This document shows positions 1 through 64,000 of a DNA stretch of 64,000 nucleotides, piece after piece. The DNA is taken from assembly GCF_030704685.1 (NCBI RefSeq), contig NZ_JAUZDX010000005.1, positions 248,001 to 312,000 of the forward strand, in the 5' to 3' direction. The number at the start of each line of letters is the position of its first letter. The first letter of the stretch is position 1. The position numbers and the translations under genes are program-made. This DNA is from Acidovorax sp. A1169. GTDB lineage: Bacteria > Pseudomonadota > Gammaproteobacteria > Burkholderiales > Burkholderiaceae_C. A model generated the notes under the pieces. The model made no database searches. It saw only the letters and a program-made list of their open reading frames with translations, and was not told where the DNA came from.

Positions 1-45
1 CCCGCCGGGCAGCCACCGCGGGGCCGTGTAGTGCAGGGAGTGCAT
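1..45 (-). CDS. N-terminal fragment of a putative YheT-type alpha/beta hydrolase (runs off the window)
   Basis: Only 15 codons are inside the window. They read MHSLHYTAPRWLPGG from an ATG at 45. The APRWLPGG stretch resembles the N-terminus of YheT-family hydrolases, where it is normally followed by HLQT. It begins 12 bases after the stop of the NTF2-like gene on the same strand, so the two probably share a transcript. No clear ribosome binding site is visible. The family call rests on a very short match. Confidence 0.45.
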   Translation of the reverse strand, partial: MHSLHYTAPRWLPGG

Positions 46-57
46 GGGAGACACGCG

Positions 58-507
58 TCAATGCAGCACCGGTTGCTGCGCCTGCATGGCCTGCACGTCC
101 TCCACCACGCCCGCGCTGGCGTGGTGCACCACCAGACGCCAGCCCTGGGGGGTCTTGTGGTACACGTTGGTGGCGATCACGATGGCCCGGTGCATGCCGT
201 CGGGCAGCATCACCTCCACATGCTCGGCCACGCTGTGCACCGCGCTGGACAGGGCCTGCACGCGGCGTACCTGGGTCGGCCGGGCACGCACTGTGCCGTT
301 GGCAAACATGGCTTCGAACGCCGTGCGGATGGCGCCCGCTCCCACGAGCCGGGGGCCACCCGGGTGCACGCAGACGATGTCCTCTTCGTCGGCCCAGCAC
401 GACATCAGCAGTTCGATGTCGCCGCGCTGGAGCGCGTCGTAAAAAGCGGCTTCGGTCTCATCCGAAGAACCGCCCTGGGTGGCTGCGGTGGGTCGTGCAC
501 GTGGCAT
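58..507 (-). CDS. NTF2-like/SnoaL-type protein (DUF4440-like), 149 aa
   Basis: Small cone-fold protein of the nuclear-transport-factor-2/SnoaL superfamily. Such domains bind small ligands or act as polyketide cyclases or isomerases, and the substrate here is unknown. The pattern FYDALQRGDIELLMSCW followed by an HPGG turn and a GAGAIRTAFEAMF helix near residues 20-75 is typical of the stand-alone family. The start chosen is the ATG at 507, which gives MPRARPTAAT. An upstream in-frame ATG at 615 would add 36 residues of low-complexity, non-homologous sequence. No signal peptide or membrane segment is present, so it should be cytoplasmic. A possible promoter (TTGGAA, 17 bp, TTAAAG) lies on this strand at 695-723. 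Confidence 0.8.
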   Translation of the reverse strand: MPRARPTAATQGGSSDETEAAFYDALQRGDIELLMSCWADEEDIVCVHPGGPRLVGAGAIRTAFEAMFANGTVRARPTQVRRVQALSSAVHSVAEHVEVMLPDGMHRAIVIATNVYHKTPQGWRLVVHHASAGVVEDVQAMQAQQPVLH

Positions 508-887
508 GGGCAAAAAATGGGATGGTGGGCGTGCGCCTATTGTGCGCGGTCCGCTGCCGCAGTGGCTGGACCTACATGGAACCACCGTGGACAGCCTCTG
601 CTCGACCTCCACCATCGTCCCGATTTTCGCTACGGGTTTGCATGTACCCAGACCCAGGGAGCGCCCGCTCGTTCCATTGAGGCCCGGGTAAACCCTTTAA
701 AGTTCCTTCGGTATTGTTTCCAATACTGGAACAGTTAGTTCGCGACTGGGTGGTTTTTCTTTGATCACCCACGGCGTACAGTTCAACCCATCGATGAGCC
801 GAACCCGCAAGGCGACTCACCGAACCCGGTTCGAAGTTGCTTTTGCTCCGGTTTTTATGAGCCGCTTTTACTTTTAAGGATTTCATC
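508..887. other. 380-bp intergenic region between divergent genes
   Basis: No gene is evident here. The stretch holds a perfect 6-bp inverted repeat (gtattg, tttc spacer, caatac) at 711-726, overlapped by a minus-strand promoter candidate with -35 TTGGAA at 718-723 and -10 TTAAAG at 695-700, 17 bp apart, pointing to the NTF2-like gene. On the plus strand a weak TTTTCT/TACAGT pair ends near 782. The overlap of dyad and promoter suggests an operator, which is inference only. Confidence 0.4.
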
Positions 888-1181
888 ATGAACACGACCG
901 CACGTTTCCTCTCCATCGCCGCTGTTGCCGCTTTCGCTTCTTTCGGTGCCCAAGCCGATGAAGCCGATGCTTCGCAATTCGCCACGAAGTTTGACACCAA
1001 CCGCACCCGCGCCGAAGTGGCTGCTGAAGCCGCTACCGTGGCACAGACCCGCAGCATCGAACCCGCTGGTTCGCGTGTGGTGACCTACAAGTCCACGGCT
1101 GACCGCGCTGCCGTGCGTGCCCAGGCTGCCGATGCCGTGCGCACCGGCCAGATCTCTTCCGGCGAAATCGGCGCGCTGTAA
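888..1181 (+). CDS. DUF4148 domain secreted protein, copy 1 (97 aa)
   Basis: Small exported protein of the DUF4148 family, which is abundant in Burkholderiales and of unknown function. Residues 1-23 form a cleavable signal peptide ending FGAQA. The mature part carries the family hallmarks: a TRAEVAAEA helix and a C-terminal region with VRTGQISSGE. A good ribosome binding site (aaggat) lies 9 bases before the ATG. A nearly identical paralogue follows 60 bases downstream, so this is a recent tandem duplication. The mature protein probably sits in the periplasm. What it does there cannot be told from the sequence. Confidence 0.85.
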   Translation: MNTTARFLSIAAVAAFASFGAQADEADASQFATKFDTNRTRAEVAAEAATVAQTRSIEPAGSRVVTYKSTADRAAVRAQAADAVRTGQISSGEIGAL

Positions 1182-1241
1182 GCCGCCCCGGATTGAACCG
1201 CCACCCTGCCCAATCAAATTAGTCAAAGAATCGAGATCACC

Positions 1242-1535
1242 ATGAACAAGACCGCACGTTTCCTCTCCATCGCCGCTGTGGCTGCTTTCTCCGCTTTCGG
1301 TGCCCACGCTGACGAAGCCGACGGCTCGCAGTTCGCCACGAAGTTTGAAACCCAACGCACCCGTGCCGAAGTGGCTGCTGAAGCTGCTACCGTGGCACAG
1401 ACGCGCAGCATCGAGCCCGCTGGTTCGCGCGTTGTGACCTACAAGTCGACGGCGGACCGCGCCGCCGTGCGTGCCGCTGCTGCCGACGCTGTTCGCACCG
1501 GCCAGATCCCTTCGGGCGAAATCAGCGCCATGTAA
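1242..1535 (+). CDS. DUF4148 domain secreted protein, copy 2 (97 aa)
   Basis: This paralogue has the same length as the preceding gene and differs from it at about 11 of 97 positions by hand count. The changes cluster around the signal-peptide cleavage site (FGAHA) and the last ten residues. The signal peptide is again residues 1-23. The two genes are separated by only 60 bases without a terminator and are followed by a strong hairpin terminator, so they form a two-gene transcript. High similarity at both protein and DNA level points to recent duplication or gene conversion. Function unknown. Confidence 0.85.
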   Translation: MNKTARFLSIAAVAAFSAFGAHADEADGSQFATKFETQRTRAEVAAEAATVAQTRSIEPAGSRVVTYKSTADRAAVRAAAADAVRTGQIPSGEISAM

Positions 1536-1580
1536 TTTGCAAGGCAAAGCTGCAGACCGCACTGCAGCCACCCTGCACAA

Positions 1581-1612
1581 GCCGAGACCTCGCAAGAGGC
1601 CTCGGCTTTTTT
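1581..1612 (+). terminator. Rho-independent terminator of the DUF4148 pair
   Basis: GCCGAG and CCTC arms pair with GAGG and CTCGGC across a GCAA tetraloop, and a run of T follows at 1607-1612. It lies 45 bases after the second DUF4148 stop codon. Confidence 0.85.
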
Positions 1613-1714
1613 CATGGGCAATCGCACAGGCAGCGGTAAGTGAAGGCTCACCCTGTGCCCCGCACACCCCCAGCGGCGACCCGGTCACAATGCACAGGCC
1701 TGCAACTTGCCCCC

Positions 1715-2548
1715 ATGCCCTGGATGCCCGCCTACCAATCCATCGACCACATCATGCTGCGCCTGACCAACGCAGAGCCATTGTTCGACCTGTTCAGCCG
1801 CGTGTTCGGTCTGCCCGTGGCCTGGCCCCTGCAGCACGCCGCTTTCGCGACCTACGGCTGGGTGCATGCGGGCAACACGGACCTCGAATTCTGGGCCGCA
1901 ACCTCCAATGCCGATCTTCCCGAACATGCACAGCCACCGCTCATCCACGGCTTCGCGCTGGAGCCCGCCCTGCCCTTGCCACAAGCGCTGGAGCGCACAG
2001 CGGCTGCAGGCATCGCCAGCAAGCCCGCCCGTACCTTCCAGTCCCCCAATGCACAAGGCGAAGTGGTCACAAACTTCACCAATGCCGTCGTGCCCGATGT
2101 ATCCGCGCCGAGCTGCTGCATTTTCTTCTGTGAGTGGAATCCTCGCGCGGCCATCTATCCCTGGGACGAAGCAGCCACGCCTGTACAACGCCGCAGGGCG
2201 CACAGGCAGGCGCTGCAGGAAGCCTATGGGGGCCCCCTGGGACTCATAGGGCTACAGTTGATACGCATGGGCACGCCCGATCTGGGCATGCATCGAAAGC
2301 ACTGGCAGCGGCTCAGTGGCTCGCCCTCCGGGCAACCGATCATGCTTGCGCCGGGGATCTCGCTGGAACTGGTTCCCGCCGAGCAGTTGCGGATCGAGTC
2401 ACTCACGTTCAGCGTGCACTCGCTGGCCACGGCACGCATGTTCCTGGCGAGTCGCCAGTTGCTGCAGGAGGATACTGGGGACGCGCTGTGGATCGCGTGC
2501 GAGGGCCTGCGCATCGGCCTCGTTGAAGGCACGGGCGCGCAGGCATAA
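1715..2548 (+). CDS. VOC (glyoxalase/bleomycin-resistance fold) superfamily protein, 277 aa
   Basis: Cytoplasmic protein with a vicinal-oxygen-chelate fold. The N-terminus YQSIDHIMLRLTN, followed by a LFSRVFGLPVAWPL segment, is the standard first beta-alpha module. A second half-module appears in the C-terminal third (SLELVPAEQ to SLTFSVHSL). The family includes lyases, dioxygenases and resistance proteins, and no specific substrate can be read here. I chose the ATG at 1715 because the 25 extra residues from the more distal start at 1640 cover non-conserved DNA. The ATG at 1724 is an alternative. It stands alone between two terminators, convergent with the ATP synthase operon. Confidence 0.7.
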   Translation: MPWMPAYQSIDHIMLRLTNAEPLFDLFSRVFGLPVAWPLQHAAFATYGWVHAGNTDLEFWAATSNADLPEHAQPPLIHGFALEPALPLPQALERTAAAGIASKPARTFQSPNAQGEVVTNFTNAVVPDVSAPSCCIFFCEWNPRAAIYPWDEAATPVQRRRAHRQALQEAYGGPLGLIGLQLIRMGTPDLGMHRKHWQRLSGSPSGQPIMLAPGISLELVPAEQLRIESLTFSVHSLATARMFLASRQLLQEDTGDALWIACEGLRIGLVEGTGAQA

Positions 2549-2574
2549 AAAAACCCGGCGGGGCCGGGTTTTTT
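2547..2574. terminator. Bidirectional terminator between the VOC gene and atpC
   Basis: The sequence forms AAAAAACCCGGC, a GGGG loop and a pairing CCGGGTTTTTT arm. A and T runs flank both sides, so the hairpin can end transcripts of the VOC gene on the plus strand and of the atp operon on the minus strand. Confidence 0.85.
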
Positions 2575-2613
2575 GAACAGATCCGCAAGGATCTGGGGGC
2601 TTGCTTGTCTTAT

Positions 2614-3030
2614 TTATTTCTTCTGGCGAAACTTGCGCAGCGCGGCGATCTGGGCGGCCATGACGGCCAGCTCGGACTGGGCCCGGGCCAGGTCGATCTC
2701 GCTCTTGGCATTCTTGAGCGCTTCTTCGGCCGATGCCTTGGCAGCATTGGCCTTTTCGTCGTCCAGGTCCTTGCCGCGGATGGCGGTGTCGGACAGCACG
2801 GTCACGCGGTTGGGCTGCACTTCCAGAATGCCACCGGCCACGAACACGAATTCTTCGCGGCCGTCGGCCATTTCGATGCGCACCGAACCCGGCTTGATGC
2901 GCGTGATCAGCGGGGTGTGGCGGGGAAAGATGCCCAGTTCGCCAGATTCACCCGGCAGCGCGACAAAGCGCGCTTCACCAGAGAAGATGGACTCTTCGGC
3001 ACTGACCACATCAACATGGATGGTGTTCAT
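2614..3030 (-). CDS. atpC: ATP synthase epsilon subunit (138 aa)
   Basis: Central-stalk subunit of F1 that couples rotation of the c-ring to catalysis and can inhibit ATP hydrolysis. The N-terminal beta-sandwich starts [16 protein letters not shown], contains [12 protein letters not shown] near residue 40, and is followed by a short C-terminal helical hairpin rich in Ala, Glu and Lys. The start at 3030 is set by AGGAGC five to six bases upstream. The adjoining ATG at 3033 would sit too close to it. It is the last gene of the operon, 78 bases after atpD, and is followed by a terminator. Confidence 0.97.
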
Positions 3031-3108
3031 CATTGCTCCTAGGAAAAGAGGGGTTGCTTGATTGCACATGAAGGCCGGGCAGCGCGGGGCTGCTCAGCCA
3101 CCGGGCAA

Positions 3109-4548
<1,440 letters not shown>

Positions 4549-5415
4549 TTACACAGCAGCGGCGCCAGCCACGATTTCCGAAAGTTCTTTCGTGATCGCT
4601 GCCTGGCGCGTCTTGTTGTAGACCAGCTTCAACTCGCCAATGACGCTGCCGGCGTTGTCGGTGGCGGCCTTCATGGCCACCATGCGTGCCGACTGCTCGG
4701 ACGCCATGTTTTCCGCAACCGCCTGGTAGATCAGGGACTCGACATAGCGGACCAGCAGATCGTCGATCACGGTCTGTGCATCGGGCTCGTAGATGTAGTC
4801 CCAGCCATGCTCGGTCTTCTCGGCCTGCATCTGCTCGGACGACAGGGGGAGCAACCGCTCCACCACCGATTCCTGCTTCATGGTGTTGATGAACTTGGTG
4901 TAGCTCAGGTACACCGCGTTGATCTTGCCTTCTGCATAGGCGTCGAGCAGCACCTTCACGGGGCCGATCAGCTTGTCCAGGTGGGGCTTGTCGCCCAGGC
5001 CCGTCACGTGCGAAACCACCTTGGCACCGACACGGTTGAGGAAACCCAGGCCCTTGTTGCCGATGGCAACCGCCTCGGTGGACACGCCAGCGCCCTGCAG
5101 CTCACGCAGCTTGGCCGTCACGATGCGCAGCACGTTGGTGTTCATGCCACCGCACAGGCCCTTGTCGGTCGTCACCACGATCACGCCGGCCACCTTGGCA
5201 TCGTTCACTTTCATGAACGGGTGCACGTACTCCGGATTGGCGTGGCCGAGATTGGCTGCAATGTTGCGGATCTTCTCGCTGTAAGGGCGGGCAGCCCGCA
5301 TCCGTTCCTGCGCCTTGCGCATTTTGGATGCAGCCACCATCTCCATGGCTTTGGTGATCTTCTTGGTGTTTTCCACCGATTTGATCTTGCCGCGTATTTC
5401 CTTGCCTGCTGCCAT
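4549..5415 (-). CDS. atpG: ATP synthase gamma subunit (288 aa)
   Basis: Rotor shaft of F1. The conserved N-terminal helix [20 protein letters not shown] and the C-terminal helix ([18 protein letters not shown]) that form the antiparallel coiled coil inside the alpha-beta hexamer are both intact. The Rossmann-like middle domain contains the [10 protein letters not shown] motif near residue 85. The length is usual. A GGAG sits directly upstream of the ATG, and the gene lies between atpA and atpD in the standard order. Confidence 0.97.
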
Positions 5416-5433
5416 GATGGCTCCTCGTCCGGT

Positions 5434-6987
5434 TTAAGCGAACGACTTCTTGAACGCGGCGACAGCAGCGGTCAATTCGGCTTCAGCGTCCTTGTCCATG
5501 GCCTTGGCCTGTTCCAGCTTGGCCAGCAGTGCGGCGTGGCTGGTCTTCAGGAACTGGTGCAGGCCGTGTTCGAAGTCGAGAACCTTCTTGACGTCGATGT
5601 CGTCCATGAAGCCCTTGTTCACAGCGAACAGCGTGGCACCCATCAGCGAGATGGGCAGCGGGCTGTACTGTGCCTGCTTGAGCAGTTCGGTCACGCGGGC
5701 ACCGCGGTCCAGCTGCTTGCGGGTGGCTTCGTCCAGGTCGGAAGCGAACTGCGCGAACGCAGCCAGTTCACGGTACTGGGCCAAGTCGGTACGGATACCG
5801 CCGGACAGGTTCTTCACCAGCTTGGTCTGGGCGGCACCACCGACGCGCGACACCGAGATACCGGCGTTGATGGCGGGGCGGATACCGGCGTTGAACAGGC
5901 TGGTTTCCAGGAAGATCTGACCGTCCGTGATCGAGATCACGTTGGTAGGAACGAAGGCGGACACGTCGCCGGCTTGCGTTTCGATGATGGGCAGTGCGGT
6001 CAGCGAACCGGTCTTGCCCTTGACTTCACCCTTGGTGAAGGCTTCGACGTAGTCGGCATTCACGCGGGCTGCGCGTTCGAGCAGGCGGCTGTGGAGATAG
6101 AACACGTCGCCGGGATAGGCTTCGCGGCCTGGTGGGCGGCGCAGCAGCAGCGAAACCTGGCGGTAAGCCACGGCCTGCTTGGACAGGTCGTCATAAACGA
6201 TCAGGGCGTCCTGGCCGCGGTCGCGGAAGTATTCGCCCATCGTGCAGCCCGAGTAGGCCGACACGTACTGCATGGCTGCCGATTCGGAGGCCGATGCGGC
6301 TACCACGATCGTGTAGTCCATGGCACCGGCTTGTTCCAGCGCGCGCACCACGTTCTTGATGGACGAAGCCTTCTGGCCGATGGCGACGTAGATGCAGCTG
6401 ACGCCCTGGCCCTTCTGGGCGATGATGGCGTCGATGGCGACAGCCGTCTTGCCGGTCTGGCGGTCACCGATGATCAGCTCGCGCTGACCACGGCCCACAG
6501 GCACCATGGAGTCGATGGACTTCAGGCCGGTCTGCAGGGGCTGGTCCACCGATTTACGGGCGATAACGCCCGGAGCGACCTTTTCGATCACGTCGGTGAG
6601 CTTGGCGTTGATGGGGCCCTTGCCGTCGATGGGCTGGCCCAGGGCGTTCACCACGCGGCCAATCAGCTCGGGGCCGACCGGCACTTCCAGAATGCGGCCC
6701 GTGCACTTGACGGTGTCGCCTTCGGAGATATGTTCGTACTCACCCAGAATCACGGCACCGACGGAGTCGCGCTCGAGGTTCAGGGCCAGGCCGTAGGAGG
6801 GCTGGCCGTCCTTGGTGGCAGGGAACTCGAGCATTTCACCGGCCATCACGTCCGACAGGCCGTGCACGCGCACGATACCGTCGGACACGGACACCACGGT
6901 ACCCTGGTTGCGGATATCGCTGCTGGCGGCCAGACCTTCGATGCGGCTCTTGATGAGTTCAGAAATTTCTGCGGGATTGAGTTGCAT
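5434..6987 (-). CDS. atpA: ATP synthase alpha subunit (517 aa)
   Basis: Non-catalytic nucleotide-binding subunit of F1. It starts [17 protein letters not shown], the helix that binds the delta subunit. The Walker [10 protein letters not shown] is near residues 170-178, and the signature [17 protein letters not shown] with its arginine finger lies near 365-380. The ribosome binding site AAGGA lies 9 bases upstream. Spacing to atpG is 18 bases. Confidence 0.98.
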
Positions 6988-7029
6988 GACTCTTTCCTTC
7001 TTTCTTTGGTTCGCTGTCCTCGCCGCGCG

Positions 7030-7572
7030 TTACGCGGTGAGGGCCGCTTTCATTTGTTCAAGACGGGCCTTGACCGAAGTGTCCAGCACCTCGTCACCCA
7101 CCACTACGCGAATGCCACCGATCAGGGACGCATCCAGCTGAACGGTGAGGTTGAGCTTGCGGCCAAAGCGCTTTTCCAGCGCCGAGCCGACCTCAGCCAG
7201 TGCTGCGGCATCCATCGGAAAGGCGCTGTGCACCACGGCGTCCGAAGAGCCGCTGCGGCGATTCACGAGGGCACGAAACTGCGCAGCGACTTCCGGCAGC
7301 GCCTGCAGGCGCCCGTTGTCGATGACCGTGCGCAGGAAGTTCTTGGCCGTATCGGACAGCGCCGAACGCGCAACACCCGTGACGACGGCAAACACCTGGT
7401 CTGCCGTCACCTTGGGGCTGTCTGCCAGCTGGCGCAACTGGGGGTTGACGGCAATCGCCGCCAGTTCATCGACCCAGTCAGCAGTGCTGGCCAGGTCCAT
7501 GCCCGCACCCGCAGTAGCGGCCTTGAACAGGGCTTCGGCGTAAGGGCGGGCAATGGTGGCGAGTTCAGCCAT
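7030..7572 (-). CDS. atpH: ATP synthase delta subunit (180 aa)
   Basis: Peripheral-stalk protein joining F1 alpha N-termini to the b subunits, homologous to mitochondrial OSCP. It begins [19 protein letters not shown], the typical N-terminal helix, and contains the C-terminal [20 protein letters not shown] motif that defines the family. Full length. It lies 10 bases downstream of atpF. Confidence 0.97.
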
Positions 7573-7582
7573 GTGTGTCCCC

Positions 7583-8053
7583 TTACAGCTCGGTCTTCAG
7601 GCGGTTGAGCAGGTCGGCGTGAACGCCGGCATTGACTTCCTTGCGGAGAATCTGCTCAGCACCCTTGACGGCCAGCGCAGCCACCTGCTCACGCAGGGCT
7701 TCGCGGGCTTGCACCGTTTGCTGCTCGGCTTCGGCACGGGCGGAAGCAACGATCTTGTTGCCCTCTTCCGTGGCGCGTGCCTTGGCTTCTTCGATGATGG
7801 CCTGGGCACGTCGGTCGGCGTCCGCAAGACGCGAGGCCGTTTCGTTGCGTGCCTGTGACAGTTCCTTCTCGACGCGCTGGTTGGCAGCGGTCAGTTCGGA
7901 CTTGGCACGGTCGGCAGCAGCGAGGCCTTCGGCGATTTTCTGGGCTCGTTCATCCAACGCCTTCGCGATCGGGGGCCACACGAATTTCATCGTGAACCAC
8001 ACCAGGATCAGGAAGACGATGGCCTGAATGAACAGGGTCGCGTTGATACTCAC
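7583..8053 (-). CDS. atpF: ATP synthase b subunit (156 aa)
   Basis: Peripheral stalk of Fo. One N-terminal membrane segment (about residues 5-25, [18 protein letters not shown]) is followed by a long charged, alanine-rich coiled coil that reaches up to F1. The proline pair after the membrane segment (VWPPI) is conserved in this family. The size equals that of the E. coli protein. Confidence 0.97.
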
Positions 8054-8087
8054 GGCAACACCTTTCTAGAGTGGCGTTGAGTGGGAA

Positions 8088-9295
<1,208 letters not shown>

Positions 9296-9314
9296 CGGAC
9301 AACTCTTCTCTATA

Positions 9315-9788
9315 TCAATCGGTTTTTCGGACACCAGGCCGCACCATGAGTGCGACCCAATACGTTTTCATCGTTACCACCATGCCCGCCAGCAAGGCAA
9401 GCCAGACCAGCCCCGGCACGACCCAGGGGGCCACAGCCAGCAGCGCGACGGTGAACACGATCTTGGCTATCTCCCAGCCAAAGAACCCCGCCATGGAGGC
9501 GCCTGCATTTCCAGACGCCATCTGGCGCGACATACCGCGGGCGAACAATGCGGCTGGAGCCACCACTGCAAGCGCGCCGTAGGCAGCAGACCAGCCCACT
9601 TCGGCCCTGCCCGTCAGCCCCCAGGCCACCAGGCCCACGAGCACGCCGACAAGCGCCTGACCAGCCACCACCTTCCACATCGAGACGGGAGGGTTGCGAC
9701 TGCGCCACTGGTCCGCTTCCTGCGCGGACAAGGGCTTGAAGTCAGAATCTTCAGCCTCAGTTTCTGTCTCAGGGGCGATTGTTTTCAT
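9315..9788 (-). CDS. atpI: ATP synthase subunit I / AtpI-like membrane protein (157 aa)
   Basis: First gene of the operon. It encodes a small protein with four hydrophobic segments after an acidic N-terminus (residues 1-35) and is thought to help c-ring assembly or ion supply in other bacteria. The segments near residues 40-60, 65-85, 105-125 and 128-145 are clear. The start at 9788 (MKTIAPETETE) avoids ten residues of unlikely upstream sequence. Its position before atpB, 19 bases away, is the main evidence, since sequence conservation in this family is weak. Confidence 0.85.
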   Translation of the reverse strand: MKTIAPETETEAEDSDFKPLSAQEADQWRSRNPPVSMWKVVAGQALVGVLVGLVAWGLTGRAEVGWSAAYGALAVVAPAALFARGMSRQMASGNAGASMAGFFGWEIAKIVFTVALLAVAPWVVPGLVWLALLAGMVVTMKTYWVALMVRPGVRKTD

Positions 9789-9835
9789 TGTTGGTAACGC
9801 CCATGTTACAGACTGCAAATTTCACAAAGCCTCTA

Positions 9836-9866
9836 ATTATAAGTAAAAACCCGTGGCGAACGACAA
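9836..9866 (-). promoter_or_regulatory. Sigma-70 promoter of the atp operon
   Basis: On the minus strand a perfect TATAAT lies at 9836-9841, and a TTGTCG -35 candidate at 9861-9866 is 19 bp upstream. The start of transcription would be near 9829, about 40 bases before atpI. The -10 is exact. The -35 spacing is longer than ideal. Confidence 0.6.
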
Positions 9867-10059
9867 AGACCTGCAATCGAGGTCTGAAAGCTGCATGCGC
9901 CGGCACCTTTGTGGTGACCCGCCAACGCATCCCATGGCGCCGTGCCCCAGTTATGCACCAAGAAGGCGCGCGTCCGTGTGACAGATCCACGACAGTGCGA
10001 AGGGCTTGTCGCACAATGGTCCCGCCTGTACCGCCACCGAAAAATCGAAGCCCCTGCAT

Positions 10060-10380
10060 ATGACGTCCTCTCCTTTGCCACCGAACCTCACCATCCTCGA
10101 CTCGAGCGCTGCGGATGCCCGCAAGGACTCGCTTATCGAGTACCCCTCGCAGTTTCCGATCAAGGTCATGGGCGCCAAGGTGGACGGCTTCGTGCAGGCG
10201 GTCACCGAGCTGGCCCACCAGTACGACCCGGGCTTCGACCCCGCCACCATTGAACTGCGCGACAGCAGCAAGGGCAATTACCTCGGAGTTACTGTCACCA
10301 TCACGGCCACCAGCCGCGAGCAGCTCGACGACCTGTACCGCGCGCTGTCATCGCACCCCCTGGTCAAGGTCGTGCTGTAA
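10060..10380 (+). CDS. ybeD: YbeD/UPF0250 (DUF493) family protein, 106 aa
   Basis: Small ferredoxin-like-fold protein that sits before lipB in many proteobacteria. The hallmarks are [16 protein letters not shown] near residues 25-40 and the C-terminal [18 protein letters not shown]. Its biochemical role is unsettled, and its fixed position suggests a link to lipoate metabolism. I chose the ATG at 10060. A TTG at 10006 would add 18 residues with no family counterpart. Only four bases separate its stop from the lipB start, so translation is probably coupled. Confidence 0.88.
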
Positions 10381-10384
10381 GGCC

Positions 10385-11080
10385 GTGGCCATCGATCTGC
10401 GCACGCTCGGGCGGGTGGACTATGCCGCCACGGTGCAGGCCATGCAGGATTACACGGCCACACGCACGGCAGACACGCCCGATGCCCTGTGGCTGTGCGA
10501 GCACGACGCGCTCTACACGCAAGGCCTGGCAGGCAAGAGCGACCACCTGCTGAACCCTGGCGCCATTCCGGTCGTGCCCACCAACCGGGGCGGCCAGGTC
10601 ACTTTCCACGGCCCGGGGCAGGTGGTGGCCTACCCGCTCATCGACCTGCAGCGCGCGGGCTACTACGTCAAGGAATATGTTTACCGGGTGGAAGAAGCGC
10701 TGATCCGCACGCTGGCGCACTTTGGCGTCACGGGCCACCGCGTGGCCGGCGCGCCCGGCATCTACGTGCGCCTGGATGACCCGCACAGCCACGCCCTGCT
10801 GCCCCAGCGCCCGCAAAAACGCGAAGGCCACGCGGCCCCCGAACCCGACTTCGAGGGCCTCGGGAAGATCGCCGCCTTGGGCATCAAGGTCAGCCGCCAC
10901 AGCACCTACCACGGCGCTGCGCTGAACGTGGCGATGGACCTGGAACCCTTCGGCCGTATCAACCCTTGCGGCTACGCGGGACTGCGAACCGTGGACCTTT
11001 CTACAATCGGGGTCCAAACCACCTGGGAAGAAACCGCGCAGGTGCTGGGCCAGCAGCTCGGCATACGCCTGTCTCCCTGA
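10385..11080 (+). CDS. lipB: Octanoyl-ACP:protein N-octanoyltransferase (231 aa, GTG start)
   Basis: Moves the octanoyl chain from acyl carrier protein to lipoyl domains of 2-oxoacid dehydrogenases and the glycine cleavage H protein. The signature [18 protein letters not shown] is at residues 68-85. The catalytic pair is Lys161 (GLGKIAALG) and Cys195 (RINPCGYAG). Residues 132-155 are a Pro- and His-rich insertion between core strands, not needed by the fold. The GTG at 10385 is the only start that fits both the family N-terminus and the preceding stop. Confidence 0.95.
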
Positions 11081-11094
11081 ACCGCCTACAAGCC

Positions 11095-12075
11095 ATGAGC
11101 ACCACCGACGTCGTCCGCGAAGCGCAGTCCACCGAAGCCTACAACCCGCTGGCCAAGCAGAAGGCTGCGGCCAAGCTGTCGCGCATTCCGATCAAGGTGG
11201 AACAGGGCGAAGTGCTCAAGAAGCCCGACTGGATCCGCGTGAAGGCTGGCTCGCCCACCACGCGCTTCTACGAGATCAAGGACATCCTGCGCCAGAACAA
11301 TCTGCACACGGTGTGCGAAGAGGCCTCCTGCCCCAACATCGGCGAGTGCTTCGGCAAGGGCACAGCCACGTTCATGATCATGGGCGACAAGTGCACCCGC
11401 CGCTGCCCCTTCTGCGACGTGGGCCACGGCCGCCCCGACCCGCTGGACAAGGACGAGCCGCTGAACCTGGCCAAGACCATCGCGCAGCTGCGCCTGAAGT
11501 ACGTGGTGATCACCAGCGTCGACCGAGACGATCTGCGCGACGGCGGCAGCGGCCACTTTGTTGAATGCATCCAGAACATCCGCGAGCTGTCGCCGCTTAC
11601 GCAGATCGAGATCCTGGTGCCCGACTTCCGCGGTCGCGATGACCGAGCGCTCGAGATCCTCAAGGCCGCGCCGCCCGACGTGATGAACCACAACCTGGAA
11701 ACCGCGCCGCGCCTGTACAAGGAAGCGCGCCCGGGCTCCGACTACCAGTTCAGCCTGAACCTGCTCAAGAAGTTCAAGGCCCTGCACCCCAAGGTGCCGA
11801 CCAAGAGCGGCATCATGGTGGGCCTGGGCGAGACGGACGAAGAGATCCTGCAGGTGATGCGTGACATGCGCGCGCACGACATCGACATGCTGACCATCGG
11901 CCAGTACCTGTCGCCCAGCAGCAGCCACCTGCCCGTGCGCCGCTATGTGCACCCCGACACCTTCAAGATGTTCGAGCAAGAGGCCTACAAGATGGGCTTC
12001 AGTCACGCGGCTGTGGGCGCCATGGTGCGCAGCAGCTACCACGCCGACCAGCAGGCACACGCCGCCGGCGTGTAA
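11095..12075 (+). CDS. lipA: Lipoyl synthase (326 aa)
   Basis: Radical-SAM enzyme that inserts two sulfurs into protein-bound octanoyl groups. Both iron-sulfur sites are visible. The auxiliary cluster ligands are Cys74, Cys79 and Cys85 ([12 protein letters not shown]), with the C-terminal RSSYHA serine as the fourth ligand. The radical SAM CxxxCxxC is at Cys100, Cys104 and Cys107 (CTRRCPFC). It follows lipB by 14 bases, which completes the de novo lipoylation pathway in one transcript. Confidence 0.97.
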
Positions 12076-12105
12076 GCGCTGCTGCGCCGCCAACGCGCCC
12101 ACTCC

Positions 12106-12810
12106 ATGGACACCGCCGGCTCGCTCTCGCTGCGCCGGTACGGCCCCTCCCCCGGCAGCCACAGCCATGGGCACTTCCAGGTGCTGCTGGGCCTGGCCGG
12201 TGCGCTCGACCTGGAGGTCGACGGACGCGGCATGCGCGTGGCCAGCGGCGGCGGCTGCGTCATCGCGCCCGGTGCACACCACGATTTCGAAGCCAGCGGC
12301 GGCAGCCTGTGCCTGGTGCTGGACAGCAGCGACCTGGGCTGGACACACTGCACTGCCCCCACGCTGCAGACGGCTCCACCGCCCCCGGCGCTGACCCTGG
12401 CCCGCTACCTCGCCAGCGCCCTGCAGCAAGGCCGCCCCCTGGCCCAGGCCCACGGCCCCGCCCTGCTGCTGGAGGCCTGGCTACCATCCTCCCGGACACC
12501 GGCCCCAGCGGAAGATGCCAGTGCACGGCGCCGTGCCATCGACTGGCCGGCGTTGCGCCAATGGGCCGCCCGGCATTGGCACCGGCCGCTGTCGGTGGCG
12601 GACATCGCGCAGCAGGTGCACCTGAGCCCCAGCCAGTTCGCTGCGCGCTGCCGCGAGGAGCAAGGCCAGGGCGCCATGGCCTGGCTGCGCAGCCAGCGGC
12701 TCGAGCATGCCCAGCTGCTGCGCGCGGGCGGCATGGCCGTGGCCGAGGTGGCACGCCGCACGGGCTACCGCTCGCCATCGGCCCTGACGGCGGCGCTGCG
12801 CCGGGGCTGA
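12106..12810 (+). CDS. AraC-family transcriptional regulator (234 aa)
   Basis: Regulator with an N-terminal cupin-like sensor half (GSHSHGHFQVLLGLAG and the following beta strands, residues 15-85) and a C-terminal double helix-turn-helix (about 150-232). The latter contains LSVADIAQQVHLSPSQFAAR and a final GYRSPSALTAALRRG helix. It precedes an EamA-type exporter on the same strand by 67 bases, and local control of that exporter is a reasonable guess. The sensor retains two histidines in HSHGH, but the ligand is unknown. Confidence 0.85.
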   Translation: MDTAGSLSLRRYGPSPGSHSHGHFQVLLGLAGALDLEVDGRGMRVASGGGCVIAPGAHHDFEASGGSLCLVLDSSDLGWTHCTAPTLQTAPPPPALTLARYLASALQQGRPLAQAHGPALLLEAWLPSSRTPAPAEDASARRRAIDWPALRQWAARHWHRPLSVADIAQQVHLSPSQFAARCREEQGQGAMAWLRSQRLEHAQLLRAGGMAVAEVARRTGYRSPSALTAALRRG

Positions 12811-12877
12811 TGCCGGACCGCAGGGCGGCGACGATGCTCCGTCGTTGCGCGATGCCCGGCGCGCTTACAGTGCCCGC

Positions 12878-13711
12878 ATGCAAGCCAATCTCCATGCCCT
12901 GGGCGCCATCGCGCTGTGGGCCTCCCTCGCCTCGCTGGGCGTTTCGCTCGCCCATGTGCCCCCGTTCCTGCTGACGGGCATTGCCCTCATCATCGGCAGC
13001 CTTCCCGCCTGGCCCTTCGTGCTGCGCGACCCGTCGCAGTGGCGCATTCCACTGCGCACGCTGGCACTGGGTGTGTATGGCCTCTTCGCCTACCACTTCC
13101 TGCTGTTCATCGCGCTGCGCAACGCACCGCCGGTGGAGGCCAACCTGGTCAACTACCTGTGGCCGCTGTTCATCGTGGTGCTGTCGCCCGTGGTATTGCC
13201 GGGCATCCGGCTGCGCTGGCCGCATGTGCTGGCGGCATTGCTGGGCTTTGGCGGTGCGGCCATCGCCATCGTGGGCGGGCGCGAATTGAGCGGCACGCTG
13301 GCCTGGGGCTATGTGCCGGCCTTCGCGGCGGCGCTGATCTGGGCCACCTATTCGCTGTTGACCAAGCGCGTGGCGGCCTTTCCGACCACGGCCATCGGCC
13401 TGTTCGGCCTGGTCTCGGGTGCGCTGTCGCTGCTGTGCCACGTGGCGCTGGAGCCTGCGGCCACCCTCGCACCCCGCGACTGGCTGCTGCTGGCCGTGAT
13501 GGGCCTGGGGCCGCTCGGTGCCTCGTTCTTCCTGTGGGACAAGGCGCTCAAGCTCGGCGATGCGCGGCACATCGGCATCCTGAGCTACATCACGCCGCTG
13601 GCCTCGACCGCCTTGCTGATGGTGGTGAGCGGTCGCGCGTTCAGCGGGAGCATCGCGCTGGCCACGGCCTTGATCATCAGTGCGGCCGTCCTCGGCGTAC
13701 GGACGAAGTAA
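12878..13711 (+). CDS. EamA/DMT-family exporter, YddG-like (277 aa)
   Basis: Inner-membrane drug/metabolite transporter with ten predicted hydrophobic helices in two EamA repeats (about residues 3-125 and 140-270). The first loop contains APPVEANLVNYLWPLFIVVL and the second SFFLWDKALKLGDARHIGILSY, which are features of the YddG aromatic amino acid exporter branch. The substrate is therefore possibly aromatic amino acids, by family resemblance only. I chose the ATG at 12878, 11 codons inside the longest open frame, because membrane helix 1 begins right after it. Confidence 0.8.
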   Translation: MQANLHALGAIALWASLASLGVSLAHVPPFLLTGIALIIGSLPAWPFVLRDPSQWRIPLRTLALGVYGLFAYHFLLFIALRNAPPVEANLVNYLWPLFIVVLSPVVLPGIRLRWPHVLAALLGFGGAAIAIVGGRELSGTLAWGYVPAFAAALIWATYSLLTKRVAAFPTTAIGLFGLVSGALSLLCHVALEPAATLAPRDWLLLAVMGLGPLGASFFLWDKALKLGDARHIGILSYITPLASTALLMVVSGRAFSGSIALATALIISAAVLGVRTK

Positions 13712-13745
13712 AGGCCTCCCCGCGCACCCTGCGAGCACCAACGGC

Positions 13746-15011
13746 TCAAGCCACCCCTGCGGGCACCCCGGCTTGCACGCGCACCCTGCGCAATCGCAGG
13801 AAGAGCCAGCCGGTGACGCAGAGGTTCAGCAGGTTCCAGCCGATGCCGTTGAGGAAGGCGGCGTGGTAGCTGCCGGTGACGTCGAAGATAAAGCCCGACA
13901 GCCAGCCGCCCAGGGCCATGCCGACGAGCGTGGCCATGATGACGGCGCCGACCCGCACGCTCGCCTGCGCGGGCGCGAAGTGCTCGCGCACGATGATGGC
14001 GTAGGTCGGCACGATGCCGCCCTGGAACAGGCCGAACAGCGCGGAGATCACGTACAGCGGCACCAGGCCGTCATAGGGCAGAAACAGCAGCAGGGCGATG
14101 CCCTGCAGCGCAGAGCCCAGCAGCAGGGTGCGGATGCCACCGATGCGGTCGCAGACCAGCCCGAAGACCAGCCGGCTCACGATGCCGCAGGCCAGCATGA
14201 GCGACAGCATCTGCGCACCCTGGGCGGCGCCGAAGCCCAGATCGGTGCAATAGGCCACGATGTGGACCTGTGGCATGGCCATGGCAACGCAGCACGCCAC
14301 ACCGGCCACGCACAGCAGCGCCATCGCGGCACCCGGCGCGAGGCCGAAGGGACGTGCGTGGTCCACAGCGGCAGCCTGGGCGCCAGCAGCTGCGGCCTGG
14401 ATGGCCGGCGGGCGCTGGCGCATGCGCAGCGACAGCGCGAGCATGCCCAGGCCGCAGACGACGCCCAGCGCCATGTAGGTCGGCCTCCAGCCGACGGTGT
14501 CGACACCGTACTGCACGATGGGCGGCCAGAACGCGCCCGCCACATAGTTGCCGCTGGCGCACACCGCCACCGCAATGCCGCGCCGGCGATTCCACCACAG
14601 CGCCGTGTCGGCCAGCAAAGGTGCGAAGGTGGCCGAGCTGCCGATGAAGCCCATCACCGCGTGCGCGAGCCCGAAGGCCCATATGCTGCCGGAAAAGGCC
14701 GCGCCGACAAAGCCGCCGAGCACGGCCAGCGCGCCCAGCCAGAGCACGGGCGTGAGGCCATGGCGGTCTGCCAGCCTGCCCGTGAGCAGCCCTCCCAGGC
14801 CCAGGCAGACCATCATCAAGGTGTAGGGCAGCGACGCGCTGGCACGGCCGATGCCGAACTCGTTCTGCACGGCAGGGAGCACGACCGACACGACATACAT
14901 GCTGCTGTTGCCCAGCACCACCAGGCCCAGGGTGACCAGCAGCCGCTGGAAGGCCTGGCGCGAGTCGATGAGGGACGCATCTGCGGGGGCGGCTACCGGG
15001 GTATGGGCCAA
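13746..15011 (-). CDS. MFS transporter (421 aa)
   Basis: Twelve-helix major facilitator. The loop 2-3 motif is GRLADRHGLTPVLW near residues 78-91, and its counterpart VFGLVCDRIGGIRT in the second half is near 280-293. A loop with AAAAGAQAAAV separates the halves. It looks like the oxalate/formate and monocarboxylate-type branch, but the substrate cannot be assigned. It is convergent with the EamA gene, and its promoter region overlaps a short dispersed repeat at 15021-15058. Confidence 0.8.
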   Translation of the reverse strand: MAHTPVAAPADASLIDSRQAFQRLLVTLGLVVLGNSSMYVVSVVLPAVQNEFGIGRASASLPYTLMMVCLGLGGLLTGRLADRHGLTPVLWLGALAVLGGFVGAAFSGSIWAFGLAHAVMGFIGSSATFAPLLADTALWWNRRRGIAVAVCASGNYVAGAFWPPIVQYGVDTVGWRPTYMALGVVCGLGMLALSLRMRQRPPAIQAAAAGAQAAAVDHARPFGLAPGAAMALLCVAGVACCVAMAMPQVHIVAYCTDLGFGAAQGAQMLSLMLACGIVSRLVFGLVCDRIGGIRTLLLGSALQGIALLLFLPYDGLVPLYVISALFGLFQGGIVPTYAIIVREHFAPAQASVRVGAVIMATLVGMALGGWLSGFIFDVTGSYHAAFLNGIGWNLLNLCVTGWLFLRLRRVRVQAGVPAGVA

Positions 15012-15020
15012 ATCGACCTC

Positions 15021-15058
15021 CAGCGCTTTTCCAGCGAGCGCTGGCAGCTATTGATTCA
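15021..15058 (-). repeat. Dispersed short repeat, family B, copy 1
   Basis: Read on the minus strand the core is TCAATAGCTGCCAGCGC followed by a small hairpin (AGCGCT and AGCGCTGG arms). A second copy with core TCAATAGCAGCCTGCGC lies at 34870-34900. Both copies sit just upstream of a coding start. I recall the same kind of element in other Comamonadaceae genomes. Confidence 0.5.
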
Positions 15059-15066
15059 AGGGTTTT

Positions 15067-16824
15067 CTAGGATGCCAGCAAGGCCGCAGGCTCTTCGCCG
15101 TCGAGCACCTGCAGCGCCCAGGGTACGAGCTTGCGCGTGTCGGCGCGCAGGATTTCCTGCTTGACGGCAAGGATCTGCGCGGGGTGCATGGAAAAGCTGC
15201 GCAGGCCCAGGCCCAGCAGCAGGCGCGTCATGCTCACATCGCCGGCAGTCTCGCCGCAAACGCAGACGCTCTTGCCCTGGCGCTCGCCCTCGGCGATCAC
15301 ATCGGCCACCAGGCGCAGCACGGCCGGGTGCACCGGGTCGTATAGGTGGGCCACCGCCTCGTCGGCCCGGTCGATGGCCAGGGTGTACTGGATCAGGTCG
15401 TTGGTGCCGATGGACAGAAAATCGAAGTAGCGCAGGAAGGTGCGCACCATCAGCGCCGCAGCCGGCACCTCGATCATGGCGCCCAGCTGGATCGGGCCGT
15501 AGGGCTCGCCCCGGGCGTCGAGCTCGGCGCGCGCCAGGTCCACCTGGGCCAGGGTCTGGTGAATTTCGTTGGTGTGCGCCAGCATGGGGAACAGCAGGTT
15601 CACCTTGCCATGCGCCGCGGCACGCAGCACGGCGCGCAGCTGGGTGCGGAACATGGCCGGGTCGGCCAGACTCCAGCGGATGGCGCGCAAGCCCAGTGCT
15701 GGGTTCAGGTGCGTGTCCTTGTGGACCTTGTTGTCCAGCGGCTTGTCGGCCCCCACGTCGATGGTGCGGATGGTGACCGGCAGGCCCTGCATGCCGTCCA
15801 GGGCCTCGCGGTAGGCGCGGTACTGCTCGTCCTCGCCCGGCAGGTTGCCGGTGCGCCCCATGAACAAGAATTCACTGCGGAACAGGCCCACACCCACGGC
15901 GCCGGCGCGCACCGCACCCACGGCATCGCCGGGCTGCTCGATGTTGGCCAGCAGTTCGATGCGGTGCCCGTCGATGGTGACGGCCGGCGTGTGCCGCAGG
16001 CGCGACAGGCGCTCGCGTTCGAGCTCGGTCTGGCGCTGGCGAAAGCCGTATTCGGCCAGGATGATGGGCGAGGGGTCGACGATGATCACGCCGGCATCGC
16101 CGTCGATGATGACCCAGTCGTCCTGGCGCACCAGCTGGCTGGCCGCGCGCGCGCCGACAACGGCGGGAATGTCCATGCTGCGCGCGACGATGGCGGTGTG
16201 AGATGTCTTGCCGCCCACGTCGGTCACGAAGCCGGCAAACACGCTCTGCTTGAATTGCAGCATGTCGGCTGGCGACAGGTCATGCGCCACCAGCACCAGG
16301 GGTACGTCCACCGTGTCGTCGAGCAGCAGATCCTGCTGGGTCTTGCGGCGCGGGCTGCTGGCGGGTGGCGCCACGGGGCTGGCCACGCCCTTCATGTAGC
16401 GCAGGATGCGCTCGACCACCTGCTCCAGGTCGGCCTTGCGCTCGCGCAGGTACTCGTCCTCCATCTCGTCGAACTGGCGCGCAATCACTTCGAGCTGGGT
16501 GGTGAGCGCCCACTCTGCGTTGTACAGGCGCTCGGTGATCCAGTGCTTGACGCCGCCCGTGAGGGCCTCGTCCTGCAGCAGCATCAGGTGCACGTCGAGC
16601 AGCGCGGTGAGCTCGTGCGGAGCGTCGGCGGGCATGTCGGTCTGCAGGCGCTGCAGCTCCTCGACCACCGCATTGCGGCCCTGGCGCACGCGCTCGATCT
16701 CGGCCGGTATCTGCTCGGGCTGGATGAAGTAGTGGGCCACGTCCACGCGGCTCGATGCCACGAGCACGGCACGGCCGATGGCAATGCCGCGCGCCACCGC
16801 CAGACCGTGAACGGCAAAGGTCAT
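15067..16824 (-). CDS. ptsI: PTS enzyme I, phosphoenolpyruvate-protein phosphotransferase (585 aa)
   Basis: Starts the phosphorelay by taking phosphate from phosphoenolpyruvate and passing it to HPr. The phosphorylated histidine is His209 in GGKTSHTAIVARS. The C-terminal PEP-binding barrel holds GLFRSEFLFM and the active-site cysteine region VCVCGETAGD. A 25-residue Pro, Ser and Lys-rich segment at residues 148-172 is inserted just before the swivelling phosphohistidine domain. It is the last gene of a run that includes HPr and EIIA, with 52 bases after ptsH. Confidence 0.96.
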   Translation of the reverse strand: MTFAVHGLAVARGIAIGRAVLVASSRVDVAHYFIQPEQIPAEIERVRQGRNAVVEELQRLQTDMPADAPHELTALLDVHLMLLQDEALTGGVKHWITERLYNAEWALTTQLEVIARQFDEMEDEYLRERKADLEQVVERILRYMKGVASPVAPPASSPRRKTQQDLLLDDTVDVPLVLVAHDLSPADMLQFKQSVFAGFVTDVGGKTSHTAIVARSMDIPAVVGARAASQLVRQDDWVIIDGDAGVIIVDPSPIILAEYGFRQRQTELERERLSRLRHTPAVTIDGHRIELLANIEQPGDAVGAVRAGAVGVGLFRSEFLFMGRTGNLPGEDEQYRAYREALDGMQGLPVTIRTIDVGADKPLDNKVHKDTHLNPALGLRAIRWSLADPAMFRTQLRAVLRAAAHGKVNLLFPMLAHTNEIHQTLAQVDLARAELDARGEPYGPIQLGAMIEVPAAALMVRTFLRYFDFLSIGTNDLIQYTLAIDRADEAVAHLYDPVHPAVLRLVADVIAEGERQGKSVCVCGETAGDVSMTRLLLGLGLRSFSMHPAQILAVKQEILRADTRKLVPWALQVLDGEEPAALLAS

Positions 16825-16876
16825 CGCAATTCCCTTTCTTCAGCCACCATGGATGCGCGCGCTGCGACCATGGCGT

Positions 16877-17146
16877 TTACTCGCCTTCGCCGAACTTGTC
16901 AGCGATCAGCGCCAGCAGGGCATCCATGCCCTCCTGCTCGCGCTCGCCATTCGTCTCCACCTCGACCTCGGTGCCGATACCGGCAGCCAGCATCATGACC
17001 CCCATGATGCTCTTGGCATTGATGCGGCGGTCGCCACGGCTCATGAAAACGTCGCAGGGGAAGCTGCCGGCCAGCTTGGTGAGCTTGGCCGAGGCGCGGG
17101 CGTGCAGGCCCAGTTTATTGCTGATGGTCGTACGAGTCTTGATCAT
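16877..17146 (-). CDS. ptsH: HPr phosphocarrier protein (89 aa)
   Basis: Small phosphocarrier. His15 in KLGLHARAS is the site phosphorylated by enzyme I. Ser46 in NAKSIMGVMML is the position used by HPr kinase in organisms that have one. The start codon lies inside the end of the EIIA gene (32-base overlap in another frame), and no separate ribosome binding site is obvious, so translation is likely coupled. Since no sugar-specific EIIB or EIIC is nearby, its partner is probably the EIIA protein next door. Confidence 0.95.
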   Translation of the reverse strand: MIKTRTTISNKLGLHARASAKLTKLAGSFPCDVFMSRGDRRINAKSIMGVMMLAAGIGTEVEVETNGEREQEGMDALLALIADKFGEGE

Positions 17147-17564
17147 GTCGGTTGCGTCGGGACTGGTTCTGCGGCGCGGCGATGGCCACCTGCATCACCC
17201 CTTGCGTGCCGCCCACCACCGCGCGGGTGACGACCGAATCAAGGGGCTCTGCACGGTAGCTCACGGCACGCAGCAGCATCGGAAGATTGACCCCTGTGAC
17301 CAGGCGCGAGCGGACACCGTCCACCAGGCGCTGCGCCACGTTGCAGGGGGTGGCGCCGAACACGTCGGTCAGCACCAGGGTGGAGTCTGGCCCCAATTGC
17401 TCCAGCAGGATCCGCGCCTGGGCGAGGGACTCCTCGGGACGCTCATTGGGCTGCACATCGAGTGCGGCCACGCTGTCGCCACAGTCGGCAAACACGTGCA
17501 GCACGCATTCGCGCAGGGCATGGGCCAAAGGGGCGTGGGCGATGATCAGGATGCTGGTGCTCAT
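17115..17564 (-). CDS. PTS EIIA component, mannose family (149 aa)
   Basis: Soluble EIIA of the mannose/fructose/sorbose family. His10 in SILIIAHAPLA is the expected phosphorylation site, and VLTDVFGATPCNVAQRL near residue 65 is the family core. It stands alone, without EIIB, EIIC or EIID, which is the pattern of regulatory PTS chains in betaproteobacteria that signal carbon status instead of transporting sugar. The ATG overlaps the stop codon of the upstream MFS gene (ATGA), and its tail overlaps ptsH. Confidence 0.9.
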   Translation of the reverse strand: MSTSILIIAHAPLAHALRECVLHVFADCGDSVAALDVQPNERPEESLAQARILLEQLGPDSTLVLTDVFGATPCNVAQRLVDGVRSRLVTGVNLPMLLRAVSYRAEPLDSVVTRAVVGGTQGVMQVAIAAPQNQSRRNRHDQDSYDHQQ

Positions 17565-18811
17565 GGGACAGAGGTTTGAAGCGCATTATGGCGCTGCCCC
17601 CGCAGGGCGAACCAGAGGTAGGACCCCGTGTTGCACACCAGGAACACCCCCATGGCCGCCTGGAACGAGGCCGTCGTGGACAGGCCGGCGGCGGCAAATG
17701 CATCCACCGCCAGGCCAATGCCCCACTGCACCACGAACACGCCCGCAAAGATCACCAGGTTGAAGGCCGACAGCGCACGCCCCGCCAGGGCCTGCGGAAA
17801 GGCCATGCCCACTGCCGGTTGCGAGAGCGAAACGAAGGTGCACGACACGCAGAACAGTGCCCACGCCGCGCCCCCCGCCGCAGGCCCGGCGACGATGATG
17901 GCCAGCAGGATGAGAAGCGACAGCGGCAGGCCCGCGAGGATGAGCCGGTCGGCCCCGAGGCCGTGGCGCAGCAGCCAGGGATTGACCATGCCCCAGGCCC
18001 AGAAGGTGCACAGCATGGAAAGGTTGATCCAGAAGAGGCCGGTGGCCGACTCGAGCGCGCTGTAGCCGGCCACCTGCTGCATCCAGGGGCCCGCCCACAG
18101 GGTCTGCATGGCCACCATGCCGCCGTAGACGAAGAAGCCCAGCGGGGCCATGCGCTGAAAGTACGGATGGCGCCAGACCATGGCGTAGCCCCCCGGCGCG
18201 GGTGAGGCACCGGCACCCGCAACCGGGGCGGCCGCATGCCAGCGCGGCACCCACAGCGCAATGCCCACCATGGCCACGCCGATCAGCACGGCCAACCCCC
18301 AGAACAGCGGGCGCCAGCCCACCAGAGGCACGGCCCACTGCACCGGCAGGGTGGAGGCCACCATGCCCAGCGAGCCCGTCATCAGCATCCAGGAATTGGC
18401 ACGCATCTGCGCCGTGGCATCGAACCAGCGGCGGTAGCCGGTAAGCGGCGCCATCAGGCAGGCGCTCACGCCCGCGCCGCACAGCACGCGCCCCGCCAGC
18501 AGGCCCGAGAACCCCGTGGCCATCGAGAACACCAGGCAGCCGGCGACAGCCACGCCCAAAAAGCCGAGCAGCACCTTTTGCGGGCCATGCCGGTCCAGCC
18601 AGGTACCGAGCGGCAACTGCGTGGCAGAAAAGCCCAGGAAGTAGCCGCCCGCCAGCAGGCCCAGGTCGCTAGCGTGCAGCGTGAACTCCTGCGACAGCGT
18701 GGGCGCCAGCGTGGCCGTGACGGCGCGCAGCAGGGCCGAGAGGAAGTAGGCGAACGCGAAGGCAAGGAAGACGATGACGGCCGCGCGCCGTGGCAGCACA
18801 CCGGCGCTCAT
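17561..18811 (-). CDS. MFS transporter coupled to the PTS genes (416 aa)
   Basis: Major facilitator with about twelve membrane segments. The loop 2-3 motif is GTWLDRHGPQKVLL near residues 68-81. The VLCGAGVSACLMAPLTGYRRWF stretch near helix 4 is of the kind seen in the NarK/glycerol-phosphate-like part of the superfamily. Its start overlaps the end of an upstream lipoprotein gene by four bases, and its stop overlaps the EIIA start by four bases. It is therefore translationally tied to a phosphorelay. Substrate unknown. Confidence 0.8.
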   Translation of the reverse strand: MSAGVLPRRAAVIVFLAFAFAYFLSALLRAVTATLAPTLSQEFTLHASDLGLLAGGYFLGFSATQLPLGTWLDRHGPQKVLLGFLGVAVAGCLVFSMATGFSGLLAGRVLCGAGVSACLMAPLTGYRRWFDATAQMRANSWMLMTGSLGMVASTLPVQWAVPLVGWRPLFWGLAVLIGVAMVGIALWVPRWHAAAPVAGAGASPAPGGYAMVWRHPYFQRMAPLGFFVYGGMVAMQTLWAGPWMQQVAGYSALESATGLFWINLSMLCTFWAWGMVNPWLLRHGLGADRLILAGLPLSLLILLAIIVAGPAAGGAAWALFCVSCTFVSLSQPAVGMAFPQALAGRALSAFNLVIFAGVFVVQWGIGLAVDAFAAAGLSTTASFQAAMGVFLVCNTGSYLWFALRGQRHNALQTSVP

Positions 18812-19344
18812 GGCAACACCAGCCCGCTAAAGAAGGTATCGGCCACCTCGGGGCGGGGCTTGGGTGTGTAGACCACGGCGTGGTACAGCTGCATCTGCGG
18901 CCCCTCGGTGCGCGCAAACCAGACCGCCTGCGCGGTGACGGCCTGCCCATCGGGCCCCTTCCCCTGGGCCACGGTGCGCACCGATTGGGGCAGCGGCAGG
19001 GCATTGCGGGGCACAAACGGCACCTCGTGGGCCTGGGCCTGCGCTCCCCCCAGGCGCGCCAGCACGGCCGCGCGCCAGTGGGCCAGCGCCACGCCGGTCT
19101 GCGCCGGGTCGGCCAGCGTGGCGTGGGACAGGGCAAAGGTTGCCCCGTCGGCCTCGCAGCCGACCATGGACAGGTCGACCGGCGTGCCCGCCAGCTCCAC
19201 CTTGCGCGTGGCATGGTCGGGCTTGCAGGGCAGCGTGATGGTGAGGGCGGCGTCGGGCAGGGCCACGCTGCGCCAGTTGAGTGCCGGGCTGCATGCAGCC
19301 AGTCCCAGGAGGGCGCTGGCGGCGCCGGTCAATGTCCAGTTCAT
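18808..19344 (-). CDS. Predicted lipoprotein of unknown function (178 aa)
   Basis: The signal peptide ends in a lipobox (GLAAC, Cys at about residue 17), so an envelope lipoprotein is expected. The rest is a single domain with two further cysteines (TLPCKPD and MVGCEAD) and a C-terminal VWFARTEGPQMQLYHAVVY strand region. I do not recognise the family. The start at 19344 (MNWTLTGAAS) is chosen for the signal peptide. It is probably the first gene of the run into the MFS and PTS genes. Confidence 0.65.
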   Translation of the reverse strand: MNWTLTGAASALLGLAACSPALNWRSVALPDAALTITLPCKPDHATRKVELAGTPVDLSMVGCEADGATFALSHATLADPAQTGVALAHWRAAVLARLGGAQAQAHEVPFVPRNALPLPQSVRTVAQGKGPDGQAVTAQAVWFARTEGPQMQLYHAVVYTPKPRPEVADTFFSGLVLP

Positions 19345-19517
19345 GGGCCCATTATCGGCAGTGGCCGGATATTTCGTGCGCGGAGCCCGGGAAGGGAGAA
19401 CTTTTGCACCGCCCCACACTCCATCACCGCAGTGGACAGGCCAGCCGGCAGGTGGCAGCCTTGTCCGGCACAATACCGTGCGGGTTGGAGCCCGCACTTC
19501 CGGGATGGGATGACGCC

Positions 19518-20021
19518 ATGGGTATCAAGCAGTGGGCAGCAGGTGCAGCGGTGGCGGCTTTTGCCGCCGTGGGCGCCTACGTGTACCTGGACACGGGCCG
19601 CTCTGCGGCGCCCGAGTCCACTTTCGTGCTGCTCGACGGCTCGCGCCAATCGTCGGCCGACCTGCGCGGCAAGGTGACGCTGGTGAACTTCTGGGCCACG
19701 AGCTGCACCACCTGCGTGGCCGAGATGCCCGAAATCATTGCCACCTACAAGAAATACCAGCCCAAGGGCTTCGAGACGCTGGCTGTGGCCATGAGCTACG
19801 ACCCACCGAGCTACGTGGTGAACTTCGCCGAAACGCGCAAGCTGCCCTTCAAGGTGGCCATCGACAACACCGGCGCCGTGGCCCAGGCCTGGGGCGATGT
19901 GCGGCTCACGCCCTCGACCTTCATCGTCAACAAGCGCGGCGAGATCGTGAAGACCTATGTGGGCGCCCCCAACTTCCCGGAACTGCACCAGCTGATCGAG
20001 AAGCTGTTAGCCGAGACCTGA
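19518..20021 (+). CDS. TlpA-like thioredoxin-family protein (167 aa)
   Basis: Membrane-anchored or periplasmic thiol-disulfide protein. A single N-terminal hydrophobic segment (residues 5-24) is followed by a TlpA/ResA-type domain with the active site WATSCTTC (Cys63 and Cys66), the cis-proline segment LTPSTFIV, and the insertion typical of cytochrome c maturation reductases. It may reduce apocytochrome cysteines, which would fit the neighbouring cytochrome genes. That link is inference. It is transcribed divergently from the lipoprotein gene. Confidence 0.88.
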   Translation: MGIKQWAAGAAVAAFAAVGAYVYLDTGRSAAPESTFVLLDGSRQSSADLRGKVTLVNFWATSCTTCVAEMPEIIATYKKYQPKGFETLAVAMSYDPPSYVVNFAETRKLPFKVAIDNTGAVAQAWGDVRLTPSTFIVNKRGEIVKTYVGAPNFPELHQLIEKLLAET

Positions 20022-20040
20022 ACGGGTCTTCCGCAACGCA

Positions 20041-20072
20041 AAAAAGCCTCTTCCATCCGGAAGAGGCTTTTT
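20041..20072. terminator. Bidirectional terminator between the TlpA-like and cytochrome c' genes
   Basis: AAAAAGCCTCTT and AAGAGGCTTTTT form a 12-bp stem around an 8-base loop. A and T runs on both flanks suit both convergent transcripts. Confidence 0.9.
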
Positions 20073-20099
20073 GCTTTGGGGCCGCCGCGACGGCCGGCT

Positions 20100-20555
20100 T
20101 CACTTGGCGCGGTAGTTGTCGTGGCAGGCCTTGCAGGTGTTGGCGGCCGAGCCGAAGGCGGTCTTCAGGTTGTCCAGGTTGCCGGTCTTGGCGGCTGCGG
20201 CGAGCTTGACGGTCTCGGCTTCGAGCTTGTCGGAGTGCTCCTTGAACTTGGCCTGTTGGGTCCAGATCTCCGGAAGCGCCTTCGTCGGCGCCCCCTTGTC
20301 GGTGCCGGCACCAAAAGCGGCCCAGGGCAGCTTGGCCATTTCGGCGACCACGTCCGCATTTTCCTGCGCCGCCTTGGCGTCGAAGGGGATGCGGCCATTG
20401 GCCATGGCACCCAGGCGTCCGAAATGCTGGCCCATCACGAACAGCGCGCTCTGGCGGTATTTGATGGCGTCTTCGGGTTTGGCGAACTGGGCAGATGCGG
20501 GCGCCGACAGGGTGACGACGGCCGCGGCAACGGCGACTACAGCGAGGGTTTTCAT
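20100..20555 (-). CDS. Cytochrome c' (class II cytochrome c, 151 aa)
   Basis: Periplasmic four-helix-bundle heme protein. The signal peptide covers residues 1-22 (ending APASAQ). The heme attachment site is C-terminal, Cys141-Lys-Ala-Cys144-His145, as expected for class II. The N-terminal helix carries the conserved IKYRQSALFVMGQHF segment. Cytochromes c' bind nitric oxide or serve electron transfer, and no role can be fixed here. A cytochrome b561 gene diverges from the same 167-bp region. The ribosome binding site AAAGGA precedes the ATG. Confidence 0.92.
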   Translation of the reverse strand: MKTLAVVAVAAAVVTLSAPASAQFAKPEDAIKYRQSALFVMGQHFGRLGAMANGRIPFDAKAAQENADVVAEMAKLPWAAFGAGTDKGAPTKALPEIWTQQAKFKEHSDKLEAETVKLAAAAKTGNLDNLKTAFGSAANTCKACHDNYRAK

Positions 20556-20722
20556 CGGATGTTTCCTTTTATCGTGGGGAGCAAAAACCAACCAGCCGCC
20601 GCCAGTATGCCGCTTTGCGGCGGTTTTGGCATGCCCGACAGTGCGCGTTGGCGGCGCCGGCCATCTCGCGCACAATGCGGCCAACGACACCCCCACGACA
20701 CGGCAAGCGCCGGACCACGACC

Positions 20723-21391
20723 ATGACACACACCGTCCGCATCTGGGATCTGCCCACCCGCCTCTTCCACTGGGCCCTGGCCGCCAGCGTGATCGCCCTG
20801 GTGGTCACCGCCAAGGTGGGGGGCAATGCCATGGTCTGGCACCTGCGCCTGGGCTATGTGGTGCTGGCGCTGCTGGTCTTTCGCCTGGTGTGGGGGCTGG
20901 TGGGCGGGCGCTGGTCGCGGTTTGGCGCCTTCCTGTACTCGCCGGTGCGTCTGGTGGGCTACCTGCGCGGCGCGGGCCACCCCGAGGACGGTGTGGGCCA
21001 CAGCCCAATGGGCGCGCTGTCGGTCTTCGCCCTGCTCGCCGTGCTGGTGGCACAGGTAGGTACCGGCCTGCTCAGCGACGACGAGATCGCGTTCTCCGGC
21101 CCGCTCACCCGCTTTGTCTCCAATGCCGTCGTGGGGCAGGCCACGGGCTACCACAAGGAGATCGGCCAGTACCTGGTGCTGGGCCTGGTGGCGTTGCACG
21201 TCCTGGCCATCGGCTTTTATGTGCTGGTGCGCAAGCACCGGCTGGTGGCGCCCATGCTGCATGGTTACAAGGAATTGCCCCAGCCCGTGGCGCCATCTCG
21301 TGACGACCTCGCCACCCGCGCCCTGGCCTTGGTCGCACTGGGTGTGGGCGCTGGAGTGGCCTGGTGGGTGTCCACCCTGAGCGCGTTCTGA
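20723..21391 (+). CDS. Cytochrome b561-type membrane protein (222 aa)
   Basis: Di-heme membrane protein of the b561/hydrogenase-cytochrome-b group. Membrane helices start at RLFHWALAASVIAL, WHLRLGYVVLALLVFRLVWG and HKEIGQYLVLGLVALHVLAI. His17, His40 and the two histidines of the last motif are candidate heme ligands. It probably passes electrons from the quinone pool to a periplasmic c-type cytochrome, with the divergent cytochrome c' as the obvious candidate. The ATG at 20723 fits the conserved start just before IWDLPTRLFHW. Confidence 0.88.
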   Translation: MTHTVRIWDLPTRLFHWALAASVIALVVTAKVGGNAMVWHLRLGYVVLALLVFRLVWGLVGGRWSRFGAFLYSPVRLVGYLRGAGHPEDGVGHSPMGALSVFALLAVLVAQVGTGLLSDDEIAFSGPLTRFVSNAVVGQATGYHKEIGQYLVLGLVALHVLAIGFYVLVRKHRLVAPMLHGYKELPQPVAPSRDDLATRALALVALGVGAGVAWWVSTLSAF

Positions 21392-21438
21392 GTGCGAGCC
21401 GCTACACTGCGGATTCCTGCATTTCCTGAATTCGCGCC

Positions 21439-21930
21439 TTGGACAAGCCTGCCGTCACCTTGCTGAACCCGTCGTCTGCCGCCGAGATGGAGACGGTCCG
21501 CGAGATTTTCCGGGAGTACGCCGCGACCCTGGGGGTGGACCTTGCGTTCCAGGACTTTGAGGCCGAGCTGGCAAGCCTGCCGGGCGACTACGCTGCCCCA
21601 CGCGGGCACCTGCTGCTGGCCCAGGTGGATGGCGCCGTCGCCGGTTGCTGCGCCCTGCGGCCGCTGGATGCGGCCGACTACCCCAATGCCAGCGAGATGA
21701 AGCGCCTGTACGTGCGCAAGGCCTTCCGCGGTTTCGGCCTGGGCCGCGAGCTGGCCGAAGCCATGCTCGACCAGGCGCGCCGCGCGGGTTACGCCTGCGT
21801 GCTGCTCGACACGCTCGACGACATGGAGTCGGCCCGTGCGCTCTACACGGACCTGGGGTTCGAGGAGATCCCGCCGTACTACCACAACCCCATTGCAGGG
21901 TCGCATTACCTCAAGGCGGATATCTCCTGA
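21439..21930 (+). CDS. GNAT-family N-acetyltransferase (163 aa, TTG start)
   Basis: Acetyl-CoA-dependent acyltransferase fold. The acetyl-CoA binding motif is VRKAFRGFGLGRELAEAML near residues 91-109, followed by ARALYTDLGFEEIPPYY, the usual C-terminal motif. The TTG at 21439 is used because residues 1-16 precede a helix normal for the family. The first ATG (21487) would cut into it. Substrate unknown. It lies 47 bases after the cytochrome b561 gene. Confidence 0.82.
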   Translation: MDKPAVTLLNPSSAAEMETVREIFREYAATLGVDLAFQDFEAELASLPGDYAAPRGHLLLAQVDGAVAGCCALRPLDAADYPNASEMKRLYVRKAFRGFGLGRELAEAMLDQARRAGYACVLLDTLDDMESARALYTDLGFEEIPPYYHNPIAGSHYLKADIS

Positions 21931-21978
21931 ACGCCGCCGGCCCCGTCGCAGCAGGTGCTGCCCAGGGCCGGGAGTCGA

Positions 21979-22485
21979 TTACGCCTTGGCCTGGGCCAGG
22001 AGGGTGGCGGCGTCGCTGACTTCGAACTTGCCCGGGGCTTCGATGTTGAGCGTGACGACCTTGCCGTCGCGCACCAGCATCGAGTAGCGGTTGCTGCGCA
22101 GGCCCAGGCCCTTGCCATTGAGGTCCAGCGTCAGGCCGGTGGCCTTGGCGAAGGTGGCGTCGCCGTCACCGAGCATGCGCACCTTGCCTTCGGTCTGCTG
22201 GTCGCGCGCCCAGGCGCCCATCACGAAGGCATCGTTCACGCTCACGCACCAGATCTCGTCCACGCCGGCGGCTTTGAACTCATCCACCTTTTCCACATAG
22301 CCAGGCACGTGCTTGGCCGAGCAGGTGGGCGTGAAAGCGCCGGGCAGTGCGAACAGGGCAATGGTCTTGCCCGCCGTGGCCTTGTCCACCGGCACCGGGT
22401 TCGGGCCAATGGAGCAGCCTTCGCCCTCGACTTCCGAATATTCCATCAGGGTGCTGGCTGGCAGGGTGTCACCGACTTTGATCAT
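21979..22485 (-). CDS. Peroxiredoxin, Prx5/hybrid-type (168 aa)
   Basis: Thiol peroxidase that reduces hydroperoxides. The peroxidatic cysteine is Cys55 in GAFTPTCSAKHVPGY, the Prx5-type signature. A further cysteine in DEIWCVSVNDAFVM corresponds to the position seen in bacterial glutaredoxin-linked Prx5 proteins. No fused glutaredoxin domain is present. A strong AGGAGA lies 7 bases before the ATG. It is transcribed away from the ribosomal cluster's end, on the same strand, beyond a terminator. Confidence 0.92.
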   Translation of the reverse strand: MIKVGDTLPASTLMEYSEVEGEGCSIGPNPVPVDKATAGKTIALFALPGAFTPTCSAKHVPGYVEKVDEFKAAGVDEIWCVSVNDAFVMGAWARDQQTEGKVRMLGDGDATFAKATGLTLDLNGKGLGLRSNRYSMLVRDGKVVTLNIEAPGKFEVSDAATLLAQAKA

Positions 22486-22559
22486 TGATCTCTCCTAGGG
22501 TTGTTGGGGTGGTATCCGCATGCCCCGGGGCAGCGCGCACAAAACGCAGGCCCCAAAAG

Positions 22560-22587
22560 CAAAACGACCCACATTGTGGGTCGTTTT
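22560..22587. terminator. Terminator after rpsQ at the end of the S10-type cluster
   Basis: AAAACGACCCAC and GTGGGTCGTTTT form a 12-bp stem with a three-base loop. It lies 32 bases beyond the rpsQ stop and separates the ribosomal genes from the peroxiredoxin gene. Confidence 0.9.
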
Positions 22588-22619
22588 GGAGGGCAGTGCT
22601 GCCAACAAGCCGGGAGGGC

Positions 22620-22889
22620 TTAGAGCAGGCCGGCCTTTTGCACCAAGCGGGTGGCAACCCAGTTCTTGGTCTTGGAGAGCGGACGGCTCTCGGTGATTTC
22701 GATCACGTCGCCCAGCTTGTACTCGCCATTTTCATCATGGGCGTGGTACTTGCTCGACTTGCCCACGATCTTGCCGTAGAGCTCGTGCTTCACACGGCGC
22801 TCGATCAGCACGGTCACGGTCTTCTGGCGCTTGTCGCTGACCACCTTGCCAATCAAGGTGCGCTTGAGGGATTTTTTAGCTTCCGTCAT
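22620..22889 (-). CDS. rpsQ: 30S ribosomal protein S17 (89 aa)
   Basis: OB-fold rRNA-binding protein of the small subunit body. It has the conserved core [20 protein letters not shown] and the C-terminal [15 protein letters not shown]. It is normal length. It is the last gene of the cluster: a terminator follows, and the usual next gene rplN is absent. Confidence 0.97.
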
Positions 22890-22898
22890 GTCGGCTCC

Positions 22899-23093
22899 TT
22901 ACTTGGCGGCTTGCTTTTCAGCAAGGATGGTTTTTGCACGGGCGATATCGCGGCGGGTGGTACGCAGCGTGTTGGTGTTGGCCAACTGCTGGGTAGCCTT
23001 CTGCATGCGCAGGCCGAAATGGGCCTTCTGCAGAGCCTTGATTTCGCCTTCGATGCCGGCAACGTCTTTTTGGCGCAGTTCAGTAGTCTTCAT
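22899..23093 (-). CDS. rpmC: 50S ribosomal protein L29 (64 aa)
   Basis: Two-helix protein near the tunnel exit. It starts [18 protein letters not shown], and AGGAGA lies 7 bases upstream, which rules out the far longer open frame that extends beyond it. The helix pair [20 protein letters not shown] and the C-terminal AKTILAEKQ match the family. Nine bases separate it from rpsQ. Confidence 0.96.
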
Positions 23094-23109
23094 TGCTTGT
23101 TCTCCTGAA

Positions 23110-23526
23110 TTACGAGCCAATGTGGCGGCTGACGAACGTGGTGCGCAGCGGCAGCTTGGCGGCAGCCAGGCGGAACGCTTCACGGGCCAGTTCTTCGGGC
23201 ACACCGACGATCTCGAAGACGATCTTGCCGGGCTGGATTTCGGCCACGTAGTACTCGGGGTTGCCCTTACCGTTACCCATACGCACTTCTGCGGGCTTGG
23301 TAGAGATTGGCTTGTCCGGGAACACGCGGATCCAGATGCGGCCACCACGCTTCACGTGGCGGGAGATTGCACGGCGTGCAGCCTCGATCTGGCGGGCCGT
23401 CAGGCGGCCACGGTCGGTGCACTTCAGACCGAAATCACCGAAAGCAACGGAAGCACCCCGCGTTGCGACACCGGTGTTACGGCCTTTTTGCTCCTTGCGG
23501 TATTTGCGGCGAGCAGGTTGCAGCAT
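23110..23526 (-). CDS. rplP: 50S ribosomal protein L16 (138 aa)
   Basis: Binds 23S and 5S rRNA near the A site. It begins [17 protein letters not shown] and has the signature region [20 protein letters not shown] and the [19 protein letters not shown] segment. That segment includes the arginine-bearing loop before it that is hydroxylated in some bacteria (PAEVRMG). Full length. Its start is two bases after the rpsC stop. Confidence 0.97.
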
Positions 23527-23528
23527 AC

Positions 23529-24413
23529 TTATTCTCCTTTTCCGTCCGCTGCTGTAGCGGGCGCGGCGACTTTGCGTACGCGCTTAACGGCGGTGTTATC
23601 AGCGCCACCAGCTTCCGCTGGCTTGTCGCTGCCGTCGGCCGGACCGGTGTTCACACCGGCTGGGCGACGTGGGCCTCCACGGCCAGCACCTGGACGGTCG
23701 CCACCTGGGCGGCCATCACGGCGTGGACCGCGTGGGCGGCGTTCTTCGTCTGGACGTGGGGTTTCCACGGCAGGCAGGTCGTTACGACCCAGCGTATCGC
23801 CCTTGTAGACCCAGACCTTGACGCCGATCACACCGTAGGTGGTCTTGGCTTCGGAGGTGCCGTAGTCGATGTCGGCGCGCAGCGTGTGAAGTGGCACGCG
23901 GCCTTCACGGTACCACTCGCAGCGGGCGATTTCGATACCGTTCAGACGGCCGGACGACATGATCTTGATGCCCTGGGCACCAAGACGCATGGCGTTCTGC
24001 ATGGCGCGCTTCATGGCACGGCGGAACATGATCCGCTTTTCGAGCTGCTGCGTGATGCTGTCGGCGATCAGCTTGGCATCGATTTCGGGCTTGCGCACTT
24101 CTTCGATGTTCACTGCGACAGGCACGCCCAGGCGAAGAGCGAGTTCCTTCTTGAGGTTCTCGATGTCTTCACCCTTCTTGCCAATCACCACACCAGGACG
24201 AGCCGAGTAGATGGTGATACGGGCGTTCTTGGCGGGGCGCTCGATCAGGATGCGCGACACGGCGGCGTTCTTGAGCTTGGCCTTCAGGTACTCGCGCACC
24301 TTGATGTCTTCGGCCAGCATGCCCGCGAAGTCGCGGTTGCTGGCGTACCAACGGCTGGACCAGTTGCGGCTGACCGCAAGGCGGAAGCCGGTAGGATGGA
24401 TTTTTTGTCCCAT
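23529..24413 (-). CDS. rpsC: 30S ribosomal protein S3 with an extended C-terminus (294 aa)
   Basis: KH-domain protein of the small-subunit head and mRNA entry site. The N-terminus [16 protein letters not shown] and the KH motif [16 protein letters not shown] are standard. The protein is about 60 residues longer than the E. coli one (233 aa). From about residue 215 the tail is Arg, Gly and Pro-rich ([20 protein letters not shown]) and then turns to Ala and Lys. Such tails occur in other betaproteobacteria. The start at 24413 excludes 15 residues of upstream frame. Confidence 0.96.
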
Positions 24414-24427
24414 AGTCTTCCGAGCCT

Positions 24428-24760
24428 TTAGTTGCCAACCGTCACGTACACATGGCACGTGGGCTTGCTGATGCGATTGCCGCGGCCTTTGGCGCGCGCG
24501 GTGAAGCGCTTGAGCGTGGTGCCTTGCTCGACGTAGATGGTCTTGACCTTCAGTTCGTCGATGTCGGCGCCGTCGTTGTGCTCAGCGTTGGCGATGGCGG
24601 ACTCCAGAACCTTCTTGACGATTCCCGCAGCTTTTTTCTGCGTGAAGTTCAGGATGTTCAGAGCCTGGTCCACTTTCTTGCCGCGGATCAAGTCAGCGAC
24701 CAGACGGCCCTTGTCGACCGACAGACGGACGCCCCGGAGGACTGCACGTGTTTCAGACAT
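24428..24760 (-). CDS. rplV: 50S ribosomal protein L22 (110 aa)
   Basis: Lines the peptide exit tunnel. It begins [19 protein letters not shown] and carries the beta-hairpin loop segment [20 protein letters not shown] whose tip projects into the tunnel and where macrolide-resistance changes occur. No deletion or duplication is seen in that loop. Normal length. Confidence 0.97.
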
Positions 24761-24769
24761 GGTCGTTCC

Positions 24770-25045
24770 TTATTTCTTGACTTTTTTGTCAGCGGGGTGA
24801 CCCTTGAAGGTGCGCGTCAGGGCGAATTCGCCGAGCTTGTGGCCCACCATCTGGTCGGTAACGTAGACAGGTACGTGCTGCTTGCCGTTGTGCACGGCGA
24901 TGGTCAGACCGATGAAATCGGGCAGAACCATGGAGCGACGCGACCAGGTCTTCACTGGCTTCTTATCCTTGGTGGCAACGGCCTTTTCGACCTTGGCCAG
25001 CAAGTGATGGTCAACAAATGGACCCTTTTTGAGAGAGCGAGTCAT
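24770..25045 (-). CDS. rpsS: 30S ribosomal protein S19 (91 aa)
   Basis: Small-subunit head protein contacting S13 and the A site tRNA. It starts [20 protein letters not shown] and has the core [20 protein letters not shown] and the C-terminal signature [16 protein letters not shown]. Full length. Nine bases lie between it and rplV. Confidence 0.97.
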
Positions 25046-25055
25046 CTGTTACCCC

Positions 25056-25880
25056 TTACTTCTTGCGACGCGACACGATCATGATCTGTGTGCGCTTGTT
25101 GTTACGGGTGCGATAACCCTTGGTCAGATTGCCCCAAGGATCGACTGCATGGCGGCCTTCGCCGGTGCGGCCTTCGCCACCACCGTGAGGGTGATCCACT
25201 GGGTTCATGGCGACGCCGCGAACCGTAGGACGAATACCCATCCAGCGCTTCACACCGGCCTTGCCGAGTTGGCGCAGGCTGTGTTCTTCGTTGGCCACTT
25301 CGCCAATGGTGGCGCGGCATTCGATGTGGATCTTGCGCACTTCACCCGAGCGCATGCGCACTTGAGCGTAGGTACCTTCGCGGGCCAGCAGGGTTGCCGA
25401 AGCACCAGCCGAGCGGGCGATCTGAGCACCGGCACCGGGCTTGAGCTCGATGCAGTGGATGGTCGAACCCACGGGGATGTTGCGGATAGGCAGCGTGTTA
25501 CCAGCGCGGATCGGGGCTTCCGAACCGGACAGCAGGGTTGCGCCCACTTCCAGGTTGCGGGGAGCGATGATGTAGCGACGCTCGCCGTCGGCATAGCACA
25601 CCAGAGCGATGTGGGCCGTACGGTTTGGATCGTACTCAATGCGCTCGACCTTGGCTGGAATGCCGTCCTTGTTGCGCTTGAAGTCCACCACACGGTAGTG
25701 GTGCTTGTGGCCACCGCCCTTGTGGCGGGTGGTGATGTGACCGTTGTTGTTACGGCCGGCCTTCTGGAACTGGGGTTCCAGCAGGGGGGCGTACGCTTCA
25801 CCCTTGTACAGGTGGTCACGCGTGACCTTCACCACGGCACGTTGGCCGGGCGAAGTGGGTTTCATCTTGATGACAGCCAT
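25056..25880 (-). CDS. rplB: 50S ribosomal protein L2 (274 aa)
   Basis: Large-subunit protein required for peptidyl transfer and subunit association. The N-terminal OB fold, the SH3-like domain and the C-terminal [20 protein letters not shown] loop with its essential histidine are all present. Its length is that of E. coli L2 plus one residue. Confidence 0.98.
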
Positions 25881-25882
25881 GA

Positions 25883-26197
25883 TTACGCGGCCTCCCCGGA
25901 GAGGTTCAGCTCTTGACCTGGTTGCAGCGTGACATAAGCCTTGCGAACGTTGTCGCGGCGGCCGATGGTCTTGCCAAAACGCTTGGTCTTGCCTTTGGTG
26001 TTCACCACAGAAACGCCCTTGACCTCGACCTTGAACATCAATTCCACAGCGGCCTTGATTTCTGGCTTGGTTGCGTTCTGCAGCACCTTGAACGTCACTG
26101 CATTGGACTTCTCGGCAACCATGGTGGCCTTTTCGGACACGATGGGAGCGACCAGCACTTGCATCAGACGACCTTCGTCAAACTTGAGTGTGCTCAT
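25883..26197 (-). CDS. rplW: 50S ribosomal protein L23 (104 aa)
   Basis: Tunnel-exit protein that docks trigger factor and the signal recognition particle. It contains [18 protein letters not shown] and the C-terminal [18 protein letters not shown]. The trigger-factor-binding glutamate is in the SEKAT motif. The ATG overlaps the rplD stop by four bases, and rplB begins two bases after its stop. Confidence 0.97.
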
Positions 26198-26814
26198 GCG
26201 AACATCTCCTTGAGTTTGTCGATTGCACCCTTGGTGACGAGCACTTTCTTGAAACGGACCAGCGACACGGGGTCGGCGTAACGGGGCTCGACGACGAGCA
26301 CGTTCACCAGATTGCGCGAAGCCAGGTACAGGTTTTCGTCCACTTCCTCGGCGATCACCATCACCGATTGCAGGTTCATCGCCTTGAACTTGTCTGCCAG
26401 GACCTTGGTCTTGGGCGAATCAAGCTTCAGCGAGTCGACCACCGCCAGACGGCCTTCGCGGGCCAGCTGCGACAAAATCGCAGACATGCCGGCGCGGTAC
26501 ATCTTCTTGTTGATCTTTTGCGTGAAATTTTCGTCAGGCATGTTCGGGAAAATCCGACCACCCCCGCGCCACAGTGGCGACGAGGTCATACCTGCACGTG
26601 CGTTACCCGTACCCTTTTGCTTGAAAGGCTTCTTGGTCGAGTGGCGGACTTGTTCACGGTCCTTCTGCGCACGGGTGCCCTGGCGGGCGTTGGCTTGGTA
26701 AGCCACGACGATCTGGTGCACCAGATCTTCGTTGTATTCACGACCGAACACGGTCTCAGGAACGTCCAGCTTGGACGCGCCCTGGCCTTGGTCATTCAGG
26801 AGTTCGAGCTGCAT
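26194..26814 (-). CDS. rplD: 50S ribosomal protein L4 (206 aa)
   Basis: Tunnel protein that in E. coli also represses its own operon by binding the S10 leader. The extended loop [20 protein letters not shown] is intact and carries the conserved tunnel-constriction residues. The start ATG overlaps the rplC stop by one base and the end overlaps rplW by four, so the three genes are translated in a coupled way. A structured leader upstream of rplC makes the same autoregulation conceivable here. Confidence 0.97.
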
Positions 26815-27488
26815 TAGTTCGCTCCTTTGGAGGCTTTGGCCTTGACCGCTGGACGCACCGTCACGAACCCACCCTTGGAGCCCGGAATAGCGCCCTTGAT
26901 CAAGAGCAGTTGACGCGCTTCGTCGATGCGGATCACATCGAGGTTTTGCGTGGTCTTGGTGACATCGCCGAGGTGGCCCGTCATCCGCTTGCCAGGGAAC
27001 ACGCGGCCTGGATCCTGCGCCATACCAATGGAGCCGGGAACGTTGTGCGAACGGCTGTTACCGTGCGACGCGCGTTGCGACTTCATGTTGTGGCGCTTGA
27101 TGGTGCCGGCGTAGCCTTTACCGATCGAGGTGCCTTGCACGTCGACCTTCTGGCCCACGGAAAACACGGACGTCACAACGACCGATGCGCCAGCTTGGTA
27201 CTGGGCAGCGGTGTCGGCGGTCACGCGGAATTCCTGGATGATTTCACCGGCTTCCACACCTGCCTTGGCAAGGTGACCGGCTTCTGGCTTGGTCACGCGC
27301 GATGCTTTGCGCGAACCGAACGTGACCTGCAGGGCCACGTAGCCATCGTTCTCTTGGGTTTTGATCTGGGTTACGCGGTTGTTGGACACATCCACCACCG
27401 TGACAGGCACTGCGTCCCCGTCATCGGTGAACAGACGCATCATGCCCACCTTGCGACCCAGCAACCCGAGGGAGTTGCTCAGACTCAT
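26814..27488 (-). CDS. rplC: 50S ribosomal protein L3 (224 aa)
   Basis: Early assembly protein near the peptidyl transferase centre. It starts [20 protein letters not shown], which is set by GGAG 8 bases upstream. It contains the [20 protein letters not shown] and [20 protein letters not shown] signature segments with the glutamine that is methylated in E. coli. It is first gene after a 213-base gap that separates it from rpsJ and contains a promoter and hairpins. Confidence 0.97.
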
Positions 27489-27565
27489 TTGTTTCTCCAA
27501 AACTTCCACCGCCGCAACTTCAATTGGCTGCGGCGTTGCACTCGCGTGCATGAAAGAGGGTTATT

Positions 27566-27613
27566 AAAACTTCGCCCTGCGCACACCCGTAAGTGCACGC
27601 AAATTAAGCGAAG
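27566..27613 (-). promoter_or_regulatory. Structured leader hairpin with U-run before rplC (attenuator-like)
   Basis: In the minus-strand transcript a CUUCGC arm (27608-27613) pairs with GCGAAG (27570-27575), enclosing GCGUGCAC (27593-27600) paired with GUGUGCGC (27579-27586, two G-U pairs). UUUU follows at 27566-27569. The hairpin starts at the predicted transcript 5' end. A second small hairpin (UGCAC, GCGA, GUGCA) and a third (GCCGCA with UGCGGC) follow before rplC. The layout recalls an S10-type leader. Confidence 0.5.
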
Positions 27614-27619
27614 CCCTAA

Positions 27620-27648
27620 AGTATAACGCGAACTGCTTTTGCAAGCAA
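27620..27648 (-). promoter_or_regulatory. Sigma-70 promoter in front of rplC
   Basis: Minus-strand -35 TTGCTT at 27643-27648 and -10 TATACT at 27620-27625 are separated by exactly 17 bp. The predicted start is about 27614-27617, which gives a leader of roughly 127 bases before rplC. The promoter is embedded in a long inverted repeat. Confidence 0.65.
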
Positions 27649-27661
27649 GTTCGCGTTATAC
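27621..27661. repeat. Long inverted repeat between rpsJ and rplC
   Basis: A perfect 14-bp inverted repeat (GTATAACGCGAACT at 27621-27634 and its complement at 27648-27661) continues inward with GCTT/AAGC around a TTGC loop, giving about 18 pairs with one bulge. It overlaps the -35 and -10 boxes of the promoter pointing to rplC. Confidence 0.8.
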
Positions 27662-27670
27662 GAGACCAAA

Positions 27671-27692
27671 CCTGGCGGGCAAGCCCGCCAGG
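27671..27692 (-). terminator. Hairpin after rpsJ (weak or partial terminator)
   Basis: CCTGGCGGGC and GCCCGCCAGG form a perfect 10-bp stem with a two-base spacer, 10 bases after the rpsJ stop. Only TTTGGTCT follows in the transcript direction, so termination is probably partial. Confidence 0.55.
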
Positions 27693-27701
27693 AAGGGATC
27701 A

Positions 27702-28013
27702 TTACTGCAGCTTGATTTCGACGTCCACGCCAGCAGGCAGGTCGAGCTTCATCAGGGCGTCCACCGTCTTGTCGGTAGGATCCACGATGTCCATCAGGCG
27801 CTGGTGCGTACGGATTTCGAGCTGGTCGCGGCTGGTCTTGTTGACGTGCGGCGAGCGCAGGATGTCGAAACGCTTCATGCGCGTCGGCAGGGGCACGGGG
27901 CCCTTGACGATGGCGCCGGTGCGCTTGGCGGTGTCAACGATCTCGGCAGCGGACTGGTCGATCAGCTTGTAGTCAAACGCCTTCAGGCGGATGCGGATTT
28001 TTTGCTTGGACAT
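27702..28013 (-). CDS. rpsJ: 30S ribosomal protein S10 (103 aa)
   Basis: Small-subunit protein that also works in antitermination as NusE. It starts [20 protein letters not shown] and has the conserved loop [20 protein letters not shown]. Here it is attached to the 3' end of the str genes, 29 bases after tuf, and is separated from rplC by a hairpin, a promoter and a leader. Confidence 0.97.
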
Positions 28014-28042
28014 GTCAAGTTCCTTGTTGTTCTACTGAGCGA

Positions 28043-29233
<1,191 letters not shown>

Positions 29234-29365
29234 TTTTCAATCTCCAAAGAGCGATGCCTGTGTTGTGGTTTAACGTCTGCATCCGATTGCTGGTTCGCCC
29301 TGCACAGGCAACGGGGCGGCACCGGATCGCAGACTGCAAAATCTTGCGCGGGGGGGGCGGGCGGT

Positions 29366-29397
29366 GCCGCCGGCACCTGGAACCAGGTGCTGGCGGC
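29366..29397. repeat. Large hairpin in the fusA-tuf intergenic region
   Basis: GCCGCC-N-GCACCTGG and CCAGGTGC-N-GGCGGC arms form about 14 pairs around a two-base loop. On the minus strand it is followed by a C-rich tract instead of a T run, so it looks like an RNA-stability or pausing structure more than a classic terminator. Confidence 0.55.
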
Positions 29398-29413
29398 AGT
29401 CCCTGCGAACTGC

Positions 29414-31516
29414 TTACTTGGCGCGGGCAGCCATGATGGCTTCCGACACGTTGCGAGGCGCTTCGCTGTAGTGCTTGAATTCCATCGAGTACGTGGCGCG
29501 GCCTTGCGTGGCCGAGCGCAGCGTGGTCGAGTAGCCGAACATTTCCGACAGGGGCACTTCGGCGCGGATGGCCTTGCCACCGCCAGGAATGTCTTCCATG
29601 CCTTGCACCATGCCGCGACGCGAGGACAGATCGCCCATCACGTTGCCGGCGTAGTCTTCAGGCGTTTCCACTTCCACAGCCATCATGGGTTCCAGGATGA
29701 CCGGGTTGGCCTTGCGGCAGCCTTCCTTGAAGCCGAAGATGGCAGCCATCTTGAACGCCAGTTCGTTCGAGTCCACATCGTGGTACGAACCGAAGTGCAG
29801 CGTGACCTTGACGTCCACCACGGGGTAGCCGGCCAGGACGCCTTGCGTCACGGCTTCGTTGATGCCCTTTTCCACGGCCGGGATGAATTCGCGAGGAACC
29901 ACACCGCCCTTGATGGCGTCGACGAACTCGATGCCCTTGCCCACTTCGTTGGGTTCGATCTTGAGCACGACGTGGCCGTACTGGCCCTTGCCGCCCGACT
30001 GGCGCACGAACTTGCCTTCGGCTTCTTCCACCGTCTTGCGGATGGTTTCGCGGTAAGCCACCTGGGGCTTGCCCACGTTGGCTTCCACGCCGAATTCACG
30101 CTTCATGCGGTCGACGATGATTTCCAGATGCAGCTCGCCCATGCCGGCGATCAGGGTCTGGCCCGACTCTTCGTCGGTCTTCACACGGAACGACGGATCT
30201 TCGGCAGCCAGGCGTTGCAGGGCGATGCCCATCTTTTCCTGGTCGGCCTTGGTCTTGGGTTCCACAGCCTGTGTGATCACGGGCTCAGGGAACACCATGC
30301 GCTCCAGAATGATCTGGGAGTCGATGTCGCTCAGCGTTTCGCCGGTCGTCACATCCTTCAGGCCCACGCAGGCAGCGATGTCGCCGGCGCGGATTTCTTC
30401 GACTTCCTGGCGCTCGTTGGCGTGCATCTGCACGATACGGCCAATGCGTTCCTTCTTGCCCTTGATCGGGTTGTAGACGGTGTCGCCCTTGGTCAGCACG
30501 CCGGAGTACACGCGCACGAAGGTCAGCTGGCCCACAAACGGGTCGGTCATCAGCTTGAATGCCAGGGCCGAGAACTTCTCGCCGTCATCCGCCTTGCGGG
30601 TCACGGGCTTTTCGTCTTCATCGGTACCGGTCACGTCTGCGATGTCCGTAGGCGCTGGCAGGTAGTCGATCACGGCGTCGAGCATGCGCTGCACGCCCTT
30701 GTTCTTGAACGCGGTGCCGCACAGCATCGGATGGATTTCCGTGGCGATGGTACGGGTGCGCAGGCCGAACTTGATCTCGTCCTCGGTGAGGTCACCCTCT
30801 TCCAGGTACTTGTTCATCAGTTCTTCAGAGGCTTCAGCCGCAGCCTCGACCATCTTTTCGCGCCACTCCTTGGCGGACGCCAGCAGTTCGGCAGGAATTT
30901 CTTCGTAGCTGAACTTCATGCCCTGGGACGCTTCGTCCCAGATGATGGCCTTCATCTTGAGCAGGTCGACCACGCCGGTGAAGGTGTCTTCTGCGCCGAT
31001 CGGGATCACCACGGGCACGGGGTTGGCCTTCAGGCGCAGCTTCATCTGGTCATAGACCTTGAAGAAGTTGGCACCGGTACGGTCCATCTTGTTCACAAAG
31101 GCCAGGCGTGGCACCTTGTACTTGTTGGCCTGGCGCCAGACGGTTTCCGACTGGGGTTGCACGCCGCCCACGGCGCAGTACACCATGCAGGCGCCGTCGA
31201 GCACACGCATCGAACGTTCCACTTCGATGGTGAAGTCCACGTGGCCGGGGGTGTCGATGATGTTGAAACGGTGCTCGGGGTAGGAATTGTCCATACCCTT
31301 CCAGAAGCAGGTCGTGGCAGCCGAGGTGATCGTGATGCCGCGCTCTTGCTCCTGTTCCATCCAGTCCATGGTGGCAGCGCCATCGTGCACTTCACCAATC
31401 TTGTGGCTCACGCCCGTGTAGAACAGGATGCGTTCGGTGGTCGTGGTCTTGCCAGCGTCAATGTGGGCCGAGATACCGATATTGCGGTAGCGCTCGATGG
31501 GAGTCTTGCGAGCCAT
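29414..31516 (-). CDS. fusA: Elongation factor G (700 aa)
   Basis: Translocase GTPase. The P-loop is [17 protein letters not shown] near residues 19-35. [20 protein letters not shown] is switch II, and [10 protein letters not shown] is the G4 region. Domains II to V are complete, with the domain IV tip region in [16 protein letters not shown]. The position between rpsG and tuf and the standard length make this the str-operon EF-G. Confidence 0.98.
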
Positions 31517-31608
31517 GGTGGATCCTTGGATGGGTCGTGTTATTCAGGGGAGGGGCCCAGCATTGTGGCGCTGCAACCCGTCAATTTTGTGACCACCTCA
31601 ATCGCCAC

Positions 31609-31638
31609 AAGGCTGCAGGCAAAAATGCCGGCAGCCTT
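31609..31638. terminator. Hairpin in the rpsG-fusA gap
   Basis: AAGGCTGC and GCAGCCTT arms with an inner GGC/GCC pairing enclose an A-rich loop, about 30 bases after rpsG. No long T run follows on the minus strand. It may cause partial termination or processing. Confidence 0.5.
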
Positions 31639-31667
31639 GCGCTTGGCGACGAGGGCAGTTCGTCGAT

Positions 31668-32141
31668 TTAGAAGCGGAAGTGGCTGAAAGCCTTGTTGGC
31701 TTCGGCCATGCGGTGAACTTCGTCACGCTTCTTCATGGCACCGCCACGGCCTTCGGTCGCTTCGAGCAGCTCGTTGGCCAGACGCTGGGCCATCGACTTC
31801 TCGCCGCGCTTGCGGGCTGCTTCCTTGATCCAGCGCATGGACAGGGCCAGGCGACGGACAGGGCGCACTTCGACGGGCACCTGGTAGTTGGCACCGCCCA
31901 CACGGCGGGACTTCACTTCGACCATGGGCTTCACGTTGTTGATGGCAACGGTGAAGGCTTCCAGCGGGTCCTTGTCAGGGTGCTTCTTTTCGATCAGTTC
32001 CAGGGCACCGTAAATGATGCGCTCTGCAACAGCTTTCTTGCCGCCTTCCATGATCACGTTCATGAATTTGGACAGCTCTACATTGCCGAACTTGGGATCC
32101 GGCAGGATTTCACGTTTGGGGACTTCGCGACGACGTGGCAT
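31668..32141 (-). CDS. rpsG: 30S ribosomal protein S7 (157 aa)
   Basis: Primary 16S rRNA 3' domain binder. In E. coli it represses its operon from the rpsL-rpsG gap. It starts [20 protein letters not shown] and contains [20 protein letters not shown] and the C-terminal [17 protein letters not shown]. The gap to rpsL is 163 bases, which leaves room for a comparable regulatory site. Confidence 0.97.
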
Positions 32142-32248
32142 TTTTCACCTCATATTGCTTCAGTTGGCATCTTTTCAGACACCGCGAGATTCATTCAGAA
32201 CCCCACTTACTCGACCCACACGGAACAGTCCGCGCTTGGGGTCACTTC

Positions 32249-32278
32249 GTTTGACTGCGCCTGCCAGGCGAATCAAAC
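32249..32278. promoter_or_regulatory. Hairpin in the rpsL-rpsG intercistronic region (candidate S7 site)
   Basis: GTTTGA at 32249-32254 pairs with TCAAAC at 32273-32278, and an inner CGCC/GGCG stem closes the loop. E. coli S7 binds a structured RNA in the same gap. Identity of function here is inferred from position only. Confidence 0.4.
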
Positions 32279-32304
32279 ACCGATGGAGACACAACCGCCA
32301 GGGC

Positions 32305-32682
32305 TTATTTGGCCTTTGGCTTCTTGGCGCCGTACTTGGAGCGCGACTGCTTGCGGTCTTTCACGCCTTGCAAGTCGAGCGAACCACGCACGATGTGGTA
32401 ACGCACACCGGGCAAGTCCTTGACACGACCGCCGCGAACCAGCACCACGCTGTGTTCCTGCAGGTTGTGGCCTTCACCGCCGATGTAGGAAATGACTTCG
32501 AAGCCGTTGGTCAGGCGAACCTTGGCGACCTTGCGCAGAGCGGAGTTAGGCTTCTTGGGCGTCGTGGTGTACACACGGGTGCACACGCCGCGGCGCTGAG
32601 GAGAGTTTTCCATCGCAGGGCTCTTGGACTTGATCTTTTCGACCTCGCGCCCCTGACGGACTAGTTGATTGATGGTTGGCAT
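32305..32682 (-). CDS. rpsL: 30S ribosomal protein S12 (125 aa)
   Basis: Decoding-centre protein. Lys43 in [13 protein letters not shown] and Lys88 in [10 protein letters not shown] are the residues altered in streptomycin-resistant mutants. Both are wild type. Asp89, the methylthiolation site in E. coli, is also kept. The start at 32682 ([12 protein letters not shown]) is the family start. Upstream frame to 32775 covers the promoter. It is the first gene of the str transcript. Confidence 0.97.
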
Positions 32683-32746
32683 GAATACGTCCCTAAACGT
32701 AAAAAACGAAAACGTGAAACCCTTCGGAATTTCCGAAAAGCCTTCT

Positions 32747-32775
32747 AATGTAGCAGCATGGACCTCGGTAGGCAA
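32747..32775 (-). promoter_or_regulatory. Promoter of the str operon (rpsL-rpsG-fusA-tuf-rpsJ)
   Basis: Minus-strand -35 TTGCCT at 32770-32775 and -10 TACATT at 32747-32752 are 17 bp apart, and the -10 is extended by TGC. Transcription would start near 32740, about 58 bases before rpsL. A perfect TTCGGAA/TTCCGAA dyad at 32723-32737 lies in the leader. Confidence 0.65.
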
Positions 32776-32855
32776 GCAGCAGTCGACTTCCCCCCAGATT
32801 TCCGGGGGCCCGACACTTCATCACCTCCACCAGCCATTGAAAGCGCGCGGCCCAG

Positions 32856-32940
32856 GCCAGTGCCGCCGTGAAAGGGCCGCCCCGCCGCAGGGGCGGCGTC
32901 CCCCTCCCAGGGGGAAGGCGCGAAGCGACTCAGGGGGTAG
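32856..32940 (+). repeat. Dispersed GC-rich repeat, family A, copy 1
   Basis: The element reads AAGGGCCGCCCCGCCGC, a GGGGCGGCG arm, CCCCCT/AGGGGG, then AAGGCGCGAAGCGACTCAG. It shares these blocks with 42608-42715 (inverted) and 55163-55226. This copy ends six bases before the stop of the carboxypeptidase gene. Confidence 0.75.
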
Positions 32941-32946
32941 CCTTAC

Positions 32947-34116
32947 TTACTTTATCCAGAGGCGAATGGCATCCCAGGCACGGCCCAGGATGCCGGCCTG
33001 CGCCACGCCGTCCAGTGCCACCAGGGGCACCTCGGCCAGCGTCTGCTCGCCCAGCACCACCTTCAGCGAACCCACGGCCTGGCCCTTGGTGAAGGGGGCC
33101 ACCAGGGGGTCGGGGCGGGCGATCTCGGTCTTGATCTTGCCGCCGCTGCCCGAGGGCACGGCCACCACGATGGCCTCCGCGCGGCCGATCTTGAGGGTGT
33201 TTTCCGTGCCCTTCCAGACGGCTGGGGTCGCCACAGGCTGGCCGGCATCGAACAGCTTGACTGCTTCGAAGGCCGTATAGCCCCAGTTCAGCAGCTTCTG
33301 GCTTTCGTTGGCACGGGCGTTCTCGCTGGCGGCGCCCAGCACGATGGACAGCAAACGGCGCTGACCCACATTGGGGAAGTCGCGCTTGGACGTGGCCACC
33401 AGGCAGTAGCCGGCAGCGGCGGTGTGGCCGGTCTTGAGCCCATCCACCGTCGGGTCGCGGAACAGCAGGGAGTTGCGGTTGTTGCCGTTGGACACCGGGG
33501 TGCCCGGGTAGCTGTACTGCTTGGTGGCGTAGTAGTGCATGTACTCCGGGAAGTCCTTCATGAGCCGGCTGGCCAGCACACCCAGGTCGCGCGCAGTGGT
33601 GGTGTGGCCGGGCTCGGTCAGGCCCTCGGGGTTCTTGTAGGCGGTGTTCTTCATGCCCAGGGCCTTGGCCTGGTCGTTCATCAGCTTGACGAAGTTTTCG
33701 GCCGTGCCACCCACGCCTTCGGCCAGCGCCATCGTGGCGTCGTTGCCCGACTGGACGATCATGCCCTTGATCAGGTCATCCACCGGCACCTGCATCTTGG
33801 GGTCGATGAACATGCGCGAGCCGGGCATCTTCCAGGCCAGCACGCTCACCGGCAGCTTCTGGTCCAGGGCGACCTTCTTGGCGCGCAGGGCGTCGAACAC
33901 CAGGTAACCGGTCATCAGCTTGGTCAGCGAAGCCTGCTCCACTGGCGCATCGATGTCCTTGGCGGCCAGCACCTGACCGGCCGTGATGTCCAGCAACAGG
34001 TAGTTGCGCGCGGCGATCTCGGGCGGCTGCGGGGCCTGCACCTGCGCCCACAGGGCGGCGGGCGCGAGCACCGCGGCGAGGAGGACGGAGCGCAGCGTGG
34101 GCAATAAGGACTTCAT
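32947..34116 (-). CDS. D-alanyl-D-alanine carboxypeptidase, PBP5/6 type (389 aa)
   Basis: Periplasmic, membrane-tethered low-molecular-mass penicillin-binding protein that trims the terminal D-Ala from peptidoglycan stems. A signal peptide (residues 1-24, ending ALWAQ) precedes the catalytic motifs SLTK, SGN (QSGNDATMALAE) and KTG (GLKTGHTAAAGYC). A C-terminal PBP5-type domain is followed by an amphipathic tail, ILGRAWDAIRLWIK, for membrane association. The ATG at 34128 (adding MPVS) is equally possible. Neither has a clear ribosome binding site. It lies upstream of the str promoter region but on the same strand beyond it. Confidence 0.93.
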   Translation of the reverse strand: MKSLLPTLRSVLLAAVLAPAALWAQVQAPQPPEIAARNYLLLDITAGQVLAAKDIDAPVEQASLTKLMTGYLVFDALRAKKVALDQKLPVSVLAWKMPGSRMFIDPKMQVPVDDLIKGMIVQSGNDATMALAEGVGGTAENFVKLMNDQAKALGMKNTAYKNPEGLTEPGHTTTARDLGVLASRLMKDFPEYMHYYATKQYSYPGTPVSNGNNRNSLLFRDPTVDGLKTGHTAAAGYCLVATSKRDFPNVGQRRLLSIVLGAASENARANESQKLLNWGYTAFEAVKLFDAGQPVATPAVWKGTENTLKIGRAEAIVVAVPSGSGGKIKTEIARPDPLVAPFTKGQAVGSLKVVLGEQTLAEVPLVALDGVAQAGILGRAWDAIRLWIK

Positions 34117-34223
34117 GGAAACGGGCATTCGGGTGAGAAGAGGAAAGAAAACAGCGGAAGGCGGCGGGAGACGGCCCGAAGCGGCATGCAGCCGCGCGCA
34201 ATGCGCGCGGTGGCCCGGGAAGC

Positions 34224-34865
34224 TCAGGCGCCAGCCAGCAGGTGGCGGGTCACCAGGTTTTTGAGAAGTGGCAATTGTCCGTGAAAGAAATGCCCCCCAC
34301 CGGGGACGACTGTCACAGGGAGTATCTGGGGGCGCGCCCAGTCCATCACGGCGGCCAGGGGCACGGTGTCGTCCTGTTCGCCATGCACGACCAGGGTTCG
34401 CTCGTGCGCCTCGGGCGGCACCGGGGCCACGGTGAAGCGGCTGGCGGCAGTGCCCACCAGCACCACGCGCTCGATGGCACGCTCGCCCCACAGGCGCGCC
34501 AGTGCGTGGCTGGTCACGAAAGCGCCGAACGAGAAGCCGGCCAGGGCCAACGGTCCCTCGGGCGCAGCCTGGCGCACCACTTCCAGGAAATCCTCGGCCT
34601 CGCCCCGGCCCTCGTCGTGCGTGCCAGCGCTGCCGCCCACGCCGCGGAAGTTGAAGCGCACCGCCGTCCAGCCGCTGTGCACGAAGGCGCGCGCCAGGGT
34701 CTGCACCACCTTGTTGTCCATGGTGCCGCCAAAGAGGGGGTGGGGGTGGGCAATGACGGCGATGCCGCGCGGGGCCGCGCCCTCGGGCAGCACGGCAGCG
34801 TCGCGCACCGCCTCGATGGCGCCGGCGGCGCCGGCAAGGGTCAGGCGTTCAGTCTGGGAATTCAC
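34224..34865 (-). CDS. Alpha/beta hydrolase, dienelactone/peptidase-like (213 aa, GTG start)
   Basis: Cytoplasmic serine hydrolase. HPHPLFGGTMDNKVV is the oxyanion region, GFSFGAF holds the nucleophile serine, and EQDDTVP and GGGHFFHGQ supply the aspartate and histidine. The pattern is that of the small COG2945 hydrolases. I chose the GTG at 34865. The frame stays open to an ATG at 34910, but that stretch coincides with a dispersed repeat that normally lies between genes. The substrate is unknown. Confidence 0.8.
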   Translation of the reverse strand: MNSQTERLTLAGAAGAIEAVRDAAVLPEGAAPRGIAVIAHPHPLFGGTMDNKVVQTLARAFVHSGWTAVRFNFRGVGGSAGTHDEGRGEAEDFLEVVRQAAPEGPLALAGFSFGAFVTSHALARLWGERAIERVVLVGTAASRFTVAPVPPEAHERTLVVHGEQDDTVPLAAVMDWARPQILPVTVVPGGGHFFHGQLPLLKNLVTRHLLAGA

Positions 34866-34869
34866 GGGA

Positions 34870-34900
34870 TTTGCTACCAGGTCAATAGCAGCCTGCGCAG
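34870..34900 (+). repeat. Dispersed short repeat, family B, copy 2
   Basis: The core GTCAATAGCAGCCTGCGC matches the minus strand of 15021-15058 (TCAATAGCTGCCAGCGC). It sits just in front of the hydrolase start. Confidence 0.45.
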
Positions 34901-34954
34901 ATCTGGCCAATCCGGCGGCTGAAAATCAGGGATGGACGGCGCTCTGAATAGGAA

Positions 34955-35317
34955 TCAGCGGCCAAGTTCCGGGGGCGTGCGCAAGCGCTCTACCACCTGG
35001 CCATTCTTGAGGTGCGATTCGACGATCTCATCGATGTCGGCGTTGTCCACGAAGGTGTACCAGACCGCCTCGGGATAGACCACCGCGATCGGCCCGCCCG
35101 CACAGCGGTCCAGGCAACCCGCCTTGTTCACGCGCACCTTGCCGGCGCCGGACAGGCCGGCGGCCTTCACCTGCAACTTGCAGCGGTCGAAGGCGGCCTG
35201 CGCGCCGTGGTGCGCGCAACTGTCCTCACCGTTGGTGCGGTCGTTCAGGCAAAAGAAGATGTGGCGCTGGTAGTAGCCCGGCTGTGCCGCCGGTGCCGTC
35301 GTGGAGGTGTCGGTCAT
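34955..35317 (-). CDS. Thioredoxin-like [2Fe-2S] ferredoxin (120 aa)
   Basis: Shethna-type ferredoxin fold. The cluster ligands are spread over the chain: Cys23 (FFCLNDR), Cys34 (EDSCAHHG), and Cys68 and Cys72 (KAGCLDRCAGG), with Cys46 as a further thiol. The C-terminal VVYPEAVWYTFVDNADIDEI segment is typical of the family. It probably donates single electrons to an unidentified cytoplasmic partner. It lies between a hydrolase and a VanZ-like protein on one strand. Confidence 0.9.
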   Translation of the reverse strand: MTDTSTTAPAAQPGYYQRHIFFCLNDRTNGEDSCAHHGAQAAFDRCKLQVKAAGLSGAGKVRVNKAGCLDRCAGGPIAVVYPEAVWYTFVDNADIDEIVESHLKNGQVVERLRTPPELGR

Positions 35318-35375
35318 GCCGCCATTCTAGGAGCGGAGCCCTGCACACCCCATGCCCATAACCCCCAAAAGGAGC

Positions 35376-36473
35376 TCAGGCAGGACCGTCGCGCCGCGCC
35401 ACCCGCACCACCACATAGGCCAGCGCCGCATAGGGCCAGACCCAGCCCAGCCACTGGCCCAGGCCGTAGAAGCGGATGAAGCGCCCCTGCTCCCAGGCCT
35501 GCAGCGTCTGGGCAAAGTAGGCGCTGGTAGGGGCCTGGTTGAGCAGGCCCAGGTGCCACACCAGCACCAGTAGCAGCACGGCGGCGCAAGCGCGCCGGGG
35601 CAGCGCCAGCAGCAGCACCGCGAGCGCCAGAGCGCCCCACACGCCCACGCGCACGGGCAGGCCCATCCATTCCCAGGCATGGGCCGGACCCCAGCTCAGC
35701 GCCGCCGACAGGGCCGTGAGGACCACGCCGACCACCACCACGGCCAGGGCAAACAGGGCCCGGCGCCCCATCTCGCGGATGATGCAGTAGCCCAGCAGGC
35801 AGGGAATCAGCAAGCCCAGCGTCACGCACAGCAACTCGCCGCCAGGGGACAGCGGATCGAGCGCGGTGTCGCGCATGGGCAACCAGTCCAGGAACGGGGT
35901 GTCGGCCAGGATCTCGACCAGGGCCCCTTCCAGCCGCTCAAGCACCTGCCCCAGGCCAAACGGCAGGGCCGCCGGGAACAGCAGGGCCAGCGGCCACAAA
36001 GCCAGCAGCACCAGCGCGCCATGGGCATCCTGCACGAACCACCGGTTGCGAAAGTCGCTCCAGCGGTCGATGGCCCCCAATCGCTCCAGCGCCGATGCCG
36101 TGAGCGCCCCGGCCAGCGTGCCTGCCGAATTGAGCAGCAGGTCCATGTTCGAGGGCACGCGCCGGGGCAGGTAGATCTGCAGGAACTCCAGGGTCAGCGA
36201 CAGCAGCACACCGGCCACCGTGGCCAGCACCCAGGCACCCCAGCGCCAGCGCATGCGCAGCAGAGCGAGCGCCAGCAGGAAGCCCAGCGGGGCATAGCCC
36301 ACCAGGTTGGAGGTGACGTCAAAGCCGGTCCAGTAGGGCGGCGGAATCGGCGAGGCGAGGAACACCCAGGGATCGATGCCCTGTGCGCGCCAGCCGTCGA
36401 ACGGAAACAGGCTGGCAAAGACGATCAGCGCCGCATAGATCAGCGCGAGGGGGCCGGCCGAACTCTTGTACAC
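35376..36473 (-). CDS. VanZ-like integral membrane protein (365 aa)
   Basis: Membrane protein with about nine hydrophobic segments. The N-terminal VanZ domain (residues 8-130) has the characteristic SNLVGYAPLGFLLALAL and LEFLQIYLPRRVPSNMDLLL segments. The second half (residues 150-365) is a membrane region without recognisable family features. VanZ homologues are linked to teicoplanin tolerance in enterococci, but most bacterial copies have no known role. It ends 16 bases before the hemJ stop in the same transcript direction, downstream of the ferredoxin on the map. Confidence 0.82.
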   Translation of the reverse strand: MYKSSAGPLALIYAALIVFASLFPFDGWRAQGIDPWVFLASPIPPPYWTGFDVTSNLVGYAPLGFLLALALLRMRWRWGAWVLATVAGVLLSLTLEFLQIYLPRRVPSNMDLLLNSAGTLAGALTASALERLGAIDRWSDFRNRWFVQDAHGALVLLALWPLALLFPAALPFGLGQVLERLEGALVEILADTPFLDWLPMRDTALDPLSPGGELLCVTLGLLIPCLLGYCIIREMGRRALFALAVVVVGVVLTALSAALSWGPAHAWEWMGLPVRVGVWGALALAVLLLALPRRACAAVLLLVLVWHLGLLNQAPTSAYFAQTLQAWEQGRFIRFYGLGQWLGWVWPYAALAYVVVRVARRDGPA

Positions 36474-36489
36474 AGGCGCTCTGGTGCCG

Positions 36490-36918
36490 TCAGAAAGGCT
36501 TGACCACCACCAGCACCACGGCGGTCACCAGCAGCAGCACCGGCACCTCGTTGAACCAGCGGAACCACCGGTGGCTGCGGCGGCTGCTGCCATCGGCCAG
36601 CTTGCGCAGCAGCACGCCGCAGGCGTGGTGGTAGCCGATGGCCAGCACTACGATAGCCAGCTTGGCATGCATCCAGCCATTGCCCGGCCCGCGGCCAATG
36701 CCATAGCCCAGCCACAACCAAAGGCCCAGCGCCAGCGCCGGCACCGCCAGCAAGGTGGTGAAGCGCAGCAGCTTGCGCGCCATGAGCACCAGGCGCTCGC
36801 GCTCAGCCACCGAGCCCGGTGCCACCATGGCCAGGTTCACGAAGATGCGTGGCAGGTAGAACAGGCCGGCGAACCAGCTGGCGATGAAGACGATGTGGAA
36901 GGCTTTGACCCAGAGCAT
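36490..36918 (-). CDS. hemJ: Protoporphyrinogen oxidase HemJ (142 aa)
   Basis: Membrane heme-synthesis enzyme that oxidises protoporphyrinogen IX, belonging to the UPF0093/CopD-like group. Four hydrophobic segments are present. His8 and Arg24 in MLWVKAFHIVFIASWFAG and the following LPRIFV, and the GWMHAKLAIV motif (His84, Lys86), are the conserved polar residues. The full family length is about 140. hemB, two steps earlier in the pathway's precursor branch, is divergent 282 bases away. Confidence 0.92.
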   Translation of the reverse strand: MLWVKAFHIVFIASWFAGLFYLPRIFVNLAMVAPGSVAERERLVLMARKLLRFTTLLAVPALALGLWLWLGYGIGRGPGNGWMHAKLAIVVLAIGYHHACGVLLRKLADGSSRRSHRWFRWFNEVPVLLLVTAVVLVVVKPF

Positions 36919-36988
36919 GGCTGCAGTTTAAGGGAACGCTGAGCAAGTCCTGGCGACGCGCACGCACAGAAGGCCAGGCAGGCAAAGC

Positions 36989-37096
36989 CCAAAAAAAAGC
37001 CCGGCAAAAGCTGCCGGGCTTCGAAAGCCCTGCCCGCATTACGGCAGCCCAGGGCCCCGCTCAGGGAGGAAAAGCGGGGGACAGCAAGCTGCCCGC
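36989..37096 (-). ncRNA. Candidate small RNA divergent from hemB, with anti-Shine-Dalgarno loop (anti-hemB-like)
   Basis: A complete minus-strand transcription unit of about 105 nt without a reading frame. The promoter is at 37101-37129. The RNA starts near 37095 and folds into three parts. A GC-rich hairpin, CCCCGCU/AGCGGGG (37073-37079 and 37055-37061), has an 11-base loop that contains UCCUCC. A second stem is GCCCUG/CAGGGC. A terminator, AGCCCGGCA/UGCCGGGCU, is followed by eight U (36991-37020). I recall a class of sRNAs encoded next to and opposite hemB in Burkholderia. Position and architecture match, but homology is untested. Confidence 0.7.
36991..37020 (-). terminator. Rho-independent terminator of the hemB-divergent sRNA
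   Basis: A nine-bp stem (AGCCCGGCA with TGCCGGGCT), a five-base loop and eight T in the minus-strand direction. No protein-coding gene on this strand ends here, so it must serve a non-coding transcript. Confidence 0.9.
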
Positions 37097-37100
37097 AACC

Positions 37101-37129
37101 AATTTAGCACCAGCCTGCGGGGCATACAA
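37101..37129 (-). promoter_or_regulatory. Promoter of the hemB-divergent sRNA
   Basis: Minus-strand -35 TTGTAT at 37124-37129, a 17-bp spacer, and -10 TAATTT-like TAAATT at 37101-37106 preceded by TGC (extended -10). A plus-strand TTGACA at 37137-37142, possibly the hemB -35, lies only seven bases away. It has no good -10 partner. Confidence 0.65.
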
Positions 37130-37185
37130 GCAGGGTTTGACAACTCCGGCAGCAGCCCTCTCGCAGCCTTGGTGGGCGCGCTTGA

Positions 37186-38211
<1,026 letters not shown>

Positions 38212-38271
38212 CGCCCTGCGGCACCACCAGGGCGCCGCCACCTTTCACAGACATCCAACCAACGGGCATCG

Positions 38272-39390
38272 ATGCGCATTTTCCATATCCAGAGCAGTGG
38301 GGCCCAGGAGCTGGACGTCCTGCCCCATGCGCCGCCAGAGCAGGGCTTTTTCTGGATGGCCTGCGCGCGTCCGGCCTTCCAGGCGCAACTGTTCGAGGTC
38401 CAGGGGGCCCTGCAGCGGCTGACCGGCCTGCAATTGGTGGACTTGCATGTCTCCGACCTGCTCAACGGGCAGTTGCCGTCGCACTACGACTACACCTCGC
38501 AATACGACCTGCTGGTGTTCCGCCGCCTGGCCACGGTGCCTTCGGAGGACAGCGCTGACACGGCGAAGGCCACGCACCGGCGCGGCGGCACGCCGGTGCT
38601 GCGGCGCATCGACACCAGCCCGGTGGGGTTCGCCGTGTTCGACCGGGTGCTGCTGACGGTGCATCCTGGCGACTGCAGCGTGCGCGACGCCTATGCGGCG
38701 CGCCTGCTGGCGCCGGCCCCCATGGACCCGCGCGAAGGCCGGGCCAATCCCACGGCCTCCGGTTCGCGCAAGCCCACCTCGCCGGCCGACCTGATGCTGC
38801 GCGTGGTGAACCTCATGGTGGATGGCTACCTGGACCTGCGCCGCGAACTCTCGCGCGAGCTCGATCACTGGCAGACCGAGCTGCTCAAGCCCCGGGCACG
38901 CAACGTCAACTGGAGTTCGCTGCTGGAGGCACGCCTGTCGCTGCACGCGCTGGACGAGATCTGCGAGGACCAGCGCACCGCCGTGCAGGACTGGATCGAC
39001 GCGCTGGAGACCTGGGAGACGCCCCAGACGCCCGCCGGCATGCGCGACCTGGACCTGCTCAAGGTGCGCAGCCGCGACGTGCTGGAGCACATCGAGCGCG
39101 TGGTGCACCATGTGCGGCGCATGGAGCAAAGCACCGAAACCACGGTGCAGATGCATTTTTCGATGCAGGGCAACCGCACCAACGACATCATGCGCACGCT
39201 GACGGCGCTCACGGCGGTGTTCCTGCCGCTTAACCTGATTGCAGGCATCTTCGGCATGAACTTCGAGTTCATCCCGCTGGTGCACAAGCAGGACGGTTTC
39301 TGGTGGGCCATGGGCTCCATGATCACCATCGCCACCCTCCTGATCTCGGTGTTCTGGCGCAAGCGCTACCTGGCCCGGACAGGCTCCTGA
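38272..39390 (+). CDS. CorA-family divalent cation transporter (372 aa)
   Basis: Pentameric channel-like magnesium or cobalt transporter of the inner membrane. A large cytoplasmic alpha/beta domain and long stalk helix (to about residue 310) precede two C-terminal membrane segments. The selectivity motif GMN is in AGIFGMNFEFIPL, and basic residues close the C-terminus (WRKRYLARTGS). Length and layout match CorA/ZntB. It follows hemB by 60 bases. The exact metal cannot be told. Confidence 0.92.
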   Translation: MRIFHIQSSGAQELDVLPHAPPEQGFFWMACARPAFQAQLFEVQGALQRLTGLQLVDLHVSDLLNGQLPSHYDYTSQYDLLVFRRLATVPSEDSADTAKATHRRGGTPVLRRIDTSPVGFAVFDRVLLTVHPGDCSVRDAYAARLLAPAPMDPREGRANPTASGSRKPTSPADLMLRVVNLMVDGYLDLRRELSRELDHWQTELLKPRARNVNWSSLLEARLSLHALDEICEDQRTAVQDWIDALETWETPQTPAGMRDLDLLKVRSRDVLEHIERVVHHVRRMEQSTETTVQMHFSMQGNRTNDIMRTLTALTAVFLPLNLIAGIFGMNFEFIPLVHKQDGFWWAMGSMITIATLLISVFWRKRYLARTGS

Positions 39391-39432
39391 AAGCCTTTGC
39401 CGACATGCCCCCGCGTTCGCAGCGAGGGCAGG

Positions 39433-40050
39433 TCAGTTGGTGCCGGCCGACAACAAGGCGTCCTTGAGCTGGCTGTCCACCGGCGAGGCCCCCAGCCAGA
39501 TGCGCAGCACCATGCCGAAGTATTCGGCATCGCCCACCGGCGCGCCCTGGGCCTGGCCCTGGATGTAGAAAGTGGTGCCCTTGCCCGGCACGAACTCCAT
39601 CGCGAAGGTGTCGCCCGATGCCAGCTTGGTGCGGCCCGAGAAGATCTCGACCAGGCGGTTGCTCGACGGCGTGTGGCGCCGGATCTGGTCGGGCGTGGCG
39701 TTGGCAGACAGGCCCTTGATGAACGACAGCCCCAGGTCCGTGCCCGGAATGTCGCGCTGGGCGACGAAATCCAGCCGCATGGGGCCGGTGGTGGCCAGGA
39801 TCTCCTCGGCCGTGCGGACCTTGCGCGGCAGGTACAGCGCCATGTCGTAGACCTTGAACACGGCGCGGTAGCGCGTGCCCGCGCCCTGCAGCACCAGCGG
39901 TGTGCCCTGCACGGTCTGGGTGGGCCCGAAGGCCGGGGCGGCAATGGCGGGTGCCAGGGTGCACAGACTGGCGGCAGCCAGGGCCAACGCACAGGCAATG
40001 CGCGTAGCTGGCCGCGCGGGTTGGATCAACAGGGTTGTTGTGGTTTTCAA
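39433..40050 (-). CDS. Chalcone-isomerase-like periplasmic protein (205 aa)
   Basis: Secreted protein of the bacterial chalcone-isomerase-like family. The signal peptide spans residues 1-38 (ending PAIAAP) and is unusually long in its n-region. The core has the family segments VLQGAGTRYRAVFKVYDMAL, MRLDFVAQRDIPGTDLGLSF and EYFGMVLRIWLGASPVD. Bacterial members bind fatty-acid-like ligands or are of unknown function, and isomerase activity should not be assumed. Confidence 0.82.
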   Translation of the reverse strand: MKTTTTLLIQPARPATRIACALALAAASLCTLAPAIAAPAFGPTQTVQGTPLVLQGAGTRYRAVFKVYDMALYLPRKVRTAEEILATTGPMRLDFVAQRDIPGTDLGLSFIKGLSANATPDQIRRHTPSSNRLVEIFSGRTKLASGDTFAMEFVPGKGTTFYIQGQAQGAPVGDAEYFGMVLRIWLGASPVDSQLKDALLSAGTN

Positions 40051-40146
40051 GGACTTGTCTCCGCAATGCAGGCTGCGGCGCGCCAGGAAAGCCCTGGCCG
40101 CGCCACGCCGGCACGGAAATCATAGGCGACAGCGCGCCCCAAAGCC

Positions 40147-41046
40147 CTATTTGCGTGGCACGGGCACCCCGAACAGGGCAGCGCTGTTGCCAAACGCCAC
40201 ACCCTGCGCCACGGCTGGTGGCAGGCCGCCCAGCCAGGTGCGGTAGCCCTTTATGAGGCCTTCGTAGTGCTGCCAGCGCTGGTTGACCCAGGTGTCCGAA
40301 CCCACCACGAAGCGCGTGGGGTACTTGAGCAACAAGGCGCGCCAGGCCGGGCACAGCTGGTTGTCGTCGCACACCAGGCCGGGGCGGTACGACAGCTCGC
40401 CCACCAGGCCCGGGTAGCGCGCCATGAGTGCGTCCACCCGGTCCACCGGTGCGCCGCCGATGCCCGTGTGCGCCCAGACCAGGCGCAGCTTCTGGCCCTT
40501 GGACGGGGTGTTGGCCATGAGCAGGTCGATGGCGGCATCGTCCACATGGGCCAGCACCACCAGGTCGCGCTGCTCGGCCAGCACCATGAGCTTCTTCGCC
40601 ACGGGCCCGTCAGCATTGGCGCTGTCGTACAGGTGGAACTCGCCAATGCCCTTGTAGGGGCCGGAGGCCGTGCCCTTGGCCAGTTCGGCCAGCACCATCT
40701 CGTAGATGGTCTCGTCGCGAAACCAGTTGCTGTAGTCCTCGCGGTTGCGGTACAGGCGCACGAAGGGCACGACGGCGATGCCGGCCTCGCGCACCTCGCG
40801 TGAAGCGGCCAGGGCCAGCGAGCCGGTGTTGGGCCGCGAGTTGGCCACGATGGCGCGCACGCCCGATGCCTGCATGCGTGCCAGCACGTCGGCCGGTGGG
40901 TGCGGGCCGGCCGCACCGTTCCAGGCCTCCTCGTTGTAGTGCAGGTGCGAGTCGAACAAAGGACCGGCGTAGTCGGCCGCCTGGGATGCGCAGGCCAACC
41001 CGCCCAGCGCCAACGCCACGAAACCGCGCAGGAAGCTGCAGGCCAT
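40147..41046 (-). CDS. Secreted amidohydrolase-family protein (299 aa)
   Basis: Metal-dependent hydrolase of the amidohydrolase/TatD barrel type. A signal peptide (residues 1-24, ending ACASQA) is followed by FDSHLHYNE, the first metal-binding motif. Later come [25 protein letters not shown] and VGSDTW, the usual strand-end metal and catalytic positions. The start at 41046 gives the signal peptide. The longer frame to 41091 overlaps the upstream gene. It begins four bases after the dienelactone hydrolase stop, so the two form one unit. Confidence 0.82.
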
Positions 41047-41050
41047 GGCG

Positions 41051-41740
41051 TCAGCCCAGGTGCTTGTCGAAGAAAGCCAGCGTGCGGTCACGCGCGGCCA
41101 GGGCCGAGGCCTCGTCGTAGCTGCCGCGCTGGTCGCAGTTGAAGCCGTGGTCGGCCTCGTAGATATGCACTTCCACCTCGGGGTGCGTGCGCGCGAAGGC
41201 CTGCACGCCGTCGATCAGGATGTGTTTGTCGCGCCGGCCGAAATGCGCCAGCACGGGGACCTGGGGCTGGCGGGCCATCTCGGTCTCGGTGGTGATGCCA
41301 CCGCCGTAGTAGGGCACGGCGGCCGACAGGCCCTTGAGCAGGCAGGCCGAGCGCCAGGTCAGCAGGCCGCCCCAGCAAAAGCCCACGATGCCCACCTTGC
41401 GGCTGCTGCGTTCGGCCGCGTGGTCGATGGCGGCCTGGATGTCGGGCAGCACGCCGGGGCTGGGCAGGTCTTCCACGGCCGCCTTGAGGGCTGCGCCAGC
41501 AGCAATGTCCTCGGGCGTGTAGCCCAGTTCCACGCCGGGCTGCACGCGGTGGAAGGTGGCAGGCGCCACGGCCACGTAGCCCCGCGCGGCAAAGCGGTCG
41601 GCCACGGCGCGGATGTGCGAGTTGACCCCGAAGATCTCCTGCAGCACGACCACGGCGCCGCGTGGTGCGTTATCGGGCTCGGCCAACCAGGCGGGAAAGA
41701 CGAAGCCGTCGGCGGACTTCAGATCGACAAATTGGCCCAT
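41051..41740 (-). CDS. Dienelactone hydrolase family protein (229 aa)
   Basis: Alpha/beta hydrolase with the dienelactone hydrolase arrangement. [15 protein letters not shown] has the conserved Glu, GIVGFCWGG the nucleophile cysteine, and the later Asp and [11 protein letters not shown] the histidine. This cysteine triad is typical of carboxymethylenebutenolidases, although many members have other ester substrates. GGAG lies 9 bases before the ATG at 41740, which rules out the much longer open frame upstream. Confidence 0.88.
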
Positions 41741-41857
41741 GGTGCAACTCCTTGAAGGCGAAAAAACCAGACAGATGGGGAATGGAAGGGGGCTAACCAG
41801 GCCCCGCAAGGGTCCCCGGCAATGCTGTAATGCCCCATTCTTGCAGGAGACGCCGAT

Positions 41858-42604
41858 TTGGACAAAGTCGCATTGATTACCGGGGGCAGCCGGGGCATTG
41901 GCGCCGCCACCGCCGTGCTGGCCGCCAGCCAGGGCTGGGCCGTGGCCGTGAACTACCTGGCCAACCAGGCCGCCGCCGAGGCTGTGGTGCAGCAGATCCG
42001 CGCCCAAGGCGGCCAGGCCATCGCAGTGCAGGGGGACGTGGCCCATGAAGAGCAGGTGCTGGCCATGTTCGCAGCGGTCGATGCACAGCTCGGTCGCCTC
42101 ACGGCCCTGGTGAATAACGCCGGGGTGGTGGACGTGACAGCCCGTGTGGACGAGATGGGCGTGGCGCGCCTGCGCCGCATGTTCGAGACGAATGTGATCG
42201 GCGCCATTGTCTGCGCCCGCGAGGCGGTGCGGCGCATGAGCACGCGCCATGGCGGTTCGGGTGGCTCCATCGTCAATGTGTCCAGCGCCGCCTCGCGCCT
42301 GGGCTCGGCCCACCAGTATGTGGACTATGCGGCCAGCAAGGGCGCCATCGACAGCTTCACCATCGGCCTGGCGCGCGAAGTGGCGGCCGAGGGTATCCGG
42401 GTGAATGCCGTGCGACCGGGGCTCATCGAGACCGAGATCCACGCCAGCGGCGGCCTGCCCGACCGGGTGCAGGACCTGGCCCACCAGGTGCCCATGCAGC
42501 GCGGCGGCACGGCCGACGAGGTGGCCCAGGCCATCGTGTGGCTGATGTCGGACGCATCCCCTTACACCACCATGTCACTCTTAGACGTCTCTGGAGCCAG
42601 GTAA
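41858..42604 (+). CDS. Short-chain dehydrogenase/reductase (248 aa, TTG start)
   Basis: NAD(P)-dependent oxidoreductase with a Rossmann fold. The cofactor motif is TGGSRGIGAA at residues 8-17, NNAG is near 86, the catalytic Ser is in VNVSSAAS, and YVDYAASKG supplies Tyr and Lys. The TTG start has AGGAGA nine bases upstream. No ATG is available before the cofactor motif. It ends with MSLLDVSGAR, a slightly divergent version of the usual IDVSGG tail, directly before a family A repeat. It is divergent from the dienelactone hydrolase. Substrate unknown. Confidence 0.88.
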   Translation: MDKVALITGGSRGIGAATAVLAASQGWAVAVNYLANQAAAEAVVQQIRAQGGQAIAVQGDVAHEEQVLAMFAAVDAQLGRLTALVNNAGVVDVTARVDEMGVARLRRMFETNVIGAIVCAREAVRRMSTRHGGSGGSIVNVSSAASRLGSAHQYVDYAASKGAIDSFTIGLAREVAAEGIRVNAVRPGLIETEIHASGGLPDRVQDLAHQVPMQRGGTADEVAQAIVWLMSDASPYTTMSLLDVSGAR

Positions 42605-42607
42605 ATG

Positions 42608-42715
42608 ACTCCCCCTGTGTCGCTTCGCGCCTTCCCCCTGAGGGGGACGCCCCCAGCGCAAAAGCTGGATACGCCGCCTTCGCGGCGGGGCGGCCCTTGC
42701 GCGGGGGCGCTGGCC
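42608..42715 (-). repeat. Dispersed GC-rich repeat, family A, copy 2 (inverted)
   Basis: On the minus strand it reads CCAGCGCCCCCGCGCAAGGG, CCGCCCCGCCGCG, then CCCCCTCAGGGGG and AAGGCGCGAAGCGAC. It is the longest of the three copies, with an extra central GC-rich segment containing AGCTTTTGCGCTGG. It begins three bases after the SDR stop. Confidence 0.75.
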
Positions 42716-42771
42716 TTCGTCGCGCCAGTTTCACTGTTTGTCGCTGGCACCCATAACAATGGAGAACTGAT

Positions 42772-43407
42772 ATGGATTTGAAACCACTCATCACGCTGCT
42801 GGCCATCGTGAACCCACTGGCCATCGTGCCCTTCTTCATCCACTACACGCAGGGCTTTTCGGCGGCGCAGCGGCGCGCCACGATCCGCACGGCGGCGTTT
42901 GCCTCGTTCTGCGTGATCGCGGCCTGTGCGCTGCTGGGCCTGCAGATCCTGGAGTTCTTCAACATCTCGCTGCAGAGCTTCCAGGTGGGCGGGGGCATGC
43001 TGCTGTTGATCAGCGCGATGAACATGCTCAACGCCCAGCCTGCCGAAGCCAAGCCCATGACCAATGAGCTGGAGGAAGGCGTGGAGAAGGCGGCCACGGG
43101 CTCCAGCATCGCCGTGGTGCCGCTGACCATTCCGCTGCTCACGGGGCCGGCCAGCATGTCCACCGTGGTGATCTATGCCGACAGGGCGCAAACCATCTGG
43201 CAGCAACTGGCGCTGGTGGGCTACGGCGTGGTGATCGCCCTGGCCACGGCCGTGTGCTTTTCGCTGGCCGACCCGATCGCGCGCGTGCTGGGCAAGACCG
43301 GCATCAACGTGATGACGCGGCTCATGGGTCTGATCCTCGCGGCCCTCGCCGTGGAGGTGATGGCCGACGGCCTGGGCAAGCTGTTCCCGGTGCTGGTGGC
43401 GCGTTGA
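42772..43407 (+). CDS. MarC-family integral membrane protein (211 aa)
   Basis: Six hydrophobic segments with the family motifs AIVNPLAIVPFFIHYT near the N-terminus and AVVPLTIPLLTGPASMSTV in the middle. MarC homologues were once linked to multiple antibiotic resistance, but that role was not upheld, so the function is open. It lies just before creB: the creB ATG is 17 bases after its stop, so they are probably co-transcribed. Confidence 0.88.
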   Translation: MDLKPLITLLAIVNPLAIVPFFIHYTQGFSAAQRRATIRTAAFASFCVIAACALLGLQILEFFNISLQSFQVGGGMLLLISAMNMLNAQPAEAKPMTNELEEGVEKAATGSSIAVVPLTIPLLTGPASMSTVVIYADRAQTIWQQLALVGYGVVIALATAVCFSLADPIARVLGKTGINVMTRLMGLILAALAVEVMADGLGKLFPVLVAR

Positions 43408-43424
43408 TCGCCAGCCAACGCGCC

Positions 43425-44117
43425 ATGCCGGCACGCCTGCTGCTGCTGGAGGACGACCCGGCCATCGCGCGCACCGTGGCCTATGCGCTGGAGCGCGAAG
43501 GCCTGGTGGTGACGCACAGCCTGCTGGTGCACGATGCGCGCCAGCAGATGCGCCAGCAGCCCTTCGACCTGCTGGTGCTGGACGTGGGCCTGCCCGACGG
43601 CAGCGGCCTGGACCTGCTGCGCGAGCTGCGTGGCGCGCCAGCCACCGCCACCCTGCCGGTGCTGGTGCTCAGCGCGCACGGTGAAGAAATCGACCGCGTG
43701 CTGGGCCTGGAGCTGGGGGCCGACGACTACCTCGCCAAGCCCTTCAGCCCGCGCGAGCTGGGGGCGCGTGTGAAGGCCCTGCTGCGCCGCGCCAGTGCAC
43801 ACACTGCCGCCACCGCCACGACAGCCCCTGCGCCGCTGTTCCACGACGACGAGGCCGGCCAGCGCATCAGCCTGCGCGGCCAGCCGCTGGCGCTCACGCG
43901 GCGCGAGTACCGGCTGCTGGCCTGCCTGCTGCGCGGCGCGGGACGCATCCACTCGCGCGATGCGCTGCTGGCCGCCGCCTGGGGCGACGACAGCGAGAGC
44001 ACCGACCGCACGGTGGACACGCACGTCAAGACGCTGCGTGCCAAGCTGCGCGAGGCCGATGCGGGACGCGAATACATCACCACCCACCGCGGCATGGGCT
44101 ACTGCCTCGAACTGTAA
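43425..44117 (+). CDS. creB: Response regulator CreB, OmpR/PhoB class (230 aa)
   Basis: Two-component regulator. The receiver domain has the acidic pair in LLLLEDDPAIAR, phospho-acceptor Asp53 (LLVLDVGLPDG) and Lys105 (ADDYLAKPFS). The C-terminal winged helix (about 135-230) ends EYITTHRGMGYCLEL. The assignment to CreB rests on the creB-creC-creD gene set and on Cre-type operators before creD. The ATG at 43425 follows the marC stop, and the reading frame open upstream overlaps marC. Confidence 0.9.
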   Translation: MPARLLLLEDDPAIARTVAYALEREGLVVTHSLLVHDARQQMRQQPFDLLVLDVGLPDGSGLDLLRELRGAPATATLPVLVLSAHGEEIDRVLGLELGADDYLAKPFSPRELGARVKALLRRASAHTAATATTAPAPLFHDDEAGQRISLRGQPLALTRREYRLLACLLRGAGRIHSRDALLAAAWGDDSESTDRTVDTHVKTLRAKLREADAGREYITTHRGMGYCLEL

Positions 44118-44129
44118 GGGCTGCCATCC

Positions 44130-45596
44130 ATGCGCCTGGGCATCCGCCTGCTGTTCGCCTTTTTTCTGATCAACGGCATCGCTGCCTTCTTCGTGCTGCG
44201 CGTGTTCACGGCCGAGATCAAGCCCAGTGTGCGCGAGGTGATGGAGGACATGATGGTGGACACCGCCAACATCCTGGCCGAGCTGGCCAGCGATGACCTG
44301 GCGGCCGGCCGGCTGGAGGATGGCGCGGCGGGCAGTGCCTTTGCCCAGCATGTGCGCCACTACGCCACCCGGCCCATCGATGCGGCGATCTGGGGCTTTT
44401 CCAAGCAGTCGCTGGACTACCGCATCTACGTGACCGACGCCACGGGCCGGGTGCTGTTCGATTCGGAAAACCGCGCGGTGGGGGCCGACTATTCGCAATG
44501 GCGCGACGTGGCGCGCACGCTGCGCGGCGAGTACGGCGCGCGCTCCACCCGCGACGTGGAGGGCGACGACACCAGCGGCGTGATGCATGTGGCCGCTCCC
44601 ATCTACGTGCCGGGCACGGCGGCCGAGGGCCGCCGCATCGCCGGCGTGCTCACCGTGGCCAAGCCCACGCGCACGGTGCAGCGCTTCATCGACCGGGCCG
44701 AGAACAAGGTGCTGGCCAGCGGCGTGCTGCTGCTGGTGCTGTCGGCCGCCGTGGGCGTGGCTGTGACGCTGTGGATGGTGTGGAACGTGCGCCGCCTGCG
44801 CGACTATGCACTGAGCGTGCAGGGCCCCGCTGCCGGTGACCACGATTCGCCCCCCACCACGGCACTGGCCGTGCCCGAGGTGCCGGGCGAGCTGGGCGAC
44901 CTGGCCCGCGCCATGGACCGCATGCGCGCGCGGCTGGAGGGGCGCGACTACATCGAGGGCTATGTGCGCGCCCTCACCCACGAGCTCAAGAGCCCCGTGG
45001 CCGCCATCCGCGGCGCAGGCGAGCTGCTGCAGGACGATCTGCCCCCGGCCGACCGCGCCGAATTTGCCACCCAGGTGGTGCACCAGGCCGAGCGCCTGCA
45101 GCGCATCATCGACCGGCTGCTGGAGCTGAGCAAGCTGGAGCAGCGCCACCATGCCGATGCGCCCGTGCCCGTGGCGCTGCAGGACTGCGCACGCGCCGCC
45201 GTGGCCAACACGCAAGGGCGCGCGGGCCAGCGCGGCATCACCCTGGCCGTCACCGGCAGCAGTGCCAGCGGCCCGTGGGAGGCCGAGCTCGTGACCCTGG
45301 CCCTGACCAACCTGCTCGACAACGCCATCGACTTTGCCCCGGCCGGCAGCCGCGTGCAGGTGGAGCTGGCCGGCAGCACCGTGGCCGTGCAGGACAGCGG
45401 ACCGGGCGTGCCCGACTACGCCCTGCCGCGCCTGGGCGAGCGCTTCTTCACCACCGCCCGGCCGGGCGGCGAGCGCAGTGGCTCGGGCCTGGGCCTGGCC
45501 ATCGTGCGGCGCGTGATGGCGCTGCACGGCGGGCAGATGGTGGTGCGCAATACGGCCCCGGGCTTGCGGGTGGAGCTGGAGTTTCGGGCGGGGTAG
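44130..45596 (+). CDS. creC: Sensor histidine kinase CreC (488 aa)
   Basis: Membrane sensor kinase. Helix 1 covers residues 5-25, a periplasmic sensor loop follows to about 195, and helix 2 covers 197-218. A HAMP-like segment is followed by the dimerisation box with His284 (RALTHELKSPVAAIRG). The ATP-binding domain has the N box (LTNLLDNAIDFAP), G1 (VQDSGPGVP), F box (RFFTTARPGG) and G2 (GSGLGLAIVRR). It starts 12 bases after creB. In E. coli the system responds to growth on fermentable carbon or in minimal medium. Confidence 0.92.
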   Translation: MRLGIRLLFAFFLINGIAAFFVLRVFTAEIKPSVREVMEDMMVDTANILAELASDDLAAGRLEDGAAGSAFAQHVRHYATRPIDAAIWGFSKQSLDYRIYVTDATGRVLFDSENRAVGADYSQWRDVARTLRGEYGARSTRDVEGDDTSGVMHVAAPIYVPGTAAEGRRIAGVLTVAKPTRTVQRFIDRAENKVLASGVLLLVLSAAVGVAVTLWMVWNVRRLRDYALSVQGPAAGDHDSPPTTALAVPEVPGELGDLARAMDRMRARLEGRDYIEGYVRALTHELKSPVAAIRGAGELLQDDLPPADRAEFATQVVHQAERLQRIIDRLLELSKLEQRHHADAPVPVALQDCARAAVANTQGRAGQRGITLAVTGSSASGPWEAELVTLALTNLLDNAIDFAPAGSRVQVELAGSTVAVQDSGPGVPDYALPRLGERFFTTARPGGERSGSGLGLAIVRRVMALHGGQMVVRNTAPGLRVELEFRAG

Positions 45597-45602
45597 GCGA
45601 AC

Positions 45603-46148
45603 TCAGGCGGCTGCGACGCGCGGCTGGGCGTTGAAGAAGTTCACCAGGTCGCCCACCGTGGTGACCTTCTCGAACAAGGGGTTGGCCTGGGTGGACGAGA
45701 GGTCGCGGCCCGTGCGTCGGGCGATGTCCGGCACCAGAGACAGGTCAAGCTCGTCGCCATCGATCTGCAGGTCGGCGCCCAGTCGGTCCGTCACCCGCAA
45801 CGGAAACCGCTCACGGTGGTGCGCCAGACAGGCCTGGAGTTCTTCGTACACGGCGCGCACGACCCAGGTGTCCACATCACGGCAGTCGATGGACCGGGCG
45901 AAGTCGCAAATGGACTCTTCCGGGCGGGCATGCAGCAACCGTGCGAAGTGCTTCTTTTCACGTGCGCGGGACATGGCCTCGCCGCCCATGGCCAGCGCCA
46001 CCAGAGCCCCGACCACAGCAGGGTGTGCCCAGAGCGCCCAGAGAAAGCCGCCGACCAGGCCGGCGACAAACAAGTATCCGAGCCACCGCGACGCGGGCGT
46101 TGCGGACGGGTGTTTGATCCGGGGCATGTGTCGAGATGCAGGTTTCAT
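45603..46148 (-). CDS. Unknown membrane protein with a possible acyl-carrier-like C-terminal domain (181 aa)
   Basis: This gene lies between creC and creD on the opposite strand. Residues 20-60 contain two hydrophobic stretches (LGYLFVAGLVGGFLWALWA and VVGALVALAMGG), then a charged linker. The C-terminal part (about 75-178) is predicted helical, and the segment DLQIDGDELDLSLVPDIARR resembles the helix II region of acyl-carrier-like or DUF1493-type domains. It has no clear DSL serine. I do not recognise the family with confidence. The start at 46148 is preferred over 46208 because of the helical layout. The upstream region it shares with creD holds the Cre operators. Confidence 0.6.
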   Translation of the reverse strand: MKPASRHMPRIKHPSATPASRWLGYLFVAGLVGGFLWALWAHPAVVGALVALAMGGEAMSRAREKKHFARLLHARPEESICDFARSIDCRDVDTWVVRAVYEELQACLAHHRERFPLRVTDRLGADLQIDGDELDLSLVPDIARRTGRDLSSTQANPLFEKVTTVGDLVNFFNAQPRVAAA

Positions 46149-46208
46149 CGCAGGCGCTCCTGAAGGCAGCACAGGGAAAGTTCGCCGCATTCTGCCACCC
46201 GTCTCCAC

Positions 46209-46244
46209 TTCACACCCGCCTCACAAACTTCATCGCCCCCTCAC
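46209..46244 (+). promoter_or_regulatory. Two tandem CreB-type operators upstream of creD
   Basis: The E. coli cre tag is TTCAC-N6-TTCAC. Here TTCAC-ACCCGC-CTCAC is at 46209-46224 and TTCAT-CGCCCC-CTCAC at 46229-46244. The two sites are exactly 20 bp apart, two helical turns, on the same face. A weak -10 (CCTAAT) at 46268-46273 would place the downstream site at about -43, as expected for an activator. Confidence 0.7.
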
Positions 46245-46290
46245 ACCCGCCGCCAACACTGCTTCCACCTAATTCCCTATGGAGGATCTC

Positions 46291-47766
46291 TTGAAATACC
46301 CCTTGTTCACCAAACTGGGCGCACTCGCGGTCATCGTGCTGCTGCTGCTCATCGGGCTGGGCCTGATCGAGGACGTGGTGCGCGACCGGCAGCGCTACCG
46401 CAGCATGACGGCGCAGAGCGTGGCCGACAGCCTGGCCGGGCCGCAGACGCTGATGGGCCCGATGATCCACAGCGCCTGCGTGGAAAGCTGGGACGTGGAG
46501 ACCGGCAAGGGCGAGGAGCGCCGCAGCGTGGAGCAGCGCCGCGAGTTTTTGCTCACGGCCATGCCCGAACAGCTCAAGGTGGTCACCGGTGCCGCGATGG
46601 AAGAGCGCGCGCGCGGCCTGCACAAGGTCAACACCTACAACCTCAAGTCGCACGTCACCGCGCAGTGGGGTGCGCTCACCAGCCTGCAGCCGCAAAGCAC
46701 CATGAAGGGCTCGCGCATGAACTGCGGCGCGCCCATCCTGATGGTGGCCGTGGGCGATGCGCGCGGCATCCGCACGGCGCGGGTCACGCTGGGCGAGCAG
46801 GCGCTGGTGCTCAAGCCGGGCACCTTTCACCCCACCTACGCGCGCGGCCTGCATGCCGGCCTGCCCGAGTCGGTGCGGGGCCAGGCCACAGGCCTGACCG
46901 CCACGCTGGACCTGGAACTGGTGGGCACGGAGCGTCTGGCCATCGTGCCGATCGGCGGCAACACCGAGGTGCAGATGAGCAGCAGTTGGCCCCACCCGTC
47001 GTTCTCGGGGCAGTTCCTTCCGTCCGAGCGCGAGGTGACCAAGGCAGGTTTCACCGCCCGCTGGCGCCTGTCCTCGCTGGCGACCACCGCGCAGAAAGAC
47101 ATTGCCGACGGCAAGCGGGTGTGCGTGAACAGCGGCGGCGGTGGCGACGACAGCAGCGAGTACGCCACGGGCAACGCCACGCCGCGCGAATGCGCCGAAA
47201 GCTTCAGCGTGGCCTTCGTGGACCCGGTCAACCCCTACACCCTGGCCGATCGGGCCACCAAGTACGGCGTGCTGTTCATCGCCCTGACCTTCGTGGCCGT
47301 GGGCCTGTTCGAGCTGATGAAGAAGCTGCGCGTGCACCCGGTGCAGTACCTGCTGGTGGGCAGCGCGCTGTGCAGCTTCTTCCTGCTGCTGGTGAGCCTG
47401 TCGGAGCACCTGCCGTTCGGCATCTCCTACGGCATTGCGGCCACCGCCTGCGTGCTGCTGCTGGCCTACTATGCAAGCCACATGCTGGGCAGTCTGGCGC
47501 GCGGCATACCGCTGGGTGCGGGGATCGCGCTGCTGTACGGCCTGCTGTACGTGCTGCTGCAGCTGGAGCAGACGGCGCTGGCCGTGGGCTCGATCGCGCT
47601 GTTCCTCGTGCTGGCCGTCGTGATGGTGCTCACCCGCAAGGTGAACTGGTATGGGCTGAACCCATCCGCCGGAACGCCCAGACCACCCCTGCCGCCACAG
47701 GAGCCGCCCAGCGTGGCACCGCCCCACCCTGGGCTGGCCACCCCCACCCAACCAGGGCGCCCATGA
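46291..47766 (+). CDS. creD: Inner-membrane protein CreD (491 aa, TTG start)
   Basis: CreD family protein of the inner membrane, strongly induced by CreBC in enterobacteria and tied to envelope and colicin or beta-lactam tolerance phenotypes. One N-terminal membrane helix, a large periplasmic domain (about 35-310) and five to six C-terminal helices are seen. GGAGG at 46282-46286 lies five bases before the TTG at 46291, which gives MKYPLFTKLGALAV, close to E. coli MLKSPLFWK. The ATG at 46279 would place that GGAGG inside the gene. The last 30 residues are Pro-rich. Confidence 0.88.
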   Translation: MKYPLFTKLGALAVIVLLLLIGLGLIEDVVRDRQRYRSMTAQSVADSLAGPQTLMGPMIHSACVESWDVETGKGEERRSVEQRREFLLTAMPEQLKVVTGAAMEERARGLHKVNTYNLKSHVTAQWGALTSLQPQSTMKGSRMNCGAPILMVAVGDARGIRTARVTLGEQALVLKPGTFHPTYARGLHAGLPESVRGQATGLTATLDLELVGTERLAIVPIGGNTEVQMSSSWPHPSFSGQFLPSEREVTKAGFTARWRLSSLATTAQKDIADGKRVCVNSGGGGDDSSEYATGNATPRECAESFSVAFVDPVNPYTLADRATKYGVLFIALTFVAVGLFELMKKLRVHPVQYLLVGSALCSFFLLLVSLSEHLPFGISYGIAATACVLLLAYYASHMLGSLARGIPLGAGIALLYGLLYVLLQLEQTALAVGSIALFLVLAVVMVLTRKVNWYGLNPSAGTPRPPLPPQEPPSVAPPHPGLATPTQPGRP

Positions 47767-48098
47767 TGCACAGCACCGAGCAGCCCACCACCTCGCCCGC
47801 ATCGGCCTGGGCACACCACCTCGGTGCCGCAGCCACCACCCACCCGGCACCGGACCTGTCGGACGCGGAGGCCCGGCGTGTGCAGCGCTACCGCGACCAG
47901 TTGCTGGCGGCCCTGCAGGCGCACGACCGTGCCGCGCTGCATAGCGCCAAGCAGGCCGTGCTGCGGGCAGCCTATGGCCCGCCGGGCACGTCCGGCCCGC
48001 CCGCCTCGGCAGCGCTGCGCGCGGCACTGCGGGACCTGTCGTGGCACATGGCGATTGTGCTGCTGCCACGCCACCCCGCCAGTGCGCTGAGCCACTGA
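47763..48098 (+). CDS. Small uncharacterised protein coupled to creD (111 aa)
   Basis: The ATG overlaps the creD stop (ATGA), so translation is coupled. Residues 1-30 are low-complexity. From residue 31 a helical segment, LSDAEARRVQRYRDQLLAAL, leads to a second helix near 55-70 and a hydrophobic C-terminal helix (LRDLSWHMAIVLL). No signal peptide or family is recognised. Coding status is supported by the overlap and codon use consistent with its neighbours. It may act with CreD. Confidence 0.6.
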   Translation: MMHSTEQPTTSPASAWAHHLGAAATTHPAPDLSDAEARRVQRYRDQLLAALQAHDRAALHSAKQAVLRAAYGPPGTSGPPASAALRAALRDLSWHMAIVLLPRHPASALSH

Positions 48099-48118
48099 GG
48101 TACGCGCCGGGCCAACGC

Positions 48119-48613
48119 TCAGGCTGGCACGGGCTGGGCCGAAGGCGAGCAGCTGGCACTGCCACAGCCGTGCACCAGCCCCTGGGGCAAGGCCTCGGGG
48201 GCGTTCACCACCCCGGTGGCCGCGTCAAAGCCCACGCGGCGCAGGTGCAGCGCCAGGGCGGCATCCATGCTCTGTGCATGCTGGGGAAACCACAGCGCCA
48301 GTTCGCCGGCCATCATGCGCAGCACCTGCGACTCGCCCTGGCCAGCGCGTGCAGCCCCTTCGCGCATGACCTGCAGCACCACCTTGTGCTGCATGCTGTG
48401 GCAGTTGCCCGAGGCAAAGCGCGTGCTGGCCATCCATTGGTCCTCCATGCCGAAATGCTGCTCGGTGTGGACGATGAGCTCCAGCCAGCGCGCCAGCAGC
48501 TGCGCATCGTCCGCGTGCTCGACCCGCGCCAGGAGCTCGACGAACTCCTCATGGGTCTCGTCCATCAGCGGCAGGTCCAGTGCCAGTGCGTCAGACCATT
48601 CCAGTGCTGCCAT
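48119..48613 (-). CDS. Bacteriohemerythrin-like protein (164 aa)
   Basis: Non-heme di-iron oxygen-binding protein. The full ligand set is visible: His21, His53, Glu57, His72, His76, His112 and Asp117, a constant offset of five from the Methylococcus protein as I recall it. The N-terminus LEWSDALALDLPLMDETHEE is typical. A 35-residue tail (VNAPEALPQGLVHGCGSASC) with two cysteines follows the four-helix bundle and is not part of the fold. The ATG at 48613 is family-consistent. The frame continues further upstream without homology. Confidence 0.92.
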   Translation of the reverse strand: MAALEWSDALALDLPLMDETHEEFVELLARVEHADDAQLLARWLELIVHTEQHFGMEDQWMASTRFASGNCHSMQHKVVLQVMREGAARAGQGESQVLRMMAGELALWFPQHAQSMDAALALHLRRVGFDAATGVVNAPEALPQGLVHGCGSASCSPSAQPVPA

Positions 48614-48715
48614 GTGCCGTTCCGTTCTTGCAAGCCAATTGAAGGGCCAGCTTAGAGGCGCAAGGCAAGGGCCGCCTTGATGCAGGTCAGACACCATGGC
48701 GCAGCTCCATGACAA

Positions 48716-48736
48716 AGCCCCGCACAAGGCGGGGCT
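48716..48736 (-). terminator. Hairpin after the CX10C-repeat protein gene
   Basis: AGCCCCGC and GCGGGGCT form an 8-bp stem with a five-base loop, 49 bases past the stop codon. TTTGTC follows on the minus strand. Likely a terminator with a short U run. Confidence 0.6.
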
Positions 48737-48785
48737 CGGTAGCGCACCGTCGGCCTGAGGGCCGCAGTGCAGGGGCTGGACCGAT

Positions 48786-49367
48786 TTAGCTCTGGCCGTA
48801 CATGCGCTTGGCTTCGTCCACGCACTTGGACTTGGCATCACCGCTCATGGCATCGCAGCGTTCCTTGGCAGCCTTGTAGTTGGCTTCGTTCTTTTCGGCC
48901 GATGCGTCCTTGCGGGCTTCGGCGACCTGAGCGCCCTTCTCGGCGGCACTGTCGGCAGGCTTGGCTGCGGCCTTGGCCACCTTGGCGTTTTCCTTGGCGG
49001 TGGTGTGGGCTGCCTTGGCATCCTTCACGCACACGTCCTTGGCGTTGCCCTTGAGGTCATCGCACTTTTCCTTGGCCACATCGTAGTCGGCGTCGGCACG
49101 TGCCATGCGCGCCTTGTTCGTGGCCTTGTCGGAAGGCTTGTGCTGGGCGTCCAATTCGGCCTTGGCCACGTTTTCGGCACCCTTGGCTTCCTTGACGCAG
49201 ATGTCCTTGGCGTTGTCCTTCAAGGTGTCGCAATTGGTCTTGGCAGCCTTGTAATCGGCCGAGATCTTGTCCTTGGACATCTTGTACTCTGGCTCGGTCA
49301 GGGCCATCGCGGAAGTGGCCAGCAGGCCGGCGGCGATGGAAGCGATCAGGGTGCGTGCGAATTTCAT
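48786..49367 (-). CDS. Periplasmic protein with three CX10C helical repeats (193 aa)
   Basis: Secreted, Ala and Lys-rich protein. The signal peptide is residues 1-22 (ending SAMALT). The mature chain has three related units of the form Y-x2-AK-x2-C-D-x4-(G/D)-x-AK-x2-C-V-x2-AK, with cysteine pairs 46/57, 102/113 and 171/182, each CX10C. Spacers are helical and low-complexity. The pairs could form disulfides or bind metal. No known family is recognised. A CsbD-type stress gene lies upstream on the same strand, which suggests a shared stress response. Confidence 0.82.
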   Translation of the reverse strand: MKFARTLIASIAAGLLATSAMALTEPEYKMSKDKISADYKAAKTNCDTLKDNAKDICVKEAKGAENVAKAELDAQHKPSDKATNKARMARADADYDVAKEKCDDLKGNAKDVCVKDAKAAHTTAKENAKVAKAAAKPADSAAEKGAQVAEARKDASAEKNEANYKAAKERCDAMSGDAKSKCVDEAKRMYGQS

Positions 49368-49428
49368 GGTTTTCTCCTCGGGGTCTCAGGGGGTGTCTTG
49401 TAGGGGTGCTGAAAGAGCGGTGTGCATT

Positions 49429-49479
49429 CGGTAGCCCGCCAGCTGCAGGGCCTGGGGCCCTGGAGGGTTCTGGCTACCG
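49429..49479. repeat. Nested inverted repeats between csbD-like and CX10C genes
   Basis: CGGTAGCC at 49429-49436 pairs with GGCTACCG at 49472-49479, and inside it CAGGGCC/GGCCCTG (49446-49462) forms a perfect stem. The nested layout would fold in RNA on either strand. Confidence 0.55.
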
Positions 49480-49495
49480 GTGCGCCAAGGCCATG

Positions 49496-49714
49496 TCAGT
49501 CGTTGAAGCGGAAGTCGGGATGGCGGGTTTGCCAGTCGCTGAGCTGCTTTTCGGCGGCGTCGCGGGCAATTCCCTGGCGCTCCTGCAGCTTGCCCAGAAA
49601 CTGTTCGCGCTTGCCGTCGATGACGTCCAGGTCATCGTTGGTGAGCTTGCCCCACTGTTCGGTGATCTTGCCTTTGAACTGCTTCCAGTTGCCCTTGATG
49701 GTGTCTTCGTTCAT
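49496..49714 (-). CDS. CsbD-family stress protein (72 aa)
   Basis: Small cytoplasmic protein of the CsbD family, which is induced by general or envelope stress in several bacteria. The diagnostic start MNEDTIKGNWKQFKGKITEQ and the later LTNDDLDVIDGKREQFLGKL are complete, and the C-terminal half QERQGIARDAAEKQLSDWQ is usual. The ATG at 49714 has AGGA about nine bases upstream. An ATG three codons earlier is too close to it. Confidence 0.92.
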   Translation of the reverse strand: MNEDTIKGNWKQFKGKITEQWGKLTNDDLDVIDGKREQFLGKLQERQGIARDAAEKQLSDWQTRHPDFRFND

Positions 49715-50061
49715 GGTGTGCATCCTCGAAAAAATTCGCTTCAGCCATCCACTCGGATTGCGTGGAACACTTGCGTGATGCGATGGAGAGACTGTAAGAA
49801 CGAGTCCGCCCGCGGCGCGTAGTCCGCACCGTGGAACCCACGTCGGCGCACGCCTACGGGCATGCCGGACAACCACCCGCTAAAGCAGCCCGGGTGGCTC
49901 AATCGCTGAAAAGCGGGTGTTGCTGCTGCGCATCGCGCCATGCGGCCCTCTCCTCTGTACGAGGCCAGCGCGTTTCTTTTGGTAACGCTTACTGTGGCTA
50001 GGGAATGCCACTTTTGTAGGAGGTTGCCTACACTTCTGTACAAATCTTCACAAAAGTCGCT
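49715..50061. other. 347-bp divergent intergenic region (csbD-like / DUF1800 gene)
   Basis: No open frame with coding character is seen. A small inverted repeat GTAGG-N6-CCTAC lies at 50016-50031, and an AT-richer stretch (about 49975-50060) just before the DUF1800 gene probably contains its promoter. No convincing -35/-10 pair could be fixed. Confidence 0.4.
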
Positions 50062-52227
50062 ATGACACACGCCCACGAAGCATCCGATGCGGCCTTGGCA
50101 GCACCGCTGCCCGCCCGCACAGCCTCCTCTTTGTCGCCGACCGATGCAGCGCCAGGCGCATCGGACTCCGCGGGCGCTCCCTGGCTCAAGTTGTCGGCGG
50201 CAGCCGCCGCCAGCGCAGCCCTCGCGGCCTGCGGCGGTGGCGAGGCCGAAGCAGAGGCGCCCCCGGCGCTCAAGCAGGCCGACAACGCGCCCCGCATGCC
50301 CCTGCTGGGCGACATGGGCGGCTCGGGCTCCTTCCGGTCGGACCAGGCGGCCAGCCGCACGCCCACGCCCGACGAGCTGATGGACTGGGCGGAGATGGTC
50401 TTCCCGCAGTACTTCGACTCGCACCAGGCCACCGTGACCAGCGGCACGCTTGTTTTCCGCTACTACCCAGGCACACGCAACTACCTGGGTGTGTACCAGG
50501 GCAACGTTGTGGTGCTGGGCCCGCCCACCAACAACTCGGTGGTCAACGTCGGCGCGCTGGCCAGCTTTGGCGATGCGGTGTTCTCCAGCGGCCGGCCGCT
50601 CAACGACCAGGACGCCGCGCGCTTTCTGCTACAGGCAGGGTTTGCCGCCACCACGCAGGACATCGCCACCGTCCGGTCCATCGGCTTCGAAGCATGGCTG
50701 AACTCGCAGTTCAACGCGCCCATCGGCATATCGGGCTGGGAGTGGCTCAACCAGCGCGGGTATGCGGCGGTCGACAACTCCACGGCCTATTACGACAACA
50801 CCTACCCCGGCGACTGCATGATCTGGTCGCAGCTCATGACATCGCCCGATGGCCTGCGCAAACGGGTCGCGCTGGCGCTGTCGGAGATCTTCGTGGTCTC
50901 CCTCTCGGGCCTGGACTTCAACTGGCGCAGCCACGCCATCGCGCACTACTGGGACACCCTGGTCTTCCATTCGTTCGGAAACTTCCGCAACCTGCTGCAG
51001 GACGTGTCGCTCAACCCCGCGATGGGCTACTACCTCAACACCCGGGGCAACCAGAAGGAGAACACCGCCACTGGCCGCCAGCCGGATGAGAACTATGCGC
51101 GCGAGGTCATGCAGCTCATGTCCATCGGGCTGGTCATGCTCAACATCGACGGCACCGTGCGCCGCGACGGCGCGGGCCAGCCTATCGAAAGCTACAGCCA
51201 GTCCGACGTGACCAACCTGGCGCGCGTGTTCACGGGTTACGACTACAACCAGTCGCTGAACCAGCAGGGCACCGTGCCCGGCACGACACGCACGGTGCCC
51301 AACACGGCGTTCACCCGGCTGCCCATGTCGCTCAATGCCTCGCTGCACTCCAACCTGGCGGTCAACTTCCTGGGTGCCACCATCCCGGCCAACACGCCGG
51401 GGGCCGCCGCCCTGGCCACGGCAATGGACACCCTTTTCTACCACGGCAACGTGGCGCCGTTCATCTGCAAGCAGCTGATCCAGCGGCTGGTTACCAGCAA
51501 CCCCTCGCCGGCCTATGTGGCGCGCGTGGCCACGGTGTTCAACAACAACGGCGCCAGCGTGCGCGGCGACATGAAGTCGGTGGTCCGCGCCATCCTGCTC
51601 GATGACGAAGCGCGTTCGTCCACGGGCCTCACACAACCGGGCTTCGGCAAGCTGCGCGAGCCCATGCTGCGCCTGGTGCAATGGGGCCGCACCTTCAACA
51701 TCAGCTCCAACTTCGGCAGTTGGAAGATCGGGGACACCAGCTCCGCCAGTTCGCGGCTGGGCCAGAGCCCGCTGCGCTCACCCTCGGTGTTCAACTTCTT
51801 TCGGCCGGGCTACGTGCCGCCTTCCACGGCCCTGGCCCAGAGCGGGGCGGTGGCGCCCGAGTTCCAGCTGGTCAACGAAAGCAGCGTGGGCGGCTACCTG
51901 AACTACATCCAGGGCGTGATCCGCAACGGCATCTACGTGAACGCGCCCGACCTGCCCAACAACGGCAGCAACGCGAACAACGGCTACGACATCAAGGCGC
52001 TGTACACGCATGAGATGGTGCTGGTCGTCGACCCCGACGCCCTGGTCGCGCGCATCAACCTGCTGATGTGCGCGGGCCAGCTGTCGGCCGCCACCGTGAA
52101 ACTGATTGCCGATGCGATCAAGGCCACGCCGGTCACGGCCGCGAGCACCGACAACGTCAAGCTCAACCGCATCGCGTCGGCGATCTTCCTGGTCATGGCT
52201 TCGGCCGAGTACCTCATCCAGAAATAA
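50062..52227 (+). CDS. DUF1800 family protein, predicted lipoprotein (721 aa)
   Basis: Large exported protein of the DUF1800 family, usually paired with DUF1501. A hydrophobic stretch ending ALAAC (Cys57) looks like a lipobox but is preceded by about 40 residues of Ala, Pro and Ser-rich sequence, unusual for a lipoprotein signal. The family core follows from about residue 205 (RFLLQAGFAATTQDIATVR), with the ENYAREVMQLMSIGL and QPDENYARE region near 350 and the C-terminal LIADAIKATPVTAA. The function of these pairs is not established. Confidence 0.85.
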   Translation: MTHAHEASDAALAAPLPARTASSLSPTDAAPGASDSAGAPWLKLSAAAAASAALAACGGGEAEAEAPPALKQADNAPRMPLLGDMGGSGSFRSDQAASRTPTPDELMDWAEMVFPQYFDSHQATVTSGTLVFRYYPGTRNYLGVYQGNVVVLGPPTNNSVVNVGALASFGDAVFSSGRPLNDQDAARFLLQAGFAATTQDIATVRSIGFEAWLNSQFNAPIGISGWEWLNQRGYAAVDNSTAYYDNTYPGDCMIWSQLMTSPDGLRKRVALALSEIFVVSLSGLDFNWRSHAIAHYWDTLVFHSFGNFRNLLQDVSLNPAMGYYLNTRGNQKENTATGRQPDENYAREVMQLMSIGLVMLNIDGTVRRDGAGQPIESYSQSDVTNLARVFTGYDYNQSLNQQGTVPGTTRTVPNTAFTRLPMSLNASLHSNLAVNFLGATIPANTPGAAALATAMDTLFYHGNVAPFICKQLIQRLVTSNPSPAYVARVATVFNNNGASVRGDMKSVVRAILLDDEARSSTGLTQPGFGKLREPMLRLVQWGRTFNISSNFGSWKIGDTSSASSRLGQSPLRSPSVFNFFRPGYVPPSTALAQSGAVAPEFQLVNESSVGGYLNYIQGVIRNGIYVNAPDLPNNGSNANNGYDIKALYTHEMVLVVDPDALVARINLLMCAGQLSAATVKLIADAIKATPVTAASTDNVKLNRIASAIFLVMASAEYLIQK

Positions 52228-52241
52228 GAGGACGCGCTGCC

Positions 52242-53687
52242 ATGCACCTGCTCCAACCCGAACTCCACACCCGCCGGGCCTTCCTGCGCCGCAGCGGCCA
52301 ACTGGGCCTGGCCGGCACCGCTCTGCCGTTTGCGCTGAACCTGGCCGCCATGGGCGAAGCGGCCGCTTTCACCGCCACCGACTACAAGGCCCTGGTCTGC
52401 GTCTTCCTCTACGGTGGCAACGACTACGCCAACACCGTGGTCACCTACGACGATCCGAGCTACCTCAAGTACAGCGCCATCCGAGGTGGCAACGGGCTCG
52501 GTGGTGGCGGCATCGCCATTCCCAAGGACGCACTGGGGGCCACCTTGCTCAACCCCACGGCCGCCCTGCCTGGCGGCCGCCAGTACGCACTGCACCCGGC
52601 CATGTCGGGCCTCACGGGCCTGTTCAACAACGGCAAGGCCGCCGTGCAGCTCAACGTGGGCCCGCTGGTGGTGCCGCTGACCCGCGCCCAGTACAACGGC
52701 TCCAACCGCAGCCTGTACCCGCTGCCGCCCAAGCTGTTCTCGCACAACGACCAGCAGTCGGTGTGGCAGTCGTCCTCACCCGAAGGCTCCACCATCGGCT
52801 GGGGCGGCAACATCGGCGACCTGGCCCTGTCGTCCAACGCCAACTCGCTGTTCACCTGCATCTCGGTCACGGGCAATGCGGTGTTCCTCTCGGGCGACTC
52901 GGCGCTGCAATACCAGGTGAGCACGAGTGGCGCGATCCCGATCAATGGCGTCAAGAGCAGCGTCTATGGCTCCACCGCCGTGCGCTCGGCGCTGACCAGC
53001 CTGATCCAGCAGACCAGCAGCCAAACGCTGGAGAACGAGTACAACAAGGTGACCACGCGCGCCGTGACCTCCGAATCGCTGGTCACCACCGGCATCGCGG
53101 GCGTGAACCTGGCCACGCCCTTCCCTGCCAACAACGGCCTGGCGGACCAGCTCAGGATGGTGGCGCGCCTGATCGGCGCGCGCGGCACCATGGGCACCAA
53201 GCGCCAGGTGTTCATGGTCTCGATGGGCGGCTTCGACCTGCACGACAACCTGATCTCCCAGCAGCCGGGGCTGATGCGGCGCCTGAGCGATGCGATGACT
53301 GCCTTCCACAGCGCCACGGTGGAGTTGGGCATCGCCGACAAGGTGACGGCCTTCACCGCCTCCGACTTCGGCCGCACGCTCAACTCCAATGGCGATGGAT
53401 CCGACCACGGCTGGGGCAGCCACCACCTGATGGTGGGCGGTGCCGTCAAGGGCAAGGCCTTCTACGGCTCGGCCCCACCGGTCAGCAACACCAGCACCGC
53501 CGCACCCGATGACCAGTGGCACGTGGGCCAGGGCCGCCTGCTGCCCAGCACCTCGGTGGACCAGTACGCGGCCACGCTCGCCAAGTGGTTCGGCGTGAGC
53601 GCCACCGAGATGGCCAGAGTTCTGCCCAATCTGAGCCACTTCGGCGGTGCAGAGTACCCGGTGGACCTGGGCTTCATGAACGCTTGA
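52242..53687 (+). CDS. DUF1501 family protein with a Tat-type signal (481 aa)
   Basis: Sulfatase-like exported protein of the DUF1501 family. The N-terminus has TRRAFLRRSGQLGLAG (residues 10-25), a twin-arginine signal consistent with folding before export. The core begins LVCVFLYGGNDYANTVV, and FTASDFGRTLNSNGDGSDHG near residue 375 and the following WGSHHLMVGGAVKG are the family hallmarks. It starts 14 bases after the DUF1800 stop. The two likely act together in the envelope. Confidence 0.88.
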   Translation: MHLLQPELHTRRAFLRRSGQLGLAGTALPFALNLAAMGEAAAFTATDYKALVCVFLYGGNDYANTVVTYDDPSYLKYSAIRGGNGLGGGGIAIPKDALGATLLNPTAALPGGRQYALHPAMSGLTGLFNNGKAAVQLNVGPLVVPLTRAQYNGSNRSLYPLPPKLFSHNDQQSVWQSSSPEGSTIGWGGNIGDLALSSNANSLFTCISVTGNAVFLSGDSALQYQVSTSGAIPINGVKSSVYGSTAVRSALTSLIQQTSSQTLENEYNKVTTRAVTSESLVTTGIAGVNLATPFPANNGLADQLRMVARLIGARGTMGTKRQVFMVSMGGFDLHDNLISQQPGLMRRLSDAMTAFHSATVELGIADKVTAFTASDFGRTLNSNGDGSDHGWGSHHLMVGGAVKGKAFYGSAPPVSNTSTAAPDDQWHVGQGRLLPSTSVDQYAATLAKWFGVSATEMARVLPNLSHFGGAEYPVDLGFMNA

Positions 53688-53704
53688 GCGGCCACGCCGC
53701 CACA

Positions 53705-53736
53705 ACGCCCCGCACGCTGCAAAGCCAGCGGGGCGT
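53705..53736 (+). terminator. Hairpin after the DUF1501 gene
   Basis: ACGCCCCGC and GCGGGGCGT form a 9-bp stem 17 bases past the stop. No T run follows, so termination strength is uncertain. Confidence 0.5.
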
Positions 53737-53777
53737 GCCTTGCCGGGACCCCGCTGCAGACTGCCCATAATGCGGCC

Positions 53778-55133
53778 ATGAGCATTCCCAACACACCCAT
53801 CCGCCCCCGGGTCGTCATCATCGGTTGCGGGTTCGGCGGACTGGAAGCGGCGCGCGCGCTGCACGGCAGCGCCATCGACGTCACGGTGGTCGACAAGACC
53901 AACCACCACCTGTTCCAACCCCTGCTCTACCAAGTGGCCACGGCCGGGCTCTCGGCCCCTGCCATTGCCGCGCCCATCCGCCACCTGTTTCGCAAGCAGC
54001 CCAATGTGACCACGCTGCTGGGCGAGGTGGAGCGCATCGACGTGCTCGCGCGCAGCGTGCTGCTGCAGGGTGGCGACGCCCTTCCCTACGACCACCTGAT
54101 CGTGGCGGCCGGTGCCACGCACAGCTATTTCGGGCGCGACGACTGGGCGCCCTTCGCCCCGGGCCTCAAGACCCTGGACGATGCCTTCGACATCCGCCGG
54201 CGCATCCTGCTGGCCTTCGAGGCCGCCGAGCGCACGGGCGACCCGGTGCAGCGTGCCGCCTGGCTCAACTTCGTGGTGGTGGGCGGTGGCCCCACGGGCG
54301 TGGAGATGGCCGGCACCCTGGCCGAGATCGCGCGCCACACGCTGCCCGGGGAGTTCCGCCACATCGATCCGGCCAGCGCGAAGATCATCCTCCTCGAAGG
54401 CGGCACGCGCGTGCTGCAGGCCATGCCCGAGGCCCTGAGCCAGCGCGCCAAGGAGCAACTGGAAAAGCTGGGCGTGGAAGTGCGCGTGAATGCGCGGGTG
54501 ACGGCCATCGATGCCACCGGCCTCACGGTAGCAGGCCCCGCGCCGGGTGCTGACCCCACAGCCACCAGCTACGCGATTCCCAGCCAGTGCATCGTCTGGG
54601 CCGCCGGCGTGGCCGCCTCGCCCCTGGGCCGGCTGCTGGCCGAGGCCACCGGCTGCACCACGGACCGCGCCGGCCGCGTGGTGGTCGAGCCCGATCTCAC
54701 ATTGCCCGGCCACCCAGAGATCAGCGTAGTGGGTGACCTGGCCGCCGCCAAGAGCCATGTGCCCGGCCAGGAACCCACGCCCGTGCCCGGGGTGTCCCCC
54801 GGCGCCAAGCAGATGGGCCGCGCCGCCGCCGCCAATGTGCTGCGCCGCCTGGCCGGGCAGGCCACGCAGCCGTTTCGCTACCGCGACTACGGCAACCTGG
54901 CCACCATAGGCCGCAACGCAGCCGTGGTGGATCTCACGTCGCCGATCGGCCCGGTGCGCTTTTCAGGCTACTTCGCCTGGCTGTTCTGGTTGTTTGCCCA
55001 CGTGTACTTCCTCATCGGCTTTCGCAACCGACTGGTCGTGCTCATGGACTGGGGCTGGGCCTACTGGAGCTTTGCGCGCTATGCCCGCGTGGTGACCGGC
55101 ATCGAAGGCGCAAAGAAACAGCTGCGGGAATAG
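53778..55133 (+). CDS. ndh: Type II NADH:quinone oxidoreductase (451 aa)
   Basis: Peripheral membrane flavoprotein that oxidises NADH without pumping protons. The FAD site is VVIIGCGFGGLEAARAL (residues 12-28). The NADH site is NFVVVGGGPTGVEMAGTLAE near 165-184. FQPLLYQVATAGLS is the conserved quinone-side motif. The last 60 residues (YFAWLFWLFAHVYFLIGFRN and onward) are hydrophobic or amphipathic and dock the protein to the membrane. It stands alone between a hairpin and a family A repeat. Confidence 0.95.
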   Translation: MSIPNTPIRPRVVIIGCGFGGLEAARALHGSAIDVTVVDKTNHHLFQPLLYQVATAGLSAPAIAAPIRHLFRKQPNVTTLLGEVERIDVLARSVLLQGGDALPYDHLIVAAGATHSYFGRDDWAPFAPGLKTLDDAFDIRRRILLAFEAAERTGDPVQRAAWLNFVVVGGGPTGVEMAGTLAEIARHTLPGEFRHIDPASAKIILLEGGTRVLQAMPEALSQRAKEQLEKLGVEVRVNARVTAIDATGLTVAGPAPGADPTATSYAIPSQCIVWAAGVAASPLGRLLAEATGCTTDRAGRVVVEPDLTLPGHPEISVVGDLAAAKSHVPGQEPTPVPGVSPGAKQMGRAAAANVLRRLAGQATQPFRYRDYGNLATIGRNAAVVDLTSPIGPVRFSGYFAWLFWLFAHVYFLIGFRNRLVVLMDWGWAYWSFARYARVVTGIEGAKKQLRE

Positions 55134-55162
55134 GACCCGCAGCCTATGCGCATGCGCTGCCC

Positions 55163-55226
55163 CAGCCAGCGCCCCCGTGCAAGGGCCGCCCCCAAACCGG
55201 GCGGCGTACCCCCTCAGGGGGACTCA
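55163..55226 (+). repeat. Dispersed GC-rich repeat, family A, copy 3
   Basis: It begins CCAGCGCCCCCGTGCAAGGG as copy 2 does, continues CCGCCCCCAAACCGGGCGGCG, and ends CCCCCTCAGGGGGACTCA. It lacks the GGCGCGAAGCGA block. Its last bases provide the stop codon (TGA, complement of TCA at 55224-55226) of the beta-propeller-like gene. Confidence 0.7.
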
Positions 55227-56165
55227 GTACCCGGCGCCTATGGCCAGCGGCAGGAAGGCATCAACCGCTCCCAGCACGGAGGGGGCGCTGCCGACAATCG
55301 TGTAGCTCAGTTGGCCATTGCTGATCGACAGGATGGTGCCCGTCTCACGGTAGAAGCGGTAGTACTGGTTGCCATAGGTCAGCGAGGGTGAGAACGAGGG
55401 CTTGAACAGCGTGGGGAAGGTGTCTTCCGCATAGTTGAACAAGCGGTCGTCGGCACGGGTGACCACGGCCTTGAATGGCGCCAGGCCACCGGCCTGCCCT
55501 AGCCCCGTGAACTCCATCACGTAGCTGATCGAACCGGTGGAGGGGTCCACCTTGAACAGCTTGGTGAATGCGGCACCGTACAGGGTGTTGCTGTCGCCTT
55601 CCGCCAGGCCGTAGACCGAAGTGGCCAGGCCGAAGCTGCCGACGTTGGCCGACTGCTGGTTGTTGCGCAGGTTGACGATGCCCAGCGAGTCATTCTCGCC
55701 CGCAAAGAACAGCCGGCCATTCAGGTAGGCCAGGTCGCCGGCTGACTGGGATGGCAGGGTGCCGACCACGGTGGACTGCGCGTTGGCAGGATTGATCTGG
55801 TAGAGGTTGGTGTTGGTGCTGGAGGCACCGAACAGCTTGCCGCTGCCGTCGAAGGTCAGCGCGTTGGCGCCGTTGATGCCATGCTTGCCGATCAGGACCG
55901 CAGCGCCAGCAGCATCCAGGCGGTACAGCGAGTTGAAGGTCAGCACATACAGGGTGCCTGCGGCGTCGGTGGCGATGTCGGTGATGGAGCCATCGACCGT
56001 GGGGCGGGACACCAGGGTCAGGGACTTGGCGTCCACATCGACGAGCATGATCTTGCCGCTGTCCTGCACGTAAAGCTTGTCACCGGCCCAGGCGGTGCTG
56101 GCAGTGGCGGCGAGGGCGATGGTGGCGGCACATGCGGAGCGCAGCAGCGATGGCTTGAAGAACAT
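55224..56165 (-). CDS. Secreted beta-propeller-like protein of unknown function (313 aa)
   Basis: The signal peptide covers residues 1-27 (ending ASTAWA). The mature chain consists of repeated short strands of the kind DGSGKLFGAS, DAAGTLYVLT and SNTLYGAAF, about six blades, as in NHL or WD-like propellers, so a solenoid or propeller fold is inferred. No catalytic motif is seen. The ATG at 56165 (MFFKPSLLRSACAATIAL) fits the signal peptide. The frame stays open to 56330 but reads Pro-rich, non-conserved sequence. A regulated promoter is suspected 250 bases upstream. Confidence 0.72.
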   Translation of the reverse strand: MFFKPSLLRSACAATIALAATASTAWAGDKLYVQDSGKIMLVDVDAKSLTLVSRPTVDGSITDIATDAAGTLYVLTFNSLYRLDAAGAAVLIGKHGINGANALTFDGSGKLFGASSTNTNLYQINPANAQSTVVGTLPSQSAGDLAYLNGRLFFAGENDSLGIVNLRNNQQSANVGSFGLATSVYGLAEGDSNTLYGAAFTKLFKVDPSTGSISYVMEFTGLGQAGGLAPFKAVVTRADDRLFNYAEDTFPTLFKPSFSPSLTYGNQYYRFYRETGTILSISNGQLSYTIVGSAPSVLGAVDAFLPLAIGAGY

Positions 56166-56538
56166 ACGGGAAATTACCTCGGCAATGAACGTGGATCGGA
56201 GCCCGCTGAGGGCCGCAATGGCGGCATGCCATCCGGCGCTGCACTCGCAGGCGAAGGGGAACACAAGGGCTGGAGGCGGTGGCGGGCGATGGCGGTGACC
56301 CACCGGGAGCCAGGCACCCAGGGAACGCATTGGCGGTCAGCCACTTGCCGGGCAGCCTGCCTCTTTGCAGCCCGACAAGAGATTTGCGCAACCCCGAAGG
56401 ACCGTCAACACGTTCCGGCACATTATGGAAGAGCACCGCAGGCTCCGACACCCTACCTAAGTAGGGGTGCTGCAACCATCCGTAACAAGACTGGCCTTTG
56501 GGGTGCGCCGGTGCGGGTGCGTGTCCGGCTCCTGCGGC
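56166..56538. other. 373-bp intergenic region upstream of the beta-propeller-like gene
   Basis: No gene is convincing here. It contains the dyad and promoter candidate at 56422-56466, which leave a leader of about 250 bases on the minus strand before the ATG at 56165. Two open frames cross it without family support. The end of the MCE lipoprotein gene lies at 56539 with no terminator hairpin that I could find. Confidence 0.5.
56422..56466 (-). promoter_or_regulatory. Activator-type promoter with a dyad overlapping the -35 region
   Basis: Minus-strand -10 CATAAT is at 56422-56427, and the -35 position (56445-56450) reads TGTCGG, a poor match. Next to it, at 56451-56466, lies the near-perfect dyad CCCTACTTAGGTAGGG. 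Its centre is about 43 bp upstream of the predicted start, the usual place for an activator such as a LuxR-type regulator. It points to the gene ending at 55224. Confidence 0.5.
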
Positions 56539-57210
56539 TCAGCGCCCCACCTGCTCCAGCCATTCGTCCAATTCGCGCGCCGCCTGGTGGGTGGCGTCGG
56601 CCAGTGCCCGGGTGCCGCCGGCCGCATCGGCCGTGGCAGCGGGGCGTTGCACGATGAAGACCCGCTGGCCCACCAGGTTCTCGCCCAACGGGGTCGGCTC
56701 GGCAACGGTGGCTCGCAGGCGCACCAGGCCGGCGCTCTCAGCGGCGCTGGTGAACACCTGGCTGAACTCTTCGAGCTCCAGGCGCAGCACGGTGGGCCGC
56801 TTGTTCGCCACACGTGCCTGCACGGCTGCGTCGCTGGTGCTCAGGATGGCCCGGCGCAGGCCCAGGTGCTCGCGGATGCGCTGCTGCACCAGCACGGCCG
56901 GGGGCTGGCTCCAGCGCGCCGCCGCATAGGGGCGAGGCTGCAGGGCATCGGCGTAGGCCAGCCGGTAGAGCACCGACGTGCTGCTTTCGGGCATGCCGGT
57001 GGACTCCACATCGGCCAGGGCCAGCGGCGCCAGCGGGGCCCGGCGGTCGCTCGGGGCCGTTGCCATGGCGCCGGGGCCGAAGTCGTACTGCACCGCACGC
57101 GTGGGCGGGCCGGGCAGGGCCGAGCACCCGGCCAGCACGGCAGCGGCGCACGCCAGGGCGGCACCCCGGCGGGCCAGGCGCCCCGAGACAGTGCGTTGGA
57201 TATCCAGCAT
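56539..57210 (-). CDS. ABC-type transport auxiliary lipoprotein, PqiC/DUF330-like (223 aa)
   Basis: Outer-membrane-facing lipoprotein of MCE transport systems. The lipobox AVLAGC has Cys29. The mature part has VQYDFGPG, SSTSVLYRLAYADALQPRPY and LRLELEEFSQVF, which mark the ABC-type transport auxiliary (COG3218) family. AGGAG nine bases before the ATG at 57210 fixes the start. An in-frame ATG at 57246 touches the previous stop. It is the last gene of a four-gene lipid-transport operon. Confidence 0.85.
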   Translation of the reverse strand: MLDIQRTVSGRLARRGAALACAAAVLAGCSALPGPPTRAVQYDFGPGAMATAPSDRRAPLAPLALADVESTGMPESSTSVLYRLAYADALQPRPYAAARWSQPPAVLVQQRIREHLGLRRAILSTSDAAVQARVANKRPTVLRLELEEFSQVFTSAAESAGLVRLRATVAEPTPLGENLVGQRVFIVQRPAATADAAGGTRALADATHQAARELDEWLEQVGR

Positions 57211-57245
57211 GGCGATGTACTCCTTGAATTCGTCGGACTGCGGCA

Positions 57246-58223
57246 TCAGCGCGCGGCGCCTGGTGCGGCAAAGCCCTCTTCGCCCGGACCGGGCGGGATG
57301 CGGCCCGAGCCGTAGATGAACGACTGCGGGTTGTCGCTGACGCTGTTGGCGGCCCGGCCGATCTGGCGCGCGGTGCGCGACAGCTCGTCGGCCGCACGGG
57401 TGACGCGCGGCAGCGTGTTGCTGCCCAGTGCATCGGCCGCGCGCGTGAGCGCCTGGGTGCCCTGCGTGATCTGGTCGATGGGCCCGCCTTCGACGGTGAG
57501 GCGCTGGTTGGTGGCGTTGATGCCTGCGGCCATGTCCGACACGCTGGTGCCGGCCTTCTGCAGCGACTGCAGCGTCTGGCGCGCATCGCCGGCCAGCGCC
57601 GGCAGCGACGCCAGCGCCGGGTCGAGCCGGGTCTGCACCGTGGTGTCCAGCCGCTTGGTGAGCGCGTTGACGCTGCCGGCCGCCTGGCCGATGTTGCCGA
57701 TGGCGTCGGTGAGCAGCTTCTGGTTGGTGTCGCCCAGCAACTGGTTGATGCGGCGCGTGGCCTCCTCCACCTGGCCCAGGATGGCCGGCGCCTGTTCGGC
57801 CAGCCGGCCAAACGGCGAAGGTTTGAGCGGCAGGCGCGGCAGGCCGCTCGGGCCGGGGGGCAGCTCGGGGTAGGGCGCAGCGGCATCGTCGAGCTGCACA
57901 TGGGCCAGGCCGGTGACGCCCTGGTAGCCCAGCACGGCGAAGGTGTTGGGGCTGATGGGCGCCTGCTCATTCACGGCAATGCGGATCAGCACGTTGCCAC
58001 TGACCTGGGGATCGAAGCCGATGCGCGTGACCTTGCCCACGGCCACGCCCTTGTAGCGCACGGTGGCCTGGGGCTGCAGGCCGCTCACGCCGTCCTTGGT
58101 GGACAGCTCGTACTGCTCGTAGTTGGAGTTGTCGCGTGTGAGCCAGATGGCCAGCCCCGCGAGCATGGCGGCCACCACGATGACGAAGATGCCGGCGGCG
58201 AGTGCGTGTGATTTGTTTTCCAT
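57246..58223 (-). CDS. MCE-domain (MlaD/PqiB-like) protein (325 aa)
   Basis: Periplasmic lipid-binding subunit anchored by one N-terminal helix (residues 8-28, AAGIFVIVVAAMLAGLAIWL). A single MCE domain (about 38-115) contains VSGLQPQATVRYKGVAVGKV and PNTFAVLGYQGVTGLAHVQL. A long helical region (about 140-290), likely forming the tube seen in the MCE family, follows, and then a Pro and Gly-rich tail. Its ATG overlaps the ABC ATPase stop by one base. Substrate is inferred to be phospholipid or another lipid. Confidence 0.9.
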   Translation of the reverse strand: MENKSHALAAGIFVIVVAAMLAGLAIWLTRDNSNYEQYELSTKDGVSGLQPQATVRYKGVAVGKVTRIGFDPQVSGNVLIRIAVNEQAPISPNTFAVLGYQGVTGLAHVQLDDAAAPYPELPPGPSGLPRLPLKPSPFGRLAEQAPAILGQVEEATRRINQLLGDTNQKLLTDAIGNIGQAAGSVNALTKRLDTTVQTRLDPALASLPALAGDARQTLQSLQKAGTSVSDMAAGINATNQRLTVEGGPIDQITQGTQALTRAADALGSNTLPRVTRAADELSRTARQIGRAANSVSDNPQSFIYGSGRIPPGPGEEGFAAPGAAR

Positions 58224-59119
58224 CAGGCGTCCTTGGAAGTCTGCGTTGGGGCCGCGGGCGGCTGCTCGGGCAAGCCCGCCAGGGGGGCCATGGCGCGCTG
58301 GCCACGTTCACCCATGAAGAATTGCTCGACGAAGGGGTGTTTGAAACGCGCCACTTCAATCGGCGGGCCGGTGACGATGACCTTCTTGTCGGCCAGCACT
58401 GCCACGCGGGTGGACAGGGCAAACAGGGTGTCGAGGTCGTGCGTGACCATGACCATGGTGAGGCCCAGCGCCGCGTGCAGCTCGCGCAGCAGTGCGCAGA
58501 ACTCGTCGGCACTGCTCGGGTCGAGCCCTGCGGTGGGCTCGTCGAGCAGCAGCAGCGGCGGATCCATGATGAGGGCGCGCGCCAGGGCCACGCGTTTGAC
58601 CATGCCGCCGGACAGGTCGGATGGCATGCGGCTGGCGTGCTCGGGCTTGAGGCCCACCATCTGCAGCTTGACCAGCGCGGCATCGCGGACTAGGTCGTCG
58701 GGCAGGGTGCCCTGCTCGCGCAGCGCGAAGGCCACGTTGTCGAGCACGTTGAAGGCCGAGAACAGCGCACCGTGCTGGAACAGCATGCCCACCCGGCTGG
58801 CAGCACCTTCGCGCCCCATCTCGGAGGCCGGACGGCCGAGCACGGTGACCGTGCCACGCGCGGGCCGGGCCAGGCCCAGTATCTGGCGCAGCAGCACCGT
58901 CTTGCCCGTGCCCGAGCCCCCTACCAGCGACAGCATCTCGCCGCGCTGCACGGTGAATTCAAGGTCCTGGTGCACGGCGAAGGCTTCGCTGCCCTTGCCG
59001 AACACGCTCCACAGGCCCTTGACCTCAACCACGGGCGGTGTGCCCGAGGGCACGACCAGCGCCTGGGGCGCGTTACTGCCTGAGGCGATTGGCGGGGGGG
59101 CAATGTCGGCGGTGCTCAC
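58223..59119 (-). CDS. MlaF-like ABC transporter ATPase (298 aa, GTG start)
   Basis: ATPase of the lipid ABC transporter. Walker A GGSGTGKT is at residues 67-74, signature LSGGMVKRVALARAL at 169-183, Walker B LLLLDEPTAGLD at 189-200, and the switch histidine in MVTHDLD. A 33-residue Pro and Ala-rich N-terminal extension precedes the core, and a 25-residue tail follows it. The GTG at 59119 is five bases downstream of the permease stop. Longer frames beyond it overlap the permease. Confidence 0.9.
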   Translation of the reverse strand: MSTADIAPPPIASGSNAPQALVVPSGTPPVVEVKGLWSVFGKGSEAFAVHQDLEFTVQRGEMLSLVGGSGTGKTVLLRQILGLARPARGTVTVLGRPASEMGREGAASRVGMLFQHGALFSAFNVLDNVAFALREQGTLPDDLVRDAALVKLQMVGLKPEHASRMPSDLSGGMVKRVALARALIMDPPLLLLDEPTAGLDPSSADEFCALLRELHAALGLTMVMVTHDLDTLFALSTRVAVLADKKVIVTGPPIEVARFKHPFVEQFFMGERGQRAMAPLAGLPEQPPAAPTQTSKDA

Positions 59120-59123
59120 GGCG

Positions 59124-60251
59124 TCAGATCCCGATGCTCTTGAAGGCGATGGCAAACAGCGCATCCACGATGATGACCATGGTGATGGAGGTGACCACCG
59201 ATGCGGTCGTGCCCTCACCCAGGCTATGGGTGTTGGGCTTGACGCGCAGGCCCCAGTGGCAGCCGATGAGCGCGATGCAGGCGCCGAACACCACCGACTT
59301 GGCCATGGCCAGGGTGAGGTTGCCCACCTTCACGGCGGCAGGCAGGGCCTGCACGAAATAGGCGGGCGAGATGTCCATCGCCACGTCGGCCGCCAGCATG
59401 CCGCCGGCCAGCGCTGCCAGCGTGGTCCACACGCTGATCAGCGGCATGGCCAGCGCCAGCGCCAAGGTGCGCGGCATCACCAGCCGAAAGCCGTGGGGGA
59501 TGCCCATGACGCGCATGGCATCGAGCTCCTCGGTCACGCGCATCACGCCGATCTGCGCGGTGATGGACGAACCCGAGCGCCCCGCCACCAGGATGGCCGC
59601 CAGCATGGGCCCGAGTTCGCGGATGAGGGAGATGCCCAGGATGTTGACGATGAACGATTCGGCGCCGAACTGGCGCAATTGCAGCGACATCAGATAGGCC
59701 AGCACCACCCCGATGAGAAAACCGACCAGGGCGGTGATGGGCAGCGCCGTGGCGCCCATGCGGTACAGGTGACCGGACACGTCGCGCCAGGGCCCGCGCT
59801 GGGGCGCACGCGCCAGGCGCAGCAGGTCGAGCACCAGTTGCCCCACCATCTGCAGCATGTGGCGCGCATGGTCCATGCCATGCAGCACCAGCAGGCCCAG
59901 GTGGTCCACTTCCCGGGCCAGGCTCCAGGGCTCGGGCGGCGGCGGCTCGGCCACGGTGAACTCCGCCACACGCTCCAGAATGTCGCGCTGGATGTCAGTG
60001 AGCGCCAGACGCGCGGGCCAGGCGCGGCCCCAGTGGTTCCACAGCAGTTGCGCGCCCACGTGGTCCAGCCACTGCAGTTCACGCAGATCCCAGCCGAGCT
60101 GCGCGCCAGGCTGTTGGGCCTGGAGCTGCTCAGACAGCGCCTTCCATTGCCGGCGCGTACCCAACTCAGCCGCACCCCAGCGCCCATGCAGCAGCACCCC
60201 GGGGCCTTCGGGGGTGTCGGTGCGGGCAATGCGCGGAGCAAGGTCGGTCAT
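59124..60251 (-). CDS. STAS-MlaE fusion permease (375 aa)
   Basis: Membrane permease of an MCE lipid transporter. The C-terminal 250 residues are a complete MlaE: VGFLIGVVLAYLMSLQLRQF, the ILVAGRSGSSITAQIGVMRV motif and EELDAMRVMGIPHGFRLVMP, with about five helices. The first 115 residues form a STAS-like domain (LLHGRWGAAELGTRRQWKAL then LQWLDHVGAQLLWNHW) that replaces a separate MlaB. The ATG at 60251 is chosen although no ribosome binding site is clear. An extended -10 (TG-A-TAATAA, 60370-60375) about 120 bases upstream may be the operon promoter. Confidence 0.88.
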   Translation of the reverse strand: MTDLAPRIARTDTPEGPGVLLHGRWGAAELGTRRQWKALSEQLQAQQPGAQLGWDLRELQWLDHVGAQLLWNHWGRAWPARLALTDIQRDILERVAEFTVAEPPPPEPWSLAREVDHLGLLVLHGMDHARHMLQMVGQLVLDLLRLARAPQRGPWRDVSGHLYRMGATALPITALVGFLIGVVLAYLMSLQLRQFGAESFIVNILGISLIRELGPMLAAILVAGRSGSSITAQIGVMRVTEELDAMRVMGIPHGFRLVMPRTLALALAMPLISVWTTLAALAGGMLAADVAMDISPAYFVQALPAAVKVGNLTLAMAKSVVFGACIALIGCHWGLRVKPNTHSLGEGTTASVVTSITMVIIVDALFAIAFKSIGI

Positions 60252-60530
60252 GAAACGGGCGGCGCAAGCCACCAGTAAGGAGGTAGGGGAAGCATGGTAG
60301 CGGAGCCCATGGTCCGCAGGTAGGACAAGCCCTTGCGTGCAAGCACGACGCGGGCCCGAATGCTTGCAATTATTATCAGATTGCATGCAATCGCAACCGC
60401 TGCAAGCCACACCAGCTACAAACTTGCTAGCAAGCCGCGTTTACCCCCTCGACACCACCACTGCGGTCCGCACAATGGCGCCGACCCTTCCGATCAACCC
60501 GCGACACCCTCTTGCCACACCGTTATTCCC

Positions 60531-62204
60531 ATGAGCGACACCACGTTTGACCACATCATCATTGGCGGCGGCACAGCGGGCGCCCTGCTGTGCAACCGCC
60601 TGAGCGCCGATGGCCGCCGCCGCGTGTTGCTCATCGAAGCGGGTCGCAAGGATGATTACCACTGGATACACATTCCCGTGGGGTATTTGTATTGCATTGG
60701 CAACCCGCGCACCGACTGGCTCTACAACACCGAGCCCGACGCGGGCCTGAACGGCCGCACCCTGCGCTATCCGCGCGGCAAGACACTGGGCGGTTGCAGC
60801 AGCATCAACGGCATGATCTACATGCGCGGCCAGGCACGCGACTACGACCAGTGGGCCGAGCTGACGGGCGACGCCAGCTGGCGCTGGGACAACACCCTGC
60901 CCCACTTTCGCCTCCACGAGGACCACTGGCGCCTGGACCAGCCCGGCGACGTGAACGAGAACTTCAAGCGCCTGCACGGCAACAAGGCCACCGGCAGCAC
61001 CGGCGAGTGGCGCGTGGAGAAGCAGCGCCTGCGCTGGGATGTGCTGGACGCCTTTTCCAAGGCCGCGCAGCAGGCCGGCATTCCGGCCACCGAGGATTTC
61101 AATGGCGGCGACAACGAGGGCGTGGGCTACTTCGAAGTCAACCAGAAGAGCGGCTGGCGCTGGAACACGGCCAAGGCCTTTCTGCGGCCCACCTGCTACG
61201 GCCGGCCCAACTTCGAGATGTGGACCAACGCGCACGCCACAGAGCTGATCCTCGAAACCCAGCCGGACGGCACACGCCGCTGCACCGGCGTGAAGGTCTG
61301 GGACGGGCACGAGATGGTGACCGCCCACGCCACCGGCGAAGTGATCCTGAGCGCGGGGGCGATCAACTCGCCCCAGCTGCTGCAGCTGTCGGGCATCGGC
61401 CCTGCGGCCTTGCTCCGGCAGCACGGCATTGATGTGGTGCACGACCTGCCGGGCGTGGGCGCCAACCTGCAGGACCACCTGCAGATCCGCGCAGTGTTCA
61501 AGGTCAACGGCGTGCCCACGCTCAACACCATGGCCAGCTCGCTTTGGGGCAAGGCCAAGATCGGGCTGGAATACGCGATGAAACGCAGCGGCCCGATGAG
61601 CATGGCCCCCTCGCAGCTCGGCGCCTTCACGCGCAGCGACCCCGGCCAGCCCTGGCCCAATATCGAGTACCACGTGCAGCCCCTGTCGCTCGATGCCTTC
61701 GGCGAGCCCCTGCACAGCTTCCCGGCCTTCACGGCCAGCGTCTGCAACCTCAACCCCACGAGCCGGGGCACGGTGCAGATCAAGAGCGCGGACTTCAAGG
61801 CTGCGCCGGCCATTGCGCCCAACTACCTGAGCACCCCCGAAGACCGGCAGGTGGCCGCCGACAGCCTGCGCGTCACGCGCCGCATCGTCGCCCAGCCCGC
61901 CCTGGCCGCCTACCAGCCCGAGGAGTGGAAGCCCGGCGTACAGTTCGAAAGCGATGAGGACCTGGCGCGCCTGGCGGGCGACATCGCCACCACCATCTTC
62001 CACCCCGTGGGCACGACGCGCATGGGCCGCGCAGATGACCCGATGGCGGTGCTTGATTCGCAACTGCGCGTGCGCGGCATTGCAGGCCTGCGCGTGGTGG
62101 ATGCCGGTGCCATGCCCACCATCACCAGTGGCAACACCAACTCACCCACGCTGATGCTGGCCGAAAAGGCGGCCGAGTGGATCCTGGCCGCGCAGAAGGC
62201 GTGA
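60531..62204 (+). CDS. GMC-family FAD oxidoreductase, choline dehydrogenase-like (557 aa)
   Basis: Flavoprotein alcohol dehydrogenase of the GMC family. The FAD motif is FDHIIIGGGTAGALLCNRLS (residues 6-25). GMC signature 1 is in RYPRGKTLGGCSSINGMIYM near 80, signature 2 in GEVILSAGAINSPQLLQLSG near 270, and the catalytic histidine pair is in the C-terminal FHPVGTTRMG and GNTNSPTLMLAEKAAEW region. The ATG at 60531 is used. Upstream frame reads through non-conserved sequence. No betaine-aldehyde dehydrogenase is adjacent, so the alcohol substrate is open. Confidence 0.92.
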   Translation: MSDTTFDHIIIGGGTAGALLCNRLSADGRRRVLLIEAGRKDDYHWIHIPVGYLYCIGNPRTDWLYNTEPDAGLNGRTLRYPRGKTLGGCSSINGMIYMRGQARDYDQWAELTGDASWRWDNTLPHFRLHEDHWRLDQPGDVNENFKRLHGNKATGSTGEWRVEKQRLRWDVLDAFSKAAQQAGIPATEDFNGGDNEGVGYFEVNQKSGWRWNTAKAFLRPTCYGRPNFEMWTNAHATELILETQPDGTRRCTGVKVWDGHEMVTAHATGEVILSAGAINSPQLLQLSGIGPAALLRQHGIDVVHDLPGVGANLQDHLQIRAVFKVNGVPTLNTMASSLWGKAKIGLEYAMKRSGPMSMAPSQLGAFTRSDPGQPWPNIEYHVQPLSLDAFGEPLHSFPAFTASVCNLNPTSRGTVQIKSADFKAAPAIAPNYLSTPEDRQVAADSLRVTRRIVAQPALAAYQPEEWKPGVQFESDEDLARLAGDIATTIFHPVGTTRMGRADDPMAVLDSQLRVRGIAGLRVVDAGAMPTITSGNTNSPTLMLAEKAAEWILAAQKA

Positions 62205-62214
62205 GCCTTCGAGT

Positions 62215-62535
62215 TCAGCGGATACCGCCCACGTAGCGGGGCACCTCGACCACAGCAGGCGCCAGGCGCTGGCGCACCGCCTGGCTGGCAGTCTCCAGCA
62301 AGGGGCGCCGTTGCGGCGCGGGGGCCGGTTCGTGCACGGCGCGGTCGAGCCGTTCGGCCCATTCGGCGAGTTCGGGCACGCCGTCTTCCACCGCATGCTG
62401 GCGCGCAAAGCGCACGATCTCCATCGCGTATTCGGCATTGGCCGCCATCCACTCGGTGTCGGTCACGCGGCCGGTCTTGCGGCGCAGCAGCACGTGCAGG
62501 TGCGCTGCGATGGCGAGTTTGTCGCTGTCCTGCAT
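62215..62535 (-). CDS. Small uncharacterised protein downstream of amtB (106 aa)
   Basis: Soluble, mostly helical protein that starts MQDSDKLAIAAHLHVLLRRK and ends with a Pro-rich tail. The segment RVTDTEWMAANAEYAMEIVR suggests a helix-turn-helix-like or adaptor fold, but I recognise no family. It begins 30 bases after the amtB stop and so is probably co-transcribed with it. A good AGGAG lies 7-8 bases before the ATG. The place is where a PII protein often sits in other genomes, but this is not PII. Confidence 0.65.
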   Translation of the reverse strand: MQDSDKLAIAAHLHVLLRRKTGRVTDTEWMAANAEYAMEIVRFARQHAVEDGVPELAEWAERLDRAVHEPAPAPQRRPLLETASQAVRQRLAPAVVEVPRYVGGIR

Positions 62536-62565
62536 GATGGTGAACTCCTCAGAACATTGGGAGGC

Positions 62566-63927
62566 CTACTGACCCAGGCGTTCCCGGTGCTGTGCAATAT
62601 CCAGGCCCGTCTGTTCGCTTTGCTCGTCCACGCGCAGGCCGAGCACGAGGTTGGTGATCCACAGCAGCAGCGCCGTGCCCACCAGGCTGAAGGCCATCAC
62701 TGCGCCCACGCCGATGGCCTGGGTCCACAGGCTGCCCGTGACACCACCGACTGTGCGGCTGGCCAGCACACCGGTGAGCAGCGAGCCCACGATGCCACCA
62801 ATGCCGTGCACACCGAAGACGTCCAGTGAATCATCGGCACGCAACAGGCGCTTGAGCCCCGTCGCACCCCAGTAGCAGGCCAGACCGGCCACCAGCCCGA
62901 TGACCACGGCCGAGCGCAGGGTGACGAAGCCGGCGGCGGGCGTGATGGCCACCAGCCCGGCCACCAGGCCCGAGCACAGGCCCAGCAAGGAGGGGCGCCC
63001 GCGCATGACCGCCTCGCCCAGCATCCATGACAGCGCGCCTGCGGCGGCGGCCACATGGGTGACGGCCATGGCCAGCCCCGCGCGACCATCGGCCGCCACG
63101 GCAGAGCCCGCGTTGAAGCCGAACCAGCCCACCCAAAGCATGCCCGCACCCACCATGGTCAGCCCAAGGTTGTAGGGCTCGAAAGGCTCGCGCCCATAGC
63201 CGCTGCGCCGCCCGAGGAACCATGCGCACACCAGGCCGGCCACGCCGGCATTCACGTGCACCACGGAGCCCCCGGCAAAGTCCAGTGCCCCCATCTGCGC
63301 CAGCCAGCCGCCCGGCTCCCAGACCCAGTGCGCCACGGGCGCGTAGATGAACACCGTCCACAGGCTGATGAACAGCAGCATTGCGGAAAACCGCATGCGC
63401 TCGACCACCGCCCCGACCAGCAGCGCCGCCGTGATGATGGCGAAGGTCAGCTGGAACATGGCGTAGACCGATTCAGGGATGGCCGGAGCCACGTGGCTCA
63501 CCGACAGCTTGCCGGCCGCCAGCTGGAAGTCGAACCCGGCAAAGCCCATGCGCTCGGTACCCCCAAGCCAGGCACTGCCCGGCGTGAACGCCCAGGAGTA
63601 GCCGATGGCAAACCAGAGAAGGCTCACCAGCGCCGCGATGGCGACCACGCTGGCCATGGTGTTGAGCACGTTCTTTCGGCGCACCATGCCGGCATAGAAC
63701 AGGGCGATGCCCGGCAGCGTCATGAGCAGCACCAGCGCTGTCGAGGTCATCATCCAGGCGGTGTCGGCGGCATTGATGGCCTCCTTGGCCACCAGGCCGG
63801 GGCGTGTCAAGGGAGCGGCTGCCGATGCGGCCGCCTCTGCGGCGGGCGCTTGCGCCCATACCGTTGCGGTGCAAAGCCCCAGACACAAGGCCACGACCGT
63901 GACGAACCCATGGATGACTGCCCGCAT
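62566..63927 (-). CDS. amtB: Ammonium transporter Amt (453 aa)
   Basis: Trimeric inner-membrane ammonium channel. The signal peptide spans residues 1-25 (ending TVWAQ). Eleven helices follow. The twin histidines are in FAGGSVVHVNAGVAGLVCAW and DSLDVFGVHGIGGIVGSLLT, and the periplasmic ammonium gate region is in FQLTFAIITAALLVGAVVER. The ATG at 63927 has GGGAGC upstream. A sigma-54 promoter lies 39-55 bases in front, which is expected for nitrogen-regulated amtB. No glnK gene is adjacent. Confidence 0.95.
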   Translation of the reverse strand: MRAVIHGFVTVVALCLGLCTATVWAQAPAAEAAASAAAPLTRPGLVAKEAINAADTAWMMTSTALVLLMTLPGIALFYAGMVRRKNVLNTMASVVAIAALVSLLWFAIGYSWAFTPGSAWLGGTERMGFAGFDFQLAAGKLSVSHVAPAIPESVYAMFQLTFAIITAALLVGAVVERMRFSAMLLFISLWTVFIYAPVAHWVWEPGGWLAQMGALDFAGGSVVHVNAGVAGLVCAWFLGRRSGYGREPFEPYNLGLTMVGAGMLWVGWFGFNAGSAVAADGRAGLAMAVTHVAAAAGALSWMLGEAVMRGRPSLLGLCSGLVAGLVAITPAAGFVTLRSAVVIGLVAGLACYWGATGLKRLLRADDSLDVFGVHGIGGIVGSLLTGVLASRTVGGVTGSLWTQAIGVGAVMAFSLVGTALLLWITNLVLGLRVDEQSEQTGLDIAQHRERLGQ

Positions 63928-63965
63928 GTGGAAGCTCCCTTTTCGCAATTTGTTACAAGGCACAG

Positions 63966-63982
63966 TGCACAAGGCATGCCAA
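63966..63982 (-). promoter_or_regulatory. Sigma-54 promoter of amtB
   Basis: The minus strand reads TTGGCATGCCTTGTGCA. The -24 GG (63979-63980) and the -12 GC (63967-63968) are separated by exactly ten bases, and the element matches TGGCA-N-G and TGC-A of the consensus with one change before the -12 box. Transcription would begin near 63955, 28 bases before the ATG. Confidence 0.75.
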
Positions 63983-64000
63983 GCAAAAAATCGCATTTAG

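Follow-up and report, generated by a model that had tools for sequence, protein, structure and literature searches.

Our analysis indicates that the region between the divergent genes hemJ and hemB in this Acidovorax genome encodes, on the minus strand, a member of the Rfam family RF02837 (anti-hemB), and that this member is probably an independently transcribed, intrinsically terminated small RNA of about 105 nt which would act in trans by masking Shine-Dalgarno sites. Computed here are its membership of the family, its own promoter and terminator, its covarying stems, the exposed CCUCCCUGA loop, and an order-wide presence at several genomic positions. Rfam already lists the family, and published work covers its expression in Burkholderia; the Acidovorax locus is a further member. 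We call the whole stretch of 64,000 nucleotides that was analysed the window.

Results

The core of the RNA (36991..37081, minus strand) matches the RF02837 covariance model over its full length, positions 1-81 of 81, with 66.7 bits against a curated cut-off of 49.5 and with an E-value of 2.1e-13. No other Rfam match in the 64-kb window exceeds its cut-off. Both the covariance score and the position, divergent from hemB, place the RNA in the family, which supports a suggestion made in an earlier, sequence-only reading of the window, namely that Burkholderia sRNAs encoded opposite hemB have their Comamonadaceae counterpart in this RNA. That reading had also named the betaproteobacterial toxic sRNAs (RF02278 in Rfam) as worth checking, and here the check came back empty, with no match over cut-off at the sRNA locus. 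Elsewhere in the same genome we saw one RF02278 match over cut-off (C1:136012-136074, in our locus set L091:1501-1563) and a weaker one below it (C56:80517-80590).

Promoter, RNA and terminator lie on the minus strand between hemJ (minus strand, 36490..36918) and hemB (plus strand, 37201..38211). The promoter has a -35 element TTGTAT (37124..37129), conserved in genus loci, and, after a 17-nt spacer, an extended -10 element TGCTAAATT (37101..37109), whose hexamer TAAATT at 37106-37101 is preceded by TGC. Taking the start from the position of the -10 element and the end from the U-run, we predict a transcript of about 105 nt covering 36990..37094. Its predicted fold has four hairpins: a 5' leader hairpin GGGCAG..CUGUCC (37079..37094); hairpin 1 with the anti-Shine-Dalgarno loop (37056..37078), marked out both by the fold and by covariation; a middle hairpin (37027..37055); and an intrinsic terminator of 12 pairs followed by T8 (36989..37022), evident in the sequence and in a terminator scan. 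The geometry described in the sequence-only reading, down to the extended -10 and the eight-U terminator, is thus reproduced. Its loop of hairpin 1 is indeed exposed and complementary to a Shine-Dalgarno site, but the 11 bases that it assigned to the loop (UUUCCUCCCUG in its register) become 9 nt in the predicted fold.

No listed open reading frame (of at least 30 aa) lies wholly within the unit, in agreement with the earlier observation, and a protein-coding gene of that size was rejected as a reading; on the minus strand, frames of 78 and 56 aa begin inside the unit and run on, and frames of 400 and 50 aa end inside it. The identities of the two flanking genes hold as well. The product of hemB, porphobilinogen synthase, matches PF00490 (E 6.8e-138) and NF006762 (508 bits, cut-off 297), and hemJ (UPF0093) matches PF03653 (E 8.9e-43), with a TIGR00701 score of 113 bits that stays below the cut-off of 138. 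Of 80 named hemB loci, a set that may omit very near relatives of the source genome, those of Comamonas testosteroni and Delftia tsuruhatensis encode the most similar HemB proteins (90% identity), a resemblance by which we would place the source genome in the Comamonadaceae.

Statistics on the single sequence are modest. By hand count the promoter matches the consensus at 7 of 12 positions, and it is absent from the promoter-scan output for the window; terminator-like sites number 3 against 1.8 expected; and the fold, at z = -1.98, is equalled by 8 of 200 shuffles. It is comparison that is decisive. Over the 28 genus loci that include hemJ as well as hemB, hairpin 1 has a mean pairwise identity of 0.96, TGnTAAATT one of 0.94 and the -35 hexamer one of 0.91, against 0.46 for the promoter spacer. 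The terminator (0.82), the 5' part of the RNA (0.78) and the middle hairpin (0.71) follow; the 11 bases 5' of the -35 element and the last 25 before hemJ are intermediate (0.61 each), the first 60 bases on the hemB side fall to 0.42, and the interval between the terminator and the box before hemJ is the least conserved part of all (0.24). Pattern searches recover the -35 element as TTGTAA/T/C or TTGCAT, and the -10 element as TG followed by TAAATT, TAGATT or TAAGTT, in 28 of 30 genus loci each, both missing L014 and L026. As far as sequence conservation can show it, the sRNA has a conserved promoter and terminator of its own.

For the loop and the stems we compared 143 copies, 130 of them distinct, made up of the 30 best-scoring from each of the genus, family and order sets together with 53 over cut-off from named loci. 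In this score-chosen set CCUCCCUGA is present in 130 of 130 distinct copies and CCTCCCTGAGC in 129; the one exception (L155) reads CCTCCCTGAAC, keeps CCTCCCTGA, and has the opposite stem base changed to match. This invariance is partly selected, since 90 of the 143 copies were taken as best-scoring and the other 53 are all over cut-off. Conservation of the loop extends beyond the anti-Shine-Dalgarno core and includes CUGA. In predicted folds CCUCCC is unpaired in all 130 distinct cores; when the sequences are lengthened by 22 nt, which gives 135 distinct ones, it is unpaired in 134, and by a loose criterion some hairpin stands 5' of the core in 132 of those 135.

Covariation was assessed for stem 1 and the foot of the middle stem on 69 representatives, with 500 shuffles and with slides of 1-3 columns. 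Pairs with changes on both sides number 8 against 3.5 in shuffles, and single cells with such changes 25 against 5.9 (sd 2.1), with lower values in all six slid versions; these counts include an outer pair, columns 4-28, which is mostly unpaired (50 of 66 cells). Paired cells make up 87.8%, none of the 500 shuffles reaches any of the five measures, and sliding lowers the paired cells to 28-57%. The compensatory changes that the sequence-only reading had asked for are accordingly present in the stems, next to a conserved loop. In the sequences compared, the stem varies under an apparent pairing constraint and the loop is constant in all copies examined.

Not every part of the RNA is kept in this way. 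The window RNA differs from other anti-hemB members in its diverged middle hairpin; the loop of that hairpin, GUGUGACAGC, is kept in many family members and is absent from the shown hemB copies of the source genus. The terminator loop of the window RNA likewise lacks CUCCCCUUU, a second CU-rich stretch which we observed in some Burkholderiales outside the family (L063, L067, L080, L119 and L128). It is absent in the source genus, and many family members conserve GUGUGACAGC in the middle loop instead.

The source genome carries a single RF02837 copy over cut-off. Across sampled genomes the family is over cut-off in 31 of 47 of the genus, 233 of 299 of the family and 190 of 300 of the order; at E 0.001 the figures rise to 41, 249 and 232, but the cut-off counts are safer, since 3 of 14 control genomes also match at E 0.001 and none of the 14 over cut-off. 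Among the 80 named hemB loci, 53 hold anti-hemB over cut-off (14, 15, 14 and 10 of 20 each), always divergent from hemB, in Burkholderia, Paraburkholderia, Cupriavidus, Pandoraea, Variovorax, Polaromonas, Ramlibacter, Roseateles, Sideroxydans, Gallionella and others. The distance to hemB is a few hundred bases in 51 of the 80 and about 1.5 kb in 2 Hydrogenophaga loci (L096 and L114). One of the 27 loci without a match, that of Giesbergeria (L143), carries a copy that has diverged but keeps the loop; the other 26, including Comamonas testosteroni and Delftia, gave no trace near hemB of any of three 9-base motifs, and there the sRNA is therefore dispensable or located elsewhere.

In the genus the sRNA adjoins hemB in 29 of 30 loci and has hemJ directly downstream, on the same strand, in 28; in the window hemJ starts 73 nt beyond the Rfam core. 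By a hand grouping of the 53 named loci, the downstream gene is hemJ or the next gene of the hemJ cluster in 26, engB facing the sRNA in 23 (EngB/YsxC by TIGR03598 on one representative), and other or undetermined in 4. Of the 30 family loci with the best scores, 13 have neither hemB nor hemJ within the fetched stretch. In 11 of these 13 the sRNA is preceded, on its own strand, by an RlmL-like gene, in some cases with a PIN gene in between (each of the two identified on one representative), and the genes beyond vary. Since copies occur beside such differing neighbours, a role in trans is the reading that fits all genomic positions.

The complement of the loop UUUUCCUCCCUGA is UCAGGGAGGAAAA, a Shine-Dalgarno sequence. 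Upstream of the starts of 50 open reading frames in the window, the loop paired no better than did 30 shuffled versions of it (median -5.4 kcal/mol, against -5.27 for the shuffles), a comparison weakened by the mechanical choice of starts. The pattern CAGGGAGGAN{2,9}ATG occurs at 2 sites in the source genome (one being L174) and at 0 in the control. The other site belongs to a candidate target, a 142-aa membrane protein (L178), which has CAGGGAGGAAAA before its ATG, a perfect match of 12 nt with a predicted energy of -20.9 kcal/mol. Only 10 of its 23 genus homologues keep GGGAGGAAA, and the protein has no match in 23 of 47 genus genomes.

Copies of the RNA, or of parts of it, also appear on mobile DNA. 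A phage contig of 5,961 bp (IMGVR_UViG_3300016484_001244, L176) with terminase, portal and endolysin genes has an RF02837 match over cut-off (5670-5739, 53.7 bits) directly behind a DNA methyltransferase gene, and a second contig of the viral collection (L175:9925-9948) has the same hairpin and then a terminator, below the Rfam cut-off. The Comamonas resistens plasmid pZM22-2 (L177:2999-3080) has an exact 25-nt match to hairpin 1, then a further hairpin and a terminator; this anti-hemB-like RNA, known by its hairpin sequence rather than by an Rfam score, sits between genes of the abortive-infection family and for a metallophosphoesterase, near a BglII-type restriction system. One genome (G132) has six RF02837 matches, three of them in one 19-kb stretch (L264, at 4008, 17556 and 17737) with genes for StbB, a lytic transglycosylase, a phage-type integrase and an AAA ATPase, the last with an OLD-like TOPRIM match below cut-off, and an extra copy (L266:3019) lies near a gene for a ParA-like ATPase, whose CbiA match is below cut-off. 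These surroundings suggest that the extra copies in multi-copy genomes spread on mobile elements.

Such copies are rare in the collections, which were searched with short queries and at low sensitivity. A strict pattern run over the whole viral collection returned only the two contigs above, and a looser one with 15 fixed bases returned 64 stretches, near chance by a rough estimate; of these, the two contigs already given by the strict pattern were inspected. A blastn search with the phage copy among 50,697 phage records found no real copy and one record matching the terminator part only, and searches of 72,556 plasmid records gave pZM22-2 as the only copy, besides a Cupriavidus oxalaticus plasmid that matches the terminator part only.

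Discussion

The closest published counterpart of the window RNA is ncS04, the anti-hemB RNA of B. cenocepacia (Burkholderia RNA 7), for which a length of 105 nt by 3' RACE and Northern blot, binding to Hfq, and no significant change in the seven conditions of Table 2 of that report are given (PMC5688073); B. pseudomallei is also listed with anti-hemB (PMC3521395). The "anti-hemB" of another paper (PMC6515984) is an antibody rather than an sRNA. The window RNA shares with ncS04 the full model match, the loop, the terminator, the orientation divergent from hemB and, as predicted, the length of 105 nt, and differs in having hemJ downstream where Burkholderia-type loci have engB.

Does the RNA regulate the genes beside which it lies? 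An action in cis on hemB, whether as an antisense RNA or through interference from the sRNA promoter, is hinted at by the name of the family and by the proximity of the two genes in nearly all genus loci and most named ones, and a review gives hemB as a predicted target of the B. cenocepacia sRNA Bc7 (PMC6321483). We nevertheless consider it improbable. An AAT-type -10-like box stands directly 5' of the hemB ATG in all 29 genus loci that include hemB (window 37180-37201), and because this box abuts the ATG, the hemB mRNA should start beyond the sRNA gene and should lack a Shine-Dalgarno site. The predicted duplex of the loop with hemB, moreover, reaches only -6.2 kcal/mol, and in the family loci described above that have neither hemB nor hemJ the RNA is present all the same. 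Despite its name, anti-hemB is most likely no antisense regulator of hemB. The other neighbour calls for the same question, since the claim of the sequence-only reading that the terminator cannot serve any protein-coding gene does not hold as worded: in most of the genus hemJ follows the terminator directly and on the same strand, and the RNA could in principle be an attenuator or riboswitch-like leader that stops transcription or lets it read through into hemJ. This we regard as highly improbable, given that hemJ has a conserved TAAACT box of its own a few bases 5' of its ATG in 28 of 28 genus loci (window 36918-36940), from which its transcript would start, that the interval between the terminator and this box is the least conserved of the locus, and that engB facing the sRNA is the next gene in 23 of the 53 named loci. 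Taken by themselves, the two boxes suggest nearly leaderless mRNAs for two heme-synthesis genes.

We therefore prefer masking of Shine-Dalgarno sites in trans, most likely with Hfq, because the loop complements such sites and because of what has been reported for NfeR1, S17 and ncS04. The sRNA would act in trans, probably together with Hfq; several mRNAs would be bound by its loop at their Shine-Dalgarno sites (GGGAGG and neighbours); ribosomes could then not start, and the target mRNAs would decay. Beyond the exposure of the loop, each of these steps is proposed by analogy, as the likeliest mechanism. NfeR1 is reported to silence ntrB through anti-Shine-Dalgarno loops by a block of translation (PMC10746234), and S17 to repress BP2158, its single-stranded sites having matches in 70 of 91 de-repressed genes (PMC11722255). 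The role in binding mRNA leaders, and in the control of translation or growth, that the sequence-only reading had envisaged is a proposal that fits the loop and the behaviour of these published CU-rich and anti-Shine-Dalgarno sRNAs. Against this, the conserved loop might be a binding site for Hfq, the ribosome or another RNA, a decoy rather than a seed for mRNAs. The conservation beyond the anti-Shine-Dalgarno core, CUGA included, would suit a decoy, as would the lack of a deeply conserved mRNA partner for the one candidate that was followed; we give it little credence, since the core simply complements Shine-Dalgarno sites and mRNA targets have been proven for analogous loops.

Like the window RNA, the double-hairpin RNAs RF02278, S17 and bdhR1 have CU-rich single-stranded stretches complementary to ribosome-binding sites, but they belong to another model, which the window RNA does not match, and its fold has four hairpins. 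NfeR1 and alpha-r14 (the "cuckoo"-like RNAs) are described as carrying a conserved, unpaired anti-Shine-Dalgarno motif CCUCCUCCC on varying stems; they are alphaproteobacterial and Hfq-independent and have three identical motifs. The window RNA is no member of that group, which has CCUCCUCCC in each of three hairpins; it has one such loop, UUUUCCUCCCUGA.

How might the mobile copies be connected with such a mechanism? A tentative extension, which we think unlikely as a whole, is that anti-hemB is a translation-control sRNA with a universal loop rather than a regulator of hemB, that some phages, plasmids and integrative elements carry their own copies, which mask the Shine-Dalgarno sites of the host, and that the near-leaderless hemB and hemJ would be immune to it.

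More generally, anti-hemB is widespread (190 of the 300 sampled order genomes) and is reported to be expressed and bound by Hfq in B. cenocepacia, yet our search of the literature, with most subscription journals outside its reach, found no published function or mobile copy. The comparative data presented here disfavour the two obvious readings in cis, narrow the question to one short loop, and draw attention to a few copies of this RNA on mobile DNA.
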